Source: Kineococcus mangrovi
GTDB lineage: Bacteria; Actinomycetota; Actinomycetes; Actinomycetales; Kineococcaceae
NCBI RefSeq assembly: GCF_041320705.1
Contig: NZ_JBGGTQ010000004.1
Location: 186,001-250,000, forward strand
Reading direction: 5' to 3'
Length of the DNA stretch: 64,000 nucleotides
Made by a program: the position numbers and the translations under genes. This document shows, one piece after another, positions 1 to 64,000 of this stretch (the stretch's first letter is position 1; each line of letters starts with the position of its first letter). Below the pieces are notes generated by a model, which worked only from the letters and a program-made list of their open reading frames with translations, had not been told where the DNA came from and did no database searches.

Positions 1-317
1 CCCACGCCCGGCTCGCCCGCCATGAGGACGACCGCCCCGGGCACCAGCCCGCCGCCGAGGACGCGGTCGAACTCCTCGACCCCCGTCGGCGTCGCGCGCG
101 CGGCCTCGACGTCGACCTCGGCGATGGGCCGGGCCGGTTCGCGCACGGGGGCGGCGACCGTCGTGCGCACCGGCGCCGTCCCGACCTCCTCGACCGTGCC
201 CCACGCCTGGCACTCCCCGCAGCGGCCGACCCACTTGGCCGTCGTCCAGCCGCACTCGGCGCACTTGTAGGCGGGGCGGGACTTCGCGGACGGGCGGGCG
301 GAGCTCTTGGCGGGCAC
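1..317 (-). CDS. radA: DNA repair protein RadA/Sms, N-terminal part (cut by window edge)
   Basis: This is the first 105 codons of RadA, a RecA-like ATPase that processes branched recombination intermediates. It reads leftwards from a GTG at 317. The four-cysteine zinc finger is complete (CAEC about residue 19, CGEC about residue 33). The stretch GLVPGAVVLMAGEPGVG at the window edge is the start of the Walker A loop. The Lon-like C-terminal domain lies outside the window. The GTG start gives the usual RadA beginning (MPAKSS, then AYKCAECGW). Confidence 0.95.
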   Translation of the reverse strand, partial: MPAKSSARPSAKSRPAYKCAECGWTTAKWVGRCGECQAWGTVEEVGTAPVRTTVAAPVREPARPIAEVDVEAARATPTGVEEFDRVLGGGLVPGAVVLMAGEPGV

Positions 318-347
318 GTGCTGCACGGTAGGGGCCGGGTACGACAC

Positions 348-377
348 GACCCCCGCACCGGGGCCGGTGCGGGGGTC
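348..377 (-). terminator. Strong hairpin between a small membrane-protein gene and radA
   Basis: A perfect 14-bp inverted repeat (348-361 against 364-377) leaves a 2-nt spacer. It lies after the stop of the 411-776 gene and before radA, both read leftwards, so it would end transcription of the upstream gene. There is no long U tract, which is common in high-GC actinobacteria. Confidence 0.65.
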
Positions 378-410
378 GGGACGGAGCGGAGGTCACCGGT
401 CGCTCGCCGG

Positions 411-776
411 TCAGGTGCCGTAGAGGACCTTCATGGTCGTCATGAGGATGCCGAGCGTGGCCATGACGAAGCTGGGCACGAAGGCGAGGATGGCCGCGCC
501 GATGCTGCCGCTCTTGCGGTACAGCAGGTAGGCCGAGAACACCATGACGAGGGCGCCGACGAGGGTGAACGTCAGACCCACCGCGATCCGGCCGCCGGGG
601 GCCGCCTCGTACGGGTCCGACCCCAGCAGCAGCAGCGGCACGACGCCGGACAGGACGAGGCCGACGACCCAGATCGCCAGCGCCGCGACCGTGCCGGCGT
701 TGGGCTTGGGCCACCTGACGGGGTTCAGGGCCCGCTGCTCCTCGTGCTGGACCGGCGGGGTGGCGTGCGCGCTCAT
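411..776 (-). CDS. Small integral membrane protein, unknown function
   Basis: This predicts a 121-residue protein with three or four hydrophobic segments (WVVGLVLSGVVPLLLLG, a central segment after GGRIAVGLTF, and FVPSFVMATLGILMTTM). I recognise no domain. The ATG at 776 is preferred to an in-frame GTG at 791 because GGAGG lies just before it; GATGAT at 783-788 ends 6 nt upstream and could be a -10 for a leaderless transcript. It is divergent from the cyclase gene at 902 and ends at the hairpin before radA. Confidence 0.7.
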   Translation of the reverse strand: MSAHATPPVQHEEQRALNPVRWPKPNAGTVAALAIWVVGLVLSGVVPLLLLGSDPYEAAPGGRIAVGLTFTLVGALVMVFSAYLLYRKSGSIGAAILAFVPSFVMATLGILMTTMKVLYGT

Positions 777-901
777 GCCTCCATCATCCACGCTCGGACC
801 CCCCGGGGGCGACCCAGGTGCCGCGCGCGCCGCGCCGGGTCGTCTACGCCGCGCGGGTGAGCGGGCTCCGGAAGCCGCCGCGGACCGCCGACACCTCCAC
901 C

Positions 902-2083
902 GTGAGCCGACCGCGCCGAGCAGGCAGCCTGCTGTCCCGGCCCTTCGAGGCGCCCCTGGAGCGGGAGTTCCAGGTGGCCCGCAACGCGTCGCGGTCGCGG
1001 TGGTTCGTCCCGACGGCCCTGCTCGGCCTCGTCTTCTTCGACTTCTACGTCCTCCTCGACCTCGTGCTGGCCCCGCAGGTGCTCGAGCTGTCCCTGTGGC
1101 TGCGCCTGGGACTGGTGACGCCCCTCACCCTCGCGGGGCTGGGGCTGCGCAGGTGGTGGATCGCGGCACGCCCCGGGTCCCGGATCGACGTGCCCCTGGT
1201 CGCCGGCGCCGCCTCGCTCGTCGTCGGGACCCTCGCCGTGCTCCAGCGCAGCGCGCCCGAGGCCCTCGGCGGGGCCTACTTCGCCGGTGCCCTCGTCGTC
1301 GTCGTGTTCTTCGGCACGCTGCTGCGCAACGACGTGCGGGGAGCGGCGGGCGTACTGGTGACGATGGTCGCCGCGTTCGGGTGCGGTCAGTGGTACGTGG
1401 GGTCCGACCCCGTCGCGATCCAGACCACCGCGCTGCTCGCGGTCGCCGTCAGCGGCCTGTTCGGGCTCGTCCTGGCCGGCACCCTCGAGGAGAGCGAACG
1501 GGCGCGCTTCCTCGCCGAGCGGCGCGAGCGCCGGCTCGCCGCCGAGCGCGAGGAGCTCATCGCGGCGCTGGCCCGGGCCGCCGTCCGCGACGAGCTGACG
1601 GGCCTGCTCAACCGGCGCGGGCTGCTCGAGCACGTCGCGGCGCACCCGCGCAGCGCGGGCCGCGGGGGCGTCCTGCTCGTCGACGTCGACCACTTCAAGG
1701 AGCTGAACGACCGGTTCGGCCACCTCGAGGGGGACCGGTGCCTCACGCTGGTGGCGGACGCCCTGGCCTCGGCGTGCCGTCCCACGGACGTGGTGGCGCG
1801 CTTCGGCGGGGAGGAGTTCGTCGTGGTGCTCGACGGTGCCGTCGGGGACGACCCGGAGGAGGTCGACGTGCACGTGGCCGCGGAACGAGTGCGCACCGCC
1901 GTGCGCGAGCGCCGCCTGCCCCACCCCCGCGGCGGGGTGGTGACGGTGAGCGTCGGCGCCGCCCGCGGGGACTGGGCGGCGGCGCTCGCCGCCGCCGACG
2001 AGGCCGTCTACGCGGCCAAGACGGCCGGGCGGGACACCGTCGTCGTCGTCCCCGCCGCCCCCTCCGCGGCAGCGGCCTCGTGA
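902..2083 (+). CDS. Membrane-anchored diguanylate cyclase (GGEEF)
   Basis: This predicts 393 residues. The first 200 or so hold about six hydrophobic helices, followed by a short charged linker and a C-terminal GGDEF domain that would make c-di-GMP from two GTP. The active-site loop ARFGGEEF is intact, near residue 300. An RxxD motif (RPTD) lies exactly five residues before it, which is the classical inhibitory I-site, so product inhibition is expected. The start is uncertain: in-frame GTGs at 818 and 857 would add Arg-rich sequence that looks non-coding. It overlaps the next gene by 4 bp (GTGA), so the two are probably translated together. Confidence 0.88.
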   Translation: MSRPRRAGSLLSRPFEAPLEREFQVARNASRSRWFVPTALLGLVFFDFYVLLDLVLAPQVLELSLWLRLGLVTPLTLAGLGLRRWWIAARPGSRIDVPLVAGAASLVVGTLAVLQRSAPEALGGAYFAGALVVVVFFGTLLRNDVRGAAGVLVTMVAAFGCGQWYVGSDPVAIQTTALLAVAVSGLFGLVLAGTLEESERARFLAERRERRLAAEREELIAALARAAVRDELTGLLNRRGLLEHVAAHPRSAGRGGVLLVDVDHFKELNDRFGHLEGDRCLTLVADALASACRPTDVVARFGGEEFVVVLDGAVGDDPEEVDVHVAAERVRTAVRERRLPHPRGGVVTVSVGAARGDWAAALAAADEAVYAAKTAGRDTVVVVPAAPSAAAAS

Positions 2084-3870
2084 ACGGCCGGCCCCTGCTC
2101 CGGCTCGGGGAGCGGCTGCGCCGGATGGGGCTGCCCGTCGTCTCGCCCAGCTACGAGGCGCTGGCCCGGCAGGCCGCCGACGAGGTGCTGGTGACCGACC
2201 TCGAGGGCACCATCGCCTTCCTCAGCCCCTCCTTCAGCCGTCGCTGGAACCTCGACCGGTGGGCGCTGCTGGGGCTCGACGCCTTCGCCTGGGTCCACCC
2301 CGACGACCGCGACCGCGCGCGCGAGCTCCTGCGGCAGGCGTGCCTGCCGGGCGCCGGTCCCGTCGACACCGAGCACCGCTACCTCGTGCGCGCCACGGGG
2401 GAGGTGCGCTGGGTCCGGGTGCGGTTCAGCGACGCCCGGCACGAGCGCGGCGTGCGGGGGGTCATCTGGAACTGCGTCGACTCCACCGACGAGCGGCGCG
2501 CGCTGGAGGCGCTGCGCTTCACGGCCAGCCACGACCGGCTCACCGGTCTGCCCAACCGGCGCAGCCTGTTCGAGTCCCTCGCCGCCGGGGCCGGGACGAC
2601 CTGCGGGCTGGTGCTGCTGGGGCTGGACGGGCTGAAGGCCGTCAACGACCGGGTGGGTCACTCCGCCGGTGACGACGTCGTGCGGCGCACCGCCGAACGG
2701 CTCACGCAGGTGGCCGGCGGGGACGCGGTCGTCGCCCGTCTCGACGGCGACGAGTTCGCCCTGCTCGTGAGGGGGGAGGAGCGGGCCGTCGGGCAGGCCG
2801 TCGCCGTCCTCGCGCAGCGGTGCGTGCGCGCCGTCCGCGAACCGGTCGCCGTGGGCGGGCGGTCCGTCGTCGTGACCGCGGGCGCCGGGACGGCGCTCTC
2901 GCCGCCGGGCGCGGCGGGCGCGGCGGGCGCGGCCGACGACGCGCAGGACCGGGTCCGTGCGCTGTTCCAGCACGCCGACGTCGCCCTGTCCGCGGCCAAG
3001 GCCGCCGGCGGCGACCGCGTGGTCCCGTTCTCGCGCGGCCTGCTCGACGCCCGGCACGAGCGTGCCGAGCTCGCCGCCGACCTGCGCCAGGCCGTCGCCG
3101 CGGGGCAGCTGGACGTCGTCTACCAACCCCTCGTCGACCTCGCCGCGGGGTCCACGGTGGGGGTGGAGGCCCTCGTCCGCTGGCAGCACCCGCGCCGCGG
3201 CGCCGTGCCGCCGGACGTCTTCGTGCCCCTGGCGGAGGAGTCCGGCACGATCGGGGACCTCGGGGCGTTCGTGCTCGACGAGGCCCTGGGCGCCGTCTCC
3301 CGGCTCCACGCCGCCGCGGGGGCCGGGGTGCTGGTCAGCGTGAACCTCTCGGGCCACCAGCTGCTGCAGCCCGACCTCGTCCCCCTCGTGGCCGACACCC
3401 TGGCCCGGCACGGCGCGGCCCCGTCCGCGCTGTGCCTGGAGGTCACCGAGAGCGCCGTGGTCGAGGACCTGTCCGCCGCGCGCGAGACGCTGCTGCGCCT
3501 GCGGTCGCTGGGGGTCCGGACGGCGCTGGACGACTTCGGGACGGGGTACTCCTCGTTGTCCTACCTGCGCCGGCTGCCCGTCGACAAGCTGAAGATCGAC
3601 AAGTCGTTCCTCGACGACGTCGCCGACGAGCAGGGGGTCGCCGTGCTGTCCGGCATCGCGGCGCTGGCCACCGGGCTGGGGCTGACGACGGTGGCCGAGG
3701 GCATCGAGACCGACCAGGTCGCCCGGCTCGTCGCGCGGGCCGGCTGCACGTGGGGGCAGGGCTACCACTTCGCGCGGCCGCTGCCGGAGGCGGCGGCCCG
3801 CGAGCACCTGGCCCGGCAGGCGGCTCGGGGTGGGGCTCAGAACCCCTTGTGGCGCAGCACGACGGCGTAG
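2080..3870 (+). CDS. PAS-GGDEF-EAL c-di-GMP turnover protein
   Basis: This predicts a soluble 596-residue protein. A PAS domain (about residues 20-145) precedes a GGDEF domain and an EAL domain. The cyclase signature is DGDEF rather than GGDEF, with no RxxD I-site. The phosphodiesterase half looks complete: EALVRW near residue 363, the ExTE glutamates in LEVTES, DDFGTGYSS, and QGYHFARPLP. The net activity is therefore probably c-di-GMP breakdown. The GTG start overlaps the upstream cyclase stop. The last 34 bases overlap the end of the convergent methyltransferase gene. Confidence 0.9.
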   Translation: MNGRPLLRLGERLRRMGLPVVSPSYEALARQAADEVLVTDLEGTIAFLSPSFSRRWNLDRWALLGLDAFAWVHPDDRDRARELLRQACLPGAGPVDTEHRYLVRATGEVRWVRVRFSDARHERGVRGVIWNCVDSTDERRALEALRFTASHDRLTGLPNRRSLFESLAAGAGTTCGLVLLGLDGLKAVNDRVGHSAGDDVVRRTAERLTQVAGGDAVVARLDGDEFALLVRGEERAVGQAVAVLAQRCVRAVREPVAVGGRSVVVTAGAGTALSPPGAAGAAGAADDAQDRVRALFQHADVALSAAKAAGGDRVVPFSRGLLDARHERAELAADLRQAVAAGQLDVVYQPLVDLAAGSTVGVEALVRWQHPRRGAVPPDVFVPLAEESGTIGDLGAFVLDEALGAVSRLHAAAGAGVLVSVNLSGHQLLQPDLVPLVADTLARHGAAPSALCLEVTESAVVEDLSAARETLLRLRSLGVRTALDDFGTGYSSLSYLRRLPVDKLKIDKSFLDDVADEQGVAVLSGIAALATGLGLTTVAEGIETDQVARLVARAGCTWGQGYHFARPLPEAAAREHLARQAARGGAQNPLWRSTTA

Positions 3871-4523
3871 TCCACCCGCGTCCCGGCGTGGCTCGCGAGG
3901 AACGCCTCGGCCAGCCGGGGGGCGAACTCGACGCGCACGACGGCCTCGAGGTCGGCCCGGGAGTCGAACTCCCACGCGACGTCGAGCCGTTCGACCGCCC
4001 AGCCGCGGCGGGCGAAGAACCGGTCGACGGCGACCGGGTCGTACGAGGGCAGCGACGTCGCGAACCAGCGGCCGACCGTCGAGCGGGTGGCGTCGTTGTC
4101 GACGACGAACGCCCGCCCGCCCCGGCGCACGACGCGGTCCAGCTCGGCCAGGCCCGGTTCGCAGCCGGGGCCGAAGAAGTAGGCCCACCGGGCGTGCACC
4201 ACGTCGACGCTCGCGTCCGGCAGCGGCAGCGCGCCCGCCTCCCCCCGCAGCACGCGCACCCCCGGCGTCCCCCCGGTGCGCCGGCGGGCCCGCTCCACGA
4301 GCGGGGGGTGCGGTTCCACCCCGGTCACCGAGCGTGCCGTCGCCGCGAACCGGGGCAGGTGGAAGCCCGCGCCGCAGCCGACGTCGAGGACGTCCAGACC
4401 CGCCCAGTCGTGGATCGCGCGCATGGCGCCCTCGAGGAGGCCGCCGCGGTCGACGGCGAGGTTCTCCAGCTCGTAGACGTCGGGGGAGTCCCAGATGTTC
4501 GGGCTGGGGACGACCCCGCTCAC
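3837..4523 (-). CDS. Class I SAM-dependent methyltransferase
   Basis: This predicts 228 residues with a Rossmann methyltransferase fold. Motif I is [14 protein letters not shown] near residue 40, followed by the acidic residue in VTGVEPHPP and the motif [17 protein letters not shown]. This resembles the UbiE/MenG-like Methyltransf_11 type, but I cannot tell the substrate. The GTG start overlaps the stop of the upstream Cys-rich gene by 4 bp. Its last 34 bases overlap the end of the convergent GGDEF-EAL gene. Confidence 0.85.
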
Positions 4524-5323
4524 CGGCGGTGGTCGGCCGGGTGCACGGTCAGCGGCAGCAGCCGCCGGTGCGCCGACCCCGCCCGCGTCCGCTTCACGAG
4601 CGCCTCGCAGTGCCGGGCCAGCTCCTCGTAGGGCGCGTCGCCGATCATCTCGCGCAGCTCGTTCTCGCAGCTGAGGAACACGGGTCGTTCCCCGACGTGC
4701 GCGGCGGGGTTGCCGGTGCAGTACCAGTCGAGGTCGTGCCCGCCCTCGCCCCAGCCGCGCCGGTCGTACTCGGCGATGCTGACCTCCAGGTACGTCGAGC
4801 CGTCCCCGCGGGTGACGGTCCGGTAGGAGCGCTTCAGCGGCAGCTGCCAGCAGACGTCGGGCTTGTGGGTCAGCGGGTCGACGCCCTCGCGCAGGGCCTG
4901 CAGGTGCAGCGCGCACCCCGCCCCGGCGGGGAACCCCGGCCGGTTGGCGAGGATGCAGCCGCCCTCGTGCACGCGCGTCTTGCGCTCGCCGTCCTCGACC
5001 TCCGTCCAGCCGCCCGCGCGGGCCTCGTCGTGGAACTGCCACACCTCCGGCGTCAGCCGCCGGACGACCTCCGCGACGCGCTCCTCGTCCGCCGCCTCCG
5101 TGAAGTGCGCCCCCAGCGCGCAGCAGCCGACGTCGGGCCGGTCGGCGTAGATCCCCGGGCAGCCGTCGCCGAAGATGCACGTGTAGTCGCTCGTGAGCCA
5201 GGTCAGGTCGACGCGGTACACCGTGTCCGGCTGGTCCTCGGGACCGGTCGCGGCCGCCACGTCCTGCGGGTCGGGGAACTCCAGCCACAGGCGGGCCGTG
5301 TCCAGCGGGGTCTCGACGTCCAC
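4520..5323 (-). CDS. Conserved cysteine-rich protein, unknown function
   Basis: This predicts a soluble 267-residue protein with conserved-looking Cys clusters: [33 protein letters not shown] and [11 protein letters not shown], plus CW and CTGNP further on. The spacing suggests a metal or iron-sulfur centre, as in the DUF3109/YkgJ-type families, but I assign that only tentatively. It is translationally coupled to the following methyltransferase. The GTG start at 5323 has TACGCT (5330-5335) ending 6 nt upstream, which fits a leaderless transcript. Confidence 0.75.
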
Positions 5324-5387
5324 CGCTGCAGCGTAGGCGGGTCCTGCGGGGCCCGGACCACCCGCCGCCGTCCACTAGGGTCGCCGC
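5324..5387. promoter_or_regulatory. Divergent promoter region with two leaderless-type -10 boxes
   Basis: TACGCT (minus strand, 5330-5335) ends 6 nt before the GTG at 5323. TAGGGT (plus strand, 5376-5381) ends 6 nt before the GTG at 5388. Neither gene has a convincing Shine-Dalgarno sequence. In actinobacteria this spacing places transcription start on the start codon. Confidence 0.55.
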
Positions 5388-6359
5388 GTGCGCTTGGGTG
5401 TCCTGGACGTGGGCAGCAACACCGTCCACCTGCTGATCGTCGACGCCCACCCCGGGGCCCACCCGCTGCCGGCGCACTCGACCCGCCGGCTGCTGCGCCT
5501 GGCCGAGCACCTGACCCCCGCCGGCGCCGTCGACGACGCCGGGGTCGCAGCGCTCACCGACGCCGTCGCGGCGGCGGCCGCCGCGGCCGAGGACGCGGGC
5601 GTCACCGAGATGCTCGCCTTCGCCACGTCGGCGGTGCGCGAGGCCGTCAACGGCGAGGACGTCCTCGACCACGTCGAGCGGGCCACGGGTGTGCGGTTGC
5701 AGGTGTTGCCCGGCACCGCCGAGGCCGACCTGACGTTCCTCGCCGTGCGCCGCTGGTTCGGGTGGTCGGCGGGCCGGTTGCTCGTGCTCGACATCGGCGG
5801 CGGGTCCCTCGAGGTGGCCACGGGCCTGGACGAGGCGCCCGACGTGTCCTTCTCCCTGCCGCTGGGCGCCGGCCGGCTCACCCGCGACCGCCTCGCCGGC
5901 GACCCGCCCCCGCCCGAGGCCGTCCGGGAGGTGCGCCGCTCGGTGCGCCAGCAGGTCGCGGCCCGCGTGCGCGACGTGGCCCGCGCGGGCGCCCCCGACC
6001 GCGTCGTGGTGACGTCCAAGACCTTCCGCAGCCTCGCCCGGCTCACCGGCGCGGCCCCCGCGGCGGAGGGCCCGTCGGTCCGCCGCGTCCTGCGCCGCGA
6101 CGACCTGGCGGCCTGGGTGCCGGAGCTGGCGGGCATGAGCGCCCGCCGGCGGGCCGAGCTGCCGGGTGTCAGCGCCGAGCGCGCGGGGCAGGTGCTCGCC
6201 GGCGCCCTCGTGGCCGAGGCCGCCTTCGAGCTCCTCGGCGTCGAGGAGGCGCTCGTGTGCCCCTGGGCGTTGCGCGAGGGCGTCATCCTGCGCCGCCTGG
6301 ACGCCATCACCGCGGGGGCTGTGGACGGCGACCACGGCGTGGTCGGTGCGGGGAACTAG
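5388..6359 (+). CDS. ppx: Ppx/GppA family exopolyphosphatase
   Basis: This predicts 323 residues of the actin-like ASKHA fold. It opens with [14 protein letters not shown] (phosphate 1 loop) and has [15 protein letters not shown] near residue 143 (phosphate 2 loop). It would hydrolyse terminal phosphates of polyphosphate or ppGpp-type substrates. The size and lack of a C-terminal HD extension match the short actinobacterial Ppx. It heads a run of genes (isomerase 1 bp later, then proC) in the usual actinobacterial order. Confidence 0.9.
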
Positions 6360-6360
6360 C

Positions 6361-7209
6361 GTGGGCGCCGTGGAAGCGACGTCCCCGGCTGCCGGGAACC
6401 TGCCCGAGGGCCCGATCCGGGTGGGTCTGTCGACGACGTGCTCCTACCCGGAGTCGACGACGGCCGCGTTCGAGATCGCCGCGCGCCTGGGCTACGACGG
6501 CGTCGAGGTCCTCGTGTGGACCGACCCCGTCAGCCAGGACGCGACCGCGCTGCGCCGCCTCGCCGAGCACTTCGACGTGCCCGTCCTGTCGGTGCACGCC
6601 CCGACGCTGCTGCTGACGCAGCGCACGTGGGGCCGCGGGGACCCGTGGGGCAAGCTCGAGCGCTCCGCGGAGCTGGCCGCGACCCTGGGGGCGGGCACCG
6701 TGGTCGTGCACCCGCCCTTCCGCTGGCAGCGCGAGTACGCCACCGGTTTCGTCGCCGGGATCGAGGCGCTCGAGGCGCGCACGGGCGTGACGATGGCCGT
6801 GGAGAACATGTTCCCCTGGCGCGCCCGCGGCCGGGAGCTCGTCGCCTACGCCCCCGGCTGGGACCCGACCGGCCTCGGGTACCGCCACCTCACGCTGGAC
6901 TACTCCCACGCCGCGACGTCCGGGCAGGACTGCCTGGAGCTGACGCGCGCCTTCGGCGCCCGGCTCGCCCACGTGCACCTGTGCGACGGCACCGGTTCGG
7001 CCAAGGACGAGCACCTCGTGCCCGGCGACGGCACCCAGCCCGTGGCCGCCGCCCTGGCCGAACTGGCCCGCAGCGGGTTCGGCGGCACGGTCGTCGCCGA
7101 GGTCAACACCCGGCGGGCCCGCGGCCGGGCCGCGCGGGAGGAGTCGCTGGCCCGCACGCTGGCCTTCGCGCGCGAGCACCTCGCGCGGACGCCGGAGGTC
7201 ACGGCGTGA
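6361..7209 (+). CDS. Sugar phosphate isomerase/epimerase family (TIM barrel)
   Basis: This predicts 282 residues of the xylose-isomerase-like TIM-barrel superfamily. Visible signatures are the opening [29 protein letters not shown] with a metal-ligand Glu, [10 protein letters not shown] and AHVHLCDG. The true substrate is unknown. The GTG start lies 1 bp after the ppx stop, so the pair is one transcript. The same gene lies between ppx and proC in mycobacteria. Confidence 0.85.
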
Positions 7210-7255
7210 CCGGGCGCGGCGGGACGAGGGTCCGGACGGACGAGGGGGGACGCGC

Positions 7256-8053
7256 GTGACGCTGGCGCTGGTCGGTGCGGGGGTGATGGGCCAGACCCTG
7301 CTCGGGGGTCTGCTGCGCGCGGGACGGTCCGCGGACGACGTGCTCGTCGTGGACCGCCGGGCCGGCCGCGGCCGTGAGCTGCACGAGCGCTTCGGCGTCC
7401 GCGTGACGGGCGACGTCGCCGCGGTCCGGGGCGCGCGGACGGTGCTGCTGGCCGTCAAGCCGCAGGACCTGCCCGCGCTGCTGGACTCCCTGGCCCCGCA
7501 CCTGGACCCCGACGCGCTCGTCGTCTCCCTCGCTGCCGGGGTCACGACCGCGGCCGTCGAGGCCCGGCTCCCGGCCGGGACGTCCGTCGTGCGGGTCATG
7601 CCGAACACGCCCTCCCTCGTCGACGAGGGGATGGCGGCGCTCGCGGCCGGGTCCTCGTGCGCCGACGCGCAGCTGGCCGAGGCCGAGGACCTGCTGCGCT
7701 CCTGCGGTCGCACGGTCGTCCTGGCCGAGAAGCACCTCGACGCCGTCACCGCGCTGTCCGGGTCCGGTCCCGCCTACGTCTTCTACGTGGTGGAGGCGAT
7801 GGTCGAGGCGGGGGTCCTGCTGGGCCTGCCGCGCGCCACCGCGACCGAGCTCGTGGTCCAGACCGTCGTCGGGGCCGGGGCGATGCTGCGCGAGACCGGT
7901 CAGCACCCGACCGTGCTGCGCGAGCAGGTGACGTCCCCGGCGGGCACGACGGCCGCCGCGCTGCGCCAGCTCGACGACTCCGGTGTGCGGGCCGCGCTGG
8001 TCTCCGCGGTGGAGGCCGCCGCGGCCCGCTCCCACCAGCTGTCGGGGGGCTGA
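7256..8053 (+). CDS. proC: Pyrroline-5-carboxylate reductase
   Basis: This predicts 265 residues. ProC makes the last step of proline synthesis, reducing pyrroline-5-carboxylate with NAD(P)H. The N-terminal Rossmann loop is LVGAGVMGQTLLGG. Further signatures are VRVMPNTPSLVDEGM and the C-terminal family motif ALSGSGPAYVFYVVEAM followed by EQVTSPAGTTAAAL. The start at 7256 follows a purine-rich GAGGGGGG. The length is normal for the family. Confidence 0.95.
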   Translation: MTLALVGAGVMGQTLLGGLLRAGRSADDVLVVDRRAGRGRELHERFGVRVTGDVAAVRGARTVLLAVKPQDLPALLDSLAPHLDPDALVVSLAAGVTTAAVEARLPAGTSVVRVMPNTPSLVDEGMAALAAGSSCADAQLAEAEDLLRSCGRTVVLAEKHLDAVTALSGSGPAYVFYVVEAMVEAGVLLGLPRATATELVVQTVVGAGAMLRETGQHPTVLREQVTSPAGTTAAALRQLDDSGVRAALVSAVEAAAARSHQLSGG

Positions 8054-8056
8054 GCC

Positions 8057-9268
8057 GTGGGGGGCGTCGCGGGGGACGCGGCGGGCAGGGACGAGGTGCG
8101 CGTCGTCTGGGACCAGGCGTTCACGCGCTACGACTTCGGCCGGTGGCACCCGATGGCCCCCGTCCGGCTCGACCTGACGGCCCGGCTGTGCGCGGACCTG
8201 GGCCTGTTCGACCGGCCCGGGGTGAAGGTGGTCGGCGCCGAACCCGCGGACGACGAGCTGCTGCTCTCCGTCCACGACCGCGCGTACGTCGACGCGGTCA
8301 AGGCCGCGTCGGCCGACCCGCGGCGGGCCCAGCCGGTCTTCGGCCTCGGCACCGAGGACGACCCGGCCTTCCCGGGGATGCACGAGGCCGCCGCCCGCAT
8401 CGTCGGCGGGTCCGTCGACCTCGGCCGTGCTCTCGTCGCGGGCCGGACCCTGCACGGCGTGAACTTCTGCGGTGGCATGCACCACGCGAAACCGGGCTGC
8501 GCCAGCGGGTTCTGCGTCTACAACGACGCCGCCGCCGCCATCGTCGCGATGCTGCGCGAGGGGGCCGAGCGCGTCGTCTACGTCGACCTGGACTGCCACC
8601 ACGGCGACGGCACCGAGGCCGTCTTCTGGGACGACCCGCGCGTGCTGACGCTCAGCGTCCACGAGTCCGGGACGACCCTCTTCCCGGGCACGGGGTTCGC
8701 CGACGAGCTCGGCGGGCCCGACGCGCTGGGCGGCGCCGTGAACCTCGCGCTGCCGGCCGGGACGGGGGACGCGGGCTGGCTGCGGGCCGTGCACGCCGTG
8801 GTCCCGCAGCTCGTGCGCGCCTTCGCGCCCGACGTGCTCGTCACCCAGCACGGCTGCGACACCCACGCCCTGGACCCGCTGGGTCACCTGGCGGTCTCCG
8901 TCGACGCCCAGCGGGTGGCGTCGGCGGCGATGCACGCGCTCGCCCACGAGGCGTCCGGGGGCCGCTGGCTCGCCCTCGGAGGCGGGGGGTACGAGGTCGT
9001 GGACGTGGTGCCGCGGACGTGGGCCCACCTCGTCGCGGAGGCGTCCCAGCAGCCGCTGGACCCGGCGACGCCGCTGCCGGCGTCCTGGCGCGCGCACGTG
9101 GAGGCGGTCCTCGACCGGCGGGCCCCCGCGACGATGACCGACGGTGAGCCCGCCACCTTCACGGGGTGGGAGTCGGGGTACGACCCGGACGACGCCGTGG
9201 ACCGCGCGATCCTGGCCACGCGGCGGGCCGCGTTCCCCTTGCACGGGCTCGACCCGGACTTCGACTGA
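8057..9268 (+). CDS. acuC: AcuC-like zinc deacetylase (histone deacetylase superfamily)
   Basis: This predicts 403 residues of the class I HDAC-like fold. The active site is visible: GGMHHAKPG with the paired His, then YVDLDCHHGDGTEAVFW carrying Asp and His zinc ligands, LVTQHGCDTHALDPLG, and the GGGGYE loop. AcuC enzymes remove acetyl groups from acetyl-CoA synthetase. The GTG lies 3 bp after the proC stop. A GTG at 8096 would also give a full domain. The last 45 residues (from PATFTGWESGYDP) extend past the catalytic core. Confidence 0.88.
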   Translation: MGGVAGDAAGRDEVRVVWDQAFTRYDFGRWHPMAPVRLDLTARLCADLGLFDRPGVKVVGAEPADDELLLSVHDRAYVDAVKAASADPRRAQPVFGLGTEDDPAFPGMHEAAARIVGGSVDLGRALVAGRTLHGVNFCGGMHHAKPGCASGFCVYNDAAAAIVAMLREGAERVVYVDLDCHHGDGTEAVFWDDPRVLTLSVHESGTTLFPGTGFADELGGPDALGGAVNLALPAGTGDAGWLRAVHAVVPQLVRAFAPDVLVTQHGCDTHALDPLGHLAVSVDAQRVASAAMHALAHEASGGRWLALGGGGYEVVDVVPRTWAHLVAEASQQPLDPATPLPASWRAHVEAVLDRRAPATMTDGEPATFTGWESGYDPDDAVDRAILATRRAAFPLHGLDPDFD

Positions 9269-9311
9269 TCTCCCAGAGAGTTTTTACCGAGCGTAAGTCC
9301 TGGTCACAGGC

Positions 9312-9343
9312 TGTCTAAGTCACTCTGTGTGACTCCATAGACA
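9312..9343. promoter_or_regulatory. Imperfect palindrome upstream of the helix-turn-helix gene
   Basis: The arms AGTCAC (9318-9323) and GTGACT (9329-9334) face each other across 5 nt. Outside them lie TGTCTA (9312-9317) and TAGACA (9338-9343). It sits just before a candidate promoter (TTCCAC at 9352, TACAGT at 9376-9381). It could be an operator for the regulator encoded at 9461. Confidence 0.4.
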
Positions 9344-9460
9344 CGCAGACCTTCCACCCGCGTCACACCTGCCCCTACAGTGGTCAGTGAACGCGCCCCC
9401 ACCGGGCCGTCCGCGGGGGACGGTGCGCAAACGGCGCGCGAACTGAAGGGTGCTGTGGGG

Positions 9461-9661
9461 ATGCCTGAGGATCGCCCGCTGTCCGAGGTCCGGTTCCTGA
9501 CCGTGGCCGAGGTCGCATCGATGATGCGCGTGTCGAAGATGACGGTGTACCGCCTGGTGCACAACGGGGAGCTGCCCGCCGTGCGGGTCGGCCGCTCCTT
9601 CCGCGTGCCCGAGGACGCCGTCCACGAGTACCTGCGGCAGTCGTTCATCGACACCGCCTGA
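9461..9661 (+). CDS. Small helix-turn-helix DNA-binding protein (excisionase/MerR-like)
   Basis: This predicts 66 residues that are almost entirely one winged HTH of the excisionase/BldC type: FLTVAEVASMMRVSKMTVYR is helix-turn-helix, and VRVGRSFRVPEDAVHEYL is the wing and last helix. A homologue occurs between proC and the bS22 gene in mycobacteria, so this is a core gene, not a phage excisionase. I choose the ATG at 9461 with AAGGG 10 nt upstream; a longer GTG start at 9380 is possible. The palindrome at 9312-9343 suggests autoregulation. Confidence 0.88.
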   Translation: MPEDRPLSEVRFLTVAEVASMMRVSKMTVYRLVHNGELPAVRVGRSFRVPEDAVHEYLRQSFIDTA

Positions 9662-9808
9662 GACGGGGGCGCGCCACCGCGCGGCACGTCGCGGACCCGC
9701 GGGCGGGTAGACTCGACGACGGTCTGCCGCTCGCTGAGCGGCACGTCAGCGCGCCGGTCCACCGGGGCGCCGGCACGCAACCAGTCGTATCGAGTGAGCG
9801 AGGACCCC

Positions 9809-9907
9809 TTGGGCTCTGTCATCAAGAAGCGTCGCAAGCGCATGGCGAAGAAGAAGCACCGCAAGCTGCTCCGCCGCACGCGTCACCAGCGTCGCAACAA
9901 GAAGTGA
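9809..9907 (+). CDS. Ribosomal protein bS22 (AURKAIP1/COX24-domain mini-protein)
   Basis: This is a 32-residue, extremely basic protein beginning MGSVIKKRRKRMAKKKHRKL. It matches the actinobacterial bS22 protein, which binds the small ribosomal subunit near the decoding region. The start is a TTG at 9809 preceded by GAGGA (9800-9804) at a short 4-nt spacing. A TAGACT at 9706-9711 may be its -10. A perfect 32-bp terminator hairpin follows. The gene is easy to miss because of its size and start codon. Confidence 0.92.
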   Translation: MGSVIKKRRKRMAKKKHRKLLRRTRHQRRNKK

Positions 9908-9914
9908 TGCGCTG

Positions 9915-9946
9915 AAGGGCGGCTCCCCCGCGGGGGAGCCGCCCTT
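9915..9946. terminator. Perfect 16-bp palindromic terminator
   Basis: A perfect inverted repeat (9915-9930 against 9931-9946) starts 8 nt after the bS22 stop. The tip must open to form a loop, leaving a stem of about 14 bp. It would stop bS22 transcription, and also the convergent gene ending at 9967. Confidence 0.85.
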
Positions 9947-9966
9947 CGTGCGTTCCGGCCAGCACC

Positions 9967-10335
9967 TCAAGGCGAGGTGCTGGCCGGGGGCGAGGTGAAC
10001 TGCGAGCCCTGACCGTCCTGGACCCACGCCAGGCCGGCGACGAAGACCGCGATGGCCAGCGCGCCCGCGACGAGCAGCCGCGGCACCCGCCGGGTCCACG
10101 CCGTGATCGCCACCGGGGTCGCGACGAGCGCCGATGCCACGCCCCAGTAGACGAGACTGATGGCGGGGGGCCGCGCAGAGGGGTCGATGCGCTCGCACCC
10201 GTCGAACCCGCAGAACGTCAGGACGGCCAGCGTGGTCGGCAGCCAGGCGACGACCGTAAACAGCACCATCAGGACCAGCAGGGTCAGCCAGGGCCGACGG
10301 CGACCCGCGGAGGGTGCCGGCTCGGTGTCGTCCAT
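9967..10335 (-). CDS. Small membrane protein, unknown function
   Basis: This predicts 122 residues with a polar N-terminus (MDDTEPAPSAGRRRPW) and three hydrophobic helices: TLLVLMVLFTVVAWLPTTLA, ISLVYWGVASALVATPVAIT and LLVAGALAIAVFVAGLAWV. I recognise no domain. The ATG at 10335 follows GGGAGG at good spacing, so the longer reading to 10419 is rejected. It is convergent with the bS22 gene. Confidence 0.7.
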   Translation of the reverse strand: MDDTEPAPSAGRRRPWLTLLVLMVLFTVVAWLPTTLAVLTFCGFDGCERIDPSARPPAISLVYWGVASALVATPVAITAWTRRVPRLLVAGALAIAVFVAGLAWVQDGQGSQFTSPPASTSP

Positions 10336-10415
10336 CGGTGTCCTCCCGGTGGTGCGGGGTGAGGGGTGGAGCACCCGGTGGGGCCTCGGGTGCGAGGCAC
10401 CCACCGGGTGCGTTG

Positions 10416-13400
10416 TCAAACCGTCCGCAGGGTCACTGCGCCGGTCGCGCTCAGGCAGCCGGTGACGACGGCGCCCCTGAGGTCCGTCTGCCCGTCGAGC
10501 CTGACCCGCCCGGGGGTCTCCAGACGGACCGTCACCTGGTCGTCGGCGGTTGTGGGGCCGACCAGCGCGATGTCCCTGCCGGTCGCGCAGCCATCCAAGG
10601 TTCCGGGGACGACGATCCGGAGGGTGTGAGCGGCTCCGTCAGCCGACACGACCCGCAGGCCGTTCGTCGACGTCAGGCCCTCCGCCACGATGGTCAGGTC
10701 GCCCTCGAGGCGGAGGGTCTGGTCCTGGAGGGACACACTCGAGCACCCGCTCACCGCCCTCGTCGCGTCGATCCGGGTAGCGCCTGCCGTGGACACGACG
10801 TTGCCACCCGCGGACCACGAAGCCAAGGTGCAGCCGGGGTTCGCGGACAGACCCTGCGACCAGCTCGGCGCCTGGTTGGCCTGTGCCGTCGCCTTCAGCC
10901 ACTGACCCCAGCTGAGGTCGGTTGCAGGGGCCGAGCCCGCCACGAGCTCGTCCACGGGGGGGACGACGACGGGCGGTAGTGCTTTCCGTTCGGTCACGAC
11001 GCCGGTGATCGACCCGATCGAGCGCAGCTGCTCGACGGTCCGCCCGTCCATGACCTGCAGAGTGTCCGCGGTGGCGACGTCGCCGCCGACGCGCACGCTC
11101 GACTGCACAGTCACCTGGCCGCTGGCGGTCACATCACCACCCACCCGGACGTTGGAGTCCATCCGCACCGTTCCCCCGGCGGTGATCGACCCGTCGACGG
11201 AGCAGTCGTTGGTCAGCGTGACCGAGCCCGTGGCGATGACGTCGCCGCCCACGTGACCGCGCGAATCGCACGTGAAGTCGCCGTCGACGACCGCGTCGGC
11301 GGCAGGGCCCACGAGGCTGGTGCTGTTCGTGATCGTGAGGTTCGAGGCGGACCGCACGACGCCGGAGCGTCGCATAGGGGTCGCGTCCTCGGCCGCGACG
11401 GGACCCTCGGTGGCGCCGAAGCCCACACCCCCACGGTCGTCCGTCACGACCAGCGCGACCTGGTACAGCCCGGGTTCGGCGAAGGTGTGCTCCACCGTGG
11501 CACCCTCACCCGTCGTGCCGTCGCCGAAGTCCCACTCGTAGCGGACGACGCGCCCGCCCACCACGCTGGAGCCGGTCCCGTCGAAGGAGAGGGTCCGACC
11601 CGTCCCGGAGGTGCGGACGACCGCGACCGGCAGCGGTGCGAGGACCTCTTCCTCGTACGTGGACAGCGTGACGGGTTCTCCTTCGGGGGCCACGTCGAGG
11701 CCGTACGAGGAGATGGTCCACTCACCGGCTTCGGCGTCGGGGACCGTGAAGTACTCGTACGTGGGACCGTTCGCGTGGTCGGCCTCGCGCGGTTCCGAGC
11801 GCGTGTACCGGACCCCGCTGGGGGAGATGAGCGTGGTCTCGACATCGCTCCCGGGCCAGGCGACGTTCACGGAGACCGTCCTGCCCGACACGGTGAACTT
11901 CCGGACCACGGTCTGCCCCGGGAGGATGTCGTAGGTGGGCCGGGTGATCGTCGCCAGCTGCGACTGGATGCGCGCGGCCATCCGGGCGTGCCCGAGGGGG
12001 TTGGGGTGGAAGGACTCGTTGTCCGCGCCCTTGTGCTGCGCGGTGAAGAGGATCCCGTTGATGGCGGGCGCGGGGGCGCAGGCGTCCTGCAGGGTCAGGA
12101 CGTCGGCCATGTTGACGTGCTCGAAGCCCACCTGCTGTGCGGCCCTGCCGATCGCTGCGTCGGCGCGGTCGATGCTGGAGTTGATCCACTTCTGGTCCGA
12201 CCCCCTGATGAACTGGCAGTTCTGGTTCAGGAAGTTCGACTGGTTGAAGAAGCGCGGGTAGCTGACCACGACGACGCGGGCGTACGGCGCCTTGGCCCGC
12301 ACGACGCGGTAGAGGCTGACCAGGTCCGTCCTGAGCTTGCCCTTCTCCAGGCTCGTCAGGTTCCTGTCGACGTCCGCGCCGAAGTTCTTCTGGCAGCTGG
12401 GACCGAACGTGTTCAACGGGTTCAGCCCCTGCACGATGCAGTTCTTGAGGGTTCCGGAGAAGTCCAGGTCGTTGCCGCCGATCCCGATGGTGACCAGTCG
12501 GGTGTCGTACCCGAGGGAGTCGATCTGCGGGTTCTCGGACTTGAAGGTCGAGACCAGGTCGCCCATCTTCGCCCCCGAGCACGCCTCGAAGTCGAGGTCG
12601 AGGCGAACGGTCGTGCTCGCCAGCACCTTCGGGTAGGCCAGGGTCGAGCGGTGGCAACCGCCGAAGGCGCCGGTGCCGTCCTCGTAGAGGTAGGAACCCT
12701 CGCCGGACTGGAACGAGTCGCCGAGAGCGACGTACTTGTCGGCCACCACGCCCTGGTTGCGCACCTTGAAGACGTAGCGGCCGGGTACCGAGGATCCCAG
12801 TGAACTGTGGACTAGGCCGTTCGGCGAGGAGTCCAGGAAGGCTCCCGACTCCCCGGACCCGGGGAGTTCGGTCCCGGGGCGGGTGGAGGGCTGCTCCGAC
12901 GTCCCGCCGGGACGGCCGCTGGCGAAACCGATCCGGGCGGGGGTACCCCCGAGGCCGTTCCTGCCCCCGCTGGCGTCCCCGGTCTCCCACTGGACCCCGT
13001 CGTAGTTGAAGACGATGTCGAAGGCGCCCCGCCCCTGGTCGGGGCGGGCGACCAGGAGCAGCTGGAACGAGTTCAGCTTGTCCGTCTTGCCGTTGTAGTA
13101 CCCCACGTTGCGCCAGTCGACGCAGAACGCTTCGTGGCCCTCGTAGACGGTGGTCCCGTACCCGTAGCGAACGACGTCCGAGCCGGTGGGCCGGGTGTCC
13201 ACGTCGGCGAAGAAGGGGGCGATGATCGCACGAGAGGTGTCCTTCAGGCCGAACGGCGTGAAGGTCGACAAGGCCTGGTCGAAGGTCACGTTGCCGTTGT
13301 TGTTGACGAAGACGTGGTCGTGGGTCTGGCCGTAGAAGTTGACCTCGAAGGGCAGGTCGACGCGGGGTCCGGACCCGTCGTCGTTGCGCGGCAGGCTGTT

Positions 13401-13523
13401 GCGCGAGCAGGCAGCCGCATCGACCATCGCGTGACCGGGCGCGGCGTGAGCGGCGCCCGGTAGCGCGAGCAGCGCGCTCGCTACGGTCAGGGTGGCGACC
13501 AGGCCTGCGGCCAGTCGTCTCAA
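10416..13523 (-). CDS. Secreted mosaic protein: NIDO + SGNH hydrolase + PKD + bactofilin-like repeats
   Basis: This predicts about 1035 residues. A Sec signal peptide ends in LALPGAAHA. A nidogen-like (NIDO) domain follows (about 30-240; FVNNNGNVTFDQ, APFFADVDTR). Next is an SGNH/GDSL esterase (about 262-520) with block I ALGDSFQSGEGS, GIGGNDLDF and ESFHPNPLGH, so the Ser-Asn-His active site is present. A PKD domain follows (about 630-695; YEWDFGDGTTG), then valine/glycine-rich repeats of bactofilin type (VGGDVIATGSVTL, VGGDVTASGQVTV). The TTG at 13523 follows AGGAGG by 12 nt; a GTG at 13601 is possible. The substrate is unknown, perhaps wall or matrix lipid or ester. Confidence 0.85.
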   Translation of the reverse strand: MRRLAAGLVATLTVASALLALPGAAHAAPGHAMVDAAACSRNSLPRNDDGSGPRVDLPFEVNFYGQTHDHVFVNNNGNVTFDQALSTFTPFGLKDTSRAIIAPFFADVDTRPTGSDVVRYGYGTTVYEGHEAFCVDWRNVGYYNGKTDKLNSFQLLLVARPDQGRGAFDIVFNYDGVQWETGDASGGRNGLGGTPARIGFASGRPGGTSEQPSTRPGTELPGSGESGAFLDSSPNGLVHSSLGSSVPGRYVFKVRNQGVVADKYVALGDSFQSGEGSYLYEDGTGAFGGCHRSTLAYPKVLASTTVRLDLDFEACSGAKMGDLVSTFKSENPQIDSLGYDTRLVTIGIGGNDLDFSGTLKNCIVQGLNPLNTFGPSCQKNFGADVDRNLTSLEKGKLRTDLVSLYRVVRAKAPYARVVVVSYPRFFNQSNFLNQNCQFIRGSDQKWINSSIDRADAAIGRAAQQVGFEHVNMADVLTLQDACAPAPAINGILFTAQHKGADNESFHPNPLGHARMAARIQSQLATITRPTYDILPGQTVVRKFTVSGRTVSVNVAWPGSDVETTLISPSGVRYTRSEPREADHANGPTYEYFTVPDAEAGEWTISSYGLDVAPEGEPVTLSTYEEEVLAPLPVAVVRTSGTGRTLSFDGTGSSVVGGRVVRYEWDFGDGTTGEGATVEHTFAEPGLYQVALVVTDDRGGVGFGATEGPVAAEDATPMRRSGVVRSASNLTITNSTSLVGPAADAVVDGDFTCDSRGHVGGDVIATGSVTLTNDCSVDGSITAGGTVRMDSNVRVGGDVTASGQVTVQSSVRVGGDVATADTLQVMDGRTVEQLRSIGSITGVVTERKALPPVVVPPVDELVAGSAPATDLSWGQWLKATAQANQAPSWSQGLSANPGCTLASWSAGGNVVSTAGATRIDATRAVSGCSSVSLQDQTLRLEGDLTIVAEGLTSTNGLRVVSADGAAHTLRIVVPGTLDGCATGRDIALVGPTTADDQVTVRLETPGRVRLDGQTDLRGAVVTGCLSATGAVTLRTV

Positions 13524-13673
13524 TGTGATCGTGCGCCTCCTGTGAGTGATCAGCAGGACGACTGTGTAGGCGGGTCGGGAGGGTGGAGGCTGGTTCGTCA
13601 CGCGGTCACCCGTTCGCTGCCCCAGGTGTCACCGTTGGGACGCACCCGGAGGTGCTGACCACCTCGGATGGGT

Positions 13674-13710
13674 GCCCACCTCGCTCCCCGTGACCGGGGA
13701 CGAGGTGGGC
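13674..13710 (-). terminator. Long stem-loop after the cellulase gene
   Basis: GCCCACCTCG (13674-13683) pairs with CGAGGTGGGC (13701-13710), and inside it TCCCCG pairs with CGGGGA around a TGAC loop, with one unpaired base. It begins 18 nt after the GH12 stop and would separate that gene from the secreted mosaic gene downstream. Confidence 0.65.
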
Positions 13711-13727
13711 CACCCGGACGGGTGAGG

Positions 13728-14984
13728 TCAGGAGCAGGTGACCGCGGCCGGCGTCGCGGTGCTGCCCGTCGCGGCGAGCTGGTAGCCGAACGTCGTGGTC
13801 GCGCCCGCGGCGAGGGAGCCGTTCCAGGACGCGTTCTCCACCGTCAGCGTCCGTCCCGACTGCGTCCAGGTGCCGTTCCACAGGTTCGTCACCGTCTGAC
13901 CGGCGGGCAGCGTCGCCACCGTCGTCCAGCCCGTGCGGGCCTGGGCGCCGTTGGTGACCGTGACGGTCTGCACGGCGCCGGCGCCCCAGGCCGAGTCGGT
14001 CCGCGGGGTGGCCGAGCACACGGGCCGCCCCGAGGTCGGGCGCTTCGCGCGGGTCACGGTCGGGGTGGGGCTCGCCGTGGGGGTCGGGTTCGCCGTGGGG
14101 GTGGGGCTGGTCGCCGCGCCGGTGCCCGCGGAGAACGACGTCACCGCCAGGCCCGCCCCGCCGGTCCACGGCTCGAACCCGGCCTGGACGCTCGTGAGGT
14201 ACCACGAGCGCTGGACCCAGCCGCGGGCGAGGGCGTCGTCGAAGAAGGTGCTGACGGGCAGGTCCAGCGAGGAGGTCCGGGTGGTCCGCACGTAGGAGAC
14301 GACGTTCCACCCGGTGTTGCCGAACCAGACGTCCCAGGTCGCACCCGCGAGCGCCACGGTGGCGACCTTGCGGCCCACGGGCTGCGGCCGGCCGGCGTGG
14401 CCCAGCCACACCATGACCTCCGCGCCGGTGTTCTGGCCGTCGGTGCGCGGCGTCGGGTCGAACCACAGGTCGTAGGCGGCGTCCCACTCACCGGCCACCG
14501 AACCCGGTGCGGGGTAGGTCACGGCGACGCTCGCGCGGACGGAGCCGAAGGTGCTGCCGGACGCAGGCACGGGGGTGAAGCCCGGCGTGCAGTCGGCGTA
14601 GTGGCAGCCCCAGTAGATCGACGGGTAGCTCTTGGGCGGGCCGTCGGTGGCCACGGCCCCGTCGGCGCGGGTGAGGCGGAACCCCGTCGCGGTGGGCTCG
14701 ACGCACTGCGGTTCCGCGGTGCCCCAGCGGTTGTTCTGGATGCGGTACTTCCCGTCCGCCGTCGTCGCTTTGGCGTACTGGTCGCACAGGGCCGCGGCGG
14801 CCGCGGCGCGGGGGGTGTCGAGGGTGGTCACCGCGGTGGCGGCACCCGCCACCAGGGCGGTGACGGCCGCGGCCGCCCCGAGCTTGGGTCCGGCGGTGGC
14901 GACGAGGGCGCGCAGGCGGGGCACGCCGCTGTCTCGTCCGCCCGGACCGCCGACCTGAGCGTTCCGGCGCGTGGTGTGCGTCAC
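13728..14984 (-). CDS. Secreted GH12 endoglucanase with C-terminal CBM2
   Basis: This predicts 418 residues. A hydrophobic N-terminal region looks like a signal peptide. The catalytic domain (about 65-285) has the family-12 look: CDQYAKATTADGKYRIQNNRWGT, CHYADC, AEVMVWLGHAG with the nucleophile Glu near 190, and QAGFEPWTGG with a second Glu near 270. A PTPTANPTPTASPTPT linker joins a family-2 cellulose-binding module (WNGTWTQSGRTLTVENASWN). It would cut beta-1,4-glucan outside the cell. The start lies 9 nt after the HAD gene, in the same direction. Confidence 0.88.
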   Translation of the reverse strand: MTHTTRRNAQVGGPGGRDSGVPRLRALVATAGPKLGAAAAVTALVAGAATAVTTLDTPRAAAAAALCDQYAKATTADGKYRIQNNRWGTAEPQCVEPTATGFRLTRADGAVATDGPPKSYPSIYWGCHYADCTPGFTPVPASGSTFGSVRASVAVTYPAPGSVAGEWDAAYDLWFDPTPRTDGQNTGAEVMVWLGHAGRPQPVGRKVATVALAGATWDVWFGNTGWNVVSYVRTTRTSSLDLPVSTFFDDALARGWVQRSWYLTSVQAGFEPWTGGAGLAVTSFSAGTGAATSPTPTANPTPTASPTPTVTRAKRPTSGRPVCSATPRTDSAWGAGAVQTVTVTNGAQARTGWTTVATLPAGQTVTNLWNGTWTQSGRTLTVENASWNGSLAAGATTTFGYQLAATGSTATPAAVTCS

Positions 14985-14993
14985 ACCTGCGGG

Positions 14994-15794
14994 TCAGCGG
15001 CGGCGCAGCAGCCCGGCGACGACGACGGCCCCCGCGGCCAGGCCCCCGGCGCGGACCGTCCAGCGGGCGAGGTGCTGCCAGGAGCGGAACTCGTGGACGG
15101 GCCACCCGTGGGCGACGGCGTGCCGGCGCAGCGCGCGGTCGGGGTTCACGGCGCTGGGGGAGCCGACGAGGCCGAGCAGGGGCAGGTCGTTGGCGGAGTC
15201 GGAGTAGGCCGCGCAGCGGGTCAGGTCGAACCCGCGGTCCTCGGCCAGGGCGCGCACGGCGTCGGCCTTGGCCTGCCCGTGCAGCGGCTCGCCGACGAGG
15301 CGGCCGGTGTAGGTGCCGTCGACGGACTCGGCGACGGTGCCGAGGGCGCCGGTCAGGCCCAGGCGGCGGGCGACGACGTCGGCGAGCTCGACGGGGGCGG
15401 CGGTGACGAGCCAGACGGGCGTCCCGGCGTCCAGGTGCCGGCGGGCGAGCGCCCGCGACCCGGCCCGCACCTCGGCCTCCAGGTGCTCGTCGTAGACCTC
15501 CTCGCCGATCTGGCGGATCTCCGCCGTGGAGTGCCCGGCGACGAAGGCGAGCGCGAGCTCGCGGACCTCCCCGAGGTGCCCGAGGTTCTCCCCGCGCAGC
15601 GCGAAGTGCAGGGCGCGCCGGCCGAAGCGCTGCAGCTCGCGGCGGGAGAAGAAGCCGCGCGCGGCCAGGCCGCGGGCGAAGTAGAACAGCGAGGCGCCGT
15701 GGACCATCGTGTTGTCGAGGTCGAAGAACGCCGCGTCGCACGCCGCGTCCGGTCCGGCCGCGGGAGCGGGGCGGGAGGCGTCGTCGCGGTGCAC
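14994..15794 (-). CDS. HAD-IB phosphatase, SerB-like, with C-terminal membrane helix
   Basis: This predicts 266 residues. HAD motifs are complete: AFFDLDNTMVHG (nucleophile Asp), WLVTAAPVE (motif II), a Lys in GEPLHGQAKADA, and AAYSDSANDLPLL (motif III/IV). It resembles the SerB1-like proteins found before the glutaredoxin and hem genes in mycobacteria. Phosphoserine is not proven as substrate. A short helix (AGGLAAGAVVVAGLL) ends the protein. The GTG at 15794 has TACGAT (15801-15806) ending 6 nt upstream, a leaderless-type promoter. Confidence 0.85.
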   Translation of the reverse strand: MHRDDASRPAPAAGPDAACDAAFFDLDNTMVHGASLFYFARGLAARGFFSRRELQRFGRRALHFALRGENLGHLGEVRELALAFVAGHSTAEIRQIGEEVYDEHLEAEVRAGSRALARRHLDAGTPVWLVTAAPVELADVVARRLGLTGALGTVAESVDGTYTGRLVGEPLHGQAKADAVRALAEDRGFDLTRCAAYSDSANDLPLLGLVGSPSAVNPDRALRRHAVAHGWPVHEFRSWQHLARWTVRAGGLAAGAVVVAGLLRRR

Positions 15795-15835
15795 TGCGGC
15801 ATCGTAGGACGACCCACCGACAAGAAGGGTGAGCG

Positions 15836-16126
15836 ATGGACCACGCAGAGCGAGTGGGTGCGGGGAGCGCGCGGGTCGTCCTCGTCTCGCGGGTCGGCTG
15901 CCACCTGTGCGACGACGGCCGCGAGGTGGTCCGCGCGGTGGCCGCGGCGGCCGGGGTCGGCTGGGAGGAGGTCGACGTCGACGCCGACCCGGAGCTGCGG
16001 CGGCGGTTCACGGACAAGGTCCCGGTCGTGCTGGTCGACGGCGCCGAGCGGGACTTCGGCCGTCTGGACGCCGACCGGCTGCGGCAGGCGCTGGCGGGTC
16101 GCCGGTGGTGGCGACGGGGGCGCTGA
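15836..16126 (+). CDS. Glutaredoxin-like CxxC protein
   Basis: This predicts 96 residues with a thioredoxin fold: VVLVSRVGCHLCDDGREVV has the CHLC redox pair, and KVPVVLVDG carries the cis-proline. The family (Mtb Rv0508-like) sits directly before hemA in actinobacteria. The ATG at 15836 follows GAAGGG by 7 nt. It faces away from the HAD gene and is separated from rex by a 198-bp regulatory region. Confidence 0.88.
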   Translation: MDHAERVGAGSARVVLVSRVGCHLCDDGREVVRAVAAAAGVGWEEVDVDADPELRRRFTDKVPVVLVDGAERDFGRLDADRLRQALAGRRWWRRGR

Positions 16127-16145
16127 CGGCCCCGCGCCCCGATGG

Positions 16146-16164
16146 TGAGGTGAGGCTCACCTTC
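16146..16164 (+). promoter_or_regulatory. Iron-box-like palindrome (DtxR/IdeR/DmdR type)
   Basis: TGAGGTGAGGCTCACCTTC matches 15 of 19 positions of the actinomycete iron box TTAGGTTAGGCTCACCTAA, with the whole AGGCTCACCT half conserved. It starts 20 nt after the glutaredoxin gene and lies about 70 bp upstream of the rex promoter. The partial overlap with a weak CACCTTC/GAAGGTG hairpin (16158-16175) means a terminator role is an alternative. Confidence 0.5.
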
Positions 16165-16221
16165 CTGTGAAGGTGCAGGTCAGCGGGGGCGTGGTCCTCG
16201 TCACGCGGGCCCGTCACGACT

Positions 16222-16250
16222 TTGTGCGTGGCTTCACAAGAGCCTAGGCT
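16222..16250 (+). promoter_or_regulatory. rex-hem promoter with Rex operator
   Basis: The 18-mer at 16222-16239, TTGTGCGTGGCTTCACAA, fits the Rex operator TTGTGAA-N4-TTCACAA in 12 of 14 defined positions, with a perfect right half. It covers a -35 (TTGTGC, 16222-16227) spaced 17 bp from a -10 (TAGGCT, 16245-16250). Rex bound there would block RNA polymerase when NADH is low and release it when NADH rises. Confidence 0.8.
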
Positions 16251-16324
16251 GCTGGCGCACGACCAGGGGTCCCGGCTTCCACCGGGACCCGAGCGACGCG
16301 TACGAGGGTGCTGGTCTGACCGCT

Positions 16325-17029
16325 GTGGACGAGGACGACGTGGGGACGGTCGACGTCCCCGAAGCGACCGTGGCGCGGCTGCCCCAGTACCTGCGGGCCC
16401 TGTCCGTCCTGGCCGAGGCCGGCCTGCGGACGGTGTCCTCCGAGGCGCTCGCCGAAGCCGTCGGCGTCGGCTCGGCCAAGCTCCGCAAGGACCTGTCCCA
16501 CCTCGGCAGCTACGGCACCCGCGGTGTCGGGTACGACGTCACCGAGCTGCACCGGCAGATCGCCGACCACCTCGGGCAGACGACCCCCTGGAACGTCGTC
16601 ATCGTGGGCATCGGGAACCTCGGGCACGCCCTGGCCGGTTACGGCGGCTTCGCGAGCCGCGGGTTCCGCGTCGTCGGACTCTTCGACGACGGCGCGCACG
16701 TCGTCGGTGAGGTCGTGGGCGGCATCCGCGTCCGGCCCCTGGCCCAGCTGCCCGAGGTCGTGCGCCCCGGCGGGACGATGGGCGTCCTGGCCGTCCCCGG
16801 TGAGCACGCCCAGGCGGTCTGCGACAGGCTCGTGGCCGCCGGGGTGCGCAGCGTCCTGAACTTCGCCCCGACCGTGCTGCGCGTGCCCGCCGGCGTCGAC
16901 GTGCGCAAGGTCGACCTCGCCTCGGAGCTGCAGATCCTCGCCTTCCACGCCCAGCGGCGCGCCGCCCGCGTGCCGTCCCTCGTCCCCGTGGCAGCTCCCG
17001 TGACCGAACGTGTCGGAGAGGTGGTCTGA
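16325..17029 (+). CDS. rex: Redox-sensing transcriptional repressor Rex
   Basis: This predicts 234 residues. An N-terminal winged helix (VARLPQYLRALSVLAEAG, then VGSAKLRKDLSHLGSYGTRG) reads the operator. The C-terminal Rossmann domain (VVIVGIGNLGHALAGY) binds NADH or NAD+, and the last helix gives the dimer swap. The operator 86 bp upstream indicates autoregulation. It abuts hemA with no gap, so redox state would control the whole hemACDB operon, as in Streptomyces. Confidence 0.95.
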   Translation: MDEDDVGTVDVPEATVARLPQYLRALSVLAEAGLRTVSSEALAEAVGVGSAKLRKDLSHLGSYGTRGVGYDVTELHRQIADHLGQTTPWNVVIVGIGNLGHALAGYGGFASRGFRVVGLFDDGAHVVGEVVGGIRVRPLAQLPEVVRPGGTMGVLAVPGEHAQAVCDRLVAAGVRSVLNFAPTVLRVPAGVDVRKVDLASELQILAFHAQRRAARVPSLVPVAAPVTERVGEVV

Positions 17030-18370
17030 GTGGCCCTCATGGTCGTGGGTCTGTCCCACCGGACGGCGTCCCTGGGCGTGCTCGAGCGCGCCAGCTTCGA
17101 CGCGGCCGCCGCCGGTGAGGTCGTGGCCTCGCTGACGGCCTCCCCGCACGTCGACGAGGTCTTCGTCCTGTCGACCTGCAACCGCGTCGAGATCTACTGC
17201 GACGTCACCCGCTTCCACGGCGGGGTCGCCGACGTCGGCGACGCGCTGTGCCGGCGCATCGGCCTGGGGGTCGACGAGCTCGGTGAGCAGCTCTACGTCC
17301 ACTACGAGGACGCCGGGGTCGAGCACCTCTTCCGCGTCGCCTGCGGGCTGGACTCGATGGCCGTGGGGGAGAGCCAGATCCTCGGCCAGCTCCGCCTCGC
17401 GCTGCGCGACCTGCACGACCGGGGCCTGGCCGGCGGGACGCTGGACGGCCTGCTGCAGAACGCGTTGCGCGTGGGCAAGCGTGCCCACTCCGAGACCCGG
17501 CTGGACGCCGCGGGCGCCTCCCTCGTCGACGCCGCGGCGACCCGCGCCGCCGCCGTCCTCGGTGGTGAGCTCGCGGGCCGGCGCGCCCTGGTCGTCGGTG
17601 CCGGTGCCATGAGCGCCCTCGTCGCGACGACGTTCGCCCGCGCCGGGCTCGACGTCGTCGTCGCCAACCGCACCCCGGACCGCGCCCAGCGCCTGGCCGC
17701 GGCCATCGGCGGCCGGGCCGTGGGCCTGGACGACCTGCGGGCCGAGGTGGCCGCTGCCGACCTCGTCGCCAGCTGCACGGGGGCCGTCGGGCACGTCCTG
17801 GACGTGGCCACCGTCGCCTCCGCGCTGCTGGACCGCCCGGAGCGGCCGCTGTTCGTCGCCGACCTCGCCCTGCCGCGCGACGTCGCCCCCGACGTGGCGA
17901 CGCTGCGCGGGGTGCACCTGGCCGACCTCGAGGCCCTGGGCGCCGACCTCGCCAGCACCGCGGTCGCCGACGACCTCCGCTCCGTGCGCGCCATCGTCGC
18001 CGAGGAGGTCGCCGCGCACGCGGCCTCGCTGCGGGCGGCCGACGTCGCCCCCACGGTCGTGGCGCTGCGCGCCCAGGCCCGGCACGTCGTCGACGCCGAG
18101 ATGCGCCGGCTCACCAGCCGCGTCGACCTCGACGACGCGGCCCGCGCCGAGGTCGACCGCACGGTCCACCGCATCGTCGAGAAGCTCCTGCACACCCCGA
18201 CGGTGCGGGTGAAGCAGCTCGCCGAGGCGCCCGGCGGGGTCGGGTACGCCGCGGCCCTGCGCGCCCTGTTCGACCTCGAGGTCGGGCCCGACCGCTCGCG
18301 CGGCGCGGCCCTACCCGGCGACGCGCCGCTGTCCGGGACCGTCGCCGACGCCGTGGGGCGCGTGTCGTGA
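17030..18370 (+). CDS. hemA: Glutamyl-tRNA reductase
   Basis: This predicts 446 residues. It reduces Glu-tRNA to glutamate-1-semialdehyde, the first committed step of the C5 haem route. The catalytic Cys lies in VLSTCNRVEIY near residue 50. ESQILGQLRLAL and the NADPH loop VVGAGAMSALVA follow, then the C-terminal dimerisation helices. The partner HemL is encoded 19 kb away (37534). The GTG abuts the rex stop; the end overlaps hemC by 4 bp. Confidence 0.97.
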   Translation: MALMVVGLSHRTASLGVLERASFDAAAAGEVVASLTASPHVDEVFVLSTCNRVEIYCDVTRFHGGVADVGDALCRRIGLGVDELGEQLYVHYEDAGVEHLFRVACGLDSMAVGESQILGQLRLALRDLHDRGLAGGTLDGLLQNALRVGKRAHSETRLDAAGASLVDAAATRAAAVLGGELAGRRALVVGAGAMSALVATTFARAGLDVVVANRTPDRAQRLAAAIGGRAVGLDDLRAEVAAADLVASCTGAVGHVLDVATVASALLDRPERPLFVADLALPRDVAPDVATLRGVHLADLEALGADLASTAVADDLRSVRAIVAEEVAAHAASLRAADVAPTVVALRAQARHVVDAEMRRLTSRVDLDDAARAEVDRTVHRIVEKLLHTPTVRVKQLAEAPGGVGYAAALRALFDLEVGPDRSRGAALPGDAPLSGTVADAVGRVS

Positions 18371-19410
18371 CGCGTGCGCTCCGGCTCGGCACCCGCCGCA
18401 GCGCCCTGGCCACCACCCAGAGCTCGTGGGTCGCCGACGCGCTGCGCCGCAACGGGTCCGAGGTCGACCTCGTCGAGGTGACGACCCACGGCGACGTCAA
18501 CCACGCGCCCCTGGCCCAGATCGGCGGCACGGGCGTCTTCGTCTCCGCCCTGCGCGACGCGCTGCTCGCCGGCGAGGTCGACCTCGCCGTGCACTCCCTC
18601 AAGGACCTGCCCACGGCCCCCGCCGGCGGGCTCGCCCTGGCCGCCGTCCCCGAGCGGGAGGACGCGCGGGACGCCCTCGTGGCCTCCGCCGGCCGGACGC
18701 TGGCGCAGCTGCCCGCCGGGGCCCGCGTCGGCACCGGCTCGCCGCGCCGCCAGGCGCTGCTCACGGCGCTGCGACCGGACCTGCGGGTCGTCGCGATCCG
18801 CGGCAACATCGACACCCGCCTGGGCTTCGTCGCCTCCGGCGAGCTCGACGCGGTCGTCCTCGCCGCGGCCGGTCTGGCGCGCATCGGCCGCGCGGACGAG
18901 GTCACCGAGTTCTTCGCCCCCGGCACGTTCGTCCCGGCGCCCGGCCAGGGCGCGCTCGCCGTGGAGTGCCGGGCCCACGACGACGAGGTGCGCGCGGTGC
19001 TCGCCCGGATCGACGTCCCCGCCGTCCGCCGCGCCGTCGCCGCCGAGCGCCAGGTGCTCGCCTCGCTGGAGGCCGGCTGCTCCGCACCGGTCGGGGCCTA
19101 CGCCGACGGTGACGTGCTGCACGTCGCCGTCCAGGACGCCGCCGGCGCCCTCGTGCGCCGCACCCGGTCGTTCGCGACTGTCGCCGACGAGCCCTCGGCG
19201 CGTACGTTGGGGGCCGACGTCGCCCGCGACCTGCTGACCCACGAGCTCCCGGGGTCCTCGGACAGCGGTCGTCGTCCCGAGAGCCCCCCCGCGTCCAGAC
19301 CCGGTGCGCCCGCCGCAGCCCGCAGCGACGGACCGCAGGTCTCGTCGGAGAACCACCCCCAGGACCGTCCGGACGACGGTCCACGTCCCGATCCGGAGAG
19401 TGGCTCGTGA
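18367..19410 (+). CDS. hemC: Hydroxymethylbilane synthase (porphobilinogen deaminase)
   Basis: This predicts 347 residues. It links four porphobilinogens into hydroxymethylbilane. The opening LGTRRSALATTQ, AVHSLKDLPT, GTGSPRRQALL and IRGNIDTRL are typical. The Cys in ASLEAGCSAPVGA near residue 240 carries the dipyrromethane cofactor. About 55 residues at the C-terminus (from PGSSDSGRRPES) are Pro/Ser/Asp-rich and probably disordered. Both ends overlap neighbours by 4 bp (GTGA). Confidence 0.96.
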   Translation: MTRALRLGTRRSALATTQSSWVADALRRNGSEVDLVEVTTHGDVNHAPLAQIGGTGVFVSALRDALLAGEVDLAVHSLKDLPTAPAGGLALAAVPEREDARDALVASAGRTLAQLPAGARVGTGSPRRQALLTALRPDLRVVAIRGNIDTRLGFVASGELDAVVLAAAGLARIGRADEVTEFFAPGTFVPAPGQGALAVECRAHDDEVRAVLARIDVPAVRRAVAAERQVLASLEAGCSAPVGAYADGDVLHVAVQDAAGALVRRTRSFATVADEPSARTLGADVARDLLTHELPGSSDSGRRPESPPASRPGAPAAARSDGPQVSSENHPQDRPDDGPRPDPESGS

Positions 19411-21209
19411 GCACGATGACGAACAGCCCCCGCGTCGCCGACCCGGAGCAGGTGCCGGTCGACGCGGTGGCGGCGGCCCCCGAGGTGAGCGTCCTGCCCG
19501 ACGTGGTCGACGCGAAGAAGAGCCGCGACGAGGTGCCCGCCCAGCCCCGCTCGAAGAGGACGCCGTCGAAGGGGTCGGTCCGCAAGGACAAGGTCGGCGA
19601 CAAGGACCGCGCCACCAAGGCCGAGAAGGAGCTCGGGCACGTCTCCTTCGTCGGGGCCGGCCCCGGCGACCCCGGGCTGCTCACCGTGCGCGCCGTGGAC
19701 CTGCTGCGCACCGCCGACGTGGTCGTCCTCGACCAGGACAGCCGCGAGGACCTCGTGGCCCGCTTCGGCCGCACCGGCGTCGAGGTGCTCGACGCCGGGT
19801 TCGGCGACGACGGCCAGCCCCTGACCCGCGCCGCGCGCGCCAAGCTCGTCGTGCGGGCGGCCAAGGCCGGTGGCCGCGTCGTGCGCCTCATGGACGGCGA
19901 CCCCTCGACGTTCACGGGCCTCGTCGACGAGGTGGCGGCCTGCCGCAAGTCCGGGATCGGCTTCGACGTCGTTCCCGGCGTCTCGGCCGTCAACGCCGTG
20001 CCCGCCTACGCCGGCGTCCCCATGACCACGACGTCGACCTCGAGCGTCAACGTCGTGCACCCGGCCGGTCGCACCCTGGACTGGTCCCGGCACGCCGACG
20101 CCGACGCCACCGTCGTCGTCCTCGGCACCGGGGACGACATCGCCGCCGCCGCCCGCGGCCTGCTCGCCGCCGGCCGGTCCCCGGCCACGCCCGTCGCGCT
20201 CACCTCGCACGGCACGACGACCACTCAGACGACGACGACCGCGACCCTCGGCACGCTCGAGGCGGCCGCGACCGTCCTCGACGGCTCACCCACGACGGCC
20301 GTCCTCGGCGAGGTCGTCGCCCTGCGCGAGCAGGGCAGCTGGTACGAGACGAAGCCGCTGTTCGGCTGGCGCGTCCTCGTCCCGCGGACCAAGGAGCAGG
20401 CCGGCGCCATCACGACCCGCCTGTCCGACCACGGCGCCACCGCCGAGGTCGTGCCCACCATCTCCGTCGAGCCGCCGCGCACGCCGCAGCAGATGGAGAA
20501 GGCCGTCAAGGGCCTGGTCACCGGCCGGTACGAGTGGATCGGGTTCACCTCCGTCAACGCCGTCCGCGCCGTGCGGGAGAAGTTCACCGAGTACGGCCTC
20601 GACGCCCGCGCGTTCTCCGGCCTCAAGGTCGCCGCCGTCGGCGGGGTCACCGCGGAAGCGTTGCGCGAGTGGGGGATCGAACCCGACCTGTTGCCCGAGA
20701 CCGAGCAGTCGGCCGCCGGGTTGCTCGAGGCGTGGCCCCCCTACGACGAGGTCCTGGATCCCATCGACCGGGTGTTCCTGCCGCGCGCCGACATCGCCAC
20801 CGACACCCTCGTGGCGGGGCTGCAGGAGAACGGCTGGGAGGTCGACGACGTCACGGCCTACCGGACCGTGCGCGCCGCGCCGCCCGCCGCGCCCGTGCGC
20901 GACGCCATCAAGACGGGCGCGTTCGACGCGGTCGTCTTCACGTCGAGCTCGACGGTGCGCAACCTCGTCGGGATCGCGGGCAAGCCGCACCCCTCGACGG
21001 TCGTCGCGTGCATCGGCCCGGCCACGGCCAAGACGGCCGAGGAGCACGGCCTGCGGGTCGACGTCCTCGCCGCCGAGCCGAGCGCCGGTGCCCTCGTCGA
21101 GGCGCTCGCGGCCTACGGCCAGGGCCTGCGGGCCGGTGCGCTGGAGGCGGGGGAGCCCGTCCTGCGGCCCAGCCAGAAGAAGTCGTCCGCGCGCCGCCGC
21201 GCGCGCTGA
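19407..21209 (+). CDS. hemD: Fused uroporphyrinogen-III C-methyltransferase / uroporphyrinogen-III synthase
   Basis: This predicts 600 residues in two enzymes. Residues about 75-315 are SUMT/CobA (VSFVGAGPGDPGLLTVRA, the GDP loop in MDGDPSTFTG), which methylates uroporphyrinogen III toward sirohaem and B12. Residues about 325-585 are HemD (VLVPRTKEQAGAITTRL, FTSVNAVRAV, FTSSSTVRNL), which closes the ring. The fusion is common in actinobacteria. The first 73 residues are Lys/Asp/Pro-rich and look disordered; the last ten are basic. The GTG start overlaps hemC. Confidence 0.93.
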   Translation: MSTMTNSPRVADPEQVPVDAVAAAPEVSVLPDVVDAKKSRDEVPAQPRSKRTPSKGSVRKDKVGDKDRATKAEKELGHVSFVGAGPGDPGLLTVRAVDLLRTADVVVLDQDSREDLVARFGRTGVEVLDAGFGDDGQPLTRAARAKLVVRAAKAGGRVVRLMDGDPSTFTGLVDEVAACRKSGIGFDVVPGVSAVNAVPAYAGVPMTTTSTSSVNVVHPAGRTLDWSRHADADATVVVLGTGDDIAAAARGLLAAGRSPATPVALTSHGTTTTQTTTTATLGTLEAAATVLDGSPTTAVLGEVVALREQGSWYETKPLFGWRVLVPRTKEQAGAITTRLSDHGATAEVVPTISVEPPRTPQQMEKAVKGLVTGRYEWIGFTSVNAVRAVREKFTEYGLDARAFSGLKVAAVGGVTAEALREWGIEPDLLPETEQSAAGLLEAWPPYDEVLDPIDRVFLPRADIATDTLVAGLQENGWEVDDVTAYRTVRAAPPAAPVRDAIKTGAFDAVVFTSSSTVRNLVGIAGKPHPSTVVACIGPATAKTAEEHGLRVDVLAAEPSAGALVEALAAYGQGLRAGALEAGEPVLRPSQKKSSARRRAR

Positions 21210-21244
21210 GGTCGGCGCGCTGCGCGCGCTGGAGAGGTCCCACC

Positions 21245-22225
21245 GTGGTGCAGCTGCCCGTCCGTCCCCGCCGCCTGCGTTCCACCCCGGCGATGCGCCG
21301 GCTGGTGACCGACGTGCACCTGCACCCGGGGGACCTCGTCCTGCCCGTCTTCGTGCGGGAGGGCATCACGCAGGACCAGCCCGTCCGCACGCTGCCGGGC
21401 GTCGTGCAGCACACCCGCGCCTCGCTCGCGGCCACGGCGAAGGAGGCCGCGGCGGCCGGGCTCGGCGGGATCATGCTGTTCGGCGTGCCCGAGCGGCTCG
21501 ACGCGACCGGGTCCGGTGCCGACGACCCCGACGGGATCCTCAACGTCGCGCTGCGGGACGTGCGGGACGCGGTGGGCGACGACCTCGTCGTCATGGCCGA
21601 CCTGTGCCTGGACGAGTTCACCGACCACGGCCACTGCGGCGTCCTCGACGACCGCGGTCGCGTCGACAACGACGCCACCCTGGAGCGGTACGCCTCGATG
21701 GCGCTGGCCCAGGCGGCCGCGGGGGCGCACGTGCTGGGGCCCAGCGGGATGATGGACGGCCAGATCGGCGTGCTGCGCGGCGTCCTGGACTCCGGCGGGT
21801 ACGACGACGTCGCCCTGTTCGCCTACGCGGTGAAGTACGCGAGCGGGTTCTACGGCCCGTTCCGCGAGGCCGTGAACTCCCAGCTCAAGGGCGACCGCCG
21901 CACCTACCAGCAGGACCCGGCCGCGAACGTGTCCGAGGCGCTGCGCGAGGTGCGGCTCGACCTCGACGAGGGCGCCGACATGGTGATGGTCAAACCCGGT
22001 CTGCCCTACCTCGACGTGCTGCGCGCGGTCGCGGACGTGGCGGACGTGCCCGTCGCGAGCTACCAGGTGTCGGGGGAGTACGCGATGGTCGAGTTCGCCG
22101 CGCAGGCGGGCGCGATCGACCGCGAGCGGGTGGCGTTGGAGTCGCTGCTGGCGCTGCGGCGGGGTGGGGCGCAGATCGTGCTGAGCTACTGGGCGCTGGA
22201 GGCGGCGCGGGAGTGGCTGGGCTGA
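21245..22225 (+). CDS. hemB: Delta-aminolevulinic acid dehydratase (porphobilinogen synthase)
   Basis: This predicts 326 residues. It condenses two 5-aminolevulinates. The catalytic lysines are in YAVKYASGFYGPFR and MVMVKPGLPYLD. The metal loop reads DLCLDEFTDHGHCGV: two of the three zinc cysteines of the E. coli type remain and the middle one is Asp, so metal use may lean to magnesium. The GTG at 21245 follows GGAGAGG; the GTG at 21248 is an alternative. It is the last gene of rex-hemACDB. Confidence 0.96.
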   Translation: MVQLPVRPRRLRSTPAMRRLVTDVHLHPGDLVLPVFVREGITQDQPVRTLPGVVQHTRASLAATAKEAAAAGLGGIMLFGVPERLDATGSGADDPDGILNVALRDVRDAVGDDLVVMADLCLDEFTDHGHCGVLDDRGRVDNDATLERYASMALAQAAAGAHVLGPSGMMDGQIGVLRGVLDSGGYDDVALFAYAVKYASGFYGPFREAVNSQLKGDRRTYQQDPAANVSEALREVRLDLDEGADMVMVKPGLPYLDVLRAVADVADVPVASYQVSGEYAMVEFAAQAGAIDRERVALESLLALRRGGAQIVLSYWALEAAREWLG

Positions 22226-22264
22226 TCGTCCTGACGGTTCGCTCGGAGGGGTGAGATTAGACCC

Positions 22265-22326
22265 TCATCCTCACGAAGATCCCCTTCATCCTAAATATGG
22301 GATGAGAAGTTTCATATCGAGGATGA
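22265..22326. repeat. Operator-like array A (TCATCC/GGATGA), symmetric, four half-sites
   Basis: TCATCC stands at 22265 and 22286, and GGATGA at 22300 and 22321. The central palindrome TCATCC-N8-GGATGA (22286-22305) is flanked by one outer half-site on each side, each exactly 21 bp away, so the array is fully symmetric. It lies in the 86-bp gap between the convergent ends of hemB and the AlbA_2-type gene, reaching a few codons into the latter. Array B, 1810 bp away, shares 33 of 50 aligned bases. Confidence 0.6.
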
Positions 22327-24063
22327 TGAGTTGGTGACTGTGCTGGTGAGGCGGTAGCGGGTGTTCCGGCTTCGTGGCGGAGAAGACGTCTCGATGAGTC
22401 CATCCCTCTTGAGGAGACGCAACCAGTGCTCGACGGTCTTGGTGCCCAGACCCAGCTCCTCGACCACCTCGGCCTTGCTGAGCTCCCGGCGGAGCTGCAG
22501 GAGCTCCACGATCTGCCGGCCGCGATCGGGGTGCGGGCGTCGTCCGCCTGGGCCGCTCGTCCGGGCGAGCTGCGACAGGGCGTAGGAACTCCCCCGGCGG
22601 GTGCCGTGCTGCTCGACCAGCTCTCGTGCGACGAGGTCCTGGAGTTCGTACGTCGCGGTACGGCTGTCGGTCACGCCGGTCAGTCGCCGGTAGGTGCTGT
22701 TGTCCAGGCGGTCTCCCCGTCGCATCGCGGCGAGAGCGAGTCGTTGGGTGTCACGGAGGCGGTCAGTGGTCAACCGCCCCAGCCAGCGGATGGTGTCGTC
22801 GTCGAGCAGCGTGTGGTTGGGGAACTTGACGCTGAAGGTGGTCACCCCGTCCGTGAAGGACGGCAGTCCCATGCCCGCTCGACGGAGAGCCGCGACCATC
22901 GTCCGCACCCCGGAGCCCCGGTTCTCGCAGACGACACCGCCGTGGGGCAGCGGGACGTCCTCGAGGATGCGCAGCAGGCGTGCGTTGCGGGCCGACGAGC
23001 GGCCGTCGTCGCCGAGGTGCGCGATGTCCACCGCACCGAACAGGCCACCCGGGTTCTTGATGACGAGGCGGTCGGGGTACATCTCCACCTGCACCTGGGT
23101 ACCGCGGGATCCAGAGCTGAGGTCGCGGTGGACGAGGGCGTTGACGATCACCTCGCGCAGGGCTGTCTCCGGGAAGTCGGGGACGTCGACCCGTCCTGCT
23201 CCCTGCACCACAGCTCGGCGGGCCGAGTTGCGCTGGACGGCGGTGAGCACCGCCAAGACCATCTCGGGGATCGAGCCGTCGGCCGCCACGTTGTCCAGGA
23301 ACCGGACCCCGCCGGAGTCGTCCGCTCCGGCCGGTGTGGGGTAGCTGACGAAGGTCGTGTTGACCTGCGGCAGGAACTGCTGCGGGTACCTCCCCAGGGC
23401 CAGGAGACCGGCGATGGTCGGGCGGGGCGTCCCGTCGGCCTCGACCGCGAGAACCCCCGTCATGGTCAGCACCGTGTGGTCGTCCACGCCCGTGAAGGCT
23501 CGTGCGCTCCGCGCTCGAACCCGGCGGAGGTAGGCCGCGACCACGTCCTCATCGAGGTCGGTGACCGCTGCGCCGGGCACGACCTCCGTGTCGAACGTGG
23601 GTTGACCACGTTCGGCCACGAGTTGCTGCACTTCCTCGGCGGTCAGTCGGCGGTCGCTCTCCCCGACACGCAGGTAGCAGCCGCGCACCATTCCCTGCGC
23701 GGAGACGTAGCACGGCTTCTCGCTGCGGGGGAGCTCCTCGACGTCGACGATCACCACCGAGCGTCCGGCGTCGGTCTCGATGCTCACGGTCGGGCGCAGC
23801 GGAGGCGTGAAGCGGTCGGCGCACCAGGAGACGACATCGGCTTGCGTCTTGGCGGCATCGGCCACCCCCACGACGTCGAACGACTGGTTCTCCACGATGC
23901 CGAGCAGCAGCGTCCCGCCCCCGGGGGTGTTGGCGAAGGAGCAGAGCGTCTCGAGGGCGTCCTTGGGGACGGCGTCGCGAGCGGCTTTGGCCTCGAGGGC
24001 GCCTGACTCCGCTCGGTGCTCACGGAGGTCCGCCAGGAGCGTCGGCAGACGTGCATCGACCAC
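22312..24063 (-). CDS. AlbA_2/Schlafen-type regulator with GHKL ATPase-like and winged-helix domains
   Basis: This predicts 583 residues. Residues about 15-125 are an AlbA_2 (Schlafen-like) domain (ESGALEAKAA, LCSFANTPGGGTLLLGI). The middle has a HATPase_c_4-type region (ALREVIVNALVHRDLSS, VIKNPGGLF, CENRGSGVRTMV). The C-terminus has winged-helix segments (SKAEVVEELGLGTKTVEHWLRLL). The family includes transcriptional regulators and defence-linked proteins. The GTG at 24063 is chosen because ATGs further up lie in or before the predicted promoter; GAGGAC is its ribosome site. It is divergent from hsdM, which suggests control of the restriction island. Confidence 0.78.
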   Translation of the reverse strand: MVDARLPTLLADLREHRAESGALEAKAARDAVPKDALETLCSFANTPGGGTLLLGIVENQSFDVVGVADAAKTQADVVSWCADRFTPPLRPTVSIETDAGRSVVIVDVEELPRSEKPCYVSAQGMVRGCYLRVGESDRRLTAEEVQQLVAERGQPTFDTEVVPGAAVTDLDEDVVAAYLRRVRARSARAFTGVDDHTVLTMTGVLAVEADGTPRPTIAGLLALGRYPQQFLPQVNTTFVSYPTPAGADDSGGVRFLDNVAADGSIPEMVLAVLTAVQRNSARRAVVQGAGRVDVPDFPETALREVIVNALVHRDLSSGSRGTQVQVEMYPDRLVIKNPGGLFGAVDIAHLGDDGRSSARNARLLRILEDVPLPHGGVVCENRGSGVRTMVAALRRAGMGLPSFTDGVTTFSVKFPNHTLLDDDTIRWLGRLTTDRLRDTQRLALAAMRRGDRLDNSTYRRLTGVTDSRTATYELQDLVARELVEQHGTRRGSSYALSQLARTSGPGGRRPHPDRGRQIVELLQLRRELSKAEVVEELGLGTKTVEHWLRLLKRDGLIETSSPPRSRNTRYRLTSTVTNSSSSI

Positions 24064-24074
24064 GGATCGAGTCC

Positions 24075-24133
24075 TCATCCTCAGAGCCAGTGCCTTCATC
24101 CCAATCATAGGATGAGGACGATGCTGAGGTCAC
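24075..24133 (-). promoter_or_regulatory. Operator-like array B over the regulator promoter
   Basis: TCATCC stands at 24075 and 24096 and GGATGA at 24110, so TCATCC-N8-GGATGA (24096-24115) again has an outer half-site 21 bp away. On the minus strand the 8-nt spacer contains TATGAT (24104-24109), a near-ideal -10, with GTGACC (24128-24133) 18 bp upstream as a possible -35. A protein on the palindrome would cover the -10, so repression is likely. hsdM starts 66 bp away on the other strand. Confidence 0.6.
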
Positions 24134-24181
24134 GGGCCTGGCTACCGTGTGTGACAGCAACTCGACGATGGGGGCGCAGCA

Positions 24182-26149
24182 GTGACGCAGGTCGAAGGCT
24201 TCGGGGACAAGGTCGGCTTCATCTGGTCGATCGCCGACCTGCTTCGTGGGGACTACCGGCCCCACGAGTACGGGCAGGTCATCCTGCCGTTGACGGTGCT
24301 GCGCCGCCTCGACTGCGCTCTCGCCCCGACGAAGACGAAGGTCCTCGAACGTGACGCCGCGCTCACGGTGCAGAACAAGGACCGCATCCTCAAGGGGGCG
24401 GCGAAGCAGCCGTTCTACAACACGAGCCCTCTGGACTTCACCCGTCTCCTCGACGACCACGAGAACCTCGCTGCAAACCTCCTGCAGTACGCCTCGGCGT
24501 TCTCGGCGGGCACGGCCGAGGTGCTGGAGAAGTACAACTTCGCCAACCACGTGGAGCGCCTCGACGCGGCGGGGCTCCTGTACCAGGTGGTGAGCCGGTT
24601 CCACGACGTGGACCTCGGGCCGGACGCGGTGCCGAACGAGGCGATGGGCTACATCTTCGAGGAACTGCTGCGGCGGTTCAACGAGATGAGCAACGAGACC
24701 GCGGGTGAGCACTTCACCCCGCGCGAGGTCATCAAGCTCATGGTCAACATCCTCTTCTCCGAGGACGACGAGGCGCTGCGGGGCAGCGCTCCGGTCCGGT
24801 CGATGTTCGACCCCGCGTGCGGCACGGGCGGCATGCTCATCGGCGGGCAGGAGCACCTGCACGACCTGAACGAGAACGCCACCCTGGAGATCTTCGGGCA
24901 GGAGCTCAACGGCGAGACGTGGGCCATGGCCCGTTCGGACCTGATGATCAAGCAGCAGGAACCGGAGAGCATCCAGCTGGGCAACAGCCTGTCCGCGGAC
25001 GCGTTCGGAGGCCGCACGTTCGACTACCTGCTGGCCAACCCGCCGTTCGGGGTCGACTGGAAGCGGATCCAGAAGACCATCACGGACGAGCAGGCCAACC
25101 TGGGGATGGCCGGCCGCTTCGGGGTGGGCCTGCCGCGGGTCTCCGACGGCAGCCTGCTGTTCCTGCAGCACATGATCTCGAAGATGAAGCCCGTGGAGAA
25201 GGGCGGGAGCCGGCTGGCGATCGTCTTCTCCGGATCCCCCCTGTTCTCCGGCGGCGCCGGGTCGGGGGAGTCGGAGATCCGCAAGTGGATCATCGAGAAC
25301 GACTGGCTGGAGGCCGTCGTCGGCCTGCCGGACCAGTTGTTCTACAACACCGGGATCTCGACGTACTTCTGGGTCCTGACGAACCGCAAGGCGCCCGAAC
25401 GCAAGGGCAAGGTCCTGCTGCTGGACGCGCGCGAGTCGTGGACGAAGATGCGCAAGTCCTTGGGCGACAAGCGCAAGTACGTCAGCGACGAGCAGATCGC
25501 CGACGTGACCCGGCTCTACCACGACGCGCTGGCGGGCGACCTGAGCGACGAGCGGGTGCGGGTGTTCGCCAACGAGGACTTCGGGTACCAGCGCATCACG
25601 GTCGAGCGTCCCCTGCGACGGAGGTGGGACGTGACCGAGGAGGCCGTCGCCGCCGTCGAGATCGCCAAGCCGTTCCTCAAGGCGGACATCGACCACGACG
25701 CGATCCGCGGGGTGCTGCGGGGGCTGGTCGGGACCTCCGAGACGACCGAAGCCGGCTTGTGGAAGGTGTTCTGGAGGGAGGCCTCCGCGGCGGGGTTGCC
25801 GACCCTCGCGGCGCCGGTGCGCAAGGCGATCCTCGCGGCGTGCGCCGTCCCGGACCCGGAGGCCGAGCCGCAGCTGGACGGCAAGAAGCAGGTGCTGCCC
25901 GACCCTGACCTGCGGGACAACGAGAACGTGCCGTTGACCGAGGAGATCGGCGAGTACGTGGCGCGGGAGGTGCTGTCGCACGTGCCGGACGCCTGGGTGG
26001 ACGAGAGCAAGACGCGGGTGGGATACGAGATCCCGTTCACGCGGTTCTTCTACGAGTACGTGCCGCCACGTCCGCTGGAGGAGATCGACGCGGAAATCCT
26101 TCAAGTGGAGGTCGAGATCCAGCGGCTGCTGACGGGGGTGGCGCGATGA
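24182..26149 (+). CDS. hsdM: Type I restriction-modification system, methyltransferase subunit
   Basis: This predicts 655 residues. It methylates adenine in the site chosen by HsdS. The helical N-terminal domain is followed by the SAM motif FDPACGTGGMLIGG near 208 and the catalytic NPPF near 285 (LANPPFGVDW), which marks N6-adenine transfer. GEHFTPREVIKLMV precedes them as usual. The C-terminal tail ends in a coiled helix that binds HsdS. The GTG follows GGGGG by 7 nt. Its stop overlaps hsdS by 4 bp. Confidence 0.95.
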   Translation: MTQVEGFGDKVGFIWSIADLLRGDYRPHEYGQVILPLTVLRRLDCALAPTKTKVLERDAALTVQNKDRILKGAAKQPFYNTSPLDFTRLLDDHENLAANLLQYASAFSAGTAEVLEKYNFANHVERLDAAGLLYQVVSRFHDVDLGPDAVPNEAMGYIFEELLRRFNEMSNETAGEHFTPREVIKLMVNILFSEDDEALRGSAPVRSMFDPACGTGGMLIGGQEHLHDLNENATLEIFGQELNGETWAMARSDLMIKQQEPESIQLGNSLSADAFGGRTFDYLLANPPFGVDWKRIQKTITDEQANLGMAGRFGVGLPRVSDGSLLFLQHMISKMKPVEKGGSRLAIVFSGSPLFSGGAGSGESEIRKWIIENDWLEAVVGLPDQLFYNTGISTYFWVLTNRKAPERKGKVLLLDARESWTKMRKSLGDKRKYVSDEQIADVTRLYHDALAGDLSDERVRVFANEDFGYQRITVERPLRRRWDVTEEAVAAVEIAKPFLKADIDHDAIRGVLRGLVGTSETTEAGLWKVFWREASAAGLPTLAAPVRKAILAACAVPDPEAEPQLDGKKQVLPDPDLRDNENVPLTEEIGEYVAREVLSHVPDAWVDESKTRVGYEIPFTRFFYEYVPPRPLEEIDAEILQVEVEIQRLLTGVAR

Positions 26150-27426
26150 AGACGCAGCCGCTGCGCCTTGCTGCTGAAGTGACTCTTGGGCGAATGCGTA
26201 ACCCGTCCAGTGAAACAGGCCCGAATCAGACTCCTTACCTTCGAGCTGCGAATGTGCGGGACGGCGAACTCGTTCTCAAAGACATCAAGATGATGCACTT
26301 CGACCAAGCGGAGCAGGTCCGGTACTCGCTCCGGTCAGGAGACGTCCTAGTTACGGAGGCGTCGGGTAGTCGAGCTCAAGTCGGGCAGACCGCGATGTGG
26401 GACGCATCCGTTCCCGGTGTCGCGTTCCAGAACACGCTTGTGCGGCTGCGGGCGAGACCAGGTACACATCCGCGTTTCCTGTACTGGTGGTCGCGTCATG
26501 CGCATGGATCGGGACTATACGGTGCTACAGCCCAGGGCTTGGCGATCTGGCATCTGAGTTCTGAGCGCGTCAGGCCGTTGCCTTTTCCGTGTTTGTCGAT
26601 ATTTCAGCAAGGCCGTACTGCTGACTTCCTCGACGTCCAGGTTGGCCTTGTCGATCAGGCAATCCGAATGCGACACAAGCAGCGTATTAAAATTGCACAG
26701 CGTAGCGACACGCGAGTGTCCTGGCTATTGACGAACCCGCGCTTGCCGGGGGGCGGCTCGCGGGCAAACTATCCGTGGCTGAGGGATGACGGCGCCAGTT
26801 TCATGAAGCTCGCATGGGTTGCTGACCTTCAGTCAGGTCTGACTATTGATGCCCAACGTGCAGGTTCCGTCGAATACCCGTACCTTTCGGTGGCCAATGT
26901 GCAAAGCGACCGACTGGACCTCTCGGTAGTCAAAACCGTCAAGCTCGATCCGCGGGTCGCCGCAAGATTCATGCTCAGGTCGGGGGACGTCCTGGTGACC
27001 GAAGGAGGCGACCTCGACAAGCTGGGGCGGGGGACGGTGTGGCGAGGAGAGATCGATCCGTGCCTACACCAGAACCACGTCTTCGCTCTGCGCCCTCACC
27101 CTGACCGGCTCCTCCCCGAGTACCTGGCTGCACTGACGCGAACTCACCACGCGCGACGGTACTTCGAGATCACGGGCAGTCGAAGCACCAACCTGGCGTC
27201 CACGAACAGCAGCAAAGTCCTCGGTTTTCGCTTCCCGCTCCCTGACGTCGCCAGACAGCGACAGATCCTCGATGAGCTGCAACTAGCGGAACAGGACGAC
27301 GCCGCGCTCGACGCGGCACTCGAACGGCAGATCGCCTTGCTCCAGGAACGCAAGCAAGCCCTCATCACCGCCGCCGTCACCGGCCAGTTCGACGTCACCA
27401 CTGCCCGAAAGGTCTCGACGACATGA
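26146..27426 (+). CDS. hsdS: Type I restriction-modification system, specificity subunit
   Basis: This predicts 426 residues with two target-recognition halves. Each begins with an AANV/VANV-type strand (TPYLRAANVRDGEL near 28; YPYLSVANVQSDRL near 244) and has RSGDVLVTE. The central conserved helix (FLDVQVGLVDQAIRMRHKQR) and the C-terminal one (ALERQIALLQERKQALITAAVTG) form the coiled-coil spacer. About 26150-26750, the first recognition domain, is clearly less GC-rich than its neighbours, a sign of exchange. Specificity cannot be read from sequence. Confidence 0.93.
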   Translation: MKTQPLRLAAEVTLGRMRNPSSETGPNQTPYLRAANVRDGELVLKDIKMMHFDQAEQVRYSLRSGDVLVTEASGSRAQVGQTAMWDASVPGVAFQNTLVRLRARPGTHPRFLYWWSRHAHGSGLYGATAQGLAIWHLSSERVRPLPFPCLSIFQQGRTADFLDVQVGLVDQAIRMRHKQRIKIAQRSDTRVSWLLTNPRLPGGGSRANYPWLRDDGASFMKLAWVADLQSGLTIDAQRAGSVEYPYLSVANVQSDRLDLSVVKTVKLDPRVAARFMLRSGDVLVTEGGDLDKLGRGTVWRGEIDPCLHQNHVFALRPHPDRLLPEYLAALTRTHHARRYFEITGSRSTNLASTNSSKVLGFRFPLPDVARQRQILDELQLAEQDDAALDAALERQIALLQERKQALITAAVTGQFDVTTARKVSTT

Positions 27427-30400
27427 GCGTCCACTCCGAGGCCGCGTTCGAAGCCACCATCGAGGCCCACCTCCTCGCCCACGACTGGCACCGAGGTGAC
27501 CCGAGCGCATACCGTCGCGGCCTCGGCCTGGACACGGGGGAGCTGTTCACCTTCATCGGCGCTACCCAGGCCGCGAAGTGGGCGAAGGTCGTCGCGCAGT
27601 ACGCCGACGTCGACACGGCGCAGAAGCAGTTCGCGCAGTGGGTGGCGAGCGAACTCAGCACCCGCGGCGTCATCGACGTCCTCCGCCACGGGGTGAAGAA
27701 CAAGGGGCAGCTGATCAAGATCGCCCAGTTCAAGCCCGCTCACGGCATCACCGCGAGCCTGCAGCAGGCCTACGCCGCCAACCGCCTCACGGTGACGCGC
27801 CAGGTCCACCACTCCGAGTCGCACCCGCACGACTCCCTCGACCTGCTGCTCTCCCTCAACGGCGTCCCCGTCGCGACGGCCGAGCTGAAGAACCCGTTGA
27901 CCGGTCAGGGCGTGGAGCAGGCGAAGAAGCAGTACCGGGAGCAGCGGTACCCGACCGACCTCATCTTCGCTAAGCGGACGGTCGTGCACTTCGCCGTCGA
28001 CCCCGACCTCGTCTTCCTCTCCACGACCGTCGGTCCGCAGGCGTACTTCCTACCCTTCAACCAGGGCTCGAACGGTCCGGGCCGGCACGGGGGACAGGGC
28101 AACCCGTCCTCCACCACCGGCTACCGCACCCGCTACCTGTGGGAGCAGGTCTGGCAGCGCGACGCCTGGCTGGACCTCCTGCACCGCTTCGTCCACGTCG
28201 AGCACGAACCCGGCACGAGCAAGAAGGCCGCGAAGACCACGACGATCTTCCCCCGCTACCACCAGTGGGACGTCGTGAAGAAGCTCGACGCCCACGCCTC
28301 CACCCACGGGCCGGGCCGGGCGTACCTGCTGCAGCACTCGGCGGGCTCGGGGAAGTCCAACAGCATCGCGTGGCTCGCCCACCGGCTCTCCACCCTGCAC
28401 ACCGCCACCGACGCGAGTTCGCTGCAGGGGGCGGCGAAGAACCTCGGGCCGGACACGAAGGTCTTCCACAAGGTCGTCGTCGTCACCGACCGGGTCGTCC
28501 TGGACCGGCAGCTGCAGGAGACCATCGCGCAGTTCGACCACACCCCCGGCGTCGTCGAACGCATCGACAAGAACTCCCAGCAGCTCGCGGACGCGCTCAC
28601 CGGGTCCACGGCGCAGATCGTCATCACCACCCTGCAGAAGTTCCCCGTCGTCAAGAAGGCCGTCGGGGCGGTCGGCGGCGGCAAGCGGTACGCCGTCATC
28701 GTCGATGAGGCGCACTCCTCGCAGTCGGGGGAGGCCGCGAAGGGGCTGAAGTCCGTGCTCGGGACCGGCCCCGACGCGCTGGCCGCCGCCGAAGCGGCGG
28801 ACGCGGCGGAGGAGCAGGCGAGCGACCCGGAGGACGCGCTGAGCGCGGACGTCGGTGACCTCCTCCTGGCCAGCGCACGTGACCGGGGCCGACAGGCCAA
28901 CCTCTCGTTCTTCGCCTTCACCGCCACCCCGAAGCAGAAGACGCTGGAGCTGTTCGGCGAGAAGATCCCCGACCCGACCAGGGACAGTGGGTTCCGCCAC
29001 GAGGCGTTCCACCTGTACTCGATGCGGCAGGCCGTCGACGAGGGGTTCATCCTCGACGTGCTCGCCAACTACGTCACCTACACGACGTACTACCGCCTCG
29101 CCAACGGTGCCCAGACCGTCGAGGGGTCCGCCGGGAGCGACCCTGAGGTCGACAAGCGCAAGGCCAGCCAGAAGCTCGCCCGGTTCGTGAGCCTGCACCC
29201 CTCCAACCTGGCCCAGAAGGCCGAGATCATCGTGGAGCACTTCCGCACGGTCACCGCGGGCAAAATCGGCGGTCGCGCCAAGGCGATGGTGGTCACCCGA
29301 TCCCGCCTGCACGCCGTGCGCTACCACCAGGCGATCGAGAAGTACATCGCCGGCAAGGGGTACCAAGACGTCAAGGCCCTCGTCGCGTTCTCCGGGAAGG
29401 TCGAAGACCCCGACGTCCCCGGCGAGGAGTGGACCGAACCCCGGCTGAACCGCGACCGCGCCGGCAACCCCATCCCCGAGACGGAGACCGCGGCCCGCTT
29501 CAAGGGCGAGGACCCGTTCGACGAGTCCGACTACCAGGTGCTCATCGTCGCCGAGAAGTACCAGACCGGTTTCGATGAACCCCTGCTCCACACCATGTAC
29601 GTCGACAAGAAGCTGGACGGGGTCAAGGCTGTCCAGACCCTGTCCCGGCTCAACCGGACGACACCTGGCAAGGAGGGGACCTTCGTCCTCGACTTCGCCA
29701 ACGACGCCGAGGACCTCAAGGAGGCTTTCCGGCCGTTCTTCGAGACGACCTGGACCGAACCGACCGACCCGAACCTGCTCTACACGCTGCAGCAGCGCAT
29801 CGAGAGCCACGCGATCGTCCACCCCGCCGACGTCAGCACCTTCGTCGCGGCCCTCCTCAAGGGCGAACTGAGCGGCAACGAAGTCCTGTACGCCACGACC
29901 GACGCCGCGCTCGAACGCTACCGGGCCATGCCGGAACCAGCGGACCAGGAGGACTTCCGCACCGCACTGCGCGACTTCGTCCGCATGTACGCCTTCCTCG
30001 GGCAGGTCATCACCTGGCACGAGGTGGACCTCGAGGAGCTCTTCTACTACGGCAGCGCCCTCCTCACGCGTCTGCCGAAGCTGGAGGGGGAGGACGGTGA
30101 CGTCGACGTCAGCGACGCCGCCACCTTGACCCACCTGCGCACGCAGATCACCGGCGAACACGACGTGTCCCTCGCCGCCGGGGACGGAGAGGACGGCCTC
30201 CCCCCGGCCACGGGCGGCGGGGCGGGAGCCCAGAACGACCCGGAGAAGGTGCGGCTGTCCGAGATCATCGCCGCCCTGAACTCCAAGTTCGGGCTCGACC
30301 TCGGGGAGGCGGACACCCTCCTCGTCGAGCAGTACGTGGTGCAGAGCACTCTGGACCCGGAGATGCGTGCGGTGGCGATGGAGAACTCCGAGGAGAACTT

Positions 30401-30566
30401 CGGGTACCGCTTCGACAAGCGGGTCGACGACTTCGTCATCGACCGGCAGAACGCCAACGAGGCGCTGTTCACCAAGTACTTCGACGACCCGGCCTTCCAG
30501 ACGGTGCTCGTGGAGTTCATGCGCAAGGAGGCCTACCGGCGCATCCGAGGTGGTGAGGCGGCGTGA
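27423..30566 (+). CDS. hsdR: Type I restriction endonuclease, motor subunit
   Basis: This predicts 1047 residues. The nuclease domain has DSLDLLLSLNGVPVATAELKN near 135-155 (PD-ExK core). The SF2 motor follows: Walker A HSAGSGKSNS near 304, VIVDEAHSSQ near 427, FFAFTATPKQKTLELFG, and QTLSRLNRTTPGK as motif VI. The complex translocates DNA and cuts unmodified DNA far from the site. The start overlaps hsdS by 4 bp, so hsdMSR is one operon with all three genes intact. Confidence 0.95.
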   Translation: MSVHSEAAFEATIEAHLLAHDWHRGDPSAYRRGLGLDTGELFTFIGATQAAKWAKVVAQYADVDTAQKQFAQWVASELSTRGVIDVLRHGVKNKGQLIKIAQFKPAHGITASLQQAYAANRLTVTRQVHHSESHPHDSLDLLLSLNGVPVATAELKNPLTGQGVEQAKKQYREQRYPTDLIFAKRTVVHFAVDPDLVFLSTTVGPQAYFLPFNQGSNGPGRHGGQGNPSSTTGYRTRYLWEQVWQRDAWLDLLHRFVHVEHEPGTSKKAAKTTTIFPRYHQWDVVKKLDAHASTHGPGRAYLLQHSAGSGKSNSIAWLAHRLSTLHTATDASSLQGAAKNLGPDTKVFHKVVVVTDRVVLDRQLQETIAQFDHTPGVVERIDKNSQQLADALTGSTAQIVITTLQKFPVVKKAVGAVGGGKRYAVIVDEAHSSQSGEAAKGLKSVLGTGPDALAAAEAADAAEEQASDPEDALSADVGDLLLASARDRGRQANLSFFAFTATPKQKTLELFGEKIPDPTRDSGFRHEAFHLYSMRQAVDEGFILDVLANYVTYTTYYRLANGAQTVEGSAGSDPEVDKRKASQKLARFVSLHPSNLAQKAEIIVEHFRTVTAGKIGGRAKAMVVTRSRLHAVRYHQAIEKYIAGKGYQDVKALVAFSGKVEDPDVPGEEWTEPRLNRDRAGNPIPETETAARFKGEDPFDESDYQVLIVAEKYQTGFDEPLLHTMYVDKKLDGVKAVQTLSRLNRTTPGKEGTFVLDFANDAEDLKEAFRPFFETTWTEPTDPNLLYTLQQRIESHAIVHPADVSTFVAALLKGELSGNEVLYATTDAALERYRAMPEPADQEDFRTALRDFVRMYAFLGQVITWHEVDLEELFYYGSALLTRLPKLEGEDGDVDVSDAATLTHLRTQITGEHDVSLAAGDGEDGLPPATGGGAGAQNDPEKVRLSEIIAALNSKFGLDLGEADTLLVEQYVVQSTLDPEMRAVAMENSEENFGYRFDKRVDDFVIDRQNANEALFTKYFDDPAFQTVLVEFMRKEAYRRIRGGEAA

Positions 30567-30900
30567 ACGCGCCCCGGATCCGCTACCAGGACGTCGTGCC
30601 CTACGACGTCCCGCCTTCCTCGACCTCCTGACCGGGCCCACCGGCGGCCACCTCGCACTGCCCCACTCCGTCCACTGGGGGCCGAGCCGCGTCGTGGACC
30701 TCGACGACCCTTCCGAGCTGGTCTGGGCCTACCAGGCCGTGGTGCGCGAGGGAACGGTGCGGCAGCAGCGCGAGCTCCTCGACGCCGCCACGCTGGTCCG
30801 CGTGTGGCGCGACCTGACCCTCCCCGTGCGCTGCCGGACCCTGTGGGAGGAAGCGTTCCCCGTGTTGGTGTGGACCGCCTCGGCGGACGTGGTCGGTTGA
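30563..30900 (+). pseudogene. Frameshifted small gene preceding an AbiEii-like toxin remnant
   Basis: A GTG overlapping the hsdR stop opens MNAPRIRYQDVVPYDV, then the frame closes at 30628. The next frame continues without a start as FLDLLTGPTGGHLALPHSV and on to VRCRTLWEEAFPVLVW, ending at 30900. Joining the two needs loss of one base near 30604-30612. The protein type (LTGPTGG...LP, YDLDDP-like, WEEAFP) resembles the partner gene found before actinobacterial nucleotidyltransferase toxins. That role is from memory of gene context, not from a domain hit. Confidence 0.6.
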
Positions 30901-31208
30901 TGGACCTGCTCGCGCACCAGCGGTACGTCACGCGCCTGCTGCTCGCAGCGACCGCCGGCAAGGGGTTCGTCCTGGCGGGGTCGGGTGCCATCCGCGAGCA
31001 CGCGATGATCGACCGGCCCACCGAGGACGTGGACCTCTTCACCGATTCCCTGGACGCCGACGGGTTCGACCGTCGTCTGCTCGCCGAGCAGTCGCGTCTC
31101 GCAGTGACCCTCGCGCCGCGACGGGTCGAGCAGCACGGCACCGGTGAGGTGGAGCTGCCGGCCGTCCAGGACCGGCTCGGAGCGTGGGCTCGCGCGCTGC
31201 GCGGCTGA
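30900..31208 (+). pseudogene. Truncated AbiEii-like nucleotidyltransferase toxin
   Basis: This gives 102 residues starting one base inside the previous stop (TGATG). KGFVLAGSGAIREHAMIDRP plus TEDVDLFTD is the G-S and DxD core of AbiEii/DUF1814-type nucleotidyltransferases. Full-length members have 200 or more residues; here the sequence after residue 60 turns into short unrelated text (TLAPRRVEQHGTGEVELP) and stops. The toxin is probably inactive. Together with the frameshifted gene before it, it forms a dead toxin-antitoxin pair at the end of the restriction island. Confidence 0.65.
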
Positions 31209-31247
31209 CGCGCCGCCTGTCCGGCGGAGAAACCCTCCGGGCTCCGC

Positions 31248-33659
31248 TCACTCCAGCGGGGTCACCGTCACCACCATCGCCACGTCCGCGACGACGGGGT
31301 GACCACCGTCGTACAGCGCCCCGGCCCGCACCGTCGGCTCGCTCAGCACCACCGCGTCCTCGTAGAAACCCCCGAACAGCACGGTCAGGTGGACCGGGCT
31401 CCGGTGCACGACGGCGTGGGCGAGTTGGCGGACGTCGCCCTCGGGCAGGAGTTCGGCCCGCTTGCGCAGCGAGCGGGCGAGTTTCTCCACGGCGGGGTCG
31501 GGGGCCGGCGGAGCGCCGGCGCGCAGCCGCAGCGCGTGCGCGACCGGGTCGCGGTCCACGTCCTGCGCGCCCGCGACGTCCGGGGAGGCGTCCGGCCCGC
31601 CGGGAGCGGCGGGTTCGTCGAGGTGGGGCCGGGCCCGCGTCACCGCGTGGCCGACGGGTTCTCCGGCGAGGTTCTCCTCCCGCGGCAGGTACCCCGCCGC
31701 GCGCACGCCGGCGAGCACGTCGGCCGGCGCGGCGGCCGAGGCCAGCACGGTGGGGGCCAGCGCGACCAGGGCGAACCGGCGCAACCCGGAGTGGGTGCGG
31801 AGTTCGGCCAGCAGGGCTTCCTCACCGACCAGGACGGTGCCCGCGGGCCGGATCCCGACCTTGCCGTAGCGGCGGCCGACGTCGCGGGCGAGGTACTCCA
31901 GCGTCTGCGGCAGCGGTTTGTCGCTGAGTTCGCGCAGGCCGTCCAGGAGGTCCTCGACGGTGTGCCCGGCGTCGAGGGCGGCCCGGAAGGTGGCGTCGGT
32001 GAACCGCCAGGAGTTCGCCGCGCCGCGGGCCTCGCGCTCCGCGACGGTGTCCAGCACGTCGACGACGTGGGCGGCGGGGTCGCCGGCGACCAGGACGGTC
32101 AGGTCGGAGCCGAAGCTGGCGCGGGCGTTCACGGCGGGCAGGAGCAGGTCGGCGTCGCGGACCAGGGCGTCCCGGTCGTCCCCGACGAGGGCGTGGCCGG
32201 CGCCGCTGAGGGTGCCCACGGCCACGGCGCCGACGAGTTCGGCCTCGGCCAGCACGTCGGCGACGTCGTCGGCGTCGTGGGGTTCCAGAGCGCGAGGCCG
32301 GGCCCAGGCGAGGTGCGCAGAGAGGTCCCCGGCGGAGGTGACGCCCCGTCCGGCGGGCAGCCGGCCCAGGTGGCGCAGCAGTTCCCGGCGGATCTCGGCG
32401 GCCCGCGGCGCGGTCGTCCCCCCGCCGATCGCGGCGGGCCTGTCGTCCAGGTCGCGGTCGCGCACGACGAGGGTCGGCCAGTCCCACCAGGTGCGCAGCA
32501 GGTCGGCGTAGCGCTCGGCCGGCGGACGCCGCCGCCACTGCGGAGCGCGGTGGGAGGCGGTGATGGAGGTCTCACCCGCCCGGGCCAGCAGACCCAGCTG
32601 GTTCGCGGCGGTCAGGGCGAACCGCACGAGCCGGGCGTCGGTGGCCAGGGTCTTGGCGGTCCGGCCGATCTCCCGGGCCCCGATGGAGCCGTCCTTGCGG
32701 GTGGGCACGGGGGCGCGGGCGAGGAGCTCGACGACGGCCGAGACGGCGGTGAGGGTCTCGACCGCCGCGCCGGCCGCGGCGCGGTGGGCGGTCTCGGGGG
32801 CGACCGGGACGGTGGGCAGGTCGGGGCCGCGGACGGGGAGGGGCACGCGCACCGAGCCCTCCAGCAGGGCGAGGGCCACCTCCCGGGGCAGGACGCGGGC
32901 ACCCTGGGAGAGGTCCCAGGCGAGCCCGTGCTCCAGCGCCCAGGCCACGGCGTCGGCCGTCGCCCTGCGGTCCGGTCGGAACTGCTCGTGGGGTCGCAGG
33001 ACGGCCTCGGCCAGTTCCCGCAACGCGGCACCGGTGCGCGCGTCCGCGCGGGCGGTCAGCCGCCGGACCAGGTCGGGGTCGTTCAGGACGTTCCGCACCC
33101 GGTGGACGGCACCGGCGGGGTCGGTGGGCAACCCCCAGGCGCGCAACCGCCGCGCCAGGTCCGGCGCGTCGGTGCGTTCCAGCAGGTCGTCCAGGGGGAT
33201 GCCGCCCAGCAGCGGGACCAGCACCCGCTGGGCGCCCGGGGTCGTGCGCAGCCCGTCGGGGTGCGCCGGGGTGGGGGCGGGCACCACGAGCCCGACCCGC
33301 AGCAGGTCCTCGACCCGGGCCCGCACCGCACCGGCGGGGTCGTCCACGGGACCGTCGGGGGCCAGCAGTGCGACCAGCCGGCCGAGCCGGGCGCCACGAC
33401 CCAGGAACGAGAGAGCTTCCAGGACGACCGAGGTGGGGGCGTCGAGCCGGTCGACGGCCTCCGCCACGTACCCGGGGGCGGCCAGCCGCTGCGCGAGGTC
33501 GTCCAGGTCGGCCGGGGCTGCTCCGCGCAGCAGTTCCGGCCGGTCGGTCAGCAACCCGACCAGCGCCTCCTCGCTCAGGGAACGGAGGTGGTCGCGGACC
33601 AGGTCCTGCTCGTCCGGTCCGGTGGCGGCGACGTCGGGGAGGGGCTCGTGGGACGGCAC
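31248..33659 (-). CDS. Helicase-associated (XPB/Ssl2-type helicase_C_3) domain protein
   Basis: This predicts 803 residues without Walker motifs. Long helical repeats (LRSLSEEALVGLLTDRPELL, VLEALSFLG) are followed by a C-terminal part with YLARDVGRRYGKVGIRPAGT and LGRLVALLAPDG-like winged-helix elements. It matches the large actinobacterial proteins annotated as helicase C-terminal or XPB N-terminal-like domain proteins, usually near a DNA-repair helicase gene. Their role is unproven. The GTG at 33659 has TAGTTT (33666-33671) ending 6 nt upstream, so a leaderless start. Confidence 0.82.
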   Translation of the reverse strand: MPSHEPLPDVAATGPDEQDLVRDHLRSLSEEALVGLLTDRPELLRGAAPADLDDLAQRLAAPGYVAEAVDRLDAPTSVVLEALSFLGRGARLGRLVALLAPDGPVDDPAGAVRARVEDLLRVGLVVPAPTPAHPDGLRTTPGAQRVLVPLLGGIPLDDLLERTDAPDLARRLRAWGLPTDPAGAVHRVRNVLNDPDLVRRLTARADARTGAALRELAEAVLRPHEQFRPDRRATADAVAWALEHGLAWDLSQGARVLPREVALALLEGSVRVPLPVRGPDLPTVPVAPETAHRAAAGAAVETLTAVSAVVELLARAPVPTRKDGSIGAREIGRTAKTLATDARLVRFALTAANQLGLLARAGETSITASHRAPQWRRRPPAERYADLLRTWWDWPTLVVRDRDLDDRPAAIGGGTTAPRAAEIRRELLRHLGRLPAGRGVTSAGDLSAHLAWARPRALEPHDADDVADVLAEAELVGAVAVGTLSGAGHALVGDDRDALVRDADLLLPAVNARASFGSDLTVLVAGDPAAHVVDVLDTVAEREARGAANSWRFTDATFRAALDAGHTVEDLLDGLRELSDKPLPQTLEYLARDVGRRYGKVGIRPAGTVLVGEEALLAELRTHSGLRRFALVALAPTVLASAAAPADVLAGVRAAGYLPREENLAGEPVGHAVTRARPHLDEPAAPGGPDASPDVAGAQDVDRDPVAHALRLRAGAPPAPDPAVEKLARSLRKRAELLPEGDVRQLAHAVVHRSPVHLTVLFGGFYEDAVVLSEPTVRAGALYDGGHPVVADVAMVVTVTPLE

Positions 33660-33689
33660 GGCCAGAAACTACGCGACACCGGGAGCGCT

Positions 33690-34078
33690 CCTCCGTCGGC
33701 GGGCCGGGAGCCCCCGGCGACGACCGCCGTGCCCGGGCCGTCGCCGAGCTGGCTGCCGACGTGGTTCCCGGTGCAGTCGTCGACGTGGTCGTGGCCGCAG
33801 GACACGCCCTCGACGTCACCGTGCTCGGGGGCGGCGTGGAGGAGGCCGGGGTCGAACCGGGCGGTGTGCTCCCGCTCGTCGCGCTCGCCCACGGTGCCGT
33901 GCTCGACGACCGCCGCCGCGTGCGCCTCCTGCGTCGACCCGGTGGGGGAGCCGAACCGCAGGCGGCGGAACCCCCGCAGCGGGACGCGGAAGAACACGAA
34001 CCCGGGTCGTTCGGCGTCGAGGACGCGCTCGATGAGCTGGACCGCGCGCACGTCCGTGCGAGGGCCGTGCTCGGGATC
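33690..34078 (-). pseudogene. Remnant of a metallophosphoesterase C-terminal domain
   Basis: On the minus strand one frame has strong G/C third positions and reads VQLIERVLDAERPGFVFFRV, FGSPTGSTQEA, FDPGLLHAA, and GDVEGVSCGHDHVDDCTGN. This resembles the end of calcineurin-like phosphatases (FVFFHIPLPE, TGxxQE, GDVxGVxxGHDH). The His of FFHxP is Arg here and the N-terminal half is missing. No start codon with a sensible context is present, and the frame runs into the next gene. I read it as a decayed gene; boundaries are approximate. Confidence 0.5.
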
Positions 34079-34079
34079 T

Positions 34080-34146
34080 CCAGGACGACCGGGGTGGGGC
34101 GTCGAGCCGCTCGAACGCCTCCACCACGTACCCGGGGGCAGCCACG
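34080..34146 (-). repeat. Diverged copy of a segment of the helicase-like gene
   Basis: These 67 bases match 33419-33486 inside the helicase-like gene at roughly nine bases in ten, with a one-base deletion. On the minus strand the parent reads LAAPGYVAEAVDRLDAPTS and the copy VAAPGYVVEAFERLDAP before the shift. It lies at the upstream border of the phosphatase remnant, so the region 33660-34205 is assembled from gene pieces. Confidence 0.6.
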
Positions 34147-34205
34147 GTCCGAACCCGTGCTCGCGAGGCGTGGACGCCGCGCGGTGGCCGGACCACACTC
34201 GGGGG

Positions 34206-34649
34206 GTGCCCCCGTCCCGCGACGACCTGGTCCGGCTGCGGCGGGTCCGCGACCGCATCGACCGCGACCACGCGCAGCCGCTGGACGTCGCGGCGCTGGC
34301 CCGGCAGGCGCTCATGTCACCGGGCCACTTCTCCCGCAGCTTCAAGGCGGCGTGGGGCGTGACGCCGTACGACTACCTGATGACCCGCCGGATCGAGCGG
34401 GCCAAGGCGCTGCTGCGCCGCGGTGACGTCTCGGTCACGCAGGCCTGCTTCGCCGTCGGCTGCTCCTCGCTGGGGTCGTTCAGCGCGCGGTTCTCCCGCC
34501 TGGTGGGGGAGAGCCCGAGCTCCTACCGGGCCCGCGACCACTCCGCCGCCGCGTTCATCCCCAGCTGCGTCCTGGCGCGCGCGTCCCGACCGGGCAGGAT
34601 CGGAGAAGCGCGACCGGGGGCCGCCGCCCTAGCGTCGTCCACGTGCTGA
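34206..34649 (+). CDS. AraC-family regulator, DNA-binding domain only
   Basis: This predicts 147 residues. It has just the double HTH: LDVAALARQALMSPGHFSRS with FKAAWGVTPYDYLMTRRIERAK, then VTQACFAVGCSSLGSFSARF with SRLVGESPSSYR. No sensor domain is present. Its end overlaps the following VOC gene by 7 bp, so it probably controls that gene. CACACT (34194-34199) ends 6 nt before the GTG, a leaderless-type start. Confidence 0.88.
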   Translation: MPPSRDDLVRLRRVRDRIDRDHAQPLDVAALARQALMSPGHFSRSFKAAWGVTPYDYLMTRRIERAKALLRRGDVSVTQACFAVGCSSLGSFSARFSRLVGESPSSYRARDHSAAAFIPSCVLARASRPGRIGEARPGAAALASSTC

Positions 34650-35071
34650 CCGTCACCAACGTCGTCCTGACCGTCCACGACCACGACGAGGCCCTGGCCT
34701 TCTACCGCGACCGGCTCGGGTTCGCGGTGACCCAGGACGTCTCCTACGAGGGCATGCGGTGGGTCACGGTGACCCCACCCGACCAGCCCGACCTCCACGT
34801 CGTCCTGGAGACCCCGCAGTCCTGGCCCGACGCCCCGCAGGCCGACCGTGACGCCGCGCTGGACCTGCTCGCCAAGGGCCTCATGTCCCGGATCATCCTC
34901 ACGACCGACGACGTGGACGCGCTGCACGACGCGTTGTCGGCCGCCGGGGTGGAGATCACCTCCGAGCCCGTCGACCAGCACTACGGCGTGCGGGACTTCG
35001 GGGTCCGGGACCCCTCGGGCAACCAGCTCCGGTTCAACCAGCCGCTGACCTCGGCCCCCTCGCGGGCCTGA
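34643..35071 (+). CDS. VOC-superfamily protein (glyoxalase/bleomycin-resistance-like)
   Basis: This predicts 142 residues in two beta-alpha-beta repeats: VTNVVLTVHDHDEALAFYRD with RLGFAVTQDV, then DDVDALHDALSAAGVE with FGVRDPSGNQLRFNQ. Members bind a divalent metal and act on, or bind, small molecules; this one has a truncated first metal His and the substrate is unknown. It overlaps the AraC gene. TAGCGT (34630-34635) ends 7 nt before the GTG, so it may also be transcribed alone as a leaderless mRNA. Confidence 0.88.
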   Translation: MLTVTNVVLTVHDHDEALAFYRDRLGFAVTQDVSYEGMRWVTVTPPDQPDLHVVLETPQSWPDAPQADRDAALDLLAKGLMSRIILTTDDVDALHDALSAAGVEITSEPVDQHYGVRDFGVRDPSGNQLRFNQPLTSAPSRA

Positions 35072-35083
35072 CGGGCGGCCGGC

Positions 35084-35260
35084 TCAGCGGAGGGGGTCGG
35101 TCCCGGGACCGCGGTCCTCGCGCGCGGAGCGGATGCCGTCCCGGACCCCCGCCCTCACGGCGCGGTAGACGACGTACGCGGTGACGGCGAGGCCCACGGC
35201 CCAGAGGACGAGCGGGATGCCGAGGGCGAAGAGGCCGGTGAGGCCGGGTTCACGGAACAT
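35084..35260 (-). CDS. 58-residue single-span membrane protein
   Basis: This small gene reads MFREPGLTGLFALG at the start, then one hydrophobic helix (IPLVLWAVGLAVTAYVVY) and a charged tail (SAREDRGPGTDPLR). Its start overlaps the end of the upstream small membrane-protein gene by 11 bp. No function is recognised. The codon third positions are G/C-rich as in real genes here. Confidence 0.6.
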   Translation of the reverse strand: MFREPGLTGLFALGIPLVLWAVGLAVTAYVVYRAVRAGVRDGIRSAREDRGPGTDPLR

Positions 35261-35510
35261 GCCGGGACGGTAGCGACGCCGGCCGGTCCGCGTCTGCCTG
35301 TCCCCGGTCCCGGACGTCGTCGCCCCGCGCGCGGTGCCGACGCACCAGCACGGCGCGACCCCCGTGCCCCACGACGAGCGCGCCGAACAGGCACCAGAGG
35401 CGGGCCCACCCCGTGCCGCGGTGCACGACCTCCGCAGCGAGCACGAGGACCAGTGAGAACCCCAGTTCGACGGTCAGCTCCCTGAGTGCGCCGCCGACCC
35501 GGACGGTCAC
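35250..35510 (-). CDS. Small membrane protein, unknown function
   Basis: This predicts 86 residues from a GTG at 35510: MTVRVGGALRELTVELGF, then two hydrophobic segments (SLVLVLAAEVV and LWCLFGALVVG) and a basic, Arg/Asp-rich tail. It overlaps the 58-residue gene downstream. I recognise no family. GGTGGG 6-12 nt before the GTG may serve as ribosome site. Confidence 0.55.
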   Translation of the reverse strand: MTVRVGGALRELTVELGFSLVLVLAAEVVHRGTGWARLWCLFGALVVGHGGRAVLVRRHRARGDDVRDRGQADADRPASLPSRHVP

Positions 35511-35605
35511 GACCGACCCACCGGTCGCAGGCACCAGGGAGCGGCCACCCAGGCCAGTCCTGCCGCGACCCCGCCCGCCAGGAGAGCCTGCCCGAGCGCC
35601 GGCAC

Positions 35606-35941
35606 CTAGACGGTCAGGAACGCGAGCGCCGTCAGCGCGGTCAGGGCACCGGCCACCGCGGCGAGCGCGGTCCGGGCCGCCCGGTCGTGCCCGGCGCGGG
35701 CCAGGGCGGCCGCCAGGCAGCCGCCGAGCGCGCCGGCCACGGTCCCGAGGAGGGCGCCCACGAGGGCCCCGACGATCCCGCCGTAGAAGAGGGCGGCACT
35801 GAGGGGGAAGCCCTGCGGCGACAGGAGGAAGAGGATGCCGGTGACCGCGCCGCCGGCCGCGCCCAACCCGGCCCCGGCCCCGGTCGTCCGGCCCGTGCTG
35901 CGGCAGCGGGCGTCCGCGCAGCGGTCGACGGTGCTCTCCAC
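35606..35941 (-). CDS. Glycine/alanine-rich membrane protein
   Basis: This predicts 111 residues. A short polar start with Cys residues (VDRCADARCRSTG) precedes three hydrophobic, Gly/Ala-rich spans (GAGLGAAGGAVTGILFLLS, LFYGGIVGALVGALLGTV, ALAAVAGALTALTALAFLTV). The GTG at 35941 has a strong GGAGGAGG 5 nt upstream. Two 22-bp direct repeats lie just upstream. No function is recognised. Confidence 0.65.
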   Translation of the reverse strand: MESTVDRCADARCRSTGRTTGAGAGLGAAGGAVTGILFLLSPQGFPLSAALFYGGIVGALVGALLGTVAGALGGCLAAALARAGHDRAARTALAAVAGALTALTALAFLTV

Positions 35942-35956
35942 GCGTCCTCCTCCGAC

Positions 35957-36000
35957 GTCCTCCGGTGGTCCTCGGCCGGTCCTCCGGTGGTCCTGCGTCG
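35957..36000. repeat. Two 22-bp tandem direct repeats upstream of a membrane-protein gene
   Basis: The 16-mer GTCCTCCGGTGGTCCT occurs at 35957-35972 and 35979-35994, giving a 22-bp period, about two helical turns. It lies just upstream of the gene starting at 35941 (minus strand) and could be a tandem operator. Confidence 0.5.
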
Positions 36001-36073
36001 ATCGTGGCACCGCCCGACCCGGCCGGGGACCTGCTCGCGACCTCCGGGACCCGGTCCCGCCCGGCGGGGACGG

Positions 36074-36691
36074 TCAGCTGCGGTACAGCCCCTCGGCGTA
36101 GCTGGGGCCGTAGTACCGCTCGAGCTCCTCCAGCGGCGTCTCCGGCCGCTCCAGCGCCTTCGCCAGCTGGGCCCGGGGCGGGGCCGCCCGGGGTGTCCAC
36201 GTCTGCGGGTCCCACAGCTGCGAGCGCAGGAACGCCTTGGAGCAGTGGGAGAACACCTGCTCGACCTCGACGACGACCGCCAGCAGCGGCCGGTGGCCCT
36301 TCACCACCATGTCGTCGAGGAAGGGAGCGTCGGTGACGAGCCGGGCGCGGCCGTTGACGCGCAGGCTGTCGCCGCGGCCGGGGAGCAGGCTCAGCAGGCC
36401 CACGTGCGGGTTGCCGAGGACGTTGCGCAACCCGTCGACCCGCCGGTTGCCCGGCCGCTCGGGCAGCGCGACGGTCCGGTCGTCGAGGACGTGGACGACG
36501 CCGGGCGGGTCGCCGCGCGGTGAGACGTCGCACGTGCCGTCGGGGGCGGACGTGGCCAGCAGGCAGAACGGGGAGGCCGCCAGCCACGCCCGGTCCAGCT
36601 CGTGCAGGTGGTCGCGCTCCTTGGCCAGCGCCTGGGGCGCCGGGTCGCCGACGAGCTGCCGCAGGTCGTCCTCGTCCGTGATCTCGCGCAC
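36074..36691 (-). CDS. Pyridoxamine 5'-phosphate oxidase-like flavin-binding protein
   Basis: This predicts 205 residues. The split-barrel flavin fold shows in FCLLATSAPDGTCDVSPRGD, VLDDRTVALPERPGNRRVDGL, NPHVGLLSLLPGRGDSLRVN and GRARLV. It resembles the MSMEG_1061-type subfamily of PPOX-like proteins, which bind FMN or F420 and reduce small molecules; the substrate is unknown. The GTG at 36691 has GACACT (36698-36703) ending 6 nt upstream, a leaderless-type start. Confidence 0.85.
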   Translation of the reverse strand: MREITDEDDLRQLVGDPAPQALAKERDHLHELDRAWLAASPFCLLATSAPDGTCDVSPRGDPPGVVHVLDDRTVALPERPGNRRVDGLRNVLGNPHVGLLSLLPGRGDSLRVNGRARLVTDAPFLDDMVVKGHRPLLAVVVEVEQVFSHCSKAFLRSQLWDPQTWTPRAAPPRAQLAKALERPETPLEELERYYGPSYAEGLYRS

Positions 36692-36829
36692 ACCGGCAGT
36701 GTCCTCCTCCCCGGTGGACGGTGGTCGTCCGTGCCGTCCCGGGACACCCAGGCCGGGCCCGGCGGCGTGTCGTCCACAGCCCGGACCGGGCGGGGGCCAC
36801 GGCCGGTCGTTCCCGCGCAGGGTCGGGGC

Positions 36830-37402
36830 ATGAGCCTGCGCGCCGTGCCCGCCCCGTCCCCGACCCGTGACCGCGAGACCCTCGAGCAGTGCTGGCGCCG
36901 CCTGGCCGCCGGCCGGCCGAGCTGGACGCTGGACCTCCTCGACGTCGTGGGGCCCCACGTCCCGGTCCCGCCGTCGGGCGAGGGGGACGTCGCCCGGTAC
37001 CGCGACCTGCCGTGGCCGGACGCGGCGGCGCTCCTGGCCCGGCTGCCGGCCGAGCGCCTGCTGGACCACCAGAACGCGGCCCCGTCCCTGGGCTCGCTCC
37101 TGCGGGCGGCCGTCGCGCACCCCGGCGAGGTCGAGCTGCACGGGTACCTCGTCCCGCCGAACCGCGCCGACGAGCGCCTGAGCGCCGAGGGGCTCGTCGT
37201 CTACGACCACCCCGAGCTCGACGCGTTCCGGCTCGTGGAGTCCGACGCGCCCTGCACCGGGACGGGGTGCGAGTGCCGGGCGTTCTGGGCGTCCGTGCAG
37301 GCCTCGTTCGGGCTGGAGGACGCCGGGGGCGGACCCCAGGTCATCGACCCGTGCACCTGTCGGCGCACCGGGCGGCGGGGCTGGTGGTTGTGGTGGACCT
37401 GA
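36830..37402 (+). CDS. Hypothetical protein with C-terminal Cys cluster
   Basis: This predicts 190 residues. The N-terminal part is acidic and leucine-rich (SWTLDLLDVVGPHVPVPPSG, SLGSLLRAAVAHPGEVELHG). The end carries cysteines (SDAPCTGTGCECRAFW, VIDPCTCRRTGRRGWW) that could bind a metal. I do not recognise the family. CAGGGT (36818-36823) ends 6 nt before the ATG, so the start is supported as leaderless. It stands alone, divergent from the flavin-binding gene. Confidence 0.65.
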   Translation: MSLRAVPAPSPTRDRETLEQCWRRLAAGRPSWTLDLLDVVGPHVPVPPSGEGDVARYRDLPWPDAAALLARLPAERLLDHQNAAPSLGSLLRAAVAHPGEVELHGYLVPPNRADERLSAEGLVVYDHPELDAFRLVESDAPCTGTGCECRAFWASVQASFGLEDAGGGPQVIDPCTCRRTGRRGWWLWWT

Positions 37403-37533
37403 GGGCCCACCGTGAGGTCGCCCGGGCGCCGGCGGGCTCGTGGACGTGAGGTCCGTCACGCCAAACCTCCGACACGCCGTCGTAGACGCCCCTGGGGCGG
37501 ACGCACCCCCCGGAGCTTGCGACACTGGGCCTC

Positions 37534-38886
37534 GTGACCGCGTCGACGCCTGCCCCGACGACCCTCCCCGACCCCGCTCCCGCCTCGGCCGCCCTCTTCG
37601 AGCGCGCGGCCGCGGTCATCCCCGGTGGGGTGAACTCGCCCGTCCGGGCCTTCCGGGCCGTGGGGGGCACACCGCGGTTCGTGGCCTCGGCGCGCGGGCC
37701 GTGGCTGACCGACGTGGACGGGCGCGAGTACGTCGACCTGCTCTGCTCGTGGGGTCCGATGATCCTCGGGCACGCCCACCCCGACGTCCTGGCCGCCGTG
37801 CAGGCCGCCGTGCTCGACGGCTTCTCCTACGGCACCCCGACTGAGCGCGAGGTGCTGCTGGCCGAGGAGATCGTCGCCCGCGTGGAGCCGGTGGAGCAGG
37901 TGCGCCTGGTCAGCTCCGGCACCGAGGCGACCATGAGCGCCATCCGCCTCGCCCGCGGTTTCACCGGCCGCCCGGTCGTCGTGAAGTTCGCCGGCCACTA
38001 CCACGGGCACGTCGACGCCCTGCTGGCCTCGGCCGGCTCGGGCCTGGCGACGTTCGCCCTGCCCGACACCCCGGGCGTGACGGGGGCGGCCGCGGCCGAC
38101 ACCCTCGTCATCCCCTACAACGACCCCGAGGCGCTCGAGGGGGTCTTCCGCGAGCACGGCGACCGCATCGCCTGCGTCATCACCGAGGCCGCGGCCGGCA
38201 ACATGGGCGTGGTCCGCCCGCAGCCCGGGTTCACGGCCCTGCTGCGGCGCCTCACCCGCGAGCACGGCGCGCTGCTGGTCTCCGACGAGGTGATGACGGG
38301 CTTCCGCGTCAGCGCCGCCGGCTGGTACGGGTACGAGGGCCTGGGCCTGGAGCACGCCCCCGACCTGCTGACCTTCGGCAAGGTCATGGGCGGCGGCTTC
38401 CCCGCCGCGGCCTTCGGCGGTCGCGCCGACGTCATGGCCCACCTGGCCCCGGCCGGTCCCGTCTACCAGGCAGGCACGCTGTCGGGGAACCCGATCGCGA
38501 CGGCCGCCGGGCTCGCCACGCTGCGCGGCGCGACGCCGGAGGTCTACGCCGCCGTCGATGCGAACGCGGCCACGGTCCGCGACGCCGCCAACGCCGCCCT
38601 GAGCGCCGCGGGCGTCCCGCACGTCGTCAACACGGCCGGCTCGATGTTCAGCGTCTTCTTCACCGGGCTGGACGCCGTGCGGAACTACGACGAGGCCCGC
38701 CGGCAGGACCTCGGCGCCTTCCGGGCGTTCTTCCACAGCATGCTCGACGCGGGGGTCCACCTGCCGCCGAGCGCCTTCGAGGCGTGGTTCCTGTCCGCCA
38801 GCCACGACGAGGACGCGATCGGCCGCGTCCTGGAGGCGCTGCCGGGGGCTGCGCGCGCCGCGGCGCAGGGGAGCGGGTCGCTGTGA
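37534..38886 (+). CDS. hemL: Glutamate-1-semialdehyde 2,1-aminomutase
   Basis: This predicts 450 residues. It converts glutamate-1-semialdehyde to 5-aminolevulinate, the product HemB uses. Signatures are [34 protein letters not shown], the PLP lysine in [19 protein letters not shown] near 280, and [14 protein letters not shown]. It is separated from hemACDB by 15 kb of other genes. GACACT (37521-37526) ends 7 nt before the GTG. The end overlaps the next gene by 4 bp, making it first in the cytochrome-maturation operon. Confidence 0.96.
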
Positions 38887-39545
38887 GCGGGACGACCACG
38901 ACGGGGACGACGCGCACGACGGTCCACCTCGTGCGCCACGGCGAGGTCTTCAACCCCGAGCGGGTCCTGTACGGCCGCCTGCCGGGGTACCGGCTGTCCG
39001 AGCGCGGCCAGCGGATGGCGACGCGGCTGGGGGAGTTCTTCGCCGACCACGACATCGCCTCGGTGACGGCCTCGCCGCTGCAGCGCGCGCAGGAGACCGC
39101 GACACCCGTCGCGCGCACCCACGACCTCGACCTCGGCACGGACGCGCGGCTCATCGAGGCCGGCAACAGCTTCGAGGGCCACCGCGTGACCGACGGGGCG
39201 GGCTCCATCCGCGACCCGCGCGTGTGGCCGCGGCTGTGGAACCCGTTCCAGCCCAGCTGGGGCGAGCCGTACGAGCAGCAGATCGCGCGCGTGACCGCCG
39301 TCGTGCGCGACGCCCGGGACGCGTTCCCGGGCCGGGAGTCCGTGCTCGTGAGCCACCAGCTGCCCGTCTGGGTGACCCGGTTGCGCGCCGAGGGCCGGCC
39401 CCTGGTGCATGACCCGCGCCGGCGGCAGTGCGCCCTCGCCTCGGTGACCTCGCTGGAGTTCTCCGGCCGCACCCTCGTCTCGGTCGCGTACACCGAACCC
39501 GCCGCCGACCTGCTCGTCGGCGCCGACCCGGTCCCGGGGGCCTGA
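38883..39545 (+). CDS. Histidine phosphatase (phosphoglycerate-mutase-like)
   Basis: This predicts 220 residues. [20 protein letters not shown] has the catalytic RHG, and [13 protein letters not shown] carries the second His. [14 protein letters not shown] gives the phosphate-pocket Arg. It is the usual gene between hemL and the tlpA-ccd genes in actinobacteria; the substrate is not known. It overlaps hemL and the next gene. Confidence 0.9.
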
Positions 39546-40159
39546 TGGGGCTCTCGCGCAGGGCGTTCGGCGTCGCCGCGTTGTCGACGCTCGTCGTCGC
39601 GGGCTGCTCCGGCGGGGACGGGCTGCCGGAACCGCAGGGGAAGAACTACATCGACGGGGACGGCACGATCGTGCAGTTCGATCCCGAGCAGCGGCGCGAA
39701 CCCGTCGACTTCAGCGGCACCACCGTCGACGGGTCCACCGTCGACCTGGCCCAGTACCGCGGCAAGGTGGTCGTGCTCAACGCCTGGTACGCCGGGTGCG
39801 CCCCGTGCCGGGAGGAGGCCGCGGACCTCGAGGCGGTCTGGCAGGAGTACTCCGGTCGCGACGTGCAGTTCCTCGGCATCAACACCCGCGACACCGCGGC
39901 GATCGCCGAGTCGTTCCAGAAGAGCTTCGGCATCACCTACCCCTCGGTCCTGGACGCGGAGTCCGGTTCCGCGATGCTGGCGCTGCGGACGTACTCGGCG
40001 CAGGCCACCCCCACCACCCTCGTGCTCGACGCCGAGGGCCGGGTGGCCGCCCGCGCCTCCGGCATCGTCCGCCGCCTGGACCTGTCCGGCATGCTCGACG
40101 ACGCGGGCGCCGCCCCGGCCGACACCGCGTCGACCCCTCCGGCGAGCGCCCCCGCATGA
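39545..40159 (+). CDS. TlpA/ResA-like thiol-disulfide lipoprotein
   Basis: This predicts 204 residues. The lipobox is LVVAGC near residue 21, so the protein is probably tethered outside the membrane. The thioredoxin domain has the redox pair in NAWYAGCAPCREEAADLE near 86-89 and the cis-Pro in AQATPTTLVLD. It would keep apocytochrome c cysteines reduced with electrons passed by CcdA, the next gene. A twin Arg (SRRAFGVAAL) before the lipobox hints at Tat export. Confidence 0.92.
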   Translation: MGLSRRAFGVAALSTLVVAGCSGGDGLPEPQGKNYIDGDGTIVQFDPEQRREPVDFSGTTVDGSTVDLAQYRGKVVVLNAWYAGCAPCREEAADLEAVWQEYSGRDVQFLGINTRDTAAIAESFQKSFGITYPSVLDAESGSAMLALRTYSAQATPTTLVLDAEGRVAARASGIVRRLDLSGMLDDAGAAPADTASTPPASAPA

Positions 40160-40929
40160 CGTCCGCGCTGACGACGGCCACGACGCTGCCGGACTACGTC
40201 CAGAGCGGGCCGCTGCTGCTGGCGGTGCCGTTGGCCGCGCTCGCCGGGCTCGTGTCGTTCCTGTCGCCGTGCGTGCTGCCGCTCGTGCCCGGGTTCCTCG
40301 CCTACGTGACCGGGTTGTCCGGTGGCGGGCTCGAGCAGCAGCGACGCGGGCGGATGTTCCTCGGTGCCTCGCTGTTCGTGCTGGGGTTCTCGGTCGTCTT
40401 CGTGCTCATCGGCTTCACCGCCGGCAGCGTCGGGGGCTGGCTCTACGGGTTGCGCTACGCCCAGGCGTTCCAGCGCGCCGTCGGGGTGCTGGTCATCGCC
40501 GGCGGTCTCCTCCTGCTCCTGTCGCCCCTCTGGGCGCAGCGGGAGTTCAAGGTGCGTTGGCGCCCCCGCGCTGGGCTCGTCGGAGCACCCGTCCTGGGGG
40601 CCCTCTTCGGCATCGGCTGGACGCCGTGCATCGGGCCGATCTTCGCGGCCATCTCCGCGATGGCGCTGACGACCGGGCGCGGTGACCGGGCCGCGGGGCT
40701 GAGCCTCGTGTACTGCCTCGGCCTGGGGATCCCGTTCGTCCTCGTCGCCCTGGCCTACGGCCGGGGCATGAAGGTGCTCGGCGTCCTGCGCCGGCACCGG
40801 GTCGCCATCGACCGCTTCGGGGCCGTGCTGCTGCTCGTGATCGGGGTCCTGCTGGCGACCAACCAGTTCCAGCCCCTCGTGAGCTGGCTGCAGGTCCACC
40901 TCGTGTCCGACTTCGAACCGGTGATCTGA
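40156..40929 (+). CDS. ccdA: Cytochrome c biogenesis protein CcdA (thiol transporter)
   Basis: This predicts 257 residues with six membrane helices. The two conserved Cys lie in LVSFLSPCVLPLVPGFLAYV and IGWTPCIGPIFAAI. CcdA carries reducing equivalents across the membrane from thioredoxin to the TlpA-like protein. It overlaps the upstream lipoprotein gene (ATGA) and resB (TGATG). Confidence 0.94.
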   Translation: MTSALTTATTLPDYVQSGPLLLAVPLAALAGLVSFLSPCVLPLVPGFLAYVTGLSGGGLEQQRRGRMFLGASLFVLGFSVVFVLIGFTAGSVGGWLYGLRYAQAFQRAVGVLVIAGGLLLLLSPLWAQREFKVRWRPRAGLVGAPVLGALFGIGWTPCIGPIFAAISAMALTTGRGDRAAGLSLVYCLGLGIPFVLVALAYGRGMKVLGVLRRHRVAIDRFGAVLLLVIGVLLATNQFQPLVSWLQVHLVSDFEPVI

Positions 40930-42656
40930 TGGCCCGCACCGACGAGACCCACCTCGACGACCTCCGCGACGCCTACCGCGACGCGGGGCAGGGGACCGAG
41001 CGCCCGCCGAAGCCGAAGCGCGAGCTGGCCTCGGAGATGACGCCGCTGGAGTTCGCCCGGTTCTGCTGGCGGCAGCTGACGAGCATGCGCACCGCGCTGT
41101 TCCTGCTCATGCTGCTCGCCGTCGCGGCCGTGCCCGGCTCGACGTTCCCGCAGGAGAACAACGACCCCTCCGGTGTGGCGACGTTCCTGCGCGACCACCC
41201 CACCGCGGGCCCGTGGGTGGAGCGGTTGCAGGGGTTCCACGTGTACTCCTCGGTCTGGTTCTCGGCGATCTACCTGCTGCTGTTCATCTCCCTCATCGGG
41301 TGCGTGCTGCCCCGCGTCGGGGTGCACTGGCGCTCGCTGCGCTCGAAGCCCCCGCGTACCCCCGCACGGCTGGACCGGCTGCCCGAGCACCGCGAGACGA
41401 CGCTGGGGGCGCCGCCGCAGGAGGTGCTCGACGCGGCCCGCGCGGTGCTGGCCAAGCGGCACTTCCGGGCCGAGCGGCGCGAGGGGTCGGTCGCGGCCGA
41501 GAAGGGGCACCACCGCGAGAGCGGGAACCTGCTGTTCCACCTCTCCCTCGTCGGCCTGCTCGTCGCCATCGCCTCGAGCTCGCTGTTCTCCTACGCGGGC
41601 CAGCGGATCGTCACGACCGGCAGCACGATGGTGGGCACCCAGCTCGACAGCTTCTCCGGCGGGACCTGGACGACCATCGACGACGTCCCGCCGTTCACGC
41701 TGGGCCTCGACGCGATGGACGTCGCCTTCGAGGCGCAGCAGTCCTCCCAGCGCGGCGAACCGCGCCGGTTCGCGGCCTCGGTCACCCTCACCGACTCCCC
41801 GGGGGACGAGCCGCGCCGGGAGACGATCCGGGTCAACCACCCCGGCAAGGTCGGGCACACCCAGATCTCGCTGTCCGGCAACGGCTACGCGCCCGTCGTC
41901 GTCGTCCGGGACGGGCAGGGGAACGTCGTGCAGGACGGGGCGACGCCCTTCCTGCCGCAGACCTCGAACTACGACTCCACCGGCGTCGTCAAGGTGCCCG
42001 ACGCGGTGGCCGCGGACGGTGCGCCCGTCCAGCTCGGCGTCCAGGGCGTCTTCCTGCCGACCGCCTCGACCAACGCGGCGGGGCAGCCGGTCTCGGTCTT
42101 CCCCGACGCGGTCAACCCCCTGCTCGTGGCGCGGGTCTGGACCGGCGACCTGGGCCTGGACGACGGGGTCGCGCAGAACGTCTACACGCTCGACACCTCC
42201 GGCATGAGCGAGGTCGCCGGCGCCGACGGGCAGCCGCTGGCGCTGACGATGAGGCCGGGGCAGACGGTGCAGCTGCCGAACGGGCTGGGCTCGGTGGAGT
42301 TCGCCGGCGTCGAGCGGTTCGCCAGCTTCGACGTGCGCTACACCCCGGGCCAGACGGCCGCGCTCGTCTTCGCCCTGCTCGCCACGACCGGTCTGATCCT
42401 GTCCCTGTTCCTGCCCCGCCGCCGCGTGTGGGTCAAGGCGGCGGCCGGTGCCGGGGGCACCTCCGTGCAGGTCGGCGGCCTGGCCCGCGGCAACGACGCG
42501 GGCCTGGCCGAGGAGGTCGAGGGCGTCCTGCGCCGCCTGCGCGAGGCCCTGGGTGAACCGGCACCCGAGCCGGCGCCGGACCCCGGTGGTTCGCCACCAC
42601 CCCCCGCGGTGGGGGACGATGAGCAGCCAGTGCACGTTCCCGAGGAGAGACCGTGA
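40929..42656 (+). CDS. resB: Cytochrome c biogenesis protein ResB (CcsB-type haem handling)
   Basis: This predicts 575 residues. Helices near the start (SMRTALFLLMLLAVAAVPG, SVWFSAIYLLLFISLIGCVL), the middle (SGNLLFHLSLVGLLVAIASS) and the end (TAALVFALLATTGLILSLFL) enclose a large external domain. With CcsA it forms the System II synthetase that joins haem to apocytochrome c. Both ends overlap neighbours by 1-4 bp. The tail is Pro/Glu-rich. Confidence 0.93.
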   Translation: MARTDETHLDDLRDAYRDAGQGTERPPKPKRELASEMTPLEFARFCWRQLTSMRTALFLLMLLAVAAVPGSTFPQENNDPSGVATFLRDHPTAGPWVERLQGFHVYSSVWFSAIYLLLFISLIGCVLPRVGVHWRSLRSKPPRTPARLDRLPEHRETTLGAPPQEVLDAARAVLAKRHFRAERREGSVAAEKGHHRESGNLLFHLSLVGLLVAIASSSLFSYAGQRIVTTGSTMVGTQLDSFSGGTWTTIDDVPPFTLGLDAMDVAFEAQQSSQRGEPRRFAASVTLTDSPGDEPRRETIRVNHPGKVGHTQISLSGNGYAPVVVVRDGQGNVVQDGATPFLPQTSNYDSTGVVKVPDAVAADGAPVQLGVQGVFLPTASTNAAGQPVSVFPDAVNPLLVARVWTGDLGLDDGVAQNVYTLDTSGMSEVAGADGQPLALTMRPGQTVQLPNGLGSVEFAGVERFASFDVRYTPGQTAALVFALLATTGLILSLFLPRRRVWVKAAAGAGGTSVQVGGLARGNDAGLAEEVEGVLRRLREALGEPAPEPAPDPGGSPPPPAVGDDEQPVHVPEERP

Positions 42657-43642
42657 CCGTCGACGAGAACATCGCGAACGTCAGCAACGTCCTGCTCTAC
42701 GGCGGGATGACCGCGTACCTGTTCTCCTTCATCGCCTACGCGAGCGACCTGGCCGAGGGCGCCAAGGAGATCAAGTCCCGCGAGGCGAGCCGTGCCGCGG
42801 CCGCCGCGAGCGCGGGGGGTGGCACGACCACGCTGGAACGCCCGGCCACCGCGCGCCGTCGCCGCGCCGCCGCCGTCGGCACGTCGCTGTTCGTCGTGGC
42901 GACCCTGCTGCACCTCGGCGCCGTCGTCACCCGCGGCCTGTCGGTGCACCGCGTGCCGTGGGGCAACATGTTCGAGTTCGCCCTCACCGGCTCGTGCGTG
43001 GTGGCCGTGGCCTACCTCGTCGCGGTGCTGCGGGCGCACCGGGCCGGTCTGGGCGGCGGGCGTGACGCCCGCTACCTCGGCACCTTCGTCGCCGGCCCGG
43101 TGCTGGCGACGCTCGGCATCGCGCTGCGCAGCTTCTACGTCGAGGCGGCCCAGCTCGTCCCGGCCCTGGACAGCTACTGGCTGATCATCCACGTCTTCGT
43201 CGCGATCCTGGCCACGGCGCTGTCGACCCTCGGCTTCTCGGCGACCGTCCTGCAGCTCGTCCAGCAGAAGCGGGACGCCACCCGCGCCGCCGGCGGCCGT
43301 CCCGGGGGTGTGTTCATGGACGCCCTGCCGGGGTCGGTGGAGCTGGAGCGCACCGCGTTCCGCCTCAACGCGGTCGCTTTCGTCATGTGGACGTTCACCC
43401 TCATCGCCGGTGCGGTGTGGGCGCAGGTGGCCTGGAACCGCTACTGGAACTGGGACTCCAAGGAGGTGTGGACGTTCGTCATCTGGGTCGTCTACGCCGC
43501 CTACCTGCACGCCCGCGCGACGCGCGGCTGGGACGGCAAGCGCGCCGCCTGGCTCTCGGTCCTCGGCTTCACCTGCATGCTCTTCAACTACCTGGTCGTG
43601 AACATCTTCTTCCCCGGCCTGCACTCCTACGCGGGGGTCTGA
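42653..43642 (+). CDS. ccsA: Cytochrome c biogenesis protein CcsA (WWD haem protein)
   Basis: This predicts 329 residues and about eight helices. The WWD-type haem motif reads WNRYWNWDSKEVWTF near 265-280. External His residues in RVPWGNMFEF and SYWLIIHVFVA regions fit the haem channel. It would move haem out and attach it to CXXCH sites with ResB. A basic Ala-rich loop (near 40-70) after the first helix is variable. Confidence 0.94.
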   Translation: MTVDENIANVSNVLLYGGMTAYLFSFIAYASDLAEGAKEIKSREASRAAAAASAGGGTTTLERPATARRRRAAAVGTSLFVVATLLHLGAVVTRGLSVHRVPWGNMFEFALTGSCVVAVAYLVAVLRAHRAGLGGGRDARYLGTFVAGPVLATLGIALRSFYVEAAQLVPALDSYWLIIHVFVAILATALSTLGFSATVLQLVQQKRDATRAAGGRPGGVFMDALPGSVELERTAFRLNAVAFVMWTFTLIAGAVWAQVAWNRYWNWDSKEVWTFVIWVVYAAYLHARATRGWDGKRAAWLSVLGFTCMLFNYLVVNIFFPGLHSYAGV

Positions 43643-43645
43643 ACC

Positions 43646-43924
43646 ATGGGTGTGACGCTGCGCTACACCGTCCTGCGGCTCGGCATCTTCGTGCTGTGCC
43701 TCGTCGTGGCCCGCGAGGCCGGCGCCGTCGGCTGGCTCGCGATCCTCATCGCCGCCGTGGTGTCCGTGCTGCTCTCGCTCGTCCTGCTGCGCAAGCAGCG
43801 CGAGCAGATGGCGACGGCGCTGCAGCAGCGCGTCGACGGGCGCATCGACGCCCGCCAGAACGGCACGGCGAAGAAGTCGCGGTTCTCCCGCGGCCTGGAC
43901 GAGGACAACGCCGCCGAGGACTGA
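43646..43924 (+). CDS. DUF4229-type small membrane protein
   Basis: This predicts 92 residues. Two helices (YTVLRLGIFVLCLVVAREAG and WLAILIAAVVSVLLSLVLL) are followed by RKQREQMATALQQRVDGRID and an acidic tail. This is the actinobacterial DUF4229 pattern, often encoded after ccsA. Function unknown. It starts 3 bp after ccsA, likely in the same transcript. Confidence 0.85.
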   Translation: MGVTLRYTVLRLGIFVLCLVVAREAGAVGWLAILIAAVVSVLLSLVLLRKQREQMATALQQRVDGRIDARQNGTAKKSRFSRGLDEDNAAED

Positions 43925-43939
43925 GCGGCGGTCCGCGCC

Positions 43940-44239
43940 TCAGCGCAACGGCACGCTCGGCAGCAGCTCGGGCCGCTCGCGGTCCAGCTCGCGCAGGTCG
44001 ACGACCGCGGGCACCTCACCGCCGGAGCTCTCCACGGTCTCGAGCAGCACCTCCAGCACGCGCCGGACGAGGAACGGCTCCTCGGCCTCGGTCGCCTGGA
44101 TCCGTTCCAGCAGTTCGGCGTCGCTCGTCACGAGGTGCTCGGTGCGCTCACCCGAGGACGTCTCCAGCACCGCCCGGTAGCGGTGCTCCCCGTCGGCCCG
44201 GACGTCGATCTCGCCGCGCACGTCAGTCACGGATCTCAC
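43940..44239 (-). CDS. Hypothetical acidic protein
   Basis: This predicts 99 residues, rich in Glu and Arg: VRGEIDVRADGEHRYRAVLE, then ERIQATEAEEPFLVRRVLE. It looks soluble. No family is recognised. ATG 44239, GTG 44230 and GTG 44221 are all possible starts. It lies 40 bp after menA in the same direction and may share its transcript. Confidence 0.55.
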   Translation of the reverse strand: MRSVTDVRGEIDVRADGEHRYRAVLETSSGERTEHLVTSDAELLERIQATEAEEPFLVRRVLEVLLETVESSGGEVPAVVDLRELDRERPELLPSVPLR

Positions 44240-44279
44240 CCATGAGCGAACTGTCCCCCGCCGGCCGCCACCGCGCCAG

Positions 44280-45200
44280 TCACAACGTCAGTCCGAGGGC
44301 GAGCAGCGCGCCGGTCAGCAGCTCGAGCTGACCGGTGTCCTTGAGGACGGGGACCAGGTCGCGCCCCCGGGCGCCGCCCAGGACGGTCCGCAACGGCCGC
44401 TGCGCGAGGACGCCGGCGAGCAGCACGAGGGCCGCGAACGGGTGCCGCGGGACGGTCGTGAGGGCCGCGACGAACGCGCCGACGACGAGGCCGGCGTAGA
44501 GGGTCCGGGTGCGCCGCTCGCCCAGGCGCACCGCCAGGGTGCGCTTGCCGGCGATCGCGTCGGTGGGGACGTCGCGCAGGTTGTTGGCGACGAGGATGGC
44601 GCAGGCGAGGAACCCGACGCAGAAGGCGCCCGCCACGGCGCTGCCGCCGATCCGGCCGGCCTGGACGTACGTCGTGCCCAGCACGGCGACCAGGCCGAAG
44701 AAGACGAAGACGAAGACCTCCCCGAGCCCGGCGTACCCGTAGGGGCGCTTGCCGCCGGTGTAGTACCAGGCCGCGGCGACGCTGGCGGCCCCGACGAGCA
44801 GCAGCCACCAGGACCCCGACAGGGCCACGACGGCCAGCCCGGCCAGGCCCGCGACGGCGAAGCAGGCGAAGGCGGCGTCCCGGACGTGGCGGGGCTCGGC
44901 CGCCCCGGACCCGACGAGCCGGAACGGGCCGACCCGGTCGTCGTCGGTCCCGCGGATGCCGTCGGAGTAGTCGTTGGAGTAGTTCACACCGACCTGCAGC
45001 GCCAGGGAGACCACGAGGGCGAGCAGGGCGGGCACCCAGGCGAGGCCGTCGAGCGCGGCCGCGGCGCCCGTGCCCACGAGGACGGGGGTGACCGCGGCGG
45101 GCAGCGTGCGCGGGCGGGCCGCGGCGACCCACTGCCGGGCGGTGGCGCGCCGGTGGGTCACCGGGCTGGCGGGCAGGGGCAGGGGTGCGGGGTCGGACAC
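44280..45200 (-). CDS. menA: 1,4-dihydroxy-2-naphthoate polyprenyltransferase
   Basis: This predicts 306 residues and eight or nine helices of the UbiA fold. The first Asp-rich motif is NYSNDYSDGIRGTDDDR near 85, the second NNLRDVPTDAIAGKRTL near 208. It attaches a polyprenyl chain to DHNA to give demethylmenaquinone, at the membrane. The GTG at 45200 is chosen over TTG 45218; CACGAT lies 8 nt before it. The chain donor would come from the synthase at 61036. Confidence 0.93.
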   Translation of the reverse strand: MSDPAPLPLPASPVTHRRATARQWVAAARPRTLPAAVTPVLVGTGAAAALDGLAWVPALLALVVSLALQVGVNYSNDYSDGIRGTDDDRVGPFRLVGSGAAEPRHVRDAAFACFAVAGLAGLAVVALSGSWWLLLVGAASVAAAWYYTGGKRPYGYAGLGEVFVFVFFGLVAVLGTTYVQAGRIGGSAVAGAFCVGFLACAILVANNLRDVPTDAIAGKRTLAVRLGERRTRTLYAGLVVGAFVAALTTVPRHPFAALVLLAGVLAQRPLRTVLGGARGRDLVPVLKDTGQLELLTGALLALGLTL

Positions 45201-45257
45201 GAGCGTCCATCGTGCCAACCCGCCCCGGAGACCACGGGGTCGGGTTCGGGTGGTCCG

Positions 45258-45515
45258 TCACAGGCCACGGAGGAAGTCCTCGTCGTCGTCCGGGCCCCGC
45301 GGGGCCGGCCGCGAACCGTACGAGCGCGGCGGCTGCTCGACGGGCCGGCCGGCGACGACGTAGGCGACACCGCCGACGAGGGGCAGGAGGAGCACCAGCA
45401 GCACCCACGCCCAGCGGGGCAGGTTCCGCAGGGTGCCCTCCGGGGCCTGGGCGATGCTCACCAGGCACCACACGGTGAGGGCCAGGATCAGCACGATCGG
45501 CACCACGCGGGTCAT
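45258..45515 (-). CDS. PLDc_N-type two-helix membrane protein
   Basis: This predicts 85 residues: two helices (VVPIVLILALTVWCLVSI and WAWVLLVLLLPLVGGVAYVV) joined by a short loop, then AGRPVEQPP and an acidic tail. This is the phospholipase D-nuclease N-terminal pattern with no nuclease part. GAGACT (45521-45526) ends 5 nt before the ATG, so the transcript is probably leaderless. The gene lies between menA and menE. Confidence 0.82.
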   Translation of the reverse strand: MTRVVPIVLILALTVWCLVSIAQAPEGTLRNLPRWAWVLLVLLLPLVGGVAYVVAGRPVEQPPRSYGSRPAPRGPDDDEDFLRGL

Positions 45516-45558
45516 GCCCCAGTCTCGCACCCGCCGGCGGGGTCCCCCACCGCGGAGG

Positions 45559-46737
45559 TCACGGACCCTCGGCCGCCAGGGCCCGCAACCGCGTCCGGTC
45601 GGGCTTGCCCGGGCCCCGCAGCGGCAGCTCCGGCAGGACGAGCAGCTGCCGGGGGGCCGCCCAGCGCTCCAGGGCCCCGGCGACCCGGTCGCGGACCTCG
45701 CCCAGCGTCGGTGGCGTGCCCGCCGGCACCACGCACGCCACGACGCGCTGGCCCCACTGCGCGTCGGGCACGCCGACGACGACGACCTCGGCGATCCCGG
45801 GGGTCCCGGTCAGCGCCTCCTCGACGAGACCGGGGGCCAGCTTCAGCCCCCCCGTGGTGATGAGGTCGTCGACCCGCCCCAGGACCCGCACCCGCCCGTC
45901 GCCGACCTCGGCGGTGTCGTCGGTGCGGAACGCGCGCGGGCCCGGACCCGCCGGGAAGGCCGGGTGCCCGGGCCGGCCGCGGTAGCCGCGCGCCACGACC
46001 GGCCCGGACAGCACGAGCCGGCCGTCCTGGACCTGTGCGTGGACGCCGTCGAGGGGCCGGCCGTCGTAGACGCAGCCGCCGCACGTCTCGCTGGAGCCGT
46101 AGGTGGTGACCACCCGGACGCCGGCCGCCCGTGCCCGGGCCAGCAGCGGGGCCGGGGTCGCGGCCGAGCCGACGAGGACCGCGGCGTACCGGCGCAGCGC
46201 GGCGACGGGCTCGTCGTCCGGCGCGTCGAGCAGCCGGACGAGCTGGGTCGGCACGAGGGAGGTCAGCAGCTGCGTGCCGGTGGTGGCGGCGGTCGCGGCG
46301 ACGAACGCCTCGGGGGTGAACGGGCCGGGGGGCAGCACGACGGGTTCGGTCCCCGCGCGCGCCGACCGCAGCAGCACCTGCAGGCCCGCGACGTGGTGGG
46401 CGGGCAGCGCGAGCACCCACTGCTGGCTGCCCGGCCCGGGGGAGAGCCGCGCCGCCGTCGCGGCGGCGGAGGCGCGCAGGGCCCCGGCGGGCAGCAGGGC
46501 GCCCTTGGGGGTCCCCGTCGAACCGGAGGTCGCCACGACGACCGCCGTCGGGTCGGCCGGGTCGTCCTCACCGCCGGCCAGGACCTCCCCGGGGCGCAGG
46601 CCCGGGTCGGGGGCGGCGCCCGCGGCGTGGGGGAGCAGGGCGTGGCCGAGCTCGCCGGCCAGGGCCCGCGCCAGGGTCGGCAGGAGCTCCAGGACGGTCT
46701 CGCCGGCCGGGACGGCGAGGGGGAGCAGCGGTCGCAC
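45559..46737 (-). CDS. menE: o-succinylbenzoate-CoA ligase
   Basis: This predicts 392 residues, short like other actinobacterial MenE. The AMP-binding P-loop is VVVATSGSTGTPKGALL near 67. TTYGSSETCGGCVYDG, FRTDDTAEVGDGRVRVLGR with the adenylate Asp, and the C-terminal Lys in RGPGKPDRTRL complete the fold. It makes OSB-CoA for MenB. TAGCCT (46744-46749) ends 6 nt before the GTG at 46737. Confidence 0.93.
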   Translation of the reverse strand: MRPLLPLAVPAGETVLELLPTLARALAGELGHALLPHAAGAAPDPGLRPGEVLAGGEDDPADPTAVVVATSGSTGTPKGALLPAGALRASAAATAARLSPGPGSQQWVLALPAHHVAGLQVLLRSARAGTEPVVLPPGPFTPEAFVAATAATTGTQLLTSLVPTQLVRLLDAPDDEPVAALRRYAAVLVGSAATPAPLLARARAAGVRVVTTYGSSETCGGCVYDGRPLDGVHAQVQDGRLVLSGPVVARGYRGRPGHPAFPAGPGPRAFRTDDTAEVGDGRVRVLGRVDDLITTGGLKLAPGLVEEALTGTPGIAEVVVVGVPDAQWGQRVVACVVPAGTPPTLGEVRDRVAGALERWAAPRQLLVLPELPLRGPGKPDRTRLRALAAEGP

Positions 46738-46847
46738 CGGCGCAGGCTACGTCCGCCGTGCCGTGACCGGGTCGACGCGGGGGGTGGTGATCTTCGAGCG
46801 TCGCGGGGGACGTCGCAGGTCAGCGGCGTCGCCGGGTTGCTCCGATC

Positions 46848-46920
46848 GAGTGCCAGGACTCCGCGCGTCCTTGATCGAGCGTGACCAAGTGGTCTCGGAG
46901 TGTCAGGATGAGCCGCGTCC
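46848..46920 (+). repeat. Two 23-bp imperfect direct repeats upstream of the GGDEF-EAL gene
   Basis: 46848-46870 and 46898-46920 both begin GAGTG, share CAGGA and end CGCGTCC, with 17 of 23 bases identical. They are exactly 50 bp apart, close to five helical turns. They lie in the divergent region between menE and the gene starting at 46953, the second one 33 bp before its start, and may bind a regulator. Confidence 0.4.
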
Positions 46921-46952
46921 GGGACGGCAGGGGACGACTGGGGGAGGTGCCG

Positions 46953-49355
46953 ATGAGCGCAGGCGTGCGAGAACGCCGGCCGGTGGCCAGCGTCCTGTTC
47001 GACGGTGCCGTCACCGTCGCCGCCCTCGCCACCGTCGTCACGGCCGCCGGGTCCTTCCTGCGCGCCGAAGGGGGGCCGGCCTGGTCCGAGCTGGTCCTGT
47101 GCCTCGTCCTGGGCGTCCCGCTCATGCAGGTGCTGACGCGGTTCCCCTTCCAGATCAACACCAAGCACGCCGGCGTCGAGGTGCAGTTCGACGTCGGGGT
47201 CCTCGTCTTCCTGCTCTGCTTCGCGCCGCCCACCACCGCGGCGCTGGCCTGGTGCCTGTGCGTCGTCCCGACGAACCTGCTGCAGCGCAAGCGCTGGGTC
47301 AGCCGGGTCTTCAACGCGAGCGTGGGGGTGCTGTTCCTGCCGGTGGTGCTCGTCGTGCTGGGGGCCTTCGGGGTGTCCGGCGCGCTCGAAGGGGTCGGCC
47401 CCGTCCACGCGATCGCGATGAGCCCCAGCGCGACCGAGTTCGTCGCCGTCCTCACCGCCGTCCTCGCCGTGTTCGTCGTCGACGTCGGCATCTCGGCCGT
47501 CTCCGTCGCCGTGCAGGAGCGCACCGGCCTGCGCCAGGAACTGCTGCACTCCGGTGCCTGGCTCGCCGGCGGCACCATCGTCGCCGTCGGTGGCCTGGGC
47601 TACCTCGGCGGCCTCGTGTACTTCAAGCTGCCGCACTGGGTGGCGCTGCTCCTCGTCATCCCCATGGTCGTGACGATGGTCGCGACCCGCGCCATGCGCG
47701 AGACCCGCGACGTCGCCCGCCGCAGCGAGGCCCTCTTCGAGGCGGCCACCGCCCTGCACACCCAGGGCCGGCGCACCGACCTCGCCCGCGCCCTGCAGAA
47801 GCACGCCCGCATGGTCGCCGGGACCCCCGCCGCGATGGTGCGCTCCGTCGGCCCCGGGGAGGACGAGATCGGCGTCCCCGTCGTCGCCGGCGACGGCCTC
47901 GTCCTCTACATCACCGCCCCCCGGCGTCGCGACCCCAACCAGCGCGCCGCGGACGAGAAGGCGCTGGAGGCCCTGGCCTCCGTGGGGGAGGCGGCGTTCT
48001 TCCGCGTCAGCGCCAGCGAGGAGATGCACGGTCTGGCCCGCCGCGACGTGGTCACCAGCCTGCCGAACCGGCTGCAGTTCTCCGAGCACCTCGCCACCGA
48101 GCTCGACCGGGCCCGCGAGAACGACCGGCTGGGCCGCCTCGTCGTCCTGTACCTCGACCTCGACGGCTTCAAGGCCGTCAACGACCGGTTCGGCCACGAC
48201 GCCGGGGACGAGCTCCTGCGGGTGGTGGGGTCGCGGCTGCGCGACACCCTGCGCGGGGGCAGCACGGTCGCCCGCCTCGGCGGGGACGAGTTCGCCGTCC
48301 TGCTGCCGGACTGCCTCGACGTCGAGGGCCTGTGCCGGCGGGTGCTCACCGCCCTGCGCGGGGAGGTCCGCATGCGCGGGCACGTCGTGCGGGTCCAGGG
48401 GTCGATCGGGTTGTCCCGCGCCCGCCCCGGCGACGACGTCGGGACGCTGCTGCGCAACGCCGACACCGCCATGTACCGGGCCAAGGCCACCGGCAAGAAC
48501 CGCTGGGTGGAGTTCCGGCCCGAACTGCTCGAGGAGGAGATCGCCCGCCTGCAGGTGATCGAGGACCTGCAGCAGGCGCCCGCCGAGGCGTTCGTCGTGC
48601 ACTACCAGCCCATCGTGGACCTGCAGCACACCGGGGCCGGGGCCATCGGCGCCCCCGTCGTCGGCCTGGAGGCCCTGGTCCGCTGGCGCCGCGACCGCGG
48701 CGGGGCCGTCGAACCCCTCGTGGGACCGGACGAGTTCATCGGGCTCGCCGAACGCTCCGGCACCGTGGTGGGGATCGGCGACTCGGTGCTGCGCCAGGTC
48801 GCCCGCGACTCCTCCCGGATCCAGGAGCAGGCCGGCCGCCGGCTCGACCTCATGGTGAACGTCTCGCCCGTGCAGCTGCGCCACCCCGACTTCACCGTGC
48901 GCGTGGCGGCCGCCGTGCGCCAGACCGGGGCGAGCGGCTGCCGGCTGCACCTGGAGATGACCGAGTCCGTCATGATTGACGACGACGTCGTGGACCGGTT
49001 GCGCGACCTCGCCGACACCGGTGCGCAGCTCACCATCGACGACTTCGGGACCGGTTTCTCCTCCCTCGGGTACCTGCGCCACCGGCCGTTCTCCTCGTTC
49101 AAGATCGACCGCAGCTTCGTGCGCGACATCGCGACCGAGCCCACCGCCCGCGCCCTCGTCGAGGGCATGGTGAAGATGGGTCAGGCCCTCGGGCTGACGA
49201 TCGTCGCCGAGGGCGTCGAGCACGTCGAGCAGGCCGAGATCCTGCGCGAGATGGGGTGCCACCTCGCCCAGGGGCACCTGTACTGCCGGCCGGTGCCCGT
49301 GGAGGAGATCGAGGACGTGCTGTCCGCGCCGCTGGCGCCCAAGCTCACCGCCTGA
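46953..49355 (+). CDS. Membrane GGDEF-EAL c-di-GMP signalling protein
   Basis: This predicts 800 residues. About seven N-terminal helices (to residue 245) form a sensor of MASE type. A GAF-like stretch (near 260-345) leads to GGDEF (VARLGGDEFAVLL near 442) and EAL (GLEALVRWRRD near 570; LHLEMTESVMIDD; TIDDFGTGFSSLGYLR; AQGHLYCRPVP). Both active-site signatures look intact; there is no RxxD I-site (the position reads RGGS). It may make or break c-di-GMP. The ATG at 46953 has GGGGGAGG 5 nt upstream. Confidence 0.9.
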   Translation: MSAGVRERRPVASVLFDGAVTVAALATVVTAAGSFLRAEGGPAWSELVLCLVLGVPLMQVLTRFPFQINTKHAGVEVQFDVGVLVFLLCFAPPTTAALAWCLCVVPTNLLQRKRWVSRVFNASVGVLFLPVVLVVLGAFGVSGALEGVGPVHAIAMSPSATEFVAVLTAVLAVFVVDVGISAVSVAVQERTGLRQELLHSGAWLAGGTIVAVGGLGYLGGLVYFKLPHWVALLLVIPMVVTMVATRAMRETRDVARRSEALFEAATALHTQGRRTDLARALQKHARMVAGTPAAMVRSVGPGEDEIGVPVVAGDGLVLYITAPRRRDPNQRAADEKALEALASVGEAAFFRVSASEEMHGLARRDVVTSLPNRLQFSEHLATELDRARENDRLGRLVVLYLDLDGFKAVNDRFGHDAGDELLRVVGSRLRDTLRGGSTVARLGGDEFAVLLPDCLDVEGLCRRVLTALRGEVRMRGHVVRVQGSIGLSRARPGDDVGTLLRNADTAMYRAKATGKNRWVEFRPELLEEEIARLQVIEDLQQAPAEAFVVHYQPIVDLQHTGAGAIGAPVVGLEALVRWRRDRGGAVEPLVGPDEFIGLAERSGTVVGIGDSVLRQVARDSSRIQEQAGRRLDLMVNVSPVQLRHPDFTVRVAAAVRQTGASGCRLHLEMTESVMIDDDVVDRLRDLADTGAQLTIDDFGTGFSSLGYLRHRPFSSFKIDRSFVRDIATEPTARALVEGMVKMGQALGLTIVAEGVEHVEQAEILREMGCHLAQGHLYCRPVPVEEIEDVLSAPLAPKLTA

Positions 49356-49375
49356 CGCGCCGCCTCGACCCCGGG

Positions 49376-49409
49376 CGACGTCGCGCTCGCACGGGACGAC
49401 GCGACGTCG
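49376..49409. terminator. Inverted repeat between convergent genes
   Basis: CGACGTCGCG (49376-49385) pairs with CGCGACGTCG (49400-49409) around a 14-nt loop. It lies 21 bp after the GGDEF-EAL stop and 59 bp before the end of the convergent menB gene, so it may stop both. Confidence 0.5.
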
Positions 49410-49467
49410 TCCGAGCCTCCGGCCACCGGCTCCGGGAACGGCCGGGACCGCTCGCTGCCGACCCCGC

Positions 49468-50409
49468 TCAGAAGTACCAGGGGAATGGGGACCAGTCCGG
49501 CTCGCGCTTGCCCAGGAACGCGTCCCGGCCCTCCACGGCCTCGTCGGTCATGTACGCCAGCCGCGTCGCCTCCCCGGCGAACACCTGCTGGCCGACCATC
49601 CCGTCGTCCACGGCGTTGAACGCGAACTTCAGCATCCGCTGCGCCGTGGGGGACTTGCCGTTGATCTCCGCGGCCCACCGCAGCGCCGTCGCCTCCAGCT
49701 CGGCGTGCGGGACGACCTCGTTGACCATGCCCATCTCGTGCGCCTGCTGGGCGGTGTAGGGGCGGCCGAGGAAGAAGATCTCGCGGGCGAACTTCTGGCC
49801 CACCTGCCGGGCCAGGTACGCCGAGCCGTAGCCGGCGTCGAACGAGCCGACGTCGGCGTCGGTCTGCTTGAACCGGGCGTGCTCGGCGCTGGCCAGGGTG
49901 AGGTCGGCCACGACGTGCAGGCTGTGCCCGCCGCCGGCGGCCCACCCCGGCACGACGGCGATGACGACCTTCGGCATGAACCGGATGAGCCGCTGCACCT
50001 CCAGGACGTGCAACCGGCCGCCCTCGGCCTTCGCGCGCGCCTCGTCGACCGTGTCCGACGTCTCCCCGCCGGCGTACTGGTACCCCGAGCGGCCGCGGAT
50101 GCGCTGGTCCCCGCCGGAGCAGAACGCCCAGCCGCCGTCCTTCGGGCTCGGCCCGTTCCCGGTCAGCAGCACGCACCCGACGTCGGGGGTGCGGCGCGCG
50201 TGGTCCAGGGCCCGCGCGAGCTCGTCGACCGTCCCGGGGCGGAAGGCGTTGCGGACCTCGGGGCGGTCGAAGGCGATCCGCACCGTCCCGCGCGCCGGGC
50301 CGTCCACGACGCTGCGGTGGTAGGTGACGTCCTGCAGGTCCTCGAACCCCGGCACCTCCGTCCAGGCCGACGGGTCGAAGGTCTCGCTCACACCGGGAAG
50401 GGCCGACAC
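49468..50409 (-). CDS. menB: 1,4-dihydroxy-2-naphthoyl-CoA synthase
   Basis: This predicts 313 residues of the crotonase fold. FDRPEVRNAFRPGTVDEL, the oxyanion loop FCSGGDQRIRG, VPGWAAGGGHSLHVVADLTL, the Asp in DADVGSFDAGYG and the C-terminal DWSPFPWYF are all as in MenB. It closes the second ring of the naphthoate. TAGGCT (50416-50421) ends 6 nt before the GTG at 50409. It is divergent from menC. Confidence 0.96.
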   Translation of the reverse strand: MSALPGVSETFDPSAWTEVPGFEDLQDVTYHRSVVDGPARGTVRIAFDRPEVRNAFRPGTVDELARALDHARRTPDVGCVLLTGNGPSPKDGGWAFCSGGDQRIRGRSGYQYAGGETSDTVDEARAKAEGGRLHVLEVQRLIRFMPKVVIAVVPGWAAGGGHSLHVVADLTLASAEHARFKQTDADVGSFDAGYGSAYLARQVGQKFAREIFFLGRPYTAQQAHEMGMVNEVVPHAELEATALRWAAEINGKSPTAQRMLKFAFNAVDDGMVGQQVFAGEATRLAYMTDEAVEGRDAFLGKREPDWSPFPWYF

Positions 50410-50479
50410 GCCCCGAGCCTAGGACCCGGACCCCGGGGGACCTGCGCCGGACCGTGCCGGGCCGCGCCATGCTGGGGCC
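50410..50479. promoter_or_regulatory. menB-menC divergent leaderless promoters
   Basis: In 70 bp two genes diverge. TAGGCT (50416-50421, minus) ends 6 nt before the menB GTG. CATGCT (50468-50473, plus) ends 6 nt before the menC GTG. The two -10 boxes are 46 bp apart, so polymerases would compete for the space. No -35 box is convincing. Confidence 0.6.
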
Positions 50480-51535
50480 GTGCCCGCCGCCCTCCCCGAG
50501 GTCCCGCCCTTCGACCTGCCGCCCGTGCAGGAGCTGCTCGAGCGCGCCCACGTCGTCCGGCTCCCGCTGCGCCGCCGCTTCCGCGGCCTCCTCGAGCGCG
50601 AGGCCGTCCTGCTCGACGGCCCGGCCGGCTGGGGGGAGTTCGCCCCCTTCCTGGAGTACGGGCCCGCCGAGGCCGGCCGCTGGCTGGAGGCCGGGGTCGA
50701 GGCCGCCTGGCACGGCTGGCCCGCGCCGCGCCGCGACCGGGTCGAGGTCAACGCCACCGTCCCGGCCGTCCCGGCGCACGACGTCCCCGCGGTCCTGGCG
50801 GCCTTCCCCGGCTGCCGCACCGCGAAGGTCAAGGTCGCCGAGGCGGGCGCGGACCCCGCGACCCGGCTGCGGGAGGACGTCGCCCGCGTCGCCGCCGTCC
50901 GCGACGTCCTCGGCCCGTCCGGGCGGGTCCGCGTCGACGCCAACGCCGGGTGGGGCGTGGACGAGGCCGAGCGCGCCCTCGGCGAGCTGGCCCCCCTGGG
51001 CCTGGAGTACGCCGAGCAGCCCTGCGCGACCCTGGAGGAGATGGCCGACCTGCGCCGCCGCCTCGCCGCCGCCGGCACGGTCGTGCCGCTCGCCGCCGAC
51101 GAGAGCGTCCGCAAGGCCGAGGACCCCCTGCGCGTCGCCGGGCTGGAGGCCGCCGACGTCGTCGTGGTGAAGGTCGCGCCCCTGCGGGGGGTGCGGCCGG
51201 CGCTCGCGGTCGCGCAGGCGTGCGGGCTGCCCGTCGTCGTCTCCTCCGCGCTCGACACGAGCGTGGGCATCGCCGCCGGGACGGCCCTGGCCGCGGCGCT
51301 GCCGGAGCTGCCGTTCGCCTGCGGCCTCGGAACGGCCGCCCTGCTCGCCGCCGACGTCGTCGTCGCCCCGCTGCTGCCCACCGGCGGCGCGCTCCCGGTG
51401 GGCGCGGTCACGGCCGACCCCGACCTCCTGCGCCGCTCCCGGGCCCCGCAGGACCGGGTGCGGCACTGGCACGAGCGGCTGCGGGCCGCGCACGCCGCGG
51501 TGACGTCGGCCGCGGACCACCGACGGGACCGCTGA
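50480..51535 (+). CDS. menC: o-succinylbenzoate synthase
   Basis: This predicts 351 residues of the enolase superfamily. The first catalytic Lys lies in CRTAKVKVAEAG, the metal ligands in VRVDANAGWGVDEAE, EYAEQPC and PLAADESVRK, and the second Lys in DVVVVKVAPLRGV. It dehydrates SHCHC to OSB, the substrate of MenE. The stop TGA falls inside the first unit of a 12-bp repeat that runs into the next gene. Confidence 0.94.
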   Translation: MPAALPEVPPFDLPPVQELLERAHVVRLPLRRRFRGLLEREAVLLDGPAGWGEFAPFLEYGPAEAGRWLEAGVEAAWHGWPAPRRDRVEVNATVPAVPAHDVPAVLAAFPGCRTAKVKVAEAGADPATRLREDVARVAAVRDVLGPSGRVRVDANAGWGVDEAERALGELAPLGLEYAEQPCATLEEMADLRRRLAAAGTVVPLAADESVRKAEDPLRVAGLEAADVVVVKVAPLRGVRPALAVAQACGLPVVVSSALDTSVGIAAGTALAAALPELPFACGLGTAALLAADVVVAPLLPTGGALPVGAVTADPDLLRRSRAPQDRVRHWHERLRAAHAAVTSAADHRRDR

Positions 51536-51579
51536 CGTGGGCCCTGACGTGGGCACTGACGTGGGCCCTGACGTGGGCG
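51532..51579 (+). repeat. Four 12-bp tandem repeats spanning the menC stop and the next start
   Basis: Four units of CTGACGTGGGCN follow each other (51532, 51544, 51556, 51568). The first contains the menC stop. In the next gene's frame each encodes V-G-P/T-D and contains a GTG, so the copy number changes the N-terminus by four residues without a shift, and the true start is one of four GTGs. Confidence 0.8.
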
Positions 51580-52241
51580 GGCCGGGGAGCGAGCGCCCCC
51601 TGCGGGTCGTGGTGGTCGACGACGAGGCCCTGGTCCGTTCCGGGCTGACGATGATCCTGCAGGCCGGGGGTGACGTCCGCGTCGTCGGCGCCTGCTCGGG
51701 CGAGGATGCCGTCGCCCTCGTCGCCCGGGAACGGCCCGACGTCGTGCTCCTGGACGTCCGGATGCCGCTCGTCGACGGGGTCACGGTCCTGGAGGAGGTC
51801 CTGCGGGCCCCCTCACCACCGGCCGTCGCGATGCTCACCACCTTCGAGGGCGACCAGCAGGTGGCGCGGGCGCTGCGGGCCGGCGCGTCCGGGTTCCTGC
51901 TGAAGGACACCGACCCGCTCGGGCTCGTCCAGGCGGTCCGCTCCCTCGCCGCGGGCGGGGTCGTCCTGTCGCCGCGGGCGGCGCGCACCCTGCTCGCCGA
52001 GCACGCCGAGGCCGCCGGGGTGGGTCCGCCGACCTCGCGCGCGCTGGCCTCGCTGACCGCGCGTGAGCACGACGTCCTGGCCCTGCTCGCCCAGGGGATG
52101 TCCAACGCCGCCATCGGCGCCGAGCTCGACCTCGGCGTCGGCACGGTGAAGGACCACGTCAGCTCGATCCTGGGCAAGCTGGCCGTCCGCAGCCGCGTGC
52201 AGGCCGCGCTCCTGGCCCGCCGGGTTCCGCCCGCCGGCTGA
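51537..52241 (+). CDS. NarL/LuxR-type response regulator
   Basis: This predicts up to 234 residues. The receiver has VVVVDDEALVRSGL, the phospho-Asp in DVVLLDVRMPLVDG near 75, a Thr in AMLTTFEG and the Lys in GFLLKDTDP. The HTH (LTAREHDVLALLAQGMSNAA, then VKDHVSSILGKL) follows. No histidine kinase gene is next to it. The start lies in the 12-bp repeat; the first GTG is given. It begins 1 bp after menC, so menC transcripts probably carry it. Confidence 0.9.
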   Translation: MGPDVGTDVGPDVGGPGSERPLRVVVVDDEALVRSGLTMILQAGGDVRVVGACSGEDAVALVARERPDVVLLDVRMPLVDGVTVLEEVLRAPSPPAVAMLTTFEGDQQVARALRAGASGFLLKDTDPLGLVQAVRSLAAGGVVLSPRAARTLLAEHAEAAGVGPPTSRALASLTAREHDVLALLAQGMSNAAIGAELDLGVGTVKDHVSSILGKLAVRSRVQAALLARRVPPAG

Positions 52242-52296
52242 GGCGGCGGGCCCGGCCGGGACCACGGCGGTGCGTGCCCGTCGTCCCCCGGGGGGA

Positions 52297-52324
52297 GGCA
52301 CCCCCGCCGTCGGAGGGGGGTGCC
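52297..52324 (+). terminator. GC-rich hairpin after the response-regulator gene
   Basis: GGCACCCCC (52297-52305) pairs with GGGGGTGCC (52316-52324) around a 10-nt loop, 55 bp after the stop. The 52242-52449 gap has further short inverted repeats and no gene that I can see. Confidence 0.55.
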
Positions 52325-52449
52325 GAGCCCGGTGGTCCCTCCCGCGGGCTGACGCGCCGGCACCCCCCTGTCGGGCACCGTCGAGGGGAACGGCCCGGGG
52401 TCCGGGCCGTCGGGGGGAACCGCGGGGGACCGCGGGGGGAGGCGGAGTC

Positions 52450-54216
52450 GTGAGCACGGACGTGCGCGGCGAGGTGCGGGTCGCGGAGCGGGTCGCGGGG
52501 GCGCCGGAGGGGCGGTGGGCGGGCCGGACCCGGGCGGGCGCCGCGCGGGTCGCGGTGCGGGTCGCGGCCCGGACCACCACGTGGGTCTTCCTGCTCTCGG
52601 GGGTGCTGTCGCTGGCGATGGCCGTGCACGCCCCGTTGTCGGACGGTGCCCAGCGGGCCCGTCCGGTCGTCGTGGACCTCGTCTTCGCCACGAGCTGGCC
52701 CAGCCTGGGGTACGGGACGGTCCTGCTGCTCCTGGCCCGGTCCCTGGCCCGGCGCAAGCGGGCCGCCTGGTGGACGGCCGTCGTCGTCACCGGTCTCAAC
52801 GCCGTCTTCAACGTCCTGTGGGGCGCGCTGGACGAGGTCGCGCTGCCGCTGGGTCTGCTGCTGGTGCAGCTCGCCGTGCTGGGCGTCCTGGCGCTGGCGC
52901 GCCCGTGGTTCACCGTGCTGCCGTCCCGGTGGGGGGTGCGTCAGGCGGTCCGCACCGGGGGCGGGGCGTTCGCGGTGTGGCTCGTGGTCGGCACGGCGCT
53001 CGTCGTGGCGGCGCAGGAGCGCGCGGGCGGGCTGTTCGAGCGCCTCTGGTACGCCGCCGCCGGCACGCTCGTCTCGGTCGACAGCTTCGTGATCTTCCCC
53101 GACGGGGTGCTCGTCCCCGGGTGGGTGGACGTCGTCCTCAACGCCGCCGGGACGGTGCTCGTCCTGCTCGTCACCTGGTTCCTCTTCCAGCCCGCCGCCG
53201 ACCCCGCGGCCCTCGGCGCCGACGAGGACCGGCTGCGGCACCTGCTGGCGACGGAGGGCGAGGGAGACGCGCTCGGCTACTTCAGCCTGCGCCGCGACAA
53301 GACGGCCGTCTTCGCCCCCAACGGGCGGGCCGCCGTGGTGCACCGCGTCGTCGGCGGGGTGAGCGTCGCCAGCGGTGACCCGGTGGGCAACGAGACGTCT
53401 TGGCCCGCAGCCGTGGAGGCCTGGCGCCACCAGCTCGCCGCGCACGCGTGGGTCCCGGCCGTCGTCGGCACGTCGGAGGCGGGGGCCGCGGTCTACCACC
53501 GGGCCGGGCTGCAGGTCCTGGAGGTCGGGGACGAGGCCGTGCTGGACGTGGCGGGGTTCAGCCTGGAGGGCCGTGCGGTCCGCTCGCTGCGCCAGGCCGT
53601 CAACCGCGCGCGCCGCGGCGGGACGCGGGTCGCCGTCCGCCGGCAGCGGGACGTGCCGGCCGGTGAGCTTGAGGAGATCGCCGCGTGCGCGGCCGCCTGG
53701 CGCGAGGGGCGCGAGCGCGGCTTCTCGATGGCGCTGGGGCGCCTGGGCGACGGCGCGGACCCGGACCTGCTGGTGGCGACGGCGCGGGCGGCCGGAGGGG
53801 AGCTGCTCGCGGTACTGACGTTCGTCCCGTGGGGCGAGCACGGGGTGTCGCTGGACCTCATGCGCCGGCGGCCCGGGGCCCCGAACGGCACGGTCGAGCT
53901 CGTCGTCACCGACGTCGTGGCCTTCGCCCGCGAGCACGCGCTGGCGCGCATCTCGCTGAACTTCGCGGTGTTCCGGTCGGTGTTCGACCGGGGCTCGCGG
54001 CTGGGCGCGGGTCCCGTCCTGCGCCTGTGGTACCGCGTGCTCGTCGTGTTCTCGCGCGCCTGGCAGCTCGAGCAGTTGTACCGCAGCAACGCCAAGTACC
54101 AGCCGTGCTGGGTGCCGCGCTTCGTCTGCTTCGAGCGCACGGCCGACCTGCCGCGCATCGGGTTCGCCGTCGCCCGCGTCGAGCAGTTCCTGCCCGGGCG
54201 TCCGCGCCGGGTCTGA
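52450..54216 (+). CDS. MprF/LysX-like membrane protein with DUF2156 domain
   Basis: This predicts 588 residues. About six helices fill residues 40-255. A soluble DUF2156 GNAT-like domain (near 265-580) follows: LGYFSLRRDKTAVFAP, VASGDPVGNE, AGLQVLEVGDEAVLDVAGF, GFSMALGRLGDG, and ISLNFAVFRSVF with LYRSNAKYQPCWVPRF at the end. In MprF this domain moves lysine from Lys-tRNA to phosphatidylglycerol; the substrate here is not fixed. The GTG follows GGGGGAGG. No tRNA-synthetase part is fused. Confidence 0.85.
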   Translation: MSTDVRGEVRVAERVAGAPEGRWAGRTRAGAARVAVRVAARTTTWVFLLSGVLSLAMAVHAPLSDGAQRARPVVVDLVFATSWPSLGYGTVLLLLARSLARRKRAAWWTAVVVTGLNAVFNVLWGALDEVALPLGLLLVQLAVLGVLALARPWFTVLPSRWGVRQAVRTGGGAFAVWLVVGTALVVAAQERAGGLFERLWYAAAGTLVSVDSFVIFPDGVLVPGWVDVVLNAAGTVLVLLVTWFLFQPAADPAALGADEDRLRHLLATEGEGDALGYFSLRRDKTAVFAPNGRAAVVHRVVGGVSVASGDPVGNETSWPAAVEAWRHQLAAHAWVPAVVGTSEAGAAVYHRAGLQVLEVGDEAVLDVAGFSLEGRAVRSLRQAVNRARRGGTRVAVRRQRDVPAGELEEIAACAAAWREGRERGFSMALGRLGDGADPDLLVATARAAGGELLAVLTFVPWGEHGVSLDLMRRRPGAPNGTVELVVTDVVAFAREHALARISLNFAVFRSVFDRGSRLGAGPVLRLWYRVLVVFSRAWQLEQLYRSNAKYQPCWVPRFVCFERTADLPRIGFAVARVEQFLPGRPRRV

Positions 54217-54232
54217 CCCTCGCTCTCCTGTC

Positions 54233-54262
54233 CCACCTGCACCACTGTGGTGTGACAGGTGG
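54233..54262. promoter_or_regulatory. Palindrome between the MprF-like gene and a frameshifted gene
   Basis: CCACCTG-CACCAC (54233-54245) pairs with GTGGTG (54247-54252) and CAGGTGG (54256-54262), with a 3-nt bulge. It starts 16 nt after one stop and ends 9 nt before the next start. It can be a terminator for the first gene or an operator for the second. Confidence 0.5.
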
Positions 54263-54271
54263 AGGTGTGTC

Positions 54272-54750
54272 GTGGGTGGTGCCGCCGGTGCCCTCCCGGT
54301 CGGGGCGCCGCTGCCGTCGGTGCGGGCGCTGGCGGCCCGCACGCTGCCGCTCGGGGTCGCCGTCCCGCGCGAGCGGGCCGAGGCCCCCGTCGTGCGGCAC
54401 GCCGTGCGCCGGTACCGGGTGCAGGTCGCGGTGCTGACCGTCCTGGCCGCCGTCGTGGCCGGTCTCGTGCCGTCCCCGGCCGGGCCGCTGTCGTCCACCT
54501 GCGGTCTGCTCGTCCTCGGGTTCGCGGCGTTCGTGCTGTGCCGCGGGCCGATCCGGACGGCCGAGGCGTCCCAGGGGTGGTTCCGCGACCTGCCCGTGCG
54601 GCTCACCGCGCCCTGGGGGCCGTTCCCCGGCCGCCGGTGCCCGTGCACTGGTACGTGCTCGCGCTCGCCCGGCTCGTGCGGCGCGCACCCCTGCGACCGC
54701 GCGCCGGGCAGTCGCTGCCGGGGGTCGTGGGGGCCGTGCTGGGCTCCTGA
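54272..54750 (+). pseudogene. Frameshifted small membrane protein (DUF1648/DUF5808-like)
   Basis: From a GTG with GGAGG 6 nt upstream it reads PLGVAVPRERAEAP, a helix (VQVAVLTVLAAVVAGLV), a second helix (STCGLLVLGFAAFVLCRGP) and ASQGWFRDLPVRLTAP. Just past there, after a GGGGG run at 54615-54619, the coding look moves to the next frame (VPVHWYVLALARLVRRAPLR) and stops at 54750. The original frame would run on through the convergent thioesterase gene, which is unlikely. A one-base change probably broke the gene. Family assignment is tentative. Confidence 0.5.
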
Positions 54751-54754
54751 GCCG

Positions 54755-55177
54755 TCAGGACGGCTCGGCCGCCCGCACGTAGTTCGTGATGCGCGCCGTG
54801 CACAGCCGCCGGCCGTCCTCGTCGGAGACGACGACCTCGTGACTGGTCAGCGTGCGTCCCAGCGAGATCGCGGTCGCGACTCCCGTCACCACGCCCGAGC
54901 GCACCGAGCGGTGGTGGGTGGCGTTGATGTCCGTGCCGAGCGCGAGACCGCCGGGCCACACGTGCAGGTAGGCCCCGACGGAGCCGAGCGTCTCGGCCAG
55001 CGCGCAGCTCGCACCGCCGTGCAGGAACCCAGCGACCTGGGTGTTCCCCGCCACGGGCATCGTGGCGACGAGGCGCTGCGGGCTCATCTCCAGGAACCGG
55101 ATGCCGAGGCGGTCCACGAGCGTGTCCCGCGCGAAGGTGGCGAGGATCTCCTCGACGGTCGGGGGCGTTGCGGTCAC
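54755..55177 (-). CDS. Hotdog-fold thioesterase, probable DHNA-CoA thioesterase
   Basis: This predicts 140 residues. GFLHGGASCALAETLGSVGA has the PaaI-type active site with catalytic Glu, and ALGTDINATHHRSVRSGVV follows. DHNA-CoA from MenB must be hydrolysed before MenA acts, and hotdog enzymes do this. Its position, back to back with menD, suggests that role (MenI). The GTG at 55177 has GAGCCT (55184-55189) ending 6 nt upstream. Confidence 0.85.
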   Translation of the reverse strand: MTATPPTVEEILATFARDTLVDRLGIRFLEMSPQRLVATMPVAGNTQVAGFLHGGASCALAETLGSVGAYLHVWPGGLALGTDINATHHRSVRSGVVTGVATAISLGRTLTSHEVVVSDEDGRRLCTARITNYVRAAEPS

Positions 55178-55218
55178 CGCGGCAGGCTCCCACACGCTCG
55201 CGGGCGCACCATGGAGGG
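55178..55218. promoter_or_regulatory. Thioesterase-menD divergent leaderless promoters
   Basis: In 41 bp, GAGCCT (55184-55189, minus) ends 6 nt before the thioesterase GTG and CACCAT (55207-55212, plus) ends 6 nt before the menD GTG. The arrangement repeats that of menB and menC. No room is left for a longer 5' leader on either side. Confidence 0.55.
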
Positions 55219-56895
55219 GTGAACCCCTCGACCGCCCTCGCGACGGTCCTCCTCGACGCCTTCGTCCGCCTCGGTCTGCGCCACCTCGTCCTCAGCCCCG
55301 GCTCGCGCAGCGCGCCCCTGGCCTACGCGGCCGCCCGCGCCGCCGACGAGGGCCGGCTGCGGCTGCACGTGCGCGTCGACGAGCGCAGCGCCGGGTTCCT
55401 GGCCCTCGGCCTGGCCCGCGCGGGCGAGCTGGTGGCCGTCGTGACGACGAGCGGGACCGCGGTCGCCAACCTGCACCCGGCCGTCCTGGAGGCCCACCAC
55501 GCCGGCGTCCCGCTCGTCGTGCTGTCGGCGGACCGCCCGCACGAGCTGCGCGGGTCCGGGGCCAGCCAGACCGCCGACGCCCAGGCGCGGGTGTTCCTGC
55601 CCTCGGTCCGCTACAGCGCCGACCTGCCCGCCCCCGTCGACCCCGCCGCGCAGGCCCCCGCCTGGCGCTCGGTCGTCTCCCGCGCCGTGGCCGCCGCCCG
55701 CGGGCTGCGCGGTGACGGCCCGGGGCCGGTGCACCTCGACGTGGGCTTCTCCGACCCGCTGACGCCTTCCCCGGACGTCCCGCCGGCCTCGACCACGGGG
55801 CTGACGGTCGTCACCGGACCCGCTGCGCCGCAGCCGGTCGTGCTGGACCGCGGACCCCGCACCCTCGTCCTGGCCGGCGACGCCCCCGACCCCGCGACCG
55901 GCCGCGCCGCCCGCGAGCTGGCCGAGCACGCCGGCTGGCCGCTGCTGGCCGAGCCCAGCTCCGGGGCCCGGGGCGGGGAGCGCGCCGTCGGGCCCTACCG
56001 GCTGCTGCTGGACGCCGAGGACTCCCAAGGACGCCTCGGCGACGTCGAGCGGGTCGTCCTGTTCGGCCACCCCACGCTGTCGCGGCCCGTGACCCGGCTG
56101 CTGGCCCGCGACGACGTCGAGCTCGTCGTCGTCAGCCCCGCCGGCACCTGGCCCGACGCCGGCTTCCGGGCCGCCCGCGTCGTCCCGGCCGCCACCGTCG
56201 CCGGGCGCCCCGAACCCGGCGAGCAGGAGTTCGCCGCCCGCTGGGACCGCGCCGCCAAGCTCGCGGCCGACGCCGTGGACGCCGTCGTCGACGAGGAGAC
56301 GGCGCTCGCGGGCCCCTGGGCGGCCCGCGAGGTCGTCCGCGCCTGCGCCGCCGACCGCTCGGTGCTCGTCGTGGCGGCCAGCAACGCCGTGCGCGACGTC
56401 GACCTCGCCGGGCACCCCCTGGGGGTGCGGACGGTCTCCAACCGGGGACTGGCGGGCATCGACGGGACGCTGGCCACGGCCGAGGGCGTCGCGACGGTGC
56501 TGGGGCCGACCCGGTTGCTCGTGGGTGACCTGGCGTTCCTGCACGACGTCAACGCGCTGCTGCCGGTGCCGGGGGAGCGGCGCCCGGACCTCACCGTCGT
56601 CCTCGTCAACGACGACGGCGGCGGGATCTTCGAGACGCTGGAGCACGCCGCGGTCGTGGCGCGCCCCACGTTCGAGCGCGTCGTCGCCACGCCCCACGGC
56701 GTGGACGTGGCCGCCCTGTGCGCCGCCTACGGCGTCCCGCACGTGCGCCCGCGCACCCGCGCCGAGGCGGCCACCGTCCTGGCCGCCGCGCCCGCGGGCC
56801 TGCGCGTGGTGGAGCTGCGCACCGACCGCGCGGCGGTCCGCCCGCGCCTGGAGCGCGTCGCCGCCGCCGTGCGCGCCGCCGTCCTCGACGCCTGA
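55219..56895 (+). CDS. menD: SEPHCHC synthase (MenD)
   Basis: This predicts 558 residues of a thiamine-diphosphate enzyme that joins 2-oxoglutarate to isochorismate. LVLSPGSRSAPLAYAAA, VRVDERSAGFLALG with the catalytic Glu, TTSGTAVANLHPAVLEA, and the ThDP motif ending in VLVNDDGGGIFETL (near 455) are all present. The GTG at 55219 is supported by the -10 spacing. menF and menH are not in the window. Confidence 0.95.
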   Translation: MNPSTALATVLLDAFVRLGLRHLVLSPGSRSAPLAYAAARAADEGRLRLHVRVDERSAGFLALGLARAGELVAVVTTSGTAVANLHPAVLEAHHAGVPLVVLSADRPHELRGSGASQTADAQARVFLPSVRYSADLPAPVDPAAQAPAWRSVVSRAVAAARGLRGDGPGPVHLDVGFSDPLTPSPDVPPASTTGLTVVTGPAAPQPVVLDRGPRTLVLAGDAPDPATGRAARELAEHAGWPLLAEPSSGARGGERAVGPYRLLLDAEDSQGRLGDVERVVLFGHPTLSRPVTRLLARDDVELVVVSPAGTWPDAGFRAARVVPAATVAGRPEPGEQEFAARWDRAAKLAADAVDAVVDEETALAGPWAAREVVRACAADRSVLVVAASNAVRDVDLAGHPLGVRTVSNRGLAGIDGTLATAEGVATVLGPTRLLVGDLAFLHDVNALLPVPGERRPDLTVVLVNDDGGGIFETLEHAAVVARPTFERVVATPHGVDVAALCAAYGVPHVRPRTRAEAATVLAAAPAGLRVVELRTDRAAVRPRLERVAAAVRAAVLDA

Positions 56896-56913
56896 CGGAG
56901 GCGGCCCCCGGCG

Positions 56914-58662
56914 TCACGGGTGGTGGCGGCGCTTCTGCCTGTACATGCCGTCGTCCGCCTGCTTCAAGGCGGCGCTCACGTCCTCGCCCCGGCCCGGGGG
57001 CAGGACCGCGGCGACCCCGATGGAGACGCCGACGGTGATGTCCTCGCCACTGCCCTGCAGGGTGATCGGTCCCGTGACGGCCTCCTCCAGCCGGTGCAGC
57101 AGCTGCCGGGTGGACGTCGAAGCAGGAGGTCCCGTGTCGAGGAGAGCCACGAACTCGTCGCCGCCGAAGCGCGCGAGGATGCCGTGTCCGTCGATGACCT
57201 CCGCGGCGCGCTGGGCCACGACGCGGAGCACCGTGTCACCGGCGTCGTGGCCGAAGGTGTCGTTGACGGCTTTGAAGCCGTCGAGGTCCAGCAGTGCGAC
57301 GCTCCAGCCGTCGGTCGGCGCCGGCCCGGCCTGCGCCGGGACGAGCCCGGCTCGGGGGTGGCCGCCGGGCGCCGGGTGGCGGCCCGCGGGGTGGTGGTGT
57401 TCGTGGAGGTGGCGGAGGGCGAAGGCCGTGAACCCGCGGCGCGTGTAGGCGCCGGTGAGCTCGTCCCGACCCGCGGCGGCGGCGTGCTGCTCGTCCCGGT
57501 GGGCACGCACCAGCCGGAGCCCGGCGTGCAGCAGGGACAGCGCCACCGCCGCCGCGGCCGTCCCGACGGTCGCCGCCTGCACCTCGTCCCCGCCGCCGCG
57601 CTGGGCGGTCACCACGTGCGCCGTGGCGAGGACGGTGATGACCACCGGCAGGACGAGCTGCACGACGACGGCGGCGGTGACGCCCAGACGGGGGTGGGAG
57701 CGCACCGGGGGCGGCGGCAGGGCGGACTCCGGGCCGGTGGGGCGCGGCGCGGGGTGCAGCCACGTGACCATGACGACCACCGCCCCGGTCACCGCGAAGA
57801 CCACCCCGGCCGTCCAGCCGGGGGACGAGGCGCGGGCCAGGCCCACCGCTGTGAGCGCGTCCCCGAGCACGAGCCCGACGACACCGGTCGCGGTGGCGAC
57901 CAGCTGACGCAGCTGCCGACGAGGCGGGCGAGCCGGGGCGGCGAGGGCGCGCCCCACGACGGCGGCGGCGACGGCGGTGACGACGAGGTCGAAGAAGGAG
58001 TAGACGGAGTAGCTCTTGCCTTCCGCCACGATCGTTCCCACGGGGGTGACCAGCAGGACGACGGCGGCGGTGCTGGCGCCGGCCTGCAGCAGCACCAGGG
58101 CCGAGCTGCGGTCCGGCCCCCCGCGTCCGGTCCTCCGTCCTCGTCCGGCCCGGGGTGTGGGCGCCGCGTCGGCCGCCCGCGCAGAGGGGGGTGCCGCTCG
58201 ACCACCGGGCCCGGGGCCGGGGGGAACGGCGAGGTGCACCAGGAGCACCAGCGCCAGGTAGCGCACGATCTGGGTGGCGACGGTGAAGCCCGGTTCGACC
58301 TCACCCGCGGTGTAGTCCGGACCGCCGGGGGCCACGCTCAGCAGCCAGTAGCCGTCGCCGAGCAGCGTCAGGCCGAAGTAGGCGGACAGGAGGAGCAGCG
58401 CCCGGCGGGCGTGGGCGGTGCGGGTCAGGAGCGCGCACCCCACCGGGGCGGCCGTCGCGGCGACCTCCAGCGCGAGGACGCCCGCGTCGAAGGCGTCCGT
58501 GCGGCTGGTGACGAGGCTCCACGTGCAGGTGACGACGAGCGCGGCGGGCGCCAGCAGGGCCGTGCGGCGACCCCGCAGCGGCGGACGCGGTCCCCGGTCT
58601 CGTCGCTGCGGCGCACGGAGCCCGGCCCGGCGAGCGGCCTGGTCGGGACGGGCGGGGCACAT
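56914..58662 (-). CDS. Membrane GGDEF diguanylate cyclase
   Basis: This predicts 582 residues. Nine or ten hydrophobic helices fill the first 390 residues. The GGDEF domain reads [40 protein letters not shown] and [14 protein letters not shown] near 504. There is no RxxD I-site. An insert of His, Pro and Gly ([18 protein letters not shown]) lies inside the domain. The ATG at 58662 has GGAG 10 nt upstream. It is convergent with menD. Confidence 0.88.
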
Positions 58663-58987
58663 GCCGGGGACGCTCCGGAGGTTCTCGCCGGCCGCGGGGC
58701 TCGGGCCGGGGTGGCGACGTGGGTGGTGCGGTGGCGCGGACGGCCGGTGCGGATCCCCGGAACGGCACGACCGGGGAGGCGGAGCGCGTCAGGGTCGACG
58801 CGCGATGATCATCCCATCGGCGACCCCCGGGCGGGCCTCGATCGACCACTTCCGTCCCGTGGAGGGGGTCGGCGAGCCGTCTGCCGCGCGGGAGCGTGTG
58901 ACGGCCCGTCGGGCGGGGTGTCCGGGATCACCGCTCCCGGCCGGTGACCGGGACGGCGGGACCGCCGGCGGCTGCGAGACTGGAGGG
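58663..58987. other. Divergent intergenic region, no gene seen
   Basis: These 325 bp lie between the cyclase and menG starts. I see no convincing coding frame. It holds a perfect 10-bp palindrome, GATGATCATC (58804-58813), and GAGACT (58976-58981), which ends 6 nt before the menG GTG and is its likely -10. Confidence 0.5.
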
Positions 58988-59713
58988 GTGGGCACCCCCG
59001 ACGTCTCGACCCGGCACGACCTGGCCGACCTCAGCAAGCGACCGGCGCAGGTCGCGGGCATGTTCGACGACGTCGCGCAGAGGTACGACCGCACGAACGA
59101 CGTCCTGTCCGCCGGTCAGGACCGGCTGTGGCGCCGGGCCGTCCTGCGGGCCGTCGACGCCCGCCCGGGGGAGACCGTGCTCGACCTCGCGGCCGGCACG
59201 GGCCGTTCCAGCGAACCGTTCGCCGACCGCGGGGTGCGCGTGGTCCCGTGCGACTTCTCGGTCGGGATGGTCCACGCGGGCAAGCGCCGCCGCCCCGACC
59301 TCGGCTTCGTCGTGGGCGACGCGACGCGCCTGCCGTTCGCCGACGGGGTCTTCGACGCGGCCACGATCTCCTTCGGGCTGCGCAACGTCGTCGACCCGGA
59401 CGCGGGGCTGCGCGAGATGGCGCGCGTCGTCCGCCCCGGCGGCCGGCTCGTCGTCTGCGAGTTCTCGACGATCCCGAACCCGTTGCTGCGCAAGGCGTAC
59501 ACCACGTACCTGCACCACGGGCTGCCGCGGGTGGCGCGGCTGGTGAGCTCGCACGGGGAGGCGTACAGCTACCTCGTCGACTCCATCGACGCGTGGCCGG
59601 ACCAGGCCGAGCTGGCCCTGCGCATCGGTGCGGCCGGCTGGGAGCGCGTCGCCTGGCGCAACCTGTCCTTCGGGGTCGTCGCGATGCACCGGGCCGTGCG
59701 CGCCGTGGGCTGA
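58988..59713 (+). CDS. menG: Demethylmenaquinone methyltransferase
   Basis: This predicts 241 residues (UbiE family). [20 protein letters not shown], the SAM loop [42 protein letters not shown] and the end region [11 protein letters not shown] are typical. It adds the last methyl of menaquinone. The GTG at 58988 is favoured by the -10 spacing of GAGACT. It is followed by the menJ-like reductase. Confidence 0.94.
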
Positions 59714-59723
59714 CGGGGGCGAC

Positions 59724-59747
59724 TAGACTTCGTGAAAACTTTCACGA
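59724..59747 (+). promoter_or_regulatory. Promoter with Rex-type operator before the menJ-like gene
   Basis: The 18-mer at 59730-59747, TCGTGAAAACTTTCACGA, has the Rex core GTGAA-N4-TTCAC perfectly and fits 12 of 14 positions of TTGTGAA-N4-TTCACAA. It directly follows a -10 (TAGACT, 59724-59729), so a bound protein would sit on the transcription start. It is as good a match as the site before rex. Confidence 0.65.
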
Positions 59748-59758
59748 GCGGAGGGGTG

Positions 59759-61039
59759 ATGGAGACGCAGGACGCGGACGTGCTCGTCGTCGGGGCCGGG
59801 CCGGCCGGCGCGACGCTGGCGCGCCACCTCGCCGACGCCGGCCGGCGCGTCCTGGTGCTCGAGAAGTCCTCCTTCCCGCGCGAGAAGGTCTGCGGCGACG
59901 GCCTGACCCCGCGGGCCGTCCACGAGCTCGACCAGCTCGGCCTGCGCACCGGAACCTCCGAGGGCTGGATCCGCAACCAGGGGCTGCGACTGCTCGGCGG
60001 CGGGGTGCGGATGCAGGTCCCGTGGCCCGAGATCACCGACTTCCCCTCCTACGGCCTCGTCGCGACGCGCTCGAGCTTCGACCAGGCCCTCGTCGAGCAC
60101 GCCCGCGCCGGGGGCGCGACCGTCGCCGAGCGCACGAGCGTCACCGGTCCCGTCCTCGACGAGCGCACCGGGCACGTCGTCGGCGTCACCGCCCGCCCGG
60201 TCGACGAGAAGGGCCGCAAGGCCGGCGATGCCCGCACCTACCGCGCGCCCGTCGTCGTCGCGGCCGACGGGGTCGGCGGTCGCCTCGCGCTGTCGATGGG
60301 CCTGGCCAAGCGCGACGACCGCCCGCTCGGCATCGCCGTCCGCACCTACTTCACCAGCCCCCGTCACGACGACGACTGGATGGAGGCGTGGATGGAGCTG
60401 CGCGAGGCCGACAGCTCCGCCGGCCCGCTGCTGCCCGGCTACGGCTGGGTCTTCGGCGTCGGCGACGGCACCTCGAACGTCGGCCTCGGCGTCCTGGACC
60501 CCGGCTCCGGCGACGTCGACTACCGGGACCTGCTGCGGCGCTGGGTGTCCGGGATGCCCCCCGAGTGGCGGTTCCGCGAGGAGGACCAGGTGGGCCCGAT
60601 CCGCGGGGCGGCGCTGCCGATGGCCTTCAACCGCACGCCGCACTACACGCGCGGGCTCGTGCTCATCGGCGACTGCGGCGGCATGGTCAACCCGTTCAAC
60701 GGCGAGGGCATCGCCTACGCCATGCAGTCCGGGCGCCTCGCGGCGCGGGCCGTCGACGACGCCCTGGCCGCCACCGACGAGCGCGCCCGCGAGCGCGCCC
60801 TGCAGTCCTACCCCGCTGCGGTTCGCGCGGACCTGGGTGGGTACTACACGCTGGGTCGCGTGTTCGTCTCCCTCATCGGCCACCCCGAGGTCATGCGCGT
60901 CGCGACCCGCTTCGGGCTGCCGCGCCCGGGCCTGATGAAGCTGGTCGTGAAGCTCCTGGCCAACCTGGCCGACCCGACGTCGAAGGACGCCACCGACCGG
61001 GTGGTCGTGGCGCTGAAGCGATTGGCCCCTGCCTCGTGA
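59759..61039 (+). CDS. Geranylgeranyl reductase family FAD enzyme (MenJ-like)
   Basis: This predicts 426 residues. The FAD loop is VLVVGAGPAGATLARHLADA, followed by EKSSFPREKVCGDGLTPRAV and LIGDCGGMVNPFNGEGIAYA near 305. In mycobacteria the matching gene (menJ) reduces one double bond of the menaquinone side chain; I infer the same from position. The ATG has GGAGG 4 nt upstream, with a GTG three bases earlier as alternative. The last 4 bp overlap the synthase gene. Confidence 0.9.
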   Translation: METQDADVLVVGAGPAGATLARHLADAGRRVLVLEKSSFPREKVCGDGLTPRAVHELDQLGLRTGTSEGWIRNQGLRLLGGGVRMQVPWPEITDFPSYGLVATRSSFDQALVEHARAGGATVAERTSVTGPVLDERTGHVVGVTARPVDEKGRKAGDARTYRAPVVVAADGVGGRLALSMGLAKRDDRPLGIAVRTYFTSPRHDDDWMEAWMELREADSSAGPLLPGYGWVFGVGDGTSNVGLGVLDPGSGDVDYRDLLRRWVSGMPPEWRFREEDQVGPIRGAALPMAFNRTPHYTRGLVLIGDCGGMVNPFNGEGIAYAMQSGRLAARAVDDALAATDERARERALQSYPAAVRADLGGYYTLGRVFVSLIGHPEVMRVATRFGLPRPGLMKLVVKLLANLADPTSKDATDRVVVALKRLAPAS

Positions 61040-62082
61040 ACACGTCCGTCAACACCACCGGCACGACCGCGGGGCAGGGCGGGTTGCCGACCACCGACCC
61101 GGCCCTGGAGGACGCGCTGCGCGAGGGCCTCGACGCGGTCGAGGTGCGGCTGCGCCAGGCCGTCAGCACCACCGACCCGATCGCCGACGCCCCCGCCCGC
61201 CACCTCGTCGAGGCCGGCGGCAAGCGCGTGCGGCCCATGCTGACCCTGCTGGGGGCCCACCTGGCCGCCCCGGGCGCCGCGGTCGTGCCCGGCGACGTCC
61301 TGGAGGCGGCGGTCGTGTGCGAGTTGACCCACCTCGCCTCGCTGTACCACGACGACGTCATGGACTCCGCGCCCACCCGACGCGGAGCGCCTGCGGCGCA
61401 ACAGCTCTACGGCAACAACACGGCCATCCTCATCGGTGACCTGCTCTTCGCCCGCGCCTCGAACGTGGTCGCCGCGCTCGGCCCGGAGGCCGTGCTGCTG
61501 CAGGCGGCGACGTTCGAGCGGCTGTGCCTGGGGCAGTTGCACGAGACCGTCGGGCCGCGTCCGGACGAGGACCCGGTGCGGCACTACCTCGACGTCCTCA
61601 GCGACAAGACGGCCTCGCTCATCGCCACCGCCGGCCGCTTCGGCGCGCTGTTCGCGGGCGGGTCCGAGGAGGTCGTGCAGGCCATGGTCCGCTACGGCGA
61701 GGACGTCGGCGTCGCCTTCCAGCTCGCCGACGACGTGCTCGACCTGGCCAGCGACGCCGGGGAGTCCGGCAAGCGCCCCGGCACCGACCTGCGCGAGGGC
61801 GTCCCGACGCTGCCGGTCCTGCTCGCGCGCCGCGCCGCCGCCGAGGGCGACGCCGCCGCCCGCGCCGTCGTCGACCTCCTCGACTCCGGCCGCCTGGCCG
61901 CCGACGACGTGCTGGCCGAGGCCGTCGCCGCCCTGCGCGCCCACCCCGCCACCGAGGCCGCCCGCGCCACCGCCCGCGAGTGGGCCCACCGCGCCGCCAC
62001 CCACCTCACCGCCCTGCCACCGTCGCCCGCCCGCGAGGCGCTCGAGGCGTACGCCGCCACCGTCGCGGACCGGGTGGCCTGA
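61036..62082 (+). CDS. Polyprenyl diphosphate synthase (menaquinone side chain)
   Basis: This predicts 348 residues, all-helical. The first Asp-rich motif reads LYHDDVMDSAPTRRGAPA (DDxxD near 109-113), the second FQLADDVLDLASDAG near 233. GGKRVRPML is also present. It builds long trans-prenyl chains from IPP, probably the MenA donor. It overlaps the reductase gene by 4 bp and corresponds to grcC/hepT in other actinobacteria; chain length cannot be read. Confidence 0.93.
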   Translation: MNTSVNTTGTTAGQGGLPTTDPALEDALREGLDAVEVRLRQAVSTTDPIADAPARHLVEAGGKRVRPMLTLLGAHLAAPGAAVVPGDVLEAAVVCELTHLASLYHDDVMDSAPTRRGAPAAQQLYGNNTAILIGDLLFARASNVVAALGPEAVLLQAATFERLCLGQLHETVGPRPDEDPVRHYLDVLSDKTASLIATAGRFGALFAGGSEEVVQAMVRYGEDVGVAFQLADDVLDLASDAGESGKRPGTDLREGVPTLPVLLARRAAAEGDAAARAVVDLLDSGRLAADDVLAEAVAALRAHPATEAARATAREWAHRAATHLTALPPSPAREALEAYAATVADRVA

Positions 62083-62154
62083 GGCCCGTCCCGGTCGGGC
62101 GCCCCCGGTCCCGCGCCCGGTCCCGCGACGGTGCGGCGGAGCTGCTGGCGGGGG

Positions 62155-63765
62155 TCAGACGCGGAAGCGGCCGACGAGGGCGCTGAGCTCACCCGCCATC
62201 CGGTGCAGGTCGTCCGTCGCGGCGCGGGTGCCGGTGACGACCTCGGCCGTCGTCCGGGCCGAGCCCGTGATCCCGCGGATCCCCGCCGAGATCGACTCCG
62301 ACCCGGCGGCGGCCTCACCGACGCTGCGGCTCATCTCGGCCGTCGTCGCGGACTGCTCCTCGACGGCCGAGGCGATGGTCGTCTGGTGGTTGCTGATCTC
62401 GCCGACGACCTCGGCGATGCTCTCGATGGCCCGCACCGCCTCGGCGGTGTCGGCCTGGATGGACCCGACGCGGGAGGCGATGTCCTCGGTCGCGCGGGCG
62501 GTCTGGGCGGACAGCTCCTTCACCTCACCGGCGACGACGGCGAAACCCTTGCCGGCCTCGCCGGCCCGCGCCGCCTCGATGGTGGCGTTGAGCGCCAGCA
62601 GGTTCGTCTGCTCGGCGATCGCGGTGATGGCCTTGACGACGTCGCCGATCTGGGTGGAGCTGACCCCCAGGCGGGCGACGGTCTCCCCGGCCCGGCCGGC
62701 CAGGTCGTCGGCGCGGGCCGCGACCGCGGTGGCCTCGGAGGCACCGGAGGCGATGTCGCGGATGGCGGCCTGCATCTCGGTGGCACCCGCGGCGACGGTC
62801 GCGACGCTGGCGGCGACGGTGGCCGCGGTCTCCGCGGCGTCCGCGGCCACGGCGGCCGTCTGCCCGGCGGTCGCGCCGATGCGTTCGCTGTCGGCGGCCA
62901 GCTGCGTCGAGGCGGCGGCCAGGGACGCCGACGACGAGGCGATCGCGGCCACCGTCCCGCGCACGCTGTCCCGCGCCTTCTCCAGGGAGGCGGCCATCTG
63001 CCCGACCTCGTCGCGGCTGTCGACGTGCGCGGTGACGGTGAGGTCCCCGGCCGCCATGGCCTCCAGCGAGCGCGACACCTCGTGCAGCGGGCGGGTGATG
63101 GAGCGCACGACGGCCAGGGCGATCGCGGTGGCCAGCCCCAGCCCGAGCACCAGCCCGGCCAGGACGAGGGTGCGCGAGCGCGCGGAGTCGGAGGCGGCGG
63201 TCTGCGCGTTGGCCTCGGCGTCGCGGTCCTCGGCGGCCTCGACGGCGTCCAGCGCGTCGGCGGCCCCGCTGACCAGCGGCTGGGCGACGGCGGAGTTCGC
63301 GGCGGCCCAGCCCGCCAGGTCCCCCCGGTCCGAGGCCGGCAGCAGCTGGCTGTCGCGGGCCTGGCGCCACTGCGCCCAGGTGTCGGTGAAGGTCTTCCAG
63401 CCCGCCGGGTCGGCCAGCGGGGTCGCGGAGTACCTCCCCGCCCAGTCGTCGAGCTCGGCGTCGCTGTCCTGGATCTTCCGCGCCACCTCGGCCTTGCCGG
63501 CCGCGTCCGGCGTCGCGGCGTGCTGCGCCACGAGCATCCGGGTCTTCAGCTCCTCCTGGTGCACGCGCCCGAGCGCGGTGAGGCCGACGACGCTGTCCTG
63601 GTAGAGGGTGTTCGACCGCGTCGTGCCCTCGTGCAGCGCGGTGAGGGAGGCCGCGCTGACGGCGACGGTCACCAGGCCGAGCGCTCCCAGGGCGCCGAGG
63701 ACCTTGGTGCGGACGCTGCGGTCGGCCAGCAGCGAGCGCGAGGGACGGGTGGCGGTGCTCGGCAT
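62155..63765 (-). CDS. Methyl-accepting chemotaxis protein
   Basis: This predicts 536 residues. Helix 1 is near 20-45 and helix 2 near 200-220, enclosing a four-helix-bundle sensor ([20 protein letters not shown]). HAMP follows ([20 protein letters not shown]), then the signalling coil with the conserved tip ([20 protein letters not shown] and [15 protein letters not shown]). The ligand is unknown. No che gene is near. The ATG has GGGAG 7 nt upstream. Confidence 0.94.
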
Positions 63766-63856
63766 CGAAGGCTCCCGGGGGTCGCGCCGGGGCGCCCCGG
63801 CTCACCTTCTCCTCTCGGCCCGTCCCCGGCGCACCTTGAACCGTCGTCGGTCCCGG

Positions 63857-64000
63857 TCAGGCGTTCCTGGCCCGCGACGGCTGCACCCGCGCCGGCTCAC
63901 CCGGCACCTTGGGGTGGTTCGGCGGGTACGGCAGGTCCCCCAGACCGGCCTCGGCGTCGGCGTCGGCCAGGGCCAGCAGCGGTTCCAGCGAGTGCGCCCG
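63857..64000 (-). CDS. C-terminal end of a LigD polymerase-type protein (cut by window edge)
   Basis: Only the last 47 residues are inside: RAHSLEPLLALADADAEAGL, then GDLPYPPNHPKVPGEP and RVQPSRARNA with a stop at 63857. This resembles the end of the primase-polymerase domain of bacterial NHEJ LigD (GLGD-P-PP-PK-PGEP-RVQPS). I recall the pattern; I cannot check it. If right, the organism has a Ku-LigD type end-joining pathway. Confidence 0.55.
   Translation of the reverse strand, partial: RAHSLEPLLALADADAEAGLGDLPYPPNHPKVPGEPARVQPSRARNA

Follow-up and report, generated by a model that had tools for sequence, protein, structure and literature searches.

The Schlafen-like gene of Kineococcus mangrovi considered here carries a repeat array at each end and lies divergent from a type I restriction-modification operon, which raises the question of what the arrays serve. 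In the window, the whole 64,000-nucleotide stretch of DNA analysed, two exact matches to TCATCC-N8-GGATGA flank the gene, TCATCCTAAATATGGGATGA at 22286-22305 and TCATCCCAATCATAGGATGA at 24096-24115, just as placed in the initial annotation. Array A, at the 3' end of the gene (22265-22326), is made up of TCATCC at 22265-22270 and 22286-22291 and GGATGA at 22300-22305 and 22321-22326, and array B (24075-24115) of TCATCC at 24075-24080 and 24096-24101 and GGATGA at 24110-24115. The extra TCATCC reported 21 bp outside each palindrome (starting at 22265 and 24075) and the extra GGATGA 21 bp on the other side of A (22321) were confirmed, and the offset of 1810 bp and the equal orientation of the two arrays were reproduced. 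The half-sites are the same in A and B and the spacers differ; the similarity claimed for the arrays is real, with 34 identical bases in the best 50 at the 1810-bp offset where 33 had been counted. Array A sits between convergent genes and its last GGATGA (22321-22326) overlaps the final codons of the Schlafen-like gene. With 0 mismatches allowed, TCATCC-N8-GGATGA occurs at these two places and at no other in the 4.36 Mb of the Kineococcus genome (4,355,532 bases, 23 contigs), and three of the six genome-wide occurrences of TCATCC-N13..17-TCATCC were at arrays A and B.

The gene (22312-24063, minus strand) is predicted from Pfam, a homologue-inferred GTG start and an AlphaFold model to encode a protein of 583 aa with the domain order Schlafen/AlbA_2, GHKL (HATPase_c_4), wHTH1 and wHTH2. 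Its start is likely the GTG at 24063, downstream of array B, because 63 of 82 sequences (the window counted) have an in-frame start codon at the same place, at a distance of exactly 66 nt upstream of the residue 28 codon. Pfam identified SLFN_AlbA_2 at 56 bits (cut-off 25.3) and HATPase_c_4 at 78.4 bits (cut-off 26), the two domains that define the family. The model, built with 48 sequences (mean pLDDT 88.2, pTM 0.71), has a secondary structure that fits two C-terminal winged helix-turn-helix domains at approximately 438-496 and 514-572, with the predicted wHTH2 recognition helix at 541-553 in P0005 numbering, which is P0001 numbering minus 5. An ArsR/SmtB-type profile matched residues 516-573 weakly, at 21.8 bits and below its cut-off of 55. 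Model matches of the protein to pAgo and SIR2-Ago covered shared domains and were set aside, and the best matches by both fold and sequence were the structures 3lmm (DIP2311) and 2kyy.

In the alignment of 81 sequences, which counts the window and keeps near-identical rows, E24, K26, E304, N308, R313 and G385 were invariant, position 19 was D or E throughout, and position 58 was E in 79 sequences and D in two. The spacing of D/E19, E24 and E/D58 in the sequence resembles the acidic metal-site pattern of SLFN13. The conserved residues would preserve a Schlafen-like acidic core and the ATP site of a GHKL domain. Because defence-associated relatives have been described and homologues occur inside BREX-type operons, the protein is probably a defence effector with a DNA-binding tail of its own and built-in autoregulation. 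Of two distant homologues, one has brxC and pglX on its two sides and the other is flanked by a DUF6079 gene and a methyltransferase gene.

The predicted promoter of the Schlafen-like gene, GTGACC-18-TATGAT (24104-24133, minus strand), is a consensus match and the sole promoter-like site in the region 22200-24260. Its -10, TATGAT, falls within the spacer of array B as the initial annotation had suggested, and operator-like repeats, as judged from sequence, thereby lie over what is predicted to be the gene's own promoter. Since the half-sites are repeated and helically phased over that promoter, the cooperative binding that had been proposed appears plausible.

Conservation of the half-sites beside homologues had been set beforehand as the point on which the proposal should stand or fall, and this expectation failed, as not one of the 40 homologous loci examined, 39 of them distinct because L050 equals L004, had the exact motif. 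Conservation of the exact motif was accordingly rejected as the test of function, and many of the homologues carry other repeats in the same place. When 74 upstream regions, made non-redundant and at most 150 nt long, were examined, 29 had direct repeats at a lag of 12, relative to a shuffle mean of 0.47 and maximum of 2, and control windows elsewhere in the same loci gave 3.1 per 74. Lags of 19, 20 and 24 were raised too (10, 13 and 13 of the 74 regions). In 50 of the 74 regions the de novo 8-base half-site score exceeded every one of 40 shuffles, and in 24, including that of the window, it did not. Within the 50 resolved arrays, 54 of 131 distances between same-orientation neighbours were 12 bp and 25 of 131 were 19-22 bp, the 21-bp spacing of the window falling in this second peak, and the median half-site position was -60 from the start. 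A single orientation switch, with one block each way, occurred in 34 of the 46 mixed arrays (14.3 expected, maximum 25 in 2000 shuffles). The layout therefore recurs across the family and the half-site differs in most lineages. Unlike half-sites were also found among paralogues of one genome (the window gene and L016; L084, L092 and L095; L087 and L094; L068 and L081). The paralogues in the genome of the window are L016 on contig C14, in which GTAGCATG occurs three times at a spacing of 7 bp, and L011 on contig C2, with nothing above shuffles in its upstream region.

Turnover of the half-site could be followed between eight Amycolatopsis genes, encoding proteins 86-93% identical in the five pairs measured, which form two half-site types two bases apart, CTTCGCCAC in four genes and CTTAGACAC in the other four. 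Both substitutions were present in four of the five copies of each gene of the second type, and the turnover is not complete, because the fifth copy, at -64, retains the CTTCGCC form (without any change in L038 and L040, with one or two changes in L036 and L034). Seven residue differences were fixed between the two types, none of them in wHTH1, and two of them concern the wHTH2 recognition helix, P0001 position 545 immediately ahead of it and position 550 within it; beyond these seven, 14 columns elsewhere in the protein had disjoint residues between the types. A distant Actinopolyspora gene (L039) combines the RTVSRW helix with the CTTCGCCAC half-site, both as in the first Amycolatopsis type.

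Among protein pairs below 65% identity, half-site similarity was 6.73 of 9 where at least three of the four exposed helix residues were shared (28 pairs) and 5.88 of 9 where at most one was shared (827 pairs), in a test of 47 sequences that omitted L077, L090, L093 and L095, with half-sites resolved, for poor alignment. Only 0.4% of random four-column sets did as well as these four helix positions, which had been picked after the earlier Amycolatopsis comparison and co-variation scans and which ranked 3 of 462 windows of equal pattern, behind those at 338 and 342. In the first sliding-window scans P0001 343-355, 99-113 and 145-151 stood above the helix, which ranked 7 of 551 at width 7, with column 550 at rank 5 of 516. 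Relatedness is not fully removed from these co-variation statistics, and the link that they suggest between half-site similarity and the wHTH2 recognition helix is good but not proof.

It is probable, in our judgement, that the arrays are a private, co-evolving autorepressor operator of the Schlafen-GHKL-wHTH protein that they flank. From the computed arrays, their family-wide layout, the half-site turnover, its statistical tie to the helix and the conserved acidic and ATP-site residues, we infer a mechanism of binding and repression in which the protein would use its second C-terminal winged helix to contact the half-sites, cooperative binding would place several molecules on one face of the DNA, and the bound protein would shut its own promoter, the -10 of which is in the middle of array B. 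Each family member would have its own operator spelling, changing in most array copies along with the recognition helix, and this private spelling would insulate paralogues within one genome from one another. The protein being a probable nuclease effector of phage defence, tight autorepression would hold a costly product low, with ATP binding by the GHKL domain as the likely switch. Array A may act as an auxiliary site that strengthens repression via looping, and the divergent hsdM might be affected at its distance of 66 bp, though it would not be the reason for the array.

The silencing and release of defence genes with costly products are poorly known, and the rule offered here, of own array and own helix, covers a family now named anti-phage Schlafens. 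A natural test is provided by the Amycolatopsis pair with its two-base difference. An operator of a given member should be findable via its own repeats rather than a common motif, and a search for one conserved motif, the check suggested in the initial annotation, would have missed the arrays. A bolder version, which we regard as rather unlikely, would see here a family-wide, private and self-diversifying operator code of Schlafen defence effectors, in which most copies change their half-site together with the helix, the geometry stays constant and several suicide effectors are insulated in one cell; the array-bound, ATP-gated protein would then perhaps be a sensor, freed as active effector once phage infection upsets the array or alters the ATP state.

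The role of array A was considered by a search of each locus for further copies of the half-site particular to it. A cluster near the stop codon was found in three of 54 loci, namely the window, L086 and L087, and a second array of this type is thus uncommon and not unique. L039, L077 and L091 each had a second upstream cluster, L026 and the near-identical L056 had a cluster of two sites 1.4 kb upstream, and the available DNA of 46 of the 54 loci had no second cluster. In L086, dense GCTCTCGA-type copies fill the first 200 bases past the stop, about 300 bases before the next gene. Array A, flanked by convergent genes and overlapping the final codons of one of them, is for that reason unlikely to serve a promoter, and we propose an auxiliary loop site as its most natural reading. 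That it is the DNA-loop partner of array B is compatible with the autorepressor operator and would agree with the equal half-sites and equal orientation at both ends despite the differing spacers, as well as with the further stop-codon and second upstream arrays. Against this, most loci have no second cluster, and in L086 and L087 the gene that follows the 3' array points the same way, so that the array could belong to it. We hold the partnership of A and B as a tentative possibility, and looping between paired arrays as put forward in the initial annotation was graded weak since an array near the stop was found in so few loci.

On the other side of array B is the restriction-modification operon, on the plus strand, consisting of hsdM (24182-26149; Pfam and PADLOC), hsdS (26146-27426; PADLOC, with Pfam Methylase_S at 21.2 bits, just below the cut-off of 22) and hsdR (27423-30566; Pfam and PADLOC, with NCBIfam hsdR at 170 bits, below the cut-off of that model). 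The 66 bp between the array B palindrome and the hsdM GTG at 24182 were measured as first given, and control of hsdMSR had been proposed from the outset. Under this explanation the protein would be a dedicated regulator of the type I system that binds array B, coordinates its own expression with that of hsdMSR and silences both through a loop to A. The closeness of array B on the divergent side favours it, and L049 also has a homologue that has HsdM upstream and HsdR downstream of it. A precedent is RptR, which represses a type I restriction-modification island from a repeat array (PMC12255303). However, besides the window, L049 was the only one of 34 loci with up to 5 kb of flank (several end early at contig ends) with HsdM/HsdR matches, and the role in hsdMSR control was graded weak for that reason. 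Clear arrays adjoin ordinary genes in L020, L031, L045, L047 and L048, and a simple consensus scan of 22200-24260 gave no promoter-like site on the hsdM strand. We therefore consider a dedicated restriction-modification regulator unlikely.

By Pfam, eight of ten chosen neighbours from seven other loci were ordinary, including a glycosyltransferase, methyltransferases, EAL/GGDEF, glycosyl hydrolase 92, APS kinase/ATP-sulfurylase and FxsA, and two, both in L027, were defence-like or of no clear kind (one REase_MTES_1575 and one DUF4357). No consistent partner gene emerged from a PADLOC scan of 69 of the 108 listed neighbours, nor among 25 of the 46 matched families, of which the top one occurred in two members. 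With HsdM/HsdR so rarely adjacent and the neighbours mostly ordinary, the array seems to serve the Schlafen gene first, and an effect on hsdM by proximity is possible. By eye, an hsdR-start-like stretch precedes the Schlafen-like gene in L049 (about 4811-4900) and another follows it in L027 (about 6710-6860), giving the impression that the gene had entered at the hsdR start.

Arrays at both ends of a gene might also mark where a mobile cassette ends or recombines, and the family does occupy unrelated neighbourhoods, with copies near an integrase in a Gordonia phage and a Streptococcus satellite phage. The sequence after hemB is variable among Kineococcus relatives (window 22226-34180 compared with L114 2743-3607), and G009 retains an hsdR remnant matching window positions 29546-29613 and 30272-31068. 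In the ten relatives compared, though, the DNA after hemB differed and offered no clean boundary or empty site, the arrays of the family lie upstream of the start and only in the three loci named above near the stop too, those of the window have the same orientation at both ends, and no recombinase domain was found in the protein by Pfam or in the model, all of which makes a cassette very unlikely.

Chance repeats or sequence composition would explain that the upstream region with array B alone was not above its shuffles (half-site score 5, shuffle maximum 6) and had no repeat lag over threshold, and also the behaviour of the loose pattern with up to two mismatches, which has two palindrome places in the window and none besides and is weak by itself because 27 of 100 window shuffles also reach two. 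This explanation is hardly credible given that the best repeated word found de novo in A and B together had a score reached by 0 of 200 shuffles at lengths of 6, 7, 8 and 9, that the genome holds two exact places and no more, and that the signal is family-wide in lag-12 repeats, half-site scores and orientation blocks.

As the initial annotation had supposed, no description of the motif for AlbA_2 regulators, or of operator arrays for the Schlafen/AlbA_2-GHKL-wHTH family, was found in the literature searched (bioRxiv preprints excepted and with few subscription papers). Bacterial proteins with a Schlafen RNase, a minimal histidine kinase and a wHTH have the same domain order as the window protein and a defence association, as here with homologues inside BREX-type operons; the part of PMC12839542 available describes the effector and its neighbourhood and not an operator array or turnover as found here. 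TrlG of Photorhabdus has the same AlbA_2 and HATPase_c_4 domains and, according to PMC7554251, is required for growth arrest at 36 C and is therefore likewise a costly product, but is encoded in a three-gene operon with a separate small putative regulator. The closest functional parallel is RptR, which binds three direct repeats over the -10 (PMC12255303); it is a small alpha-helical protein in contrast to the enzyme-like protein of 583 aa here, and its site TAGCTA is conserved in Gammaproteobacteria whereas the half-site here differs between lineages. TAGCTA is absent from arrays A and B. The nearest structures, DIP2311 (3lmm) and 2kyy, are by their titles structural-genomics entries, and no functional paper on them was found in the literature searched. 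Direct repeats near 12 bp are also found in tubC, where the wHTH protein TubR binds cooperatively to iterons; the role of TubR is in plasmid partition.

Nine homologues were from plasmids or phages. The half-site scores of L102, L103, L105 and L106 exceeded all of 100 shuffles, those of L100 and L101 were reached by five of 100, and no array stood out from 100 shuffles in L104, L107 and L108, the last two being BREX-embedded. The integrase-associated copies of the Streptococcus satellite phage (L106) and the Gordonia phage (L105) bear repeats of their own, GTGTGCGA in two 12-bp pairs and ACTCTAAA, respectively. Two Chlorohelix plasmids carry homologues (L100 and L102) that adjoin parA/parB-type genes.
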